The notes beneath the pieces are model-generated. The model was not told the DNA's origin. It ran no database searches and worked only from the letters and a program-made list of their open reading frames with translations. This document shows, piece after piece, positions 1 through 32,831 of a stretch of 32,831 nucleotides of DNA. Source of the DNA: an uncultured Bacteroidales bacterium (GTDB taxonomy: Bacteria; Bacteroidota; Bacteroidia; Bacteroidales; CAIXZF01); the NCBI GenBank assembly GCA_903923925.1, contig CAIXZF010000084.1, positions 1 through 32,831 on the forward strand, in the 5' to 3' direction. Every line of letters starts with the position of its first letter. The stretch's first letter is position 1. A program made the position numbers and the translations under genes.

Positions 1-30
1 ATCGGAAAGAATGACCCCGAAAAGCATATG

Positions 31-211
31 AGCCCTGTAAGGGCGGCCTACCAAATTGAAGGTAAAATCTACAAATATTGTTTCAGAAATAATAATATTA
101 CATCAATTCCGCATCCGATCCTCCTACCAAAAAAAAACCAAATAAACAAAACTAATAATTACATATATTGAACATTTAACCCTAAATCAGGTAGGCCGCC
201 CCTACAGGGCT
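31..211. repeat. Inverted repeat pair flanking a 137-base AT-rich spacer
   Basis: The arm at 31-52 (beginning AGCCCTGTAAGGGCGGCCTA) is the reverse complement of 190-211 with one mismatch over 22 bases. The left arm also contains its own small hairpin, GCCC-TGTAA-GGGC (32-44). The spacer has no convincing gene; the only reading frame there starts inside the repeat. The high GC of the arms against AT-rich surroundings suggests a dispersed repeat or a degenerate mobile-element end. That it recurs in other Bacteroidota genomes is a recollection I cannot check here. Confidence 0.7.
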
Positions 212-235
212 CAACTGTTATTGCGCCGATTTCTA

Positions 236-254
236 CGATGGGCGTTGCCCATCG
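236..254. repeat. Perfect 8-bp hairpin, REP-like
   Basis: CGATGGGC (236-243) and GCCCATCG (247-254) form a perfect 8-bp stem around a 3-base GTT loop. It lies 24 bases beyond the larger inverted repeat and 11 bases before another GC-rich hairpin, so it looks like part of one compound palindromic repeat unit rather than a terminator: no T-run follows. Confidence 0.7.
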
Positions 255-265
255 CTAATGGAAAA

Positions 266-280
266 TGCCCTTACAGGGCA
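266..280. repeat. Short palindrome sharing its core with the 31-211 repeat
   Basis: TGCCC-TTACA-GGGCA is a 5-bp stem with a 5-base loop. The core CCCTTACAGGGC repeats the CCCTGTAAGGGC core of the 31-52 arm in inverted form, linking the two as members of one repeat family. An A-run follows. The rest of 281-416 is AT-rich and shows only a short GAGTTAGAGTTAGAG tandem near 316. Confidence 0.6.
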
Positions 281-416
281 AAAATACAGTTGGTAGTGAA
301 TATGAGTCGTAGTTTGAGTTAGAGTTAGAGTATGACCTGAAGTTCACGAATCAGCATTCAAATTCTTTATTATAATGTAATAATTGAGCAATCCCAAACC
401 ATCTTAAGATTTTTAT

Positions 417-424
417 TAATTTTG
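417..424 (+). promoter_or_regulatory. Candidate -7 element for tig-clpP-clpX
   Basis: TAATTTTG matches the Bacteroidota sigma-A -7 consensus TAnnTTTG exactly and lies about 60 bases before the tig start. No good -33 TTG is seen at the usual distance of roughly 20 bases, so the call rests on the -7 match and its position upstream of a co-directional operon. Confidence 0.5.
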
Positions 425-486
425 CACCCCTTTTCAGGAACAATTAAGGTTTGTTTTGTTATTTAATCATATCATATTTATAAAGC

Positions 487-1941
487 ATGAACATTAGTCG
501 CGAAGATCACAGTAAGCTTGAAGCAACTCTAAAAATTGAATTTACCCCTGAGGACTATAACGAAAAAGTTAACCTCAAACTTAAAGAGTATCAGAAAAAG
601 GCTAATATACCGGGATTCAGACCCGGGAAAGTCCCTTTCGGGATGATAAATAAAATGTACGGAAAGGCTGTGCTGGCTGATGAAGTTAATAAACTCGTTT
701 CTGACTCATTAACGGATTACATCCGCGACAATGAACTCGAAACCCTTGGAACTCCTGTTCCTAATGACGAACTTACTCCAATGATCGACTGGGAGAATCT
801 CGGCAATATTGAGTTCTATTTTGACCTTGGTTTTGCTCCAAAATTCGACCCTGAGCTAGGAGAAAATATCGAAGTCGATTTTTTCAGGATCCAAGCCGAA
901 GAAGAACAAGTTGAAAAAGAAATTGAAATGATCCGCAGATCATACGGCAACTTTGAGCAGGTTGAAACTTCAGAAGAGGGCGACTGGCTTAATGTTGAGC
1001 TGAACGAACTTGCTGAAGACGGCAGCGTTGCTGAAGGTGGTATTACCAATACAAGAAAGGTTTCTACAGTCACCTTCGACAATGAAGATTTTAAGAAAAA
1101 GCTTATCGGAATTAAAAAAGACGACAGTTTTACCATTATCCCTGATGAAGTTGTTAAAGACGCTACTCGTGTTGGCTACCTGCTGAATATTGATGCTGCA
1201 CAGGCTGCAACTATTAGCAGTTCTTTTGAAATGAAAATTATCGACATCGAAAGGATGTCACTTGCGGATATTAACCAGGAACTTTTCGACAAAATTTTTC
1301 CGGGACACAACCTGGCAAATGAAGAAGAGTTCCGCGACAAAATCCGGAAGGATATCGAAATCTCATACAGTCAGGAAAGTAATGCAACCTTCTACAATAA
1401 GGTTAAGGAAACAATGTTAACTGAAATGAACATCGATCTGCCTGAAACCTTCCTTAAAAAATGGTTAAAAGAAAGAGAAGAGGAGAAAGACCACGGTCAT
1501 GATCATCATCACGATCACGATCACGGACATGACCACGATCACGAACATGATCATGAACATGAACACGATCACGATGATTCGAAAGCTGAGCCTGATTATC
1601 CAAAAATCTTTGAATCGATGAAATGGAGGCTTATTGAAGACAGGCTTATCAAAAAGTATGACATAAATGTTGATGCATCAGAAATTAAAGAGTACGTAAA
1701 GGACAGGTACAGAAAGTACTTCCGCAGTCAGGGTGCAATGCCTGCTGATGAATCAGAAGCTGAATCATCAATTGATATGCTTGCGTCCAAGTACATGGAA
1801 AAGAAGGAAGAAATGGAGCAAATCTACGATCTTCTTTATGCTGATAAACTTATTGATTTGTTTAAATCGAAAATAAAAATCAACGATAAATATATTTCAC
1901 ATGAGGAGTTCCACAAAATTGAAGGAACACATCATCATTAA
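487..1941 (+). CDS. tig: Trigger factor (ribosome-associated chaperone) with a His-rich insertion
   Basis: Trigger factor binds the ribosome exit site and shelters nascent chains. The N-terminal ribosome-binding signature GFRPGKVP lies near residue 44, followed by a divergent FKBP-like middle domain (about 150-250) and a helical C-terminal chaperone domain. The protein is 484 aa against about 430-450 for common homologues. Much of the excess is a 30-residue segment, residues 335-364 (1489-1578), made only of D, H, E and G with 15 histidines, inserted in the C-terminal domain; the protein also ends in HHH. Such a segment probably binds Ni, Zn or Cu (inference). It is first in a tight operon with clpP (16-base gap) and clpX, a common bacterial arrangement. 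Start ATG 487 fits the conserved N-terminus. Confidence 0.95.
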   Translation: MNISREDHSKLEATLKIEFTPEDYNEKVNLKLKEYQKKANIPGFRPGKVPFGMINKMYGKAVLADEVNKLVSDSLTDYIRDNELETLGTPVPNDELTPMIDWENLGNIEFYFDLGFAPKFDPELGENIEVDFFRIQAEEEQVEKEIEMIRRSYGNFEQVETSEEGDWLNVELNELAEDGSVAEGGITNTRKVSTVTFDNEDFKKKLIGIKKDDSFTIIPDEVVKDATRVGYLLNIDAAQAATISSSFEMKIIDIERMSLADINQELFDKIFPGHNLANEEEFRDKIRKDIEISYSQESNATFYNKVKETMLTEMNIDLPETFLKKWLKEREEEKDHGHDHHHDHDHGHDHDHEHDHEHEHDHDDSKAEPDYPKIFESMKWRLIEDRLIKKYDINVDASEIKEYVKDRYRKYFRSQGAMPADESEAESSIDMLASKYMEKKEEMEQIYDLLYADKLIDLFKSKIKINDKYISHEEFHKIEGTHHH

Positions 1942-1957
1942 TTAAACACCCGGTAAA

Positions 1958-2632
1958 ATGAATGAATTCAGAAAATATGCTGTAAAGCACCTTGGGTTTA
2001 ACAGTACAACCCTCGATAAATATACTTCAGTAGCAAAGGGTTACATCTCCCCAACTATTATTGAAGAGCGACAATTAAATATTGCCACCATGGACGTTTT
2101 CTCGCGTTTAATGATGGACAGGATTATTTTCCTTGGAGTTCCTATTGATGATTACGTTGCCAATATTATTCAGGCACAGTTACTTTTTCTTGAATCCGTT
2201 GATTCAAAGAAAGACATTCAGATTTACCTGAACACTCCGGGAGGTTCTGTATATGCTGGTTTGGGAATTTATGACACAATGCAGTATATTGCACCGGACA
2301 TTGCCACGATTTGTACAGGAATTGCTGCCTCAATGGGAGCAGTATTACTTTGTGCAGGACAGGCCGGAAAACGGACAGCACTTCCGCATTCACGGATTCT
2401 GATTCATCAACCCATGGGTGGTGCCGAAGGACAAGCTTCTGATATTGAGATTACAGCACGTGAGATTTTAAAACTCAAGAAAGAATTGTACGATATAATT
2501 GCTGCACACAGTGGGCAGGCATTTAAGAAGATTGAGAAAGATTCTGACAGAGATTACTGGATGACAGCTGAAGAAGCCAAGGCTTATGGTATGATTGATG
2601 AGATTTTACAAAGGGAAAAATCAGCAAAATAG
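1958..2632 (+). CDS. clpP: ATP-dependent Clp protease proteolytic subunit
   Basis: ClpP is the serine-protease barrel that degrades substrates unfolded and fed by ClpX. The catalytic triad is visible: Ser125 in GIAASMGA, His150 in RILIHQPMGG and Asp199 in DSDRDYW. The SLVGP-like substrate strands and the C-terminal AKAYGMIDEI motif are intact. At 224 aa it is somewhat longer than the roughly 195-207 aa of E. coli-type ClpP because of an N-terminal extension of about 30 residues, which may include a cleaved propeptide. It sits 16 bases after tig and 33 bases before clpX, so the protease and its unfoldase are probably co-transcribed. Confidence 0.97.
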   Translation: MNEFRKYAVKHLGFNSTTLDKYTSVAKGYISPTIIEERQLNIATMDVFSRLMMDRIIFLGVPIDDYVANIIQAQLLFLESVDSKKDIQIYLNTPGGSVYAGLGIYDTMQYIAPDIATICTGIAASMGAVLLCAGQAGKRTALPHSRILIHQPMGGAEGQASDIEITAREILKLKKELYDIIAAHSGQAFKKIEKDSDRDYWMTAEEAKAYGMIDEILQREKSAK

Positions 2633-2665
2633 TTTACGGATTATTATATGTATTTAGCTTAATCG

Positions 2666-3907
2666 ATGGCAAAGTCTGTGGAGAAATGTTCTTTTTGTGG
2701 TAGAGACCGCAAGCTGGTTAAAATGCTTATTTCTGGTTTGGATGCCCACATATGTGATGAGTGTGTCGATCAGGCAAAGCTGATTGTTGGCGAAGAACTG
2801 GGAGCCAGGCCGGCCGATGCTTTCAGCGCTTCCGACCTGCTTAAACCAATGCAAATTAAGCAAAAACTCGACGAATATGTTATTGGCCAGGAGGATGCAA
2901 AAAAGGTTCTGAGTGTTGCTGTTTACAATCATTACAAGCGAATAAATCAACAGAAATCGGGCAATAAGCAGGAAGATGATATTGAGATTGAGAAAAGCAA
3001 TGTCATTTTAACAGGAGAAACAGGAACCGGTAAAACCTTGCTTGCACGGTCGATTGCAAGACTTCTCAAGGTTCCATTCTGCATTGCTGATGCCACTGTT
3101 TTAACTGAAGCCGGTTATGTTGGTGAGGATGTTGAAAATATCCTGGTTCGTTTATTACAAGTAGCCGATTACAATGTTGCAGCCGCAGAGCGTGGCATTG
3201 TTTTTATAGATGAAATCGATAAAATTTCGCGTAAAAGTGATAATCCTTCTATTACCCGTGATGTTTCTGGCGAGGGTGTTCAGCAGGCATTGCTAAAGCT
3301 TCTGGAAGGAGCAATAGTTAATGTTCCTCCCCAGGGCGGGAGAAAACATCCTGAGCAGAAAATGATTCAGGTAAATACTCAGAATATCCTTTTTATTTCA
3401 GGTGGTGCTTTTGACGGAATAGACAAAAGAATTGCCTCACGTTTGAATACAAACGTAATGGGATATACGGCTGATAAGGATAAATATAGAATTGATAAGG
3501 AAAATTTGCTGCAATATATTGCCCCTCAGGATCTTAAAAGTTTTGGTCTGATTCCTGAACTCGTTGGAAGATTCCCTGTTGTAACCTACCTCTCCCCTCT
3601 CGACAAGGGCGCTTTAAAGCGAATCCTGACAGAACCCAAAAATGCAATTACCAAACAGTTTACTAAGCTATTTGATTTAGATGGCATTAGTTTGGTTTTT
3701 ACAGATGAGGCACTCGATTTTGTTGTTGATAAAGCAATTGAATTTAAAGTTGGTGCAAGAGGTTTGCGCTCGATACTGGAAGCAATTATGACAGATGCAA
3801 TGTTTGAGTTGCCTTCGATGAGCAAAGTAAAAGAACTCATTGTAACGCCTGAATATGCAGAGGAAAGACTTCTTAAGACGAATATCACGAAATTAAAAGT
3901 TGCATAA
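2666..3907 (+). CDS. clpX: ClpX AAA+ unfoldase, ATP-binding subunit of ClpXP
   Basis: ClpX recognises tagged substrates, unfolds them with ATP and threads them into ClpP. The N-terminal C4 zinc-binding domain is seen as CSFCGRD near residue 8 and CDEC near residue 31. The AAA+ module has Walker A GETGTGKT, Walker B FIDEIDKI and the arginine-finger/sensor region ending in [11 protein letters not shown]. At 413 aa it is of normal length. The Walker A carries Glu where many ClpX proteins have Pro (GPTGxGKT); the functional Gly, Lys and Thr are kept. Third gene of the tig-clpP-clpX run. Confidence 0.97.
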
Positions 3908-3951
3908 TATTTGATATGGTGTTGAAATAATTCAATTAATACGGCCCGGCC

Positions 3952-4539
3952 TTGAAAAAATCAACACCATATTTGTTGTTCCTAATGCTGATATTTATAT
4001 CATTATCAGCTAATTCACAAAATGATACAATACTTTCGAAGTTTCAAATCGTAAACGGGGATACTATTCCTTTTGTGGATCTACCAGAATCTGTTGTGTC
4101 CAATCTGACCGGAAATCCTGATTCGAAAGAAGCAGCAAGAATTGCGCGTTTGATCAGGAATGTCAAAAAGGTTTATCCCTATGCTAAACTAGCCGGGATT
4201 CGGTTTAAGGAAGCCAATGTTGAGTTGAGCAATGCAAAAACCAAGAGAGACAAACGGCAAATTCTCAATGGTATAGAGGATGAGATCAATAACAAATATG
4301 GCAAGGAGCTTAAGAATCTGACTATAACGCAAGGTAAGATCCTGATTAAACTGATTGACAGGGAAACCGGAAATTCATCTTACGACATCGTAAAAGAGAT
4401 GAAAGGAATGTTTGTTGCCTTTTTCTATCAGAATTTTGCCAGATTCTGGGGTTACGATCTGCGCAGCAAATATGATGGAGCCGGAGAAGATAAGGAAATT
4501 GAGACTATTGTTTTGCTGATACAGTCAGGAGGTTTGTGA
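3952..4539 (+). CDS. Secreted DUF4294 family protein
   Basis: The protein is 195 aa with a signal peptide (KKSTPYLLFLMLIFISLSANSQ), so it is exported. The body, with the motif VYPYAKLAG followed by charged helices and a FYQNFARFWGYDLRSKYD segment, matches my recollection of DUF4294, a Bacteroidota family of unknown function. The start is a TTG at 3952: it supplies the positively charged KK before the hydrophobic core, whereas the next in-frame ATG (3985) would remove half the signal peptide. It lies 44 bases after clpX on the same strand and could be read through from that operon. The next gene converges with only 3 bases between stops. Confidence 0.75.
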   Translation: MKKSTPYLLFLMLIFISLSANSQNDTILSKFQIVNGDTIPFVDLPESVVSNLTGNPDSKEAARIARLIRNVKKVYPYAKLAGIRFKEANVELSNAKTKRDKRQILNGIEDEINNKYGKELKNLTITQGKILIKLIDRETGNSSYDIVKEMKGMFVAFFYQNFARFWGYDLRSKYDGAGEDKEIETIVLLIQSGGL

Positions 4540-4542
4540 ACT

Positions 4543-5958
4543 TTATTTGCCCCTGCCTAGAGCCACAATCATAACTGTGTAAATCAGAATTTTAAAATCC
4601 ATTGCCAGCGACATGTTCTCAATGTAAAGCAGGTCGTATTTTAATCTGTCGACCATTTGGTCAACGTTTTCTGCATATCCGTATTTTACCTGTCCCCATG
4701 AAGTAATGCCCGGCTTTACTTTGTGCAGCAATCGGTAATGAGGGGCTTTATCAACGATTTGCTGAATGAAATACAATCGCTCAGGCCGTGGACCCACTAA
4801 GGACATATCTCCTTTTAAAACGGAGTAGAATTGCGGAATTTCATCAAGTCTGACCTTACGTAAAAATAATCCAAAAGGAGTAATCCTGACATCGTTTTTA
4901 GAGGAGAGCATCGGCTTCTCAATTTCCGCATTCTGATACATAGATCGGAATTTATGCATCACGAAAGGTTTTCCATGAATCCCCATTCTCTCCTGAGAAT
5001 AAATAACGGGTCCCCGGGATGAGAGTTTTACGATGATGGCTGTAATGATGTATACCGGGATCAGAATAAGAATAGCGATCAGAGAAACAACAACGTCGAT
5101 AATTCGTTTCAGCGACATTTGCCATTGAGGCATTAAGTCGGGGGAAACCTGGATAAGTGGGGCATGAAAAATTGAAGTCATTTTAACCGACCCGGTGAGA
5201 AAGTCTTTCATATCAGGAATTATCTTGAGTACTACTTCTGTGTCTTCAAGTGCCGTAATGATATTCTCAACGGTTTGGTGCTCTGAAGGTCCTACTGCTA
5301 TAATTACTTCCTCTATCTGGTGCTGCAGGATAATAGCTTTTAGTTCAATATAGTTGCCTAAGCGTGGAAGGTATTCTTTTATCTGATTCGGAGAAGACTC
5401 AATAATATCAACATAACCTACAAATTTGTTACCCGAAGGTTCTACCTGATTTTCAATTTCATTGTATATTTTCATTGCATTACCATTAGAGCCCACAATT
5501 ATTGTTGGAAAACCAATGATTTTCCTGTGAATTTTATGGGCAGTAATAGATGTTAATACAAGTCGTGGAATATAGGTAAGAATAAAATGAAGGCTGAAAA
5601 GCACCATAAAAAGCCGGTAGTACGACTTGTAGGTAACTATAATATCATCAAGAATTAAAGCAAAAAACAGGATTATAACGCCGATAAGTGTAATCAGGAT
5701 TGTGTGCCCCAACTCTTTAAGCCTTGCTTTACGGTATATTTTTCGGTAATTCCCGATGATATAATACAGGATCAGCCAGAAAAGCGGGATCAGACTTACG
5801 CCATAGTAAAACTTCGGATCGATAAGAATAAGATCAAGATCACTGATAACTACAGGTTCCACCGAATACTTCCTGTAAATATAAAACATCGCCCAGGCCA
5901 GTGCGGCTGAAAAATAATCTGCAATCAAATACTTAGTGACCTGTAGATATTTATTCAT
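4543..5958 (-). CDS. WcaJ-like polyprenyl-phosphate glycosyl-1-phosphate transferase
   Basis: This family starts exopolysaccharide or O-antigen repeat units by moving a sugar-1-phosphate from a nucleotide sugar to undecaprenyl phosphate in the inner membrane. The 471-aa protein shows four N-terminal membrane segments, a Rossmann-like CoA-binding-type middle region, then the C-terminal catalytic domain: membrane helix IIDVVVSLIAILILIP, QERMGIHGKPF, HKFRSM, RKVRLDEIPQF and SLVGPRPE. The start is taken as ATG 5958; the TTG directly before it is a less likely start. It is 9 bases after a lipoprotein gene, so the two are probably co-transcribed. Apart from a GT2 enzyme and a GT-C-like protein elsewhere, no polysaccharide cluster surrounds it. 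Confidence 0.9.
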   Translation of the reverse strand: MNKYLQVTKYLIADYFSAALAWAMFYIYRKYSVEPVVISDLDLILIDPKFYYGVSLIPLFWLILYYIIGNYRKIYRKARLKELGHTILITLIGVIILFFALILDDIIVTYKSYYRLFMVLFSLHFILTYIPRLVLTSITAHKIHRKIIGFPTIIVGSNGNAMKIYNEIENQVEPSGNKFVGYVDIIESSPNQIKEYLPRLGNYIELKAIILQHQIEEVIIAVGPSEHQTVENIITALEDTEVVLKIIPDMKDFLTGSVKMTSIFHAPLIQVSPDLMPQWQMSLKRIIDVVVSLIAILILIPVYIITAIIVKLSSRGPVIYSQERMGIHGKPFVMHKFRSMYQNAEIEKPMLSSKNDVRITPFGLFLRKVRLDEIPQFYSVLKGDMSLVGPRPERLYFIQQIVDKAPHYRLLHKVKPGITSWGQVKYGYAENVDQMVDRLKYDLLYIENMSLAMDFKILIYTVMIVALGRGK

Positions 5959-5967
5959 CAAAATTAC

Positions 5968-6843
5968 TTAGAAATGTAAAAGTTTGATATTATCGAAAAG
6001 CAATAGTGGGGTATCACCGTCATTGTCGTTAAGTGCTGCAAAAAACACTTTAAAGACAATTACATCCTTATACATTTCCTGAAGTTTCGGAGTAAGGTTA
6101 ATATATATTTTATTCCAGTTAGCTGATGGATTTAACACTATAACAGCACTTTGGACAACTTGACCCTGAGATTCTCCAAAAAGTCCGATAGTTACTCTGT
6201 TATTGGTTTTGTAATTTAGTTCCAGAAAGCATTTTCCGCCCAGAGTTGGAAGTGAGTAGGTGTTAATGGTAGCACATTCAAATAAAGTATCATGCGCTTT
6301 CATGTGGACTATTCCCGAATAGTTGCCTTCAAAAACCAGTTGGGGGTCAGAAGTTTTATCCAGAATTGTATCACTCCGGGAGGTTTTCTCCATTGAAACA
6401 CCACCGGCTTCGAAACTTTCCATCCATGAAAAAACAACACCATCGTAATAGGTAACAGATGGACTTATTGTGGAAACGGAATCTTCTGCCAGATAAACTG
6501 AGCCAGTGTAAGGCTGATAGAAAGGATAATCAACTCTGGTGCCAGAGATCCCGTTCATTTTTATACCCGCTTTTATACGAATATCGTGTTTACCCTTTTT
6601 AAGAACAGGAACTTCAGCAGGTAACTGAAATGCACCAATCAGTTCATCATCAACATAAATCCAGGCATCAGTAATTTTGGCTGAAGATGAGCCATTACCA
6701 AAACCAGCTGTAAAATGAATACTATCTATTTTTATGTAGGAAGGAATGGTCTGATCACCATCGAATTTATCGCAGGAGATAATTAAAAATCCGGCGAGAA
6801 CAGAAAAGAAAAAAAACCTCCAGTTGAGATATAAACTATTCAT
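5968..6843 (-). CDS. Predicted lipoprotein of unknown function
   Basis: The protein is 291 aa. It begins with a charged/aromatic N-terminus, a hydrophobic stretch and a lipobox LIISC (Cys near residue 24), followed by DKFDGDQT, so it is probably lipidated. The rest is predicted beta-rich; a PEGA-like segment (DELIGAFQLPAEVPVLKKGKH) suggests an all-beta surface domain near residues 65-95. I do not recognise the family. It immediately precedes the WcaJ-like transferase, suggesting an envelope or polysaccharide-linked role (inference). The 95 bases upstream hold no clear TAnnTTTG element. Confidence 0.75.
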   Translation of the reverse strand: MNSLYLNWRFFFFSVLAGFLIISCDKFDGDQTIPSYIKIDSIHFTAGFGNGSSSAKITDAWIYVDDELIGAFQLPAEVPVLKKGKHDIRIKAGIKMNGISGTRVDYPFYQPYTGSVYLAEDSVSTISPSVTYYDGVVFSWMESFEAGGVSMEKTSRSDTILDKTSDPQLVFEGNYSGIVHMKAHDTLFECATINTYSLPTLGGKCFLELNYKTNNRVTIGLFGESQGQVVQSAVIVLNPSANWNKIYINLTPKLQEMYKDVIVFKVFFAALNDNDGDTPLLLFDNIKLLHF

Positions 6844-6938
6844 AGGCCTTAAAAACCTGAAACTAATGGGAAAGTATAACGTATAATGACCCCTCTTATT
6901 TTGAGGACCGGCAGAATTTAGATTGCGTATAAATAAGT

Positions 6939-7910
6939 TCAGGTATTTAACTTTTCAATAATGCGGTAAGCTACGTCCAGCGCGTTATAGCCATCCATTA
7001 TAGTTACCGGAGGTTCAGTATTGGTAATAATTGCTGCGGCAAAACTTTCCAGTTCCCGCTGGATTGCATTAATTGATTCTATTTCAGGACGTTCAAAGAA
7101 TATTTGTTTGCTTCCTTTGCCATTTCCCAGATCAATCATCATTGCAAATGGATCGGCATTTGCCGGATCAATATTTTTCATGCGGATAATTTCTGTTTCC
7201 TTTTCGAGGAAATCGACAGAAATATATGCGTCTTTCTGAAAGAATCTTGTTTTTCGCATATTTTTCATGGAAAGCCTGCTGGCTGTAAGATTTGCAACGC
7301 AGCCATTTTCAAATTCGATGCGGGCATTGCAAATATCAGGGGTATCACTAACTACAGCAACACCACTGGCGCTAACCTTTTTCACATTCGATCGAACCAC
7401 GCTCATCACAATATCAATATCATGAATCATCAGATCGAGAATTACAGGGACATCAGTACCCCGGGGATTAAACTGAGCCAGTCGGTGAGATTCTATAAAA
7501 AGAGGTTGATTTAAGTATGGTAATGCTGCTAAAAATGCCGGATTAAAGCGTTCAACATGTCCAACCTGAACCTTAACATTAGCTTCATTGGCAATTTTAA
7601 TTAACTCGGTTGCTTCTGCAGGAGTTGTAACAATTGGTTTCTCAATAAACACATGTTTCGATTTGCGTAAAGAAAGTGAAGCACAATCGAAATGAGAAAC
7701 AGTTGGCGTAACAATATCCACAACATCTACAGCATCAACAAGTGATTCAATGGAATCAAACCGTTTAACTCCCAGGTCCTGTTCAACTTTAAATGCATTT
7801 TCCTCATCCGCATCATAAAATCCGATAATTTCATAATCGGGAATCATTTTCAGGCATTTAAGATGAATTTTTCCCAAATGGCCGGCACCCAGCACACCAA
7901 TTCGAAGCAT
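6939..7910 (-). CDS. Gfo/Idh/MocA family NAD(P)-dependent oxidoreductase
   Basis: The family oxidises or reduces sugars and sugar-like substrates with NAD(P). The Rossmann motif GVLGAGHLG begins at residue 5, the conserved EKP is at residues 90-92, and DLMIHDID (159-166) holds the usual catalytic-region His163. Length is 323 aa from ATG 7910, typical for the family. A longer frame reaching 8048 would overlap the divergent pcm gene and add 46 residues unlike the family, so I reject it. A perfect -7 motif on this strand lies 16 bases before ATG 7910. The substrate cannot be read from sequence. Confidence 0.9.
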   Translation of the reverse strand: MLRIGVLGAGHLGKIHLKCLKMIPDYEIIGFYDADEENAFKVEQDLGVKRFDSIESLVDAVDVVDIVTPTVSHFDCASLSLRKSKHVFIEKPIVTTPAEATELIKIANEANVKVQVGHVERFNPAFLAALPYLNQPLFIESHRLAQFNPRGTDVPVILDLMIHDIDIVMSVVRSNVKKVSASGVAVVSDTPDICNARIEFENGCVANLTASRLSMKNMRKTRFFQKDAYISVDFLEKETEIIRMKNIDPANADPFAMMIDLGNGKGSKQIFFERPEIESINAIQRELESFAAAIITNTEPPVTIMDGYNALDVAYRIIEKLNT

Positions 7911-7925
7911 ATGTTGATTTTTTAG

Positions 7926-7933
7926 CAAAAGTA
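7926..7933 (-). promoter_or_regulatory. Candidate -7 element for the Gfo/Idh/MocA gene
   Basis: On the minus strand this reads TACTTTTG, an exact TAnnTTTG match, placing the transcription start roughly 5-10 bases before ATG 7910. It supports the short start. No clear -33 TTG is seen. Confidence 0.5.
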
Positions 7934-7990
7934 AGTTTTTTTTGCCGCTGTGGAAATGATTACTTTCGCAATTTACGTGTAATATCAGAG

Positions 7991-8647
7991 ATGAATTTCG
8001 AAGACACATATCGCCATAAGGGTTTACGCAAGAAACTGGTGGAAACAATCCGCCAGAAAGGCATTAAAGATGAGAAAGTACTTCAGGCTATTGAGAAGAT
8101 ACCCAGGCATTATTTTTTCGATTCAGCGTTTTTATCATTTGCTTACGAGGATAAGGCCTTCCCAATTGGCGCCGGACAAACTATTTCCCAGCCATATACA
8201 GTAGCTTTTCAATCAGAACTCCTTGACATACATAAAGGGGATAAAGTTCTGGAAGTTGGCACTGGTAGCGGTTATCAGGCCTGTATTCTTTCTGAAATGG
8301 GGGCAAAAGTATTCAGCATTGAGCGTCAAAAAAGTCTTTTCATGAAGGTAAAGGAGTTCTTACCTCAATTAAATTACCCGATTAAAGTGTTTTATGGTGA
8401 TGGATATAAGGGTTTGCCAACTTTTGCTCCCTTCGATAAAATTATCATAACAGCGGCTGCACCGTATATCCCGGAACCGCTGAAGGAACAATTGAAAGTA
8501 GGTGGTATAATGCTGGTACCTCTTGGTGGAGGCGATATTCAAATAATGACCAGCTTACACAAAGTATCTGAAACCGAATTTATATCCCGGGAATATGGTG
8601 CTTTCAGATTTGTTCCGCTGCTGCAGGATAAAGCCAACGATAAGTAA
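7991..8647 (+). CDS. pcm: Protein-L-isoaspartate O-methyltransferase
   Basis: Pcm uses S-adenosylmethionine to methylate isoaspartyl residues in aged proteins so they can revert to aspartate. The 218-aa protein has the family signature FPIGAGQTISQPYTVAFQ, the SAM-binding loop VLEVGTGSGYQ and the late motif IIITAAAPYIPEPLKEQL. Length is typical. A weaker -7-like motif, TACTTTCG (7961-7968), lies 22 bases before the start. It is divergent from the oxidoreductase and converges on the TonB-dependent receptor 19 bases downstream. Confidence 0.95.
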   Translation: MNFEDTYRHKGLRKKLVETIRQKGIKDEKVLQAIEKIPRHYFFDSAFLSFAYEDKAFPIGAGQTISQPYTVAFQSELLDIHKGDKVLEVGTGSGYQACILSEMGAKVFSIERQKSLFMKVKEFLPQLNYPIKVFYGDGYKGLPTFAPFDKIIITAAAPYIPEPLKEQLKVGGIMLVPLGGGDIQIMTSLHKVSETEFISREYGAFRFVPLLQDKANDK

Positions 8648-8669
8648 GGAATGACTGTTTAATTCCTTA
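8645..8669. terminator. Weak inverted repeat between convergent genes
   Basis: TAAGGAAT (8645-8652) and ATTCCTTA (8662-8669) form a perfect 8-bp stem with a 9-base loop between the convergent stops of pcm and the TonB-dependent receptor. The stem is AT-rich and no T-run follows on either strand, so terminator function is only possible. Confidence 0.3.
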
Positions 8670-11072
8670 AAATTCCACCATTATTCCAACAGTTGGCAAA
8701 ACAGTTCCGCTTTGATTACTGATGGAACGCAGGGCATACCTGTTAACGCCATTGCCGTCAATAAACGTTTTTACAGATCCGTCGGCTTGTGTATTTACCA
8801 GGAAGTCCTGCTGATCCGATTTAAAATTGTAAGCGTTCTGAATATCAACATAAAGCATTAAGGACCACTTTTTGAAATAATACTGCTTATCTACTCTGAT
8901 ATCAAGCTGGTGGAATGATTTCATGCGTAGCGTATTGAAATTTGCATAATCAGGATAAGCCATTCCTCTTGCATTCCAGGCTTCCACCACACTCGATTTA
9001 TTTATATCGTAAGGCGTATAGGGAGCACCACCAACAAACCGCCATTTGGCTCCTAATTCCCAGTTATGTTTCATCTTTTTTGAAACAGTGACGTTGAATA
9101 AGTGTTTATTATCCCACGATGATGGAATGAAATCACCATCAAAATTAGTGAACTCACTCCTTACAAAGGTGTAGGCCATAATAATTTCAAATCCTTTTAT
9201 ATCTTTATCTCTGAACAGAATTTCGAACCCATAAGCTCTTCCATCAGAAGTTGAAGTTACAGCTTCATCGCCATATGTTCCGAAATCAACACCTTTTGAA
9301 GCCAGAGAAATTGAATCGTTTTTTGAAAATGGATATTGGGAATACTTCTTGTAGAAAGTCTCCAATGACAATTTCATAGTAGATTTAGGGAAGTAATCAA
9401 TGCCAACAACAAAATGATCGACTCCAATATATTTCAGGTTATTCGTTTTATTAACAAGATTACCTGAATTATCCCTGAAACCAAGTGTTGTATAAGGTGG
9501 TAACTGAAAGTATCTGCCAGTATTGAAATTCAGATTCATGTTTTCTCTAAGCACATAAGATGCCGATAAACGGGGAGAGAATTGTTTTAAAGCATTCATC
9601 ATCTCATTTGAATAAGAATTCCCATCCAGACGCATTGCCATAGAAAGCGTTAATCTGTCGTTAAAATAAGTATTTGTAGCCTGTGTAAACAGGCCGAATT
9701 TGAACAAATCAAGATTAGATTTATAGTCGATAATTTTAATTTCATTCGCTATGAACACTTTCTGGTATGTTGAGTTTGAATATTTTGAATATTCTCCACT
9801 CCCACCGTACATAATTTTCAAATCGCCTTTCTGAGTTACTCCTTCGTAACGGAATTTATTTTCAATTTCCTGTGATGAATAATCAAGCAAGAGGCTGTCC
9901 TTATTGGTTACATTGTTCCGATATTTGTATGAGGTGTTATTCAGCATATTCCTGCTTAAAACCCAGGTATCAAAACCACGTTTTCTGAAATGTCTGTATA
10001 CAAGTCCGAAAGTGTAATTCCATTGCTCGTTTACCGGCAGATAACCCAGAATATAACGCTGTGATTCGTCCGGATTCTTAAGGCCTGTATTCAATTTAAA
10101 CTGATCGAGTGCACCAAGACTGATTAGGGTAAATTGGTTATTTTTATCAATATTCCACTTGTATTTAAGCTGATAATCGTTATAGGTTGGAAGAAAGGGA
10201 AGTTTAAGTGCAGCAAAAAGCACCTGAAGATAGGATCTGCGGACAGAGAAAATAAAGTTTGAGTTCTTTGTCAAAGGACCGTCAGATGTGAGTGCCAGGT
10301 CGGTAGCACCTACCGTGGCACGATAGTTAACTTTTTGCTGATTCCCGTCGATCTGCCTGAAATCAATTACAGAACTCAGTGCATTGCCTTTGGAGGCAGG
10401 GAAAGCACTGGAATAGAAATCGACCTCACGGATAAAATCTACATTAATAATACCAACCGGACCACCAGAGGCACCCTGGGTTGCAAAATGGTTGATATTG
10501 GGAATTTCTACTCCATCCAGATAAAAACGATTCTCACTCGAACCACCACCTCTTACAATAACATCATTCCGAAATGAAACAGACGATGCCACACCCGGTA
10601 ATGATTGGATTACTTTTGAAATATCACGATTTGAGCCCGGGCTCTTTTCAATCTCGGCAATTCCCAGAGTTTGCACCGATACCGGACTGTCTTCCTTTTT
10701 GGTAAAAGGGCTGGCCTTAATTTCCACTTTTTCCAGAAGAACAACCATAGGATGCAGCCGGATTTCGACATTTGTAGTTTTTGCATTCGTAACCAGAATG
10801 TCTGAAGATACAAGCTTTTCAAAACCTATAGAAGAAACAACAAGTTTAATGTATCCCGGATTCAGACCTTTCAGTGAAAAATTCCCATCGATGTCGGTTA
10901 CAGCACCAAGTTCAGGTTTATCAAAAATCACAAGATTAACAAAGGCTAAAGCCTCATTTGTAGTTTCATTAACAACTTTACCCTTTATTGCACCTCCCTG
11001 GGCGTAACTAATTTGAAATCCTAAAGCCAACAGTATTACAAATAAACCTTTAAGAATAATTGAATGCCTCAT
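8667..11072 (-). CDS. TonB-dependent receptor with N-terminal carboxypeptidase-regulatory-like domain
   Basis: This is an outer-membrane importer energised by TonB. It has a signal peptide ending in QISYAQ, a CarboxypepD_reg-like domain (about 27-112, with GKVVNETTNEALAFVNLVIF and the DIDGNFSLKGL turn), a plug domain containing VIQSLPGVAS and VRGGGSSENRFYLDGVEI, and a beta-barrel ending in the typical C-terminal Phe (VGIMVEF). At 801 aa it is of normal size. There is no adjacent SusD-like lipoprotein, so it is not an obvious glycan-uptake SusCD pair; the substrate is unknown. It lies 36 bases after miaA on the same strand and may be read from that operon, as no clear promoter was found between them. 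Confidence 0.92.
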   Translation of the reverse strand: MRHSIILKGLFVILLALGFQISYAQGGAIKGKVVNETTNEALAFVNLVIFDKPELGAVTDIDGNFSLKGLNPGYIKLVVSSIGFEKLVSSDILVTNAKTTNVEIRLHPMVVLLEKVEIKASPFTKKEDSPVSVQTLGIAEIEKSPGSNRDISKVIQSLPGVASSVSFRNDVIVRGGGSSENRFYLDGVEIPNINHFATQGASGGPVGIINVDFIREVDFYSSAFPASKGNALSSVIDFRQIDGNQQKVNYRATVGATDLALTSDGPLTKNSNFIFSVRRSYLQVLFAALKLPFLPTYNDYQLKYKWNIDKNNQFTLISLGALDQFKLNTGLKNPDESQRYILGYLPVNEQWNYTFGLVYRHFRKRGFDTWVLSRNMLNNTSYKYRNNVTNKDSLLLDYSSQEIENKFRYEGVTQKGDLKIMYGGSGEYSKYSNSTYQKVFIANEIKIIDYKSNLDLFKFGLFTQATNTYFNDRLTLSMAMRLDGNSYSNEMMNALKQFSPRLSASYVLRENMNLNFNTGRYFQLPPYTTLGFRDNSGNLVNKTNNLKYIGVDHFVVGIDYFPKSTMKLSLETFYKKYSQYPFSKNDSISLASKGVDFGTYGDEAVTSTSDGRAYGFEILFRDKDIKGFEIIMAYTFVRSEFTNFDGDFIPSSWDNKHLFNVTVSKKMKHNWELGAKWRFVGGAPYTPYDINKSSVVEAWNARGMAYPDYANFNTLRMKSFHQLDIRVDKQYYFKKWSLMLYVDIQNAYNFKSDQQDFLVNTQADGSVKTFIDGNGVNRYALRSISNQSGTVLPTVGIMVEF

Positions 11073-11108
11073 AACAATTTAATTTTCTAATTGATAATGA
11101 AACAAGGA

Positions 11109-12017
11109 TTAATTTGTTTTGTTTAATCTTTTTTTAATTTCATTAAACTTATTTTCCAATGAAAGGCTTCCATCGATCCATAATATCTGGAAACCACTCC
11201 TTTCCATTTTTCTGAACCAGGTCATCTGCCGTTTGGAGAATTGGTGAATTGCAATGTTAAGTAGCTGAAACATTGTATTATAATCTAATTCACCTTCAAG
11301 ATATAATGTTAAATATTTATATTCAAGTCCGTACGATTTCAATTGCGTTGATGAAACTCCATTATCCAGCAAATGCTGAACTTCATCAATCATACCGTTC
11401 TCCAGTCTCTCTTTAAGGCGGCTGGTAATTCTGGAACGAACAACATCTCTGTTGTTCGAAATACCAAAAATCAGTTTATTCGGATAGGCATTGCGTTTCG
11501 CATCCAGGGCATGAATTAAACGAAAAGCAGCAACTTCAAGAGCCCTGTAAACTCTATTCCGGTCGACAATATCAGTAGTAGCATGCACCGGGCCATACGA
11601 TTTAAGGCGATCAACAAGTTCAGGCATTGATAAAGAATCCAGTTCATTACGCAATTCCTGATTTACCGGTACATCAACCATATTATATCCACCGAGCACG
11701 GCTTCCAGGTATAAACCAGTACCACCACAGAAAACCGGTAATACATTCCTGGTAACAATATCATTATAGACCTTTTCGAACTGGCAGAGATATTTGTAAA
11801 CATTGAATTCTGTACCAGCATCAGCAATATCAAGCAAATGAACAGGAATATTCTGGTTTTCGACGATATAATCTCCAATATCCTTGCCAGTACCAATATC
11901 CATCTGACGATAAACCTGCCGGGAGTCTGCACTAATAACCTCACCATTCAAACGAAATGCAGTATATGCGGCAAGAGAAGTTTTTCCACTAGCTGTGGGC
12001 CCCAGGATTGTAATCAT
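11109..12017 (-). CDS. miaA: tRNA dimethylallyltransferase
   Basis: MiaA transfers a dimethylallyl group to A37 of tRNAs reading UNN codons, giving i6A. The P-loop GPTASGKT (residues 6-13), ISADSRQVYRQMDIGT, PVFCGGTGLYLEA and the C-terminal IHQFSKRQMTWFRKM are all family motifs. Length is 302 aa. Its ATG overlaps the stop of the upstream glycosyltransferase in an ATGA arrangement (12014-12017), which indicates translational coupling in the Rrf2-ferredoxin-DHOD-GT2 run. No miaB is in the window. Confidence 0.96.
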   Translation of the reverse strand: MITILGPTASGKTSLAAYTAFRLNGEVISADSRQVYRQMDIGTGKDIGDYIVENQNIPVHLLDIADAGTEFNVYKYLCQFEKVYNDIVTRNVLPVFCGGTGLYLEAVLGGYNMVDVPVNQELRNELDSLSMPELVDRLKSYGPVHATTDIVDRNRVYRALEVAAFRLIHALDAKRNAYPNKLIFGISNNRDVVRSRITSRLKERLENGMIDEVQHLLDNGVSSTQLKSYGLEYKYLTLYLEGELDYNTMFQLLNIAIHQFSKRQMTWFRKMERSGFQILWIDGSLSLENKFNEIKKRLNKTN

Positions 12018-13255
12018 GTTAAATATCCTTCAAAATAGTGATTTTTCTGGTAATGTTCCTCAATAATTATCAGCAATTCCCTGGCCTTTTGAAGTATTGA
12101 ATTTTCAGACTCAAGTAAAGAAAAGGTTTCCAGCCATTTTGCGTCGGTATCATTTAGAAACTGGCTATAATACTCAGATAATAACAACCTAAAATTATTT
12201 GAATTCTCAACTTCATCATTTTCAGTTATTGATTTCAGGAACTGTAAAATTCTGAGTGCATCAACTTTCTCGTGACAGGCGCGAACAAATTGCTTTTTCT
12301 TTGATCGCAGTGGTTCCCATATATATTCTTCCTTAAATATTTTCTTGAGGAAAGAATCCATAGGAGTTTGAATATCATGTGTATACAATTCAGCAAAAAG
12401 ATCAGTTGTCTCTTTCACTTTATCGAACAGGCTGGGTGGGTACAGAGGGTAGCTTTTCCATTCGCCGCTCATTCCTTTAATTAATGCCGGCCCGGTACCA
12501 AAAAAGACCCTCGACGATAATCGTGAAGCCGGATAAGCTTTTTCACTGCACCAAAAAAGCAGTTCTCCATATTTCCGTAACTTTTGAAGAAAATAAAAAT
12601 CTTCGCCACTTTTTAAGGGGGTAATTCCTCCTATTCTTGTGTAGGCATCAGCCCTGACAGCCATTGCCGACCCCAGAGCTGTAAAACTATATGGAGATTT
12701 AATTCGCCAAAGGTTTATAGCATAATACCTCATGTAGATTTCATAGCGAAGAATAGCCCTCTCATTTTCGATAGTATCCGCCGGTTGGTGGGTATACGGA
12801 ACAGCTAAAGCAACCGATTCCGGGTGCATTTTCATTGCATCAGCAATAGCTTCCAGATATCGGGGTTTAATTATTGTATCGGCATCCAGGCATAGTAAAA
12901 TATCACTATCAGACGACATCTCCCTGCAGGCATCAAGTGCGGTTTTCCTGGCCCAGCCCACACCAAAATGTTTGCCTTTCCAGCCTTTTCCAGAGGTGCA
13001 TTTATCAATAATGGTAATCGGAAAGCCGTCCCATGATGCAAATTTCTGAAGAGAAATTAAATTATCCCTGCAAATATGCAGTTTTTCAGGATCCTGCCAC
13101 CATGAATCCGGTTGATTAACACATACAATCAGTTTAAAATTCCTGTAAGTCTGTGAATTAATACTGCTGTAGAGACTTTGAAGGTTATACGACTCATCCT
13201 GTACCGGAATTGCAATATAGATACAAGGAATACCAGATGATTGCAATGCTAACAT
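12014..13255 (-). CDS. GT2 family glycosyltransferase
   Basis: The 413-aa protein has a GT-A fold signature: IYIAIPVQDESYNLQSLYSS at the nucleotide-sugar site, a DxD motif in LLCLDADTI, and a GEDFYFLQKL acceptor/catalytic region. No membrane segments are seen, so it is probably soluble or peripheral. The C-terminal 150 residues are charged and helical with no recognised domain. It overlaps the preceding DHOD-like gene by 7 bases (13249-13255) and the following miaA by 4 bases, so all three are likely translated from one mRNA. Donor and acceptor are unknown. Confidence 0.87.
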   Translation of the reverse strand: MLALQSSGIPCIYIAIPVQDESYNLQSLYSSINSQTYRNFKLIVCVNQPDSWWQDPEKLHICRDNLISLQKFASWDGFPITIIDKCTSGKGWKGKHFGVGWARKTALDACREMSSDSDILLCLDADTIIKPRYLEAIADAMKMHPESVALAVPYTHQPADTIENERAILRYEIYMRYYAINLWRIKSPYSFTALGSAMAVRADAYTRIGGITPLKSGEDFYFLQKLRKYGELLFWCSEKAYPASRLSSRVFFGTGPALIKGMSGEWKSYPLYPPSLFDKVKETTDLFAELYTHDIQTPMDSFLKKIFKEEYIWEPLRSKKKQFVRACHEKVDALRILQFLKSITENDEVENSNNFRLLLSEYYSQFLNDTDAKWLETFSLLESENSILQKARELLIIIEEHYQKNHYFEGYLT

Positions 13256-14244
13256 TCTTTTCCAATAACATTTATATGCTGAAGGTATTGAAAGCGTTCA
13301 TAATCAGCAGGATTTTCAGCCTTCTTCAGACTTAGTATGCCATTAAATTCCTTTATACAGGAGTAGCCTTTCCTTTGCATCCAATCTTCAATGCCCTTTA
13401 GCATAATTCCGATTTCGGCGGGGCCTTTCTGATATAAAACAGATGTAATTTCAACGGCCCTGGCACCTGCCAGAAGCATTTTTAGGATTCCTTCGGAATT
13501 GTGAATACCCGTTGAACCGCAGAGATCACACATCACTCTGTCAGATAGAAGTCCAACCCACCTTAGCGAAATTGCCATTTCTTCCGGTGAGCTATAAATA
13601 CTGCCTGCTACAATACTTTGGTTTTCAATATCAATATCAGGAGTAAAGAATCTGTTAAAAAGAACCATCCCCTGAATACCAGTCCAGGACAACTTCAGCG
13701 CCATTTTCGTAAGTCCGGAAAAGTAGGGACTTATTTTTACTGTTAAAGGAATTTTAATGTGCCTGCGTAAGTCGGTAAGAATGTCGAAATAAACCTGTTC
13801 GTTCTCAATACTGCTTCGCATTGGATCGGAGGGCAGTACAAACATATTTAATTCAATTGCATCAGCGCCGGCCTCTTCAACTCTTTTTGCGAAAGGAATC
13901 CATTCATGAAAAGTAGTACAGTTAATGCTTGCAATAATCGGAATATCAAACTCTGATTTACATTTTCCGATTAGTCGCACATAGGCTTCCATTTTAGGAT
14001 GTCTCGACCTGATTCCACCATATTCGGCACCTTTGGGATAGTTTCCGGATTTTTCAAATTTCCTTGATTCGGGACTGCATTCAAGCATCAAATCTTCCTC
14101 GAAAAGCGATTTAAGGACAACGGCAGAAACATTTGCCAATACTAGCTCCCTAATAGACTCAATCCGCGAAGTAAGCGTTGAACTTCCGGCAATTATGGGA
14201 TTCCTGAGATTGAATCCCATGTATTTAGTAGAGAGGTCGATCAT
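13249..14244 (-). CDS. Dihydroorotate-dehydrogenase-like flavoprotein
   Basis: The 331-aa protein has the DHOD TIM-barrel pattern: start MIDLSTKYMGFNLRNPIIAG, IPIIASINCTT, ADAIELNMF, IPLTVKISPYF and a phosphate-binding region GSTGIHNSEGILKMLLAGA. It resembles class-1 DHOD paralogues annotated as dihydroorotate dehydrogenase-like and need not act in pyrimidine synthesis; the classical active-site loop is not obvious. I chose ATG 14244: upstream codons to 14283 fall inside a perfect 14-bp dyad and do not resemble the family. It follows the ferredoxin gene by 52 bases, so the ferredoxin could be its electron partner (inference). Confidence 0.85.
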   Translation of the reverse strand: MIDLSTKYMGFNLRNPIIAGSSTLTSRIESIRELVLANVSAVVLKSLFEEDLMLECSPESRKFEKSGNYPKGAEYGGIRSRHPKMEAYVRLIGKCKSEFDIPIIASINCTTFHEWIPFAKRVEEAGADAIELNMFVLPSDPMRSSIENEQVYFDILTDLRRHIKIPLTVKISPYFSGLTKMALKLSWTGIQGMVLFNRFFTPDIDIENQSIVAGSIYSSPEEMAISLRWVGLLSDRVMCDLCGSTGIHNSEGILKMLLAGARAVEITSVLYQKGPAEIGIMLKGIEDWMQRKGYSCIKEFNGILSLKKAENPADYERFQYLQHINVIGKEC

Positions 14245-14247
14245 AAA

Positions 14248-14282
14248 TGCAGATATTTCCTCAAAATTAGGAAATATCTGCA
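14248..14282. promoter_or_regulatory. Perfect 14-bp dyad centred on a -7-like motif, before the DHOD-like gene
   Basis: TGCAGATATTTCCT (14248-14261) is the exact reverse complement of 14269-14282; the 7-base spacer is 14262-14268. On the minus strand 14262-14269 reads TAATTTTG, an exact TAnnTTTG match, 17 bases before ATG 14244. This could be an internal promoter with a surrounding operator, or an RNA hairpin in the intercistronic gap. No T-run follows the stem, so a simple intrinsic terminator is unlikely. Confidence 0.6.
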
Positions 14283-14296
14283 CAAATTAAGAATGC

Positions 14297-15181
14297 TTAT
14301 ACCCAATCTTCAGCAAGAACTTCTCCCCTGATGCTAATAATTACTTCTTTAAGAGGTATTTTTCTTCCGGAATTTTCAATTGCAATTTTTGCCAGTTGCG
14401 CCAAACCGCCACAACAAGGCACTTCCATCATAATTACTGAAATGGTGTTAACTTTCGAATCAGTAATCATTGAAGTAAGTTTTTCAATATAAATATCTTT
14501 CCCGGAGTCAAGTTTCGGACAGGCAATAGCGAGGGCTTTACCCTTAATAAAGCGCTGATGGAAATTTCCAACACTGAAAGCTGAGCAATCAGAAGCGAGT
14601 ACAAGGTCGGCATTCTGAAGGTAGGTGGCTCTGGGATTCAGCAAGTGAAGCTGAACCGGCCATTGTCTGAGCTCAGAAGGAGCATCTGAAATTTGATCTG
14701 ATTCAGAAATAGAAGAAGTTACAACAGCTTCTTCCCTGAAATCGACGGGCACTGAGCCCTGGCAGCCGCAGCCGCCGCCTGAATGTGAATGTTCGTGCAT
14801 TGTTTTTTGTTTGTTTAATTCTTCACTGGTCGGACTTAAGTCTACATTGTTTTCTTTAATAAATGCTATAGCTTCAGCAAGGAAACCAACTTCATTGTGT
14901 TCTTTAAGATGATGCAGATGAGCAAGAATAGTATTCCGGCCTTTAGGGACCATCATCTCCATTACTTTACGCTCATCATAAGGTTCAGCTTCTCTTTCTT
15001 CAATAGTAATAGCTCCTTCCGGGCAGTGTCCAAGGCAAGCACCCAGGCCATCGCAGAAAAGATCGCTGATAAGTCGCACTTTCCCGTCAATTAATTGTAA
15101 AGCGCCTTCGTGACAGTTCGGGATACAAAGCCCACATCCATTACAAAGCTCTTCGTCAATGCTTATAATGTTTCTCTTCAT
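14297..15181 (-). CDS. Ferredoxin-domain iron-sulfur protein
   Basis: The 294-aa protein begins with a ferredoxin module: C13-C16-C19-C23 (CNGCGLCIPNC) is a full 4Fe-4S motif, while the second, CDGLGACLGHCP, has C43, C49 and C53 but Leu46 where the second Cys is usual. I recall the CDGLGAC pattern as a family trait in anaerobe ferredoxins. Next comes a flexible linker with EHSHSGGGCGCQG (about residue 130) and a C-terminal domain with LASDCSAF, IACPKLDS and EVPCCGGL, likely further metal ligands. It is a probable electron carrier. It starts 1 base after the Rrf2 stop, so the two are a tight pair. Confidence 0.85.
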   Translation of the reverse strand: MKRNIISIDEELCNGCGLCIPNCHEGALQLIDGKVRLISDLFCDGLGACLGHCPEGAITIEEREAEPYDERKVMEMMVPKGRNTILAHLHHLKEHNEVGFLAEAIAFIKENNVDLSPTSEELNKQKTMHEHSHSGGGCGCQGSVPVDFREEAVVTSSISESDQISDAPSELRQWPVQLHLLNPRATYLQNADLVLASDCSAFSVGNFHQRFIKGKALAIACPKLDSGKDIYIEKLTSMITDSKVNTISVIMMEVPCCGGLAQLAKIAIENSGRKIPLKEVIISIRGEVLAEDWV

Positions 15182-15182
15182 T

Positions 15183-15596
15183 TTAATTCTTTTTTAGTAT
15201 GATGTCACCAATTGTTTTTTCATAAAGGTAGGTTCTGAATTCTTCTGTTAATTTTCCTGCTATACCTCCAAAAACACATTCTTTAAAAGGGCACTCAGGC
15301 CTGGCGTGCATACACTTATGGATTGTAGGAAATTCACCTTCAATAAGATTATAGACATCAATCAGCCGAATTTCACTGGCAGGCACATTAAGTAGGAAAC
15401 CGCCTTTGGGGCCTCGTCCGGATTTCAAAAGTTTATGTTTTACAAGTATTTGAAGAATCTTAGAAGTGTGGTTTCTGGAAAATCCCGTGATCTCTGAAAC
15501 CAGAATTCCGTTAATTATTCCATCACTGCCAGCGATAACCGCCAGACTATGTATTCCAATAGAAACAGCTTCTGAAATATTAATGACTCTGGACAT
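15183..15596 (-). CDS. Rrf2 family transcriptional regulator (first paralogue)
   Basis: The 137-aa protein has the Rrf2 winged-helix pattern: SEAVSIGIHSLAVIA, a recognition region TGFSRNHTSKILQILVKHKLL and the wing RGPKGGFLL. Three cysteines, C95, C102 and C107 (spacing Cx6Cx4C), match the Fe-S ligand set of redox/NO/iron-sensing Rrf2 proteins. It heads the ferredoxin-DHOD-GT2-miaA run with 1 base to the ferredoxin. A -7 match and an adjacent dyad lie just upstream, consistent with autoregulation (inference). It is clearly similar to the second Rrf2 gene next door, suggesting a tandem duplication. Confidence 0.92.
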   Translation of the reverse strand: MSRVINISEAVSIGIHSLAVIAGSDGIINGILVSEITGFSRNHTSKILQILVKHKLLKSGRGPKGGFLLNVPASEIRLIDVYNLIEGEFPTIHKCMHARPECPFKECVFGGIAGKLTEEFRTYLYEKTIGDIILKKN

Positions 15597-15602
15597 CTTT
15601 TA

Positions 15603-15624
15603 GGTAATTCAGTATTTAATTACC
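15603..15624. promoter_or_regulatory. Dyad between the -7 element and start of the first Rrf2 gene
   Basis: GGTAATT (15603-15609) and AATTACC (15618-15624) are perfect inverted repeats with an 8-base spacer, a 22-bp dyad. It lies directly downstream of the -7 motif and ends 7 bases before the ATG, so a bound regulator would cover the transcription start. This size and placement fit an Rrf2 autoregulatory operator, but it is only a candidate. Confidence 0.5.
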
Positions 15625-15625
15625 A

Positions 15626-15633
15626 CAAAGATA
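15626..15633 (-). promoter_or_regulatory. Candidate -7 element for the first Rrf2 operon
   Basis: The minus strand reads TATCTTTG, an exact TAnnTTTG match, about 30 bases before the Rrf2 ATG at 15596. No convincing -33 TTG was found. Confidence 0.5.
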
Positions 15634-15676
15634 AATCAATTTACAGATAGTATCAGTTTTTCTAAAAAATTTTATA

Positions 15677-16075
15677 TTAAAGGTAGGATAGCAGGGTTTG
15701 CTTTCTCAGGTAATCCCGGATTTCTATTGTCAGCTTTCCAACAATGTTATCCATCAGGCACTGATCAAAAGGGCAGATTGGATTCTCCATAGCACACTTT
15801 GTTACCGTAATAATTCCATCTATCGACTCATAGATCTGTAGTAAGGTAATCTGATCAGCAGGTTTTTTAAGACCGAAACCACCAGAGGGGCCTCTGTTTG
15901 AAATAAGGAAATTGTCTTTAACGAGACGTTGTAAAACTTTAGCTACATGATGTCTGGAAGAACCAGTAGCTTCAGAAATTTGTGTAACATTCAACATATC
16001 AGATGATTTCGCTATTAGAACCATGCTGTGAATGCCTATTGAAGCAGCTTCTGAAAAACTTACAATTTTTGCCAA
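15677..16075 (-). CDS. Rrf2 family transcriptional regulator (second paralogue)
   Basis: The 132-aa protein is a paralogue of the neighbouring Rrf2 gene: SEAASIGIHSMVLIA, TGSSRHHVAKVLQRLVKDNFL, the wing RGPSGGFGL and three cysteines C94, C101 and C106 in the same Cx6Cx4C spacing, so it probably also carries an Fe-S cluster. The start is a TTG at 16075; it aligns exactly with the ATG of the first paralogue and no upstream ATG fits. The 80-base gap to the first Rrf2 gene contains that gene's promoter, so this one may be a separate unit. It is divergent from rnz. Confidence 0.9.
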   Translation of the reverse strand: MAKIVSFSEAASIGIHSMVLIAKSSDMLNVTQISEATGSSRHHVAKVLQRLVKDNFLISNRGPSGGFGLKKPADQITLLQIYESIDGIITVTKCAMENPICPFDQCLMDNIVGKLTIEIRDYLRKQTLLSYL

Positions 16076-16096
16076 TTATCTAAGGATTTGAGTACC

Positions 16097-16104
16097 CAAA
16101 TATA
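16097..16104 (-). promoter_or_regulatory. Candidate -7 element for the second Rrf2 gene
   Basis: The minus strand reads TATATTTG, an exact TAnnTTTG match, 22 bases before the TTG start at 16075. A TTTG (CAAA at 16130-16133) is upstream with a 25-base gap, longer than usual for a -33. Confidence 0.45.
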
Positions 16105-16136
16105 AGTATAGTTTTTTTTTATTATTGTGCAAAGGG

Positions 16137-16161
16137 CTAATTTGAAAAGATTTTAAATTAG
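16137..16161. promoter_or_regulatory. AT-rich dyad in the divergent second-Rrf2/rnz region
   Basis: CTAATTT (16137-16143) and AAATTAG (16155-16161) are perfect inverted repeats with an 11-base spacer that itself contains AAAA and TTTT. It sits between the divergent promoter candidates of the second Rrf2 gene and rnz. It could be an operator, but AT-rich dyads arise by chance in such DNA. Confidence 0.3.
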
Positions 16162-16221
16162 AAATCTCAGAACTAACGTTTAAAAAGCGATAGCAAAATA
16201 TATCAATCCTTAATTTTTGCG

Positions 16222-16229
16222 TAGGTTTG
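16222..16229 (+). promoter_or_regulatory. Candidate -7 element for rnz
   Basis: TAGGTTTG is an exact TAnnTTTG match ending 17 bases before ATG 16247. It argues against the upstream in-frame TTG at 16217, since that codon would lie before the promoter element. Confidence 0.5.
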
Positions 16230-16246
16230 CACTACAAACTCCTCTA

Positions 16247-17158
16247 ATGCCATTTGTCCTCACAATACTGGGCAGCAGTTCAGCTGCTCCCACAAGCGAA
16301 CGCAATCCCAGTGCCCAGGTTTTAAATACGGGTAAACATCTTTTTCTTCTCGATTGTGCTGAAGGTACACAGATGCAACTACGGAAGATGAGACTAAAAA
16401 TGAGCAGTATAGAAAGAGTTTTCATTACCCATCTGCATGGCGATCATTTCTTTGGTTTAATTGGCTTAATGACAACCTGGCATCTGCTTGGCAGAAAAGA
16501 TGTATTGCATATATATTCAGTTCCTGAATTGAAGGAAGCTCTGGATGTGATGATGAAAGTTAGCCGTACAACTTTAAATTACCAGGTTGAATATCATTTT
16601 ATAGAACCAGAATTGCACAGCCTGATTTTTGAAGATAAATTTATTGAAGTTTATACACTTCCGCTAAATCACAGAATGCCGACCTGCGGTTATTTGTTTA
16701 AAGAAAAACCGAAATCCTTAAATTTAAATAAATCTGCAATATTAAAGCTGGCTCTTCCCTACCCTTTACTGCAGGATTTAAAAAACGGGAAAGATATTAC
16801 ATTGCCCGATGGCAAAATAATCAGCAATACCAGCCTTACGCTTCCTCCTTCAAAACAGCTGTCGTATGCTTATTGTACTGATACCAGCTATTTTGAGCCC
16901 CTCGTCAAATATATAACTGGAATCGATGTATTATTTCATGAAGCTACGTTTATGGAAAGTGAGGTCAAACTTGCGGCTGAAAAGTTACATTCTACAGCAA
17001 GTGAGGCAGCACAAATTGCAAAACTTGCCGGTGTTAAACAGTTAATTATCGGACATTTTTCCTCTCGTTACAAGGAGTTAGATCCACTTCTGCTGGAAGC
17101 AACAGAAGTTTTTTCCAATACAGTTCTTGCAAAAGATGGGTTTGTTTTTAAATTTTAA
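16247..17158 (+). CDS. rnz: Ribonuclease Z (tRNA 3'-end endonuclease)
   Basis: RNase Z removes the 3' trailer of tRNA precursors with a two-zinc metallo-beta-lactamase fold. The zinc motif THLHGDH covers residues 61-67 (H62, H64, D66, H67); further ligands appear in TDTSYF, LFHEATF and LIIGHFSSRY. Length is 303 aa, typical for the family. ATG 16247 (MPFVLTILGSSSA) matches the usual family N-terminus and follows a -7 element; an upstream TTG frame would add 10 unsupported residues. The next gene begins 11 bases after the stop and is probably co-transcribed. Confidence 0.94.
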   Translation: MPFVLTILGSSSAAPTSERNPSAQVLNTGKHLFLLDCAEGTQMQLRKMRLKMSSIERVFITHLHGDHFFGLIGLMTTWHLLGRKDVLHIYSVPELKEALDVMMKVSRTTLNYQVEYHFIEPELHSLIFEDKFIEVYTLPLNHRMPTCGYLFKEKPKSLNLNKSAILKLALPYPLLQDLKNGKDITLPDGKIISNTSLTLPPSKQLSYAYCTDTSYFEPLVKYITGIDVLFHEATFMESEVKLAAEKLHSTASEAAQIAKLAGVKQLIIGHFSSRYKELDPLLLEATEVFSNTVLAKDGFVFKF

Positions 17159-17169
17159 AAGGGAACTAC

Positions 17170-18018
17170 ATGAATATCCTTATTGCCGACAGTGGCAGTT
17201 CAAAAACAGATTGGTGTTTCCTTCGGGAGAACAGCCCGCTTGTTGAAATCCAGACCCCGGGATTAAATCCCTATTTCCTCGACCGCGATGGAATTGAATC
17301 GATATTACTTAAAGAACTGGCACCCTATATTTACTTCGAAAAAGTAGATGAGCTATATTTCTATGGTGCCGGCCTTGGATCTGAGGTCAACAGAAACCGA
17401 CTGGATGATGTTATTTCCGACCAATTCAGCAATGCTGACATTCACCTTGAAACGGATATGCTAGGTGCTGCCAGGGGCCTTTTCGGAAAAGATGAAGGTA
17501 TAGCCTGCATCGCAGGAACAGGTTCAAATGGATGCCTTTACAAAAATGGTACTATTGTTCAGCAGCTCCCATCGTTAGGCTATATTTTAGGGGATGAAGG
17601 CAGTGGAACCTACCTCGGGAAGCAGCTTATAAAGCTCTGGCTTACAAACGAATTACCTTTAGAATTAAAGGTGAAATTTGAAGAAAAATACAGGTATTCA
17701 AGGTCACAGCTTCTGGAAATTATTTATCGTCAACCCAACCCCAATATTTTTCTGGCCGGTTTCGCAGGATTTTTTGCTGCAAACATATCACATCCTGAAA
17801 TCAACTCCATCGTAATGGAAGGCTTTTCAAGACTCATTCAGCAAATGGTAATGAAAGTTGATAATTTCGCAACTTTTCCCATAGGGTTTTGCGGGTCAAT
17901 TGCATGGCATTTCCAGGATCAACTCCGTGAAGCAGCCAGTTTACAGGGTATTGTGATTCACACAGTGGTTAAGAATCCCATGTCGGGTTTGCAAAAATAC
18001 CACTCAACAGAAATTTAA
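17170..18018 (+). CDS. BadF/BadG/BcrA/BcrD-type ATPase, N-acetylglucosamine-kinase-like
   Basis: The 282-aa protein has an ASKHA (actin-like) ATPase fold: phosphate-1 motif ADSGSSKTDW (6-15), phosphate-2 region CIAGTGSNG (113-121) and GYILGDEGSGTYLGKQLI (137-154), which matches bacterial and eukaryotic N-acetylglucosamine kinases. It lacks the cysteine-containing motif of the 2-hydroxyacyl-CoA dehydratase activators, so a sugar-kinase role in amino-sugar salvage is more likely (inference). It is 11 bases downstream of rnz. A strong hairpin follows its stop and separates it from the convergent M4 protease. Confidence 0.85.
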   Translation: MNILIADSGSSKTDWCFLRENSPLVEIQTPGLNPYFLDRDGIESILLKELAPYIYFEKVDELYFYGAGLGSEVNRNRLDDVISDQFSNADIHLETDMLGAARGLFGKDEGIACIAGTGSNGCLYKNGTIVQQLPSLGYILGDEGSGTYLGKQLIKLWLTNELPLELKVKFEEKYRYSRSQLLEIIYRQPNPNIFLAGFAGFFAANISHPEINSIVMEGFSRLIQQMVMKVDNFATFPIGFCGSIAWHFQDQLREAASLQGIVIHTVVKNPMSGLQKYHSTEI

Positions 18019-18028
18019 GCATAAAAAA

Positions 18029-18071
18029 CACTATGCCAGCATTTTGACGAATCGAAATGGCTGGCATAGTG
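18029..18071 (-). terminator. Strong intrinsic terminator between convergent genes
   Basis: CACTATGCCAGC (18029-18040) pairs perfectly with GCTGGCATAGTG (18060-18071), a 12-bp stem that can extend by ATTT/AAAT with one bulge. On the minus strand the stem is followed by TTTTTTAT, the classic U-run, so it mainly terminates the M4 protease gene. The plus side lacks a T-run, but the hairpin may still help stop transcription from the kinase gene. Confidence 0.8.
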
Positions 18072-18087
18072 ATAAACAAGTAAGATT

Positions 18088-21000
18088 TTACCTGACGATA
18101 AATCTTTTGTAAACCGAATTTGAACGATTGCTTACATTCAGCATATAAATTCCAGGACTGAAACCTGAAACATCAATATTGCCCTGATAATGTGAAGCGG
18201 CATTCAGATTCCTTACCAAAACTTCATTACCAAGAAGATCAACTACCTTCATTACAGCAGCATCTGGATTCGTAAAGGAAATATCAACGAACAGGTTATC
18301 ACTAACAGGATTTGGTGAAATCAGGATGCCTGCAAATTTATCAGCATCCACAATGCCAGTTGTTGTGCTAACTATGGATTGGCTGGTTGAATTATTACCG
18401 CATGAATTTGTTACGGCAAGTGAAACGGAATACGTTCCCGGAGAGGAATAAATATGAATAGGATTTTCAAGAGTAGAATTAGTACCATCACCAAAATCCC
18501 AGAAGAACAAGTTCCCATCAGTGGATGTATTCGTAAAATTCACGTGGTTACCAGCGTACGACAGATAACTGAAAGATGCAACAGGTGCGGCATAATTGAT
18601 AAAGGCACTAACTTCAATTCTTTCGCTGATGCAGGATGGTTCCTGAATCTCCCAATCGTAAAAGAAGTAATAATAATTGGTAGGGCTTGTGAATGCACTG
18701 CTTTTAGTAATCGAAATCATATTGCTGATGTTATATGGGTAGGTGCAACCAGCATTATTTCTATATAAATTTGGTGCAACTGCCGAAGCGAGCTCCAGAT
18801 CAGTGCCAACAGGAATATTGAAATTCAGGGTGATCCGGCTTTCACCGGCAGGAATATTAATGGTAGCAGTTTGCAGTACACTTCCACTGGCATCACGTAG
18901 CTCAACGGTTCTGTTAGCAGCTCCCTGTGCATAGACTTTTACTGATTTCAGCACAACTGGCACCATACAGTTAAACTGAAGATAATGTGAAGCGTTTCCG
19001 CTGAAATTTCCACCACCGCCGGCATTGGTAGGTTTGCCACCATAAGCAGGAGGTAGAACATTCTGACTTTCAACATAATAATGCTGACTCTGGCTCAGAA
19101 CAGGTGTAGTATAAGAAGTACCGGTGTAAAAAGGTGTTCCACCAGTCGGCGTTGTAAACCATTTTACAGAATCGGCAGCAATTGCAGTCAGTGTGAGAGA
19201 AGCTGCACCGCCACAATTTGATGCTGAAGTAACAACAGGAGCGGCTGGAAGATTAATTAAAACAAATCCTGCTTTCACAATAGTATCTGAACCACAGGCC
19301 GTATCATTTGAATAGAGGGTAACATTGTAAGTGCCACCAGAAGTGTAACTATGAACAGGATTAAGAACAGTAGCTGTTGTTCCATCACCAAAATCCCACA
19401 AATAATTTGTTCCGTTTACAGTGTTGTTGGTAAAATGAATCTGGGCAGGAAGTTGGCAGAACTCTGTGGTTCCTGCTTCAAAATCGCAATGTACTCCCGG
19501 GAAATATGGACTTCCCAGACCAACGGCATAAAAAGCATTTGTTACAGTTTCAACTTCAGGGGTACAACCTCCGAAAAGTTGTTTTGCAGATTCTATTGAA
19601 TAGAAGCGGGCATCTGCATAATCAGATCCTTCAACAAGGTAATCGGTTAAGGTCTTATAGGCCACAGCTGCTGCTTTATCAATTGTCATTGCGGTAACAT
19701 TGTAAACATCACCATTATCATTTGTTCCTGAACCACCAACTGAAGCCAGGTAAAACCAGTATCCAAGAACAACACTGTTTGTGTGAACTCCTCCATTATC
19801 TCCTGTTCCAGTATACCAATTTGTACCATGATAGGTGTCGGGAAGTTGCATACTCGTTGGATTAGATAAAGAACGGATTGATTCCCCGATATCATCACCC
19901 ATTTCCCAGTTTGCTAAAGTTGGTTTACCAAAGAACTCTATTGCTGTTCCAAAAATATCGCTATATCCTTCGTTTAACGCACCTGACTCACCATTGTATA
20001 TAAGGTTGGCTTCATGCTCATCCAGACCATGAGTAATTTCATGACCACAAATATCCAAAGCAGTGAGAGGAGACCATACGTTATCACCATCACCATAGGT
20101 CATTACCTGACCATCCCAGAATGCATTGGCATATTGAACATCGTAATGCACATAACTCATTAATTTAAAGCCATTTCCATCTATAGAATTCCTGCCATAC
20201 TTTTGCATAAAATAGTCATAGGTCATTTCAGCTCCCCAATGTGCATCTGAGGCAACTTCATCCATCTGAGGATTAACATTATTCCACAAATTATCAGCGT
20301 CCGTAAAATCAACTGCAGCTCCATAATTGGTGCCAGTTTGCATATTGTAAGTTTCGATACCTTGTCCGCGACCCACTTCCCTTAAGCGGAAAATTTCAGC
20401 GTTTAAATCTGTAACAATATCACGGGTTCCTGAATACCTTGTAATAGCACTACCCAAAGTATCTGAATGATGGATTCTGTTGTTTGTAAATATTACAGCT
20501 CCCGAAGCAGCGTCAATATAAACATATTGACGATTCAATGGTTTGTCGGCATAAATATCAAATTTGTAGGCATAAACATGTGCTGATGAATTCTCTGAAT
20601 TTAAAGGAAAAAGAACAATTTCACCCTTTGGATAGAATGATGCATTTGGATCGCCGGTTATTTTCTTCAAGAATTGTTCTTCAAGCGGGCTTTGCCATTT
20701 GTAATGATCAGCATTCATATATTCCAGCGCTTTCACCAGGGCATCCACTTCAGTTAACAGTACATCATTTGAAATAGTAATATTCCGTAAGATTTTACCA
20801 TTCATTGAAGACACTTTTCCTGCAGTTTCATGAAGAATAAAATTGGCGTCTTTTACTGGAATTCCCTGGTAAAGCTGTTGAGTACGATAATGAACTACGC
20901 CAGCCTGATCAGCATGTTTTGAAACAACAACATATTGAAAATCAGAGCTGCAATTCAGATTATTGCTCATCCATTCTTTAGTATTTTTCTGATCAAACTG

Positions 21001-21165
21001 AAAATTGGATTTCAAACTGATAAAATCAGGAATATCTGCAGTATTTAAAACTCTTACCCTATTGGCAGCATTAACAAGCTTTTCTGCTGCTGACCCGGTA
21101 AAAACCTGTGAGAAAGAAAAAGTATACATGAAACCCAGCAAAATCACCAAACTGTACTTCTTCAT
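18088..21165 (-). CDS. Secreted M4 (thermolysin-family) metalloprotease with PKD domains and T9SS sorting domain
   Basis: The 1025-aa protein has a signal peptide (KKYSLVILLGFMYTFSFSQ), an FTP/PepSY-type propeptide region (about 50-245), and an M4 catalytic domain with HEITH (His375, Glu376, His379) and the third zinc ligand Glu399 in ALNEGYSD, exactly 20 residues after His379 as in thermolysin; GGVHTNSVVLGYWFY supplies the later active-site His. Two PKD domains (YLWDFGDGT and FFWDFGDGT) flank an Ig-like region. The end, from ISPNPVSDNL to YKRFIVR, is a type A T9SS sorting domain. It is therefore exported, then released or anchored by T9SS, and probably digests extracellular protein. A strong terminator follows it. 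Confidence 0.95.
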   Translation of the reverse strand: MKKYSLVILLGFMYTFSFSQVFTGSAAEKLVNAANRVRVLNTADIPDFISLKSNFQFDQKNTKEWMSNNLNCSSDFQYVVVSKHADQAGVVHYRTQQLYQGIPVKDANFILHETAGKVSSMNGKILRNITISNDVLLTEVDALVKALEYMNADHYKWQSPLEEQFLKKITGDPNASFYPKGEIVLFPLNSENSSAHVYAYKFDIYADKPLNRQYVYIDAASGAVIFTNNRIHHSDTLGSAITRYSGTRDIVTDLNAEIFRLREVGRGQGIETYNMQTGTNYGAAVDFTDADNLWNNVNPQMDEVASDAHWGAEMTYDYFMQKYGRNSIDGNGFKLMSYVHYDVQYANAFWDGQVMTYGDGDNVWSPLTALDICGHEITHGLDEHEANLIYNGESGALNEGYSDIFGTAIEFFGKPTLANWEMGDDIGESIRSLSNPTSMQLPDTYHGTNWYTGTGDNGGVHTNSVVLGYWFYLASVGGSGTNDNGDVYNVTAMTIDKAAAVAYKTLTDYLVEGSDYADARFYSIESAKQLFGGCTPEVETVTNAFYAVGLGSPYFPGVHCDFEAGTTEFCQLPAQIHFTNNTVNGTNYLWDFGDGTTATVLNPVHSYTSGGTYNVTLYSNDTACGSDTIVKAGFVLINLPAAPVVTSASNCGGAASLTLTAIAADSVKWFTTPTGGTPFYTGTSYTTPVLSQSQHYYVESQNVLPPAYGGKPTNAGGGGNFSGNASHYLQFNCMVPVVLKSVKVYAQGAANRTVELRDASGSVLQTATINIPAGESRITLNFNIPVGTDLELASAVAPNLYRNNAGCTYPYNISNMISITKSSAFTSPTNYYYFFYDWEIQEPSCISERIEVSAFINYAAPVASFSYLSYAGNHVNFTNTSTDGNLFFWDFGDGTNSTLENPIHIYSSPGTYSVSLAVTNSCGNNSTSQSIVSTTTGIVDADKFAGILISPNPVSDNLFVDISFTNPDAAVMKVVDLLGNEVLVRNLNAASHYQGNIDVSGFSPGIYMLNVSNRSNSVYKRFIVR

Positions 21166-21353
21166 GAAATTAATATTAAAGATTAGAAAATATTTTACAA
21201 AGCCAGCGGTAAATTTAAAAAATATTTTAATAACTATTTGAGTTTAAAAATAGAATTCATCACATTTACGATCATAAATGGAGCTTCTAACAATACTTAG
21301 TAACAGCAATTTAAGTACTTTTACATTTCAGACAAGGCTTATTGAAAGGGGTA

Positions 21354-23030
21354 ATGGAAATTTCAGCATATTTAAAATGCAAAACGCATAAAATGACTAT
21401 TGAGAAACTCTGCAAATCTGAGCAGTACTTTTTTTATTTTTTTCTTCTTCTAAACCTGCTTCCTGTATTTTCAGTAAAGTTTTTTCCAACGGTTGATAGC
21501 CCGGCACATTTATATAACGCTAATATTATCAACGAATTACTATTTAAAAAATCGCCAATATCTAGTTTTTTTATTCTAAATTCAGAAATTATTCCAAATT
21601 GGATAAGCCATATTGTTCTTTCTTTTTTTAGTTTATTCTTGCCTGGCTTCATTGCTGAAAAGGTTTTATTAACGCTTTACCTGCTTGCCTTGCCGGTTTC
21701 ATTTCGTAGCCTGGTTAAAGTTATTTCCCCGGGGAATTACTATTTATCGTATATCATTTTCCCTCTTTCATATTCAACACTTTTATTATTAGGCTTTTAT
21801 AATTTTTCGATTGCCTTAATATTTATGTTTTTTACCCTTTCTGTTTATATTCGAAATGAAGAAGACAAAAAATCAGGTAAAAGATTTGCAGGAATGTTTT
21901 TTCTGTTTCTACTCACCTATTTTTCTCACATTTTTGTTTTTATCATTCTTATTAGTGCAATTTCGTCGGTACTACTGCTAAACTTCGTCGTTAAAGTCAT
22001 TCGCTCAAATAGTTCCTTTCCAAAGGTTATTACTGAATATTTCAGGAAAATTCTGTTTGTTATCCTTGCAGCAATTATTCCACTTATATTATTTGCAGCC
22101 TATTATTTCCCAAGGCAAAGTGGAAATTTGTTCCCTGTCTATCAAAGTTATTCCAAATTGCTTTTGATGCTGAAAGACTTTCATGCAGTAATAATGTACA
22201 ATATCAATCTTGAGGAAAAATATTCCAAGAAATTAGCCTACATAACCTTAGCTTTACTGTTGATTGCTATTTACCAAAGAATAAAACTAATCATTTCAAA
22301 ACCTAATACTGAAAACAATAAAATAGCGGCAATTATCAGAAACAGTATACAACCAACAGATAGTTGGCTATTAATGGCTTTGATGGTACTTTTTCTAGTA
22401 TTCAAAATGCCAGATTCAAATACAATGGGAGGGTTTGTTTCAATCCGTCTTAGCCTGCTGTTTTTTATGATGCTTTTTTTATGGTTATCAACGCAGAAAA
22501 TTTCTATCCCTGTTTCAGCATTTTTTGCAGGCCTGATTTTGATTCTGCATTTTTTACTTATGAATTTCAACATTGCTTCTCTAAGGGAGTTGAACAAAAT
22601 AGCTATCGATTGCAACAATGCATCAGGATATATAAGGCCATTCAGCACTGTTTTGCCTATAAACTGCTCTGAAAATTGGCTTCATGTCCATTATTCAAAT
22701 TACATAGGCATCGACAAACCAATTGTTGTGCTTGAAAACTATGAATGTGAGGTTGGCTATTTCCCGGTAAAATGGAATGAGAAAGAACTGCCTGATTTAG
22801 TTTTAGGAGACTTGCATTCATACCAATTAAACGGGATCAGGTGGAGAAGCAACATCCGGAACAAGTTAGCTCCTATTGATTATATTTTTGTACTTGACAA
22901 TCTTGATATCAGAGTAGATTCAAATTCAAATAAAGTACGGAATATAATTGATAAACAATACATTAAAATTTATCAAAACGCTAGCTGTAAGCTGTATGAA
23001 TATCGGAAAACGACAGGAGCTAATTTTTGA
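21354..23030 (+). CDS. Polytopic membrane protein, GT-C glycosyltransferase-like
   Basis: The 558-aa protein has around ten hydrophobic segments, then a C-terminal region of about 120 residues that is less hydrophobic. The first loop after membrane segment 1 carries PTVDSPAHLYNA, with an acidic residue in the position where GT-C transferases, which use lipid-linked sugars, keep a catalytic Asp. That is the only functional hint, so the call is tentative. ATG 21354 is used; ATG 21393 (MTIEKLCKSEQYFF) is also possible and would still precede membrane segment 1. A TTG at 21342 is less likely. The DNA is more AT-rich than its neighbours, as is usual for membrane proteins. Confidence 0.6.
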   Translation: MEISAYLKCKTHKMTIEKLCKSEQYFFYFFLLLNLLPVFSVKFFPTVDSPAHLYNANIINELLFKKSPISSFFILNSEIIPNWISHIVLSFFSLFLPGFIAEKVLLTLYLLALPVSFRSLVKVISPGNYYLSYIIFPLSYSTLLLLGFYNFSIALIFMFFTLSVYIRNEEDKKSGKRFAGMFFLFLLTYFSHIFVFIILISAISSVLLLNFVVKVIRSNSSFPKVITEYFRKILFVILAAIIPLILFAAYYFPRQSGNLFPVYQSYSKLLLMLKDFHAVIMYNINLEEKYSKKLAYITLALLLIAIYQRIKLIISKPNTENNKIAAIIRNSIQPTDSWLLMALMVLFLVFKMPDSNTMGGFVSIRLSLLFFMMLFLWLSTQKISIPVSAFFAGLILILHFLLMNFNIASLRELNKIAIDCNNASGYIRPFSTVLPINCSENWLHVHYSNYIGIDKPIVVLENYECEVGYFPVKWNEKELPDLVLGDLHSYQLNGIRWRSNIRNKLAPIDYIFVLDNLDIRVDSNSNKVRNIIDKQYIKIYQNASCKLYEYRKTTGANF

Positions 23031-23087
23031 AATACCGGCTTATTCCTGATAAGTTTTAATATTTCCCCCGCAAATTCATTTTTTTAG

Positions 23088-23095
23088 TAAGTTTG
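23088..23095 (+). promoter_or_regulatory. Candidate -7 element for the C1 protease gene
   Basis: TAAGTTTG is an exact TAnnTTTG match 21 bases before ATG 23117. It supports the ATG over the in-frame upstream start at 23093, which overlaps the element. No clear -33 is seen. Confidence 0.5.
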
Positions 23096-23116
23096 GATAC
23101 AATAATACTATTTGTC

Positions 23117-26100
23117 ATGAAAAAAGTCATACCCTGTTTTATCATTCTGCTTTCAGCCATCTTTGCGTATCAGCTTTCAGCACAATCCCTTGATCATCAA
23201 TATACTCATCAGGAAATCAATGCAATAAACAAAAGTCTTCCGAAGATAAGCGACCAGGATTTATTTTATCTTTCGAAAGTTAAAGCGATTGAATTACCCA
23301 AAGAATATAAATCGAGTCCAACCACTTTACCCTATTCTTACGATAACTCCACCTCTGTTTATATGAGACCCGTATTTTCTCAGATTGCTTATGAATGCGG
23401 ACAGGCATCAGGTATTGGCTATAATTTCACCTACGAAATGAACCGCTTGAGGAACCTGCCCTCAAATGTTGCTGCAAATCAGTATCCTACTCATTTTGCA
23501 TGGAACTGGTTAAACAATGCAGGAAATACTACCGGGGTAAATTGCATTGAGGCCTGGAATATCCTTAAGGAGGCCGGAACACCAAATGTTGCCAGTTATG
23601 GTGGTATGACCACTGGCGGTACCGACAGATGGATCAGCGGGTATAACAATTACTATACCGGCATGCAGAACAGAGTGCTCGATTATGGAATGATTGAAGT
23701 TGCTTCTCCTGATGGATTGATTGAACTTAAACATTGGATTGTTGATCATCTGGAAGGATCAGCTGTTGGCGGACTGGCAAATTTCTATGCTAATCTGCAG
23801 AGTAATGTTTACCTGCCTGCAGGAACACCAGAAGCAGGAAAATGTGTAGTAACTCAATGGGCGCCAAGTGTAAACCATTGTATGACTATCGTTGGTTTTA
23901 ATGATTCAATCCGCTTTGATTACAATAGCGACGGGCAGTTCACAAATGATATTGATATTAATGGTGATGGTATTGTTGATATGCGTGATTGGGAGATTGG
24001 CGGATTGAAGTTCGTAAACAGCTATGGAACAGGTTACTACGACAATGGTTATTGTTACATGATGTACAAAACCCTGGCTGATCCTAAAATTCTCGGTGGA
24101 ATTTGGAATAACAGGGTTTTTGTGGTGTATCCAAAGGCAAGTTACACTCCTTTGGCAACTTTTAAAGTAACAGTTAAGCACGACAGCAGGAATACGATAA
24201 AAGTATCGGCGGGAATCTCTCTGGATACTACTGCGTCATCACCTCAATACACCATTGATTTTCCGATTTTTAATTACCAGGGAAATGCCTTATATATGCA
24301 GGGTGGAAGTACAGTTGAGGCGAATAAGACGCTCGAGTTTGGCCTGGATATCAGCACCTTGTTAAACTATATTCCAACTGGCCAGAAAGGGAAGTTCTTT
24401 TTTATTCTGAAAGAAGCCGATCCGGCAAATGCAGGTAGCGGATTCATTCAGAATTTATCGCTCATGGATTATTCCGGAGGCTCTCTGGTGGAGACCCAGT
24501 ATCCAACAACAGGAATCCCGATTGTAGAAAATGGCACCACAATTCTCGGTATAAACAGAAGTTTTTCGCATCCAACAATTACAATAACAGATACTCAAAT
24601 ACCGGAAGCACCTATTTATCAGCCTTATTCTTACCAATTTACTGCTGCTGGCGGCAATCCACCCTACTTCTGGAAACTGTTGATGGATTACAATGAAACT
24701 ACAACAACTGCACCTTTTCAAACCACTGCATCCGTGCATCTTTTTCCGAACAACAATAATGATGGATTTGTTGGACAAGCTTTGGATTTTGATTTTCCTT
24801 TTTATGGCAAAAAATTCACTAAAGTATATGCTCAGGTTGATGGTTACCTGCGATTTGATGACCAGGTTTATCCATGGCCCTTTGTTGGAGATGAGTTGCT
24901 GATGATGAAAAGCACCCGGAATATCTCACCCTATATGTGTAAACCTATGGTAATTACCACCGGAGATGGAGATGGAATCTGGTACGAAGGAAATAGTAAT
25001 TATGCATTATTCAGATGGAAAACTTCAATTTTTGGATTTACCGGCACTACTGATTTGAACTTTGCAGTAAAACTTTACCCAAGCGGTCGTATTGAATATT
25101 ATTACGGCGATATTTCCACAATTGATTACGTTGTTTGGAATGCAGGAATTTCAGATGGTGATAATTTCACAAATCATTTAATCGGCATTTCCAATATTTT
25201 CGGGACCACTGCCAATTCTTTGGTCACACTCGACCCTGTAAGTTTACCCATTGGAATGGAAATGAAAAGTGATGGTACGCTTTCCGGTACTCCTGAAGAC
25301 GAATTTAACAATTGTGTTTTAAGAGTTTATGTTAAGGATAACGACAATTTCAGTACCAGCAAAACCTTTGCATTTACTACTAGCGGTTTCAAAATGAATT
25401 ATATTCTACAGGCTGGCAATAACGATACCTTAGAGTTTGGCGAAACTGCACATATGAACTTCATTCTAAGAAATATTGGCCAGCAACTTGTTCCGAACGG
25501 AAGCCTCAGGATACATGTAAGCGATCCCTATGTAACGATACTCGACAGCATCGAAAATTTCACGAACGTAGCAGCCGGCGATTCTATTGCACTGCCCAAT
25601 GCCGTAAGTTTCAGTGTTTCAACACAAGTGCCCGACAACCACAAAATAAGCATTGATGCCTGGATTATTGCTGGGAATGATACAATTAAACGGAATTTCG
25701 TGATCACCACTTACGGCCCCATTCTCGACATAACCGATGTGATTATAAATGACAATGGAAATGGCTACCTTGATCCTGGAGAAATTACATATGCAACATT
25801 TGTTATAAAAAACAAAGGAGGTGCAAAAGCTACTAACCTGTTTATCACCCTGGGATCCTGGGATCCGAATTTAATTTTAATAAATAACACGGGACTGCTT
25901 GGCCAAATTGTTCCCAATGCATCCGGAAGTTTTATAATCAATATCCAGGTGCTTGCTTCTGCACAACTGGGGCATATTTGTCCGGTAAATGTTCACCTTA
26001 CAGCCGACAACCAGGTAGTTTACAATGATGTTATTTATCTTATTATCGGTCAGACAGGCGAGAGTTTTGAAAGCGGGAATTTCAATCAGTACCAGTGGAC

Positions 26101-26791
26101 AGCAGGAGGTGTTGCTCCCTGGTTTATCTGCGACAGTCTGCCTTTCGAAGGAGTACATTGTGCCCAGTCGGGTGATGTAAACGACAATGAAGATTCGCAT
26201 TTATATGTTAGCATGGAAGTGCTTTCCAATGGCACAATCAGTTTTTACCGAAGGGTTTCCTGTGAGCCTGACAACACCAATCACAACTACGACTATCTTG
26301 GTTTTTATATTGATGGAGTTGAAGTTATTCGCTGGGATGGAGAAAAAGACTGGGCGCTTTATTCGGCAAATGTTAACCAGGGTTACAGAACCTTTAAATG
26401 GAATTATCACAAAGACTATTCCGTTAGTACCGGAAAAGATGCCGGCTGGATAGACAAGATCGTCTTCCCTACTGTTGGTACAATAACATCAATTACTACA
26501 GAAAAAGATGTACCGGAAACAGGTATTCTGGTGGCACCAAATCCTTTTACTTCAGGAACCACCTTTTTCCTCAGGTCAAAAGGAAATGAAACAGCCACAA
26601 TTGACATCTATGATTTCAGAGGCCTGCTTATTAAAAGGCTGGCTTTCGGCAAACAACTTATGGCTGGTATAAATGATTTCGGCTGGGACGCAACCGATGG
26701 TTCAGGAAATTCAATACCTGCTGGTATGTATTTTTACAAACTCACCCGGGGAAACAATATTGAATGCGGCAAACTAATAATGTCGAAGTAG
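23117..26791 (+). CDS. Secreted papain-like (C1) cysteine protease with multidomain T9SS architecture
   Basis: The 1224-aa protein starts with a signal peptide (ATG 23117, MKKVIPCFIILLSAIFAY). The C1 domain (about 70-325) shows SQ before YECGQASG (Cys94), VNHCMTIVGF (His254) and FVNSYGTGYYDNGY (Asn301), a complete Cys-His-Asn triad. Two calcium-loop motifs, DYNSDG (from 268) and DINGDGIVDMRDWE (280-293), lie between His and Asn. Then follow a putative Ig domain split by a nidogen-like segment (FYGKKFTKVYAQVDGYLRF), a CARDB-like region with NGNGYLDPGE, a jelly-roll-like segment around GESFESGNFNQ, and a FlgD-type T9SS tail (APNPF to IMSK). It is an exported protease or adhesin. The next gene begins 4 bases after its stop. 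Confidence 0.9.
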   Translation: MKKVIPCFIILLSAIFAYQLSAQSLDHQYTHQEINAINKSLPKISDQDLFYLSKVKAIELPKEYKSSPTTLPYSYDNSTSVYMRPVFSQIAYECGQASGIGYNFTYEMNRLRNLPSNVAANQYPTHFAWNWLNNAGNTTGVNCIEAWNILKEAGTPNVASYGGMTTGGTDRWISGYNNYYTGMQNRVLDYGMIEVASPDGLIELKHWIVDHLEGSAVGGLANFYANLQSNVYLPAGTPEAGKCVVTQWAPSVNHCMTIVGFNDSIRFDYNSDGQFTNDIDINGDGIVDMRDWEIGGLKFVNSYGTGYYDNGYCYMMYKTLADPKILGGIWNNRVFVVYPKASYTPLATFKVTVKHDSRNTIKVSAGISLDTTASSPQYTIDFPIFNYQGNALYMQGGSTVEANKTLEFGLDISTLLNYIPTGQKGKFFFILKEADPANAGSGFIQNLSLMDYSGGSLVETQYPTTGIPIVENGTTILGINRSFSHPTITITDTQIPEAPIYQPYSYQFTAAGGNPPYFWKLLMDYNETTTTAPFQTTASVHLFPNNNNDGFVGQALDFDFPFYGKKFTKVYAQVDGYLRFDDQVYPWPFVGDELLMMKSTRNISPYMCKPMVITTGDGDGIWYEGNSNYALFRWKTSIFGFTGTTDLNFAVKLYPSGRIEYYYGDISTIDYVVWNAGISDGDNFTNHLIGISNIFGTTANSLVTLDPVSLPIGMEMKSDGTLSGTPEDEFNNCVLRVYVKDNDNFSTSKTFAFTTSGFKMNYILQAGNNDTLEFGETAHMNFILRNIGQQLVPNGSLRIHVSDPYVTILDSIENFTNVAAGDSIALPNAVSFSVSTQVPDNHKISIDAWIIAGNDTIKRNFVITTYGPILDITDVIINDNGNGYLDPGEITYATFVIKNKGGAKATNLFITLGSWDPNLILINNTGLLGQIVPNASGSFIINIQVLASAQLGHICPVNVHLTADNQVVYNDVIYLIIGQTGESFESGNFNQYQWTAGGVAPWFICDSLPFEGVHCAQSGDVNDNEDSHLYVSMEVLSNGTISFYRRVSCEPDNTNHNYDYLGFYIDGVEVIRWDGEKDWALYSANVNQGYRTFKWNYHKDYSVSTGKDAGWIDKIVFPTVGTITSITTEKDVPETGILVAPNPFTSGTTFFLRSKGNETATIDIYDFRGLLIKRLAFGKQLMAGINDFGWDATDGSGNSIPAGMYFYKLTRGNNIECGKLIMSK

Positions 26792-26795
26792 GATA

Positions 26796-28406
26796 ATGGC
26801 GATTATAAAAAATATTCTTGTCGGAATTCTTGGAATGATGTTGTTTTTGCCATGGATTCAACGTTCAGCTGAAATATTTACAATCAGTCCGTTAAGTGGT
26901 GATTTTGTGCCTGCTCCCAAACCTGAGTTTTCTCTGAAAAACTGGAAAGAAGGTGTTTTTCAATCTCAGACTGAAAAGTTCACAGAAGAAAAAATTGGCT
27001 TTCACACAAGCCTGGTGCGCCTGAGAAATCAGCAGGATTACTTCCTGTTCAGTATGGCAAATGCAGAAGGTGTTGTTGTAGGGAAGAATGGAGAACTCTA
27101 TGAACAGGACTACATCAGAGCTTACCTTGGCGGCGATTTTATTGGTGAGTCGACCCTCGAAAAAAAAATCAGGCGCCTGAAGTTTGTCCAGGAAAAGCTG
27201 AAAGCAATGGGTAAGGACCTGGTAATGGTTTTTGAACCTGGCAGGGCTTCCTATAGTCCGGAAAACATTCCCGACCGCTATTTTAAGATGTATCCTAAAA
27301 GCAAATCGAACTATAGCAGCATGCTTGAAAACATCAAAAAGTTCGATATCCGGTATATTGACTTCAATCAATATTTCATAGAAAATAAGAATAAAAGTCC
27401 TTATCCATTGTATCCAAAACAGGGTGTTCACTGGAGTAAGTATGGTAGTATAGTGGTTGCAGATTCAATTAAACGATATATAGAAGGTATGCGGGGAATC
27501 AGTCTTGGAAAAATGATCACAACCAACACCGAATTATCCGATTCTCTTAAATTTACAGATTATGATGCAGGAAAGGCAATGAACCTGCTTTTTGAAATGC
27601 CACATTCCAAAATGGCGTATCCACAGCTAAAATTCGAAGATCTGCCCCTTGATAAACGCCCTTCCCTATTGGTGATTTCTGACAGCTATTACTGGAATAT
27701 TTATACAGCAGAAATCCCGATGCATTTATTCAAACATGGCGAATTCTGGTATTACAATTCCATTGCACAATTTGATCAGGATAAGGCCAGAGAAGTAAAA
27801 TCTCTCGACCTGAAAAAGGAGATTGAAGCAAAAGATATCATCATGATAATGGTTACAGAACGTTTTCTCTACAATTACGACTGGCGCTTTATCGACAATC
27901 TTTATGAAATGTTTACACCTGAACTGCAGATTGATGAACCGTATAAATATGCCAATAACATCCGCGGAGTGAGCGATTGGCTGACAATGATGATCAAAAA
28001 ATCGAAAGATGGAAATATACCCCTTGAAGAAGCTGTGAGGAGGGATGCAATGTATCTTTTTGAAAATGACAATAAAGACAAATACATGCTTTTTGCGGGT
28101 CTCGACCATTACTATGTGGGAATGAAAGCAGATGCAGACTGGATGTCTAAAATTGCAGTGAAAGCAAAGGAAAAGAAAAGAACAACTGAACAACAGTTAA
28201 AACTCGAAGCCGAATATATCTTTTCTATAGAATATCCAAAAGCATTTGAAAAATATCAGAATATACAGGCTTTGATTAAAGAAATAAGCAGCATTCCTGC
28301 CAATATGGAAATCATCCGAAAGAATCCCTATTTCCTGAAACCTGAAGAAATGCTGTGGCAGGAAGCCTACGCCAGGAATGAAGGGAGAAAGATATTGTTA
28401 CAATAA
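26796..28406 (+). CDS. AlgX/AlgJ-like SGNH-fold protein (putative O-acetyltransferase)
   Basis: The 536-aa protein has one N-terminal membrane anchor or signal (IIKNILVGILGMMLFLPWI) and an SGNH-hydrolase-like domain of the alginate-acetylation type: the segment NWKEGVFQSQTEKFTEEKIG resembles the AlgJ/AlgX/DHHW start, GVHWSKYG (His212) is the histidine block and VISDSYYWN (Ser297 candidate nucleophile) the serine block. Classical members have Asp-x-His (as in DTHW); here the Asp place is Gly, so chemistry may differ. No MBOAT acetyl-donor partner is in the window. It begins 4 bases after the C1 protease, so co-transcription is very likely. Confidence 0.75.
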   Translation: MAIIKNILVGILGMMLFLPWIQRSAEIFTISPLSGDFVPAPKPEFSLKNWKEGVFQSQTEKFTEEKIGFHTSLVRLRNQQDYFLFSMANAEGVVVGKNGELYEQDYIRAYLGGDFIGESTLEKKIRRLKFVQEKLKAMGKDLVMVFEPGRASYSPENIPDRYFKMYPKSKSNYSSMLENIKKFDIRYIDFNQYFIENKNKSPYPLYPKQGVHWSKYGSIVVADSIKRYIEGMRGISLGKMITTNTELSDSLKFTDYDAGKAMNLLFEMPHSKMAYPQLKFEDLPLDKRPSLLVISDSYYWNIYTAEIPMHLFKHGEFWYYNSIAQFDQDKAREVKSLDLKKEIEAKDIIMIMVTERFLYNYDWRFIDNLYEMFTPELQIDEPYKYANNIRGVSDWLTMMIKKSKDGNIPLEEAVRRDAMYLFENDNKDKYMLFAGLDHYYVGMKADADWMSKIAVKAKEKKRTTEQQLKLEAEYIFSIEYPKAFEKYQNIQALIKEISSIPANMEIIRKNPYFLKPEEMLWQEAYARNEGRKILLQ

Positions 28407-28422
28407 AAGAGATCTAAATGGA

Positions 28423-29949
28423 TTATTTCCTTGCATCCAGCATCTTGTAGTCCACATATTTGTAAATATTTAACCATGTGTTTTCAAATCCGTCTTTTCC
28501 ATCAGACTTAAAAACATAACAGGTTTGCAGGCATTTTTTAGTATACTGATCCGCACATTGATAAAAATCCTTTCCGTAATAATAAAGAGCTGAAAAGAAA
28601 TAATCGCCGATATCATAACCCTGAAAGGCAAAATCCTGAGGTTCTGTTTTATACAAATCCCTGTACTTCAGCAGGAAGTCATTAACTTCTTTCTGTTTAT
28701 AATCCACATAAGAAGCACTAAATGAATGATAATTCAATTTAAGAAGGGCGGCAGATTCTACGCTTTTAAACTCCGACCAGCCCGGCATTCCGAACAATGT
28801 AAGCTGGTAACCTTCCGAAAGAAGCAATAACTTTCGGATATATTCAGCAACAAAAAGTTCGTCGTTCGAAAATAAAAGGATTACGTTTTCTTTCGACTTT
28901 GACAACAAATCAGAAAGATTAGAAACAGCATCACCCAAAGAAGTATCAATGATTTCCGGCCCCTTTTTATCCGTCTGCATTTTGAGGTTCTCGAATCCCT
29001 GGCTGATAACCTTTAAAGTCTTTTTCTCATTCTCCTTATTACTGCTCACGAGCAGAATTCTTTCGTTGGTGTATTTGTTAAACAGAAATTCACAGATAGA
29101 AGCTGCCATAGCTTTAACAGTAGGATTGGCGAGAAAAGCTGTTGGATTACCTTCTATATTCTGTCTCTTATTGCTCAGGGGATTTACAATCGGAATGTTT
29201 TTTTGTTTGGCAAAGCTGACAAGAACTTGAAATGTGCTTCCATAGGTTAGTCCGATAATCAGGTCCATTTTAGCGATTTCAGGTGATCTCAGCAGCTTTT
29301 TGGTCTTCACTGAATCTTCATCAACATCGTAAACATGAAACTTCAACGACATGCCCAAATTCTTCAATGAATCGGCAGCTATGCGCAATCCTTCGTAAAA
29401 CTGGATAAACCTCAGAGGTCGCGAACTATTGGAATGCTTTGCCTGTTCAATATCTTCATACTTTACACTATCAAGCTCATTGAGATACAGTGGAATAAAC
29501 AAAGCCACATCAAAAACTTCGGTATGCGGTTCGCTTTTACACTGTTTATTAAGCTTCGTCGGGATTGTATCTTTCTTTATTTCTTTGTCTTTTGCTTCCT
29601 TGTCTTTTACTTCTTTTGTTGTTTTATTCTCTTTAGTCTCAGAAGTAGTTTTTTGTGGATTAGTGACCGCTTTTGTTTCTTTTGTGACAAGAATTTTCAA
29701 TTGCATTCCAGCTTTCAGACCTTCTTTTAGCTCAGGATTATCAGTATTCAAAAGGCCAAGATCAACTTCATAGGCCTTTGCAATTGAATACAGGGTTTGC
29801 CCTTTAACAACTGTATGGATATAATACTCCTTACCATCGATGGTTTCAATTTTCTGACTTTTTCCCACCATCGGCTTTTCCTGCGCATGTAAAAATGCAA
29901 ATTGAAATATAAAAAAACAGAGAACCAGAATTTTCCAAATATTTATCAA
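28423..29949 (-). CDS. LysM and periplasmic-binding-protein-like (LppC/ABC type) exported protein
   Basis: The 508-aa protein has a signal peptide ending LHAQ, one LysM domain (about 42-87, HTVVKGQTLYSIAKAYEVDL) for peptidoglycan binding, a Lys/Glu-rich low-complexity linker (about 92-130) and a C-terminal type-1 periplasmic-binding fold (from FDVALFIPLYLNEL) like branched-chain amino-acid receptors and LpoA/LppC. No transporter subunits are nearby, so a role as a cell-wall-bound regulator or sensor is more likely than transport (inference). It follows guaA by 43 bases on the same strand, a pairing I recall from other Bacteroidota. Confidence 0.87.
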   Translation of the reverse strand: MINIWKILVLCFFIFQFAFLHAQEKPMVGKSQKIETIDGKEYYIHTVVKGQTLYSIAKAYEVDLGLLNTDNPELKEGLKAGMQLKILVTKETKAVTNPQKTTSETKENKTTKEVKDKEAKDKEIKKDTIPTKLNKQCKSEPHTEVFDVALFIPLYLNELDSVKYEDIEQAKHSNSSRPLRFIQFYEGLRIAADSLKNLGMSLKFHVYDVDEDSVKTKKLLRSPEIAKMDLIIGLTYGSTFQVLVSFAKQKNIPIVNPLSNKRQNIEGNPTAFLANPTVKAMAASICEFLFNKYTNERILLVSSNKENEKKTLKVISQGFENLKMQTDKKGPEIIDTSLGDAVSNLSDLLSKSKENVILLFSNDELFVAEYIRKLLLLSEGYQLTLFGMPGWSEFKSVESAALLKLNYHSFSASYVDYKQKEVNDFLLKYRDLYKTEPQDFAFQGYDIGDYFFSALYYYGKDFYQCADQYTKKCLQTCYVFKSDGKDGFENTWLNIYKYVDYKMLDARK

Positions 29950-29992
29950 AATCGTAAAGATTAAAGAGTGTATACGTTAATTTACAAATTAC

Positions 29993-31522
29993 CTATTCCC
30001 ATTCTATGGTTGCAGGTGGTTTAGAACTGATGTCGTAAACAACCCTGTTCACACCTTTTACGCTGTTGATTATTTTATTACTTATACTGGCAAGAAATTC
30101 ATGCGGTAAATGAGCCCAGTCTGCCGTCATTCCATCAACAGATGTTACAGCACGCAGAACAACGGTATTTTCGTAAGTCCTTTCATCTCCCATAACTCCT
30201 ACACTCTGAACTGGTAACAGAACAGCAAGCGATTGCCAAACTTTGTCGTAAAGATCTGAATCGCGCAATCCCTGAACAAAGATATGATCCACCTCCTGTA
30301 ATAAACTGACTTTCTCTCTGGTAACATCTCCTAAAATCCTGATTCCAAGCCCGGGACCCGGAAAGGGATGACGATTTAGTATCTCTGGTTTAACGTCCAG
30401 CGTGGCCCCTACCCTTCTTACTTCATCTTTAAAAAGAGAATTTAAAGGCTCTACGATCTTCAACTTCATAAAGTCTGGCAGTCCACCAACATTATGGTGC
30501 GATTTAATCGTAGCTGAAGGCCCCTTAACTGAAACAGATTCAATAACATCAGGATAAATAGTTCCCTGTGCAAGCCAGCTAACATCCTGTATTCTGTGAG
30601 CTTCAACATCAAAAACTTCTATAAATACTCTTCCGATAATTTTTCGTTTTTCCTCAGGATCACTCACACCTTTGAGTGCATCCAGAAAACGATCTGAAGC
30701 ATCTACCCCGGTAACATTCAAATCCATGCTATGGTAGGATTCAAGCACAAGCCTGAATTCGTCCTTTCGTAAGAGTCCGTTATCAATGAAGATACAATGA
30801 AGGTTTTTCCCAATTGCCTTATGGATAAGCGTTGCAGCAACCGAAGAATCCACGCCTCCTGATAACCCAAGCACAACCTGATCGTTGCCCAGCTTTTCTT
30901 TCAATGCCTGAATTGTCGACTCCACAAACGAGTCGGGAGTCCAGGAACGACTGCATTCGCAGATATCTTCCACAAAGTTCCTCAACAATACCATGCCTTC
31001 TGTAGAATGGTAAACCTCAGGATGGAACTGGATTCCATAGGTATGCTCATTCTCAATCTGGAAACCCGCAACTTTTACAGTATTTGTGCTGGCAATAATT
31101 TTAAAATCATCAGCGATATTGGTAATTGTATCGCCATGCGACATCCAAACCTGGGAATTCTGGTTTAGTCCCTTTAATAGCTCATTCGAAGTATCAATAA
31201 AATCAAGGTTTGCACGTCCATACTCACGATGCTTGCTGGCCTGTACCACTCCCCGGTTTTCCTGAGCCAGCATTTGTGCGCCATAACAAACTCCCAAAAC
31301 AGGAAATTTGTCTCTTAAACGCTGAAGATCAACACGGGGCGAACCATCATCGCGCACAGAATAAGGACTTCCGGAAAGAATAACTCCTTTAACACCATTA
31401 AAATTTTCAGGAATTTTGTTAAAAGGATGGATTTCGCAATAAACATTTAACTCTCTCACCCTGCGGGCGATAAGTTGAGTATACTGCGAGCCGAAATCGA
31501 GAATCAGGATTGTTTCTACCAT
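29993..31522 (-). CDS. guaA: GMP synthase (glutamine-hydrolysing)
   Basis: GuaA converts XMP to GMP using glutamine and ATP. The N-terminal class-I glutamine amidotransferase domain has nucleophile Cys79 in LGVCYGAQ and the His/Glu pair in IQFHPEV. The ATP-pyrophosphatase domain has the P-loop [11 protein letters not shown], and the C-terminal dimerisation domain has [14 protein letters not shown] and ends TIEWE, as in the family. Length is 509 aa. A very good promoter lies so close to the ATG (31522) that the message is probably leaderless or nearly so. Confidence 0.97.
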
Positions 31523-31526
31523 ATTC

Positions 31527-31557
31527 CAAAACTACTTCAATTTTCACTATCAGCCAA
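31527..31557 (-). promoter_or_regulatory. guaA promoter with -7 and -33 elements
   Basis: On the minus strand TAGTTTTG (31527-31534) matches TAnnTTTG exactly, and TTG (31555-31557, inside a T-run) lies 20 bases upstream, the expected -33 spacing. Only GAAT separates the -7 element from ATG 31522, which puts the likely transcription start at or next to the start codon. This is the only promoter in the window with both elements. Confidence 0.65.
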
Positions 31558-31566
31558 AAAATGCAC

Positions 31567-31574
31567 TATTTTTG
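31567..31574 (+). promoter_or_regulatory. Candidate -7 element for the EamA transporter gene
   Basis: TATTTTTG is an exact TAnnTTTG match ending 6 bases before ATG 31581, so the transcript is probably leaderless or nearly so. It is divergent from the guaA promoter, whose -33 lies within 12 bases. No -33 of its own is clear. Confidence 0.45.
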
Positions 31575-31580
31575 GTCCCT

Positions 31581-32504
31581 ATGAAAAATCAGAAGAAGGC
31601 TACCACTTTTGCTTTGCTGGCAATAATGTTCTGGTCAACGGTAGGAACAGCATTTAAACTGTCACTTCAATACGTTGATTTCCTGCATTTGCTTTTATTT
31701 GCTTCGCTGATTTCAGTTATTGTTATTGCAGCTATAATTACTTTTTCAGGAAACTGGCAACTGATAAGGAATACAAACCGCTCAGGTCTGGTTCATTCTG
31801 CACTGCTGGGTTTCCTGAACCCTTTCCTTTATTATGCCATACTCCTGAAAGCTTATAGCATTTTACCAGCTCAGGAAGCAATTGTTCTCAATTACACCTG
31901 GCCGATTGTGCTGCTTTTATTGTCGATTCCTTTGCTGAAGCAAAAGGTAAGCAAAAGAAGCATTTTTGCAATTTTAATCAGTTTCTTCGGGACAATTGTA
32001 ACAGTTACCCATGGAAATCCGGGCGGACTGAATTTTGCACATCCGCTTGGAACCACGCTTGCAATGGGAAGTGCTTTTATCTGGGCTTCATTCTGGATCT
32101 TCAATGCCCGCGATCAAAGGGATGAATTAAACAAGCTGTTCTTTAATTTTCTCTTCGGATTCCTTTATACCTTGCTGGCTGTAAGTGTGAAGGCGTTTTT
32201 GAATTCTGACTTAAAGGAAGTGGAGTTAATTGGACAAATTATTCCCTTGATTAGTTTGAATGGAATAGCCGGTATTGCATATATCGGACTTTTCGAGATG
32301 GGAATAACTTTTGTATTGTGGATGAAGGCTATGCAACTTACCAATTCTACCGCCAGAATTACTAACCTTATCTATATTTCACCCTTTGTTAGTCTCATGC
32401 TTGTCGGGCTTATTCTTGGAGAGGCAATTCTGCCCTCAACTATGGCAGGACTTATTCTGATTGTATCCGGAATATTCTTGCAAGGACCCTTAAAAAAGCA
32501 ATAA
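31581..32504 (+). CDS. EamA/DMT-family transporter
   Basis: The 307-aa protein has about ten hydrophobic segments arranged as two EamA repeats, with the repeat ends LNYTWPIVLLLLSIPLLKQK and ITNLIYISPFVSLMLVGLILGE matching the drug/metabolite transporter family. It is probably an inner-membrane exporter; substrate unknown. ATG 31581 (MKNQKKATTFALLAIMFW) is used because an upstream TTG frame would begin inside the promoter element. It converges on the sorting-domain fragment with about 33 bases between. Confidence 0.88.
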   Translation: MKNQKKATTFALLAIMFWSTVGTAFKLSLQYVDFLHLLLFASLISVIVIAAIITFSGNWQLIRNTNRSGLVHSALLGFLNPFLYYAILLKAYSILPAQEAIVLNYTWPIVLLLLSIPLLKQKVSKRSIFAILISFFGTIVTVTHGNPGGLNFAHPLGTTLAMGSAFIWASFWIFNARDQRDELNKLFFNFLFGFLYTLLAVSVKAFLNSDLKEVELIGQIIPLISLNGIAGIAYIGLFEMGITFVLWMKAMQLTNSTARITNLIYISPFVSLMLVGLILGEAILPSTMAGLILIVSGIFLQGPLKKQ

Positions 32505-32537
32505 ACCGAGAATTTGCAATGCAAATACGCCGGGCTG

Positions 32538-32715
32538 CTATTCTATTATTAACTGAGACTGATAAATTCCATCATCAGTAATAAGTTGAAGAAAATAAAT
32601 GCCTTTGGGTTGTTTGCTTATATCAAGTTGATAAACTGCATCCTTATCAGAAATATTATTCACTCTGATAATCTCTTTTCCTATGATATCTAGCCTGAAT
32701 AATTCATAAAAAAAA
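32538..32715 (-). pseudogene. C-terminal fragment of a T9SS sorting domain, truncated
   Basis: Read on the minus strand, the frame ending at TAG 32538 gives the second half of a type A T9SS sorting domain: LDIIGKEIIRV, then YQLDISKQPKGIYFLQL and the terminal YQSQLIIE. The first half, with the PNP motif, is missing. Going upstream the frame meets a TAA at 32727-32729 with no start codon between, so it cannot be expressed as it stands. The break falls at about 32706-32716, just where the insertion-element-like repeat begins. It is the tail of a formerly longer secreted protein. Confidence 0.7.
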
Positions 32716-32831
32716 GGAAAAGCTTGTTAAATCTAAGATAATGAGTACCTTAGAGGTGACAAAACCAAAAACAAACTTTTCCATGAGTAAAGATACAAAA
32801 AGCCTAAATACCGAGTACACTCCATCGCCAG
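32716..32831 (+). mobile_element. Probable insertion-sequence end, running off the window
   Basis: GGAAAAGCTTGTT (32716-32728) and AACAAACTTTTCC (32770-32782) are inverted repeats matching at 12 of 13 positions. Between them TCTAAG (32732-32737) and CTTAGA (32749-32754) form a second perfect inverted repeat with an 11-base loop. An ATG follows immediately at 32783. The structure begins where the sorting-domain frame is broken, as expected for an inserted element. The family cannot be told from so few residues, and the other end and target duplication are outside the window. Confidence 0.5.
32783..32831 (+). CDS. Start of an open frame, possibly a transposase (partial)
   Basis: The frame opens with ATG 32783 and reads MSKDTKSLNTEYTPSP up to the window end without a stop. 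Only 16 residues are visible, too few to name a family. Its place directly inside a probable insertion-sequence end makes a transposase the best guess. Confidence 0.35.
   Translation, partial: MSKDTKSLNTEYTPSP

Follow-up and report, generated by a model that had tools for sequence, protein, structure and literature searches.

A perfect inverted repeat enclosing a promoter-like motif precedes a dihydroorotate-dehydrogenase-like gene in an uncultured Bacteroidales bacterium

We identified a perfect inverted repeat between a ferredoxin-type gene and a gene encoding a dihydroorotate-dehydrogenase-like (DHOD-like) protein in a contig of 32,831 nucleotides (the window) from an uncultured Bacteroidales bacterium. 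The repeat (14248–14282) consists of two 14-nt arms (14248–14261 and 14269–14282) that are 100% complementary and separated by a 7-nt loop. The RNA of the coding (minus) strand is predicted to fold into a stem-loop of approximately -20.6 kcal/mol with one additional G-U pair (14283/14247). An exact match to the consensus TAnnTTTG (and to TAHHTTTG), TAATTTTG, lies at 14269–14262 on the minus strand; the 5' arm ends with its first T, and its other seven nucleotides form the loop. Both the dyad and the exact -7 match in its center, 17 bases before the start codon, had been pointed out in an initial annotation made from the sequence alone, and both are confirmed here. The best reading of this arrangement, to which we give somewhat less than even confidence, is a promoter-in-hairpin insulator that may work like those of phage T4 gene e and I-TevI.

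All of the genes surrounding the dyad are encoded on the minus strand. Two Rrf2-family regulators (b, 15677–16075; a, 15183–15596) are followed by the ferredoxin-type gene (14297–15181), the DHOD-like gene (NF005741; 13249–14244), a family 2 glycosyltransferase gene (GT2; 12014–13255) and miaA (11109–12017). Read along this strand, the ferredoxin stop codon (TAA, 14299–14297) is followed by 14 nt, the stem-loop (14282–14248), 3 nt and the ATG of the DHOD-like gene at 14244. The start of GT2 overlaps the DHOD-like stop (ATGTTAG) and the start of miaA overlaps the GT2 stop (ATGA), so a block at the DHOD-like gene might affect all three genes.

The dyad is the longest perfect inverted repeat in the window at loops of 3–20 nt. 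In 40 simulated first-order Markov sequences of window length, 13-bp arms occurred 0.025 times per sequence and arms of at least 14 bp did not occur. A 763,833-base sample of the genome, window included (16.5% of 4,615,474), contains ten perfect dyads with arms of at least 14 bp and loops of 3–15 nt, or about one per 76 kb; such a dyad alone is therefore not rare in this genome. Judged by eye from their flanks, seven of the ten are terminator-like and an eighth is borderline; the ninth is inside a coding region and the tenth is the dyad described here. What is unusual is a 14-bp dyad that abuts a start codon yet is not terminator-like. A genome search for further copies, suggested in the initial annotation, returned no second copy at up to three mismatches, and at the same threshold the genome of the window is the only one, among 295 from the order, that contains the dyad. 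We rejected a repeat or mobile-element family because no other copy occurs in the genome or in the 294 others. There are no Rfam matches at the gathering score in the window.

The motif in the loop is credibly the -7 element of a Bacteroidota housekeeping (sigma-ABfr) promoter. The -7 element of Flavobacterium johnsoniae is given as TAHHTTTG in passages of PMC6847099, and the consensus TAnnTTTG is agreed in passages of PMC9723704 and PMC7366714. Over the window as a whole there is no excess of TAnnTTTG (31 sites against 40 expected). Its position relative to genes was examined with a reversed motif as the control, which does not preserve dinucleotides, and with a gene set of crude open-reading-frame picks (at least 80–100 aa) in which some starts are wrong. 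On this basis, the last 60 nt before starts hold 47 sites, the loop site included, against 4 for the reversed motif in tandem gaps of at least 40 nt (153 genes), and 49 against 3 in divergent gaps of at least 40 nt (110 genes). Tandem gaps shorter than 40 nt hold 2 against 1 (169 genes), and those of 40–59 nt, counted over the first portion of the sample, hold 5, again with the loop site, against 0 (17 genes). The loop motif lies 25 nt before the ATG, an ordinary place for such a site; the bin at 20–29 nt holds 11 of 60 sites in gaps of at least 60 nt.

No TTG that could belong to a -33 element is found 17–23 nt upstream of the loop motif as read from the sequence. Elsewhere in the genome the element is also weak, with 12 occurrences of TTG at 19–21 nt upstream over 57 TAnnTTTG sites, and in F. 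johnsoniae the -33 element is described as much less evident (PMC6847099). As there is no -33 TTTG at a suitable spacing, and as this element is weak here and less evident in F. johnsoniae, we call the loop motif promoter-like and not a proven promoter. A TAnnTTTG match is also found within 100 nt upstream of 29 of 61 orthologues of the DHOD-like gene (2 of 61 for the reversed motif). The corresponding gap of a genome of the same family (G001) contains one, TACTTTTG, at -68. Together with the enrichment before starts, these observations make the internal promoter proposed in the initial annotation likely, although not proven. According to the parts of PMC6847099 that set out promoter rules for F. 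johnsoniae, candidates with 4–5 nt between the -7 element and the start were taken as probable promoters. Applied to the loop motif, this spacing predicts a transcription start at 14257–14258 and a leader of 13–14 nt without the 5' arm.

Several other searches concerning the motif were set aside. A sigma-70 promoter scan applies to another promoter type. An invertible promoter was dismissed since the arms, only 7 nt apart, are presumably too close to invert. The word TAnnTTTGAGGAAATA, comprising the -7 element and the start of the 3' arm, showed no clear enrichment (148 occurrences against 131 backwards at up to two mismatches). Besides the dyad, the genome has one exact match to the -7 element joined to the beginning of the 3' arm, TACTTTTGAGGAAATA, at 17570–17585 of locus L110 on the minus strand. 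Like the dyad site, it sits 10–25 nt upstream of an ATG whose reading frame is already open from a GTG further 5'; no stem is listed there in the stem scan of the genome sample, and we take the match to be a coincidence.

The predicted RNA hairpin is strong. The 91-nt stretch around the dyad folds at -24.5 kcal/mol (z -3.68), and none of 200 shuffled sequences is as stable. Among the same crude gene picks, the DHOD-like start region (-22.1 kcal/mol) is the third most stable among 302 genes whose gap is at least 25 nt, and third of 190 tandem genes, in a list whose second entry appears to be an internal ATG. Of 21 perfect stems of at least 8 bp in the last 80 nt of gaps, the dyad stem is the sole one with TAnnTTTG in its loop or within 4 nt of it, and it ends nearest the ATG among the 20 such stems listed. 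The initial annotation had offered an RNA hairpin as the alternative to an operator, and the geometry (14 nt after a stop codon, 3 nt before an AUG, third of 302) fits the hairpin better. The promoter and RNA hairpin ideas combine into one mechanism.

Predicted accessibility depends on where the RNA begins. In read-through RNA (14400–14144) the 3' arm is paired, with unpaired probabilities of 0.00–0.06 over 14261–14248; in RNA from 14258 the leader is open (0.74–0.98). The mean unpaired probability from -20 to +20 is predicted to be 0.40–0.48 for seven 5' ends from 14600 to 14283, 0.55–0.56 for 5' ends at 14276–14264, and 0.67–0.68 for 14258–14257. The AUG itself lies outside the stem, 3 nt past its end, and is predicted to be 0.58–0.68 unpaired even in read-through RNA. 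Shine-Dalgarno sequences are lacking in the phylum according to the portion of PMC6847099 that treats them, so none is expected at the DHOD-like gene.

In the proposed insulator, the -7 element in the loop would start transcription inside the 3' arm, near 14258. Because an RNA that starts 4–5 nt past the -7 element lacks the 5' arm, it would carry a short open leader and be translated. Read-through RNA from the Rrf2-Rrf2-ferredoxin genes would instead carry both arms and fold into the stem, which would hinder ribosome loading at the AUG three nucleotides beyond. Given the size of its footprint, a ribosome that stops at the ferredoxin stop codon should fall just short of the stem. Expression of the DHOD-like gene, the glycosyltransferase and miaA would depend largely on the internal promoter and be protected against upstream transcription. 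We infer the transcription start, the read-through, the translation block and any purpose they may serve; read-through in particular is assumed by this reading, and a single case cannot show selection. Counting against the insulator are the missing TTG 17–23 nt upstream, the gap of G001 without the dyad, and the position of the AUG outside the stem and mostly unpaired. In addition, the base at -3 is T, whereas A is favorable in F. johnsoniae in the relevant passages of PMC6847099.

The nearest parallels are found in phage T4. In gene e and I-TevI, as described in parts of PMC3014915 and PMC2988022, the initiation region is hidden by folding of the long transcripts, whereas RNA from a promoter within the hairpin or next to it lacks the 5' strand and is translated. 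On paper the DHOD-like gene resembles these, with a stem predicted on the long transcript and a promoter-like motif from which RNA would lack the 5' strand. It differs in being on a bacterial chromosome, with a Bacteroidota -7 element in the loop and no phage timing programme, and in that the stem stops 3 nt short of the AUG and covers no Shine-Dalgarno sequence that would be needed. For seg43 of Aeromonas phage 25 a hairpin of great stability is predicted directly before the initiation region, which it does not cover, and it is described, in the passages concerned, without a promoter (PMC2988022). The dyad stem is likewise predicted to adjoin the initiation region without covering it, but the dyad differs in its promoter-like motif. 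In IS10, IS50 and IS200, read-through RNA folds the end repeats and hides the initiation region, which protects the elements from read-through. Unlike these, the dyad has no other copy, and no transposase is found among the genes read beside it. Insulation of this kind is known mainly from phages and insertion sequences. Among the literature matches listed for bacterial or insertion-sequence cases, we recognized no case of promoter-in-hairpin control on a bacterial chromosome, which is weak evidence of absence.

If the insulator reading is true, it would offer bacteria a simple means of fusing two gene sets head to tail without coupling their expression. Since a promoter in this phylum requires hardly anything beyond TAnnTTTG, a single event that forms a palindrome could create such an element, and others could be searched for phylum-wide. 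A more specific version, which we regard as doubtful, is that a chromosomal gene set is insulated by the hairpin of its own promoter in such a way that induction of the upstream Rrf2-ferredoxin genes would produce a poorly translated long DHOD-like mRNA and transcription through the internal promoter. Induction may then lower the output of the DHOD-like protein, the glycosyltransferase and MiaA instead of raising it.

The distribution of the genes also speaks for the insulator. A search with the DHOD-like protein found a match in 56 of 59 genomes (own included) and, in another collection, 34 loci. G001, which belongs to the same family, is the sole fetched locus that shares the order Rrf2-ferredoxin-DHOD-GT2-miaA. 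Locus L008 has DHOD-GT2-miaA, and the flank fetched there gives no ferredoxin hit. The ferredoxin protein is matched in 258 of 295 genomes, many of them weakly. In the best 30 ferredoxin loci (L067–L096, fetched with flanks of at most 1.5 kb, two having less than 0.7 kb downstream), an Rrf2 gene adjoins the ferredoxin in 27, and 28 have no DHOD hit; DHOD follows only in the window's locus and G001. From the DHOD-GT2-miaA genes without a ferredoxin hit in L008, and the 28 of 30 ferredoxin loci without a DHOD hit in their flanks, it appears that two units were joined in this family. In 10 of the best 30 loci a protein with the motif MFC(Y/F)QCQE starts within 700 nt downstream of the ferredoxin. 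We take this to be the hybrid cluster protein, and the neighborhood suggests a nitrosative-stress unit.

Conservation of the dyad was compared across the orthologues and the genomes of the order, the only relative found to share the gene order being G001. Upstream of orthologous genes, where the initial annotation had named conservation as a check on its proposal, no 14-bp stem occurs in the 160 nt before any of 61 orthologues; the longest stems there are 11 bp and end at least 80 nt before the ATG. The 111-nt gap of G001 contains no dyad and folds ordinarily (z -0.24; 74 of 200 shuffles as good). One orthologue (L012) has a 9-bp stem ending at -8. Another (L006) has an A/T-only stem of 7 bp with an 8-nt loop, 22 bases in all, that ends 3 nt before the DHOD-like ATG, and this is the nearest thing to the dyad hairpin among the orthologues.

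It is also possible, though rather unlikely, that the dyad functions solely as an RNA hairpin, shielding or marking the 3' end of the ferredoxin mRNA, terminating transcription weakly or reducing translation of the DHOD-like gene, and that the -7 match is incidental. The position of the stem 14 nt past the ferredoxin stop codon, its z-score of -3.68 and the terminator-like appearance by eye of seven of the nine other long dyads in the genome sample are consistent with this. However, a terminator scan of the window does not list the dyad; the miss is narrow, as the tail TTATGATC after the G-U-extended stem has four T in eight where five are needed. Of the 14 pairs in the stem five are G-C, an A/T tract is missing from its flanks, and the background frequency of the motif makes a chance -7 match unlikely.

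We consider it unlikely, slightly more so than the hairpin alone, that the dyad has no function and is a lineage-specific perfect palindrome, produced by template switching or gap shortening beside a real promoter and tolerated since. Template switching produces perfect arms, and the absence of the dyad from G001, despite the same gene order, and from the 294 other genomes of the order fits such an origin. However, a stem at the start codon would be expected to reduce translation of read-through RNA, and could be neutral only if there were little read-through or little use for it.

The initial annotation favored a DNA operator, in which a repressor bound to the dyad over the -7 element blocks the internal promoter, and it named the two Rrf2 proteins as candidates. 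The dyad is centered on the -7 element, two Rrf2 genes lie upstream, and Rrf2-promoter motifs in relatives likewise adjoin a -7 element. Rrf2-gene upstream regions across the order share TATATTTGCG(T/C)ATTCAAATACC(T/G)AAATA running on from the -7 element; a candidate Rrf2 operator, TTTGCG(T/C)ATTCAAATACC(T/G)AAATA, is present in upstream regions from 20 of the loci L068–L093, and in L068 and L073 the other Rrf2 gene has a second sub-type, TTTGTGTGCCGAAATA. We built a score matrix on the 20 nt after the -7 element from the 21 of 33 Rrf2-gene upstream regions that fit a seed chosen by eye; the other 12, among them the second sub-type, do not enter the matrix. With this matrix, candidate operators precede Rrf2 a (15605–15624, minus; 10.8, rank 2) and Rrf2 b (16077–16096, minus; 7.6, rank 7), both unlike the dyad, while the best score at 14240–14300 is -7.3 (rank 353 of 65,624). 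The strongest match in the window (353–372, plus; 15.4) is upstream of a gene at 487–1941 and has no adjacent -7 element. The dyad resembles Rrf2-type operators in its position, the start region of a promoter carrying this -7 element, but does not match the Rrf2-promoter motif of the order, and we rejected Rrf2 as its binder on the negative score.

Recurrence of the dyad core gives the operator some further support. The 9+9-base core is found at up to three mismatches in 13 places in the genome (12 besides the dyad) against 3 for the backwards control. However, all seven core places fetched of the 12 are deep inside open frames of at least 575 codons. The half-site TGCAGATATTTCC was considered and rejected: at up to one mismatch it has 25 places, two of them the dyad arms, against 0 backwards, and the 13 inspected of the 23 other places are in open frames. 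The frame rule used for core and half-site would also class the dyad itself as in frame. The whole dyad has no other copy at up to three mismatches and is found upstream of none of the 61 orthologues. Of the three further relatives of the DHOD-like gene in its own genome, two lack it close to their starts. Binding of a regulator to the dyad is thus not borne out by these comparisons; some regulator other than Rrf2 is possible, and the operator as a whole appears quite improbable. The dyad also lies within a frame open with the DHOD-like gene from a GTG at 14283, but a coding role in which the protein begins there is highly implausible, as the position equivalent to 14244 is an ATG in 55 of 61 orthologues.

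Three other inverted repeats were observed. A 12-bp perfect dyad with a 19-nt loop (18029–18071) lies between the ends of two convergent genes in the window and is perhaps a terminator. In locus L110, a 16-bp perfect dyad (19642–19677) is in a coding region 52 nt from the start codon of a 706-aa protein that appears comEC-like by eye. Finally, the region 3' of the ferredoxin gene in L075 contains repeated inverted words around GACGCGATTTATCGCGTC that resemble a small palindromic repeat.
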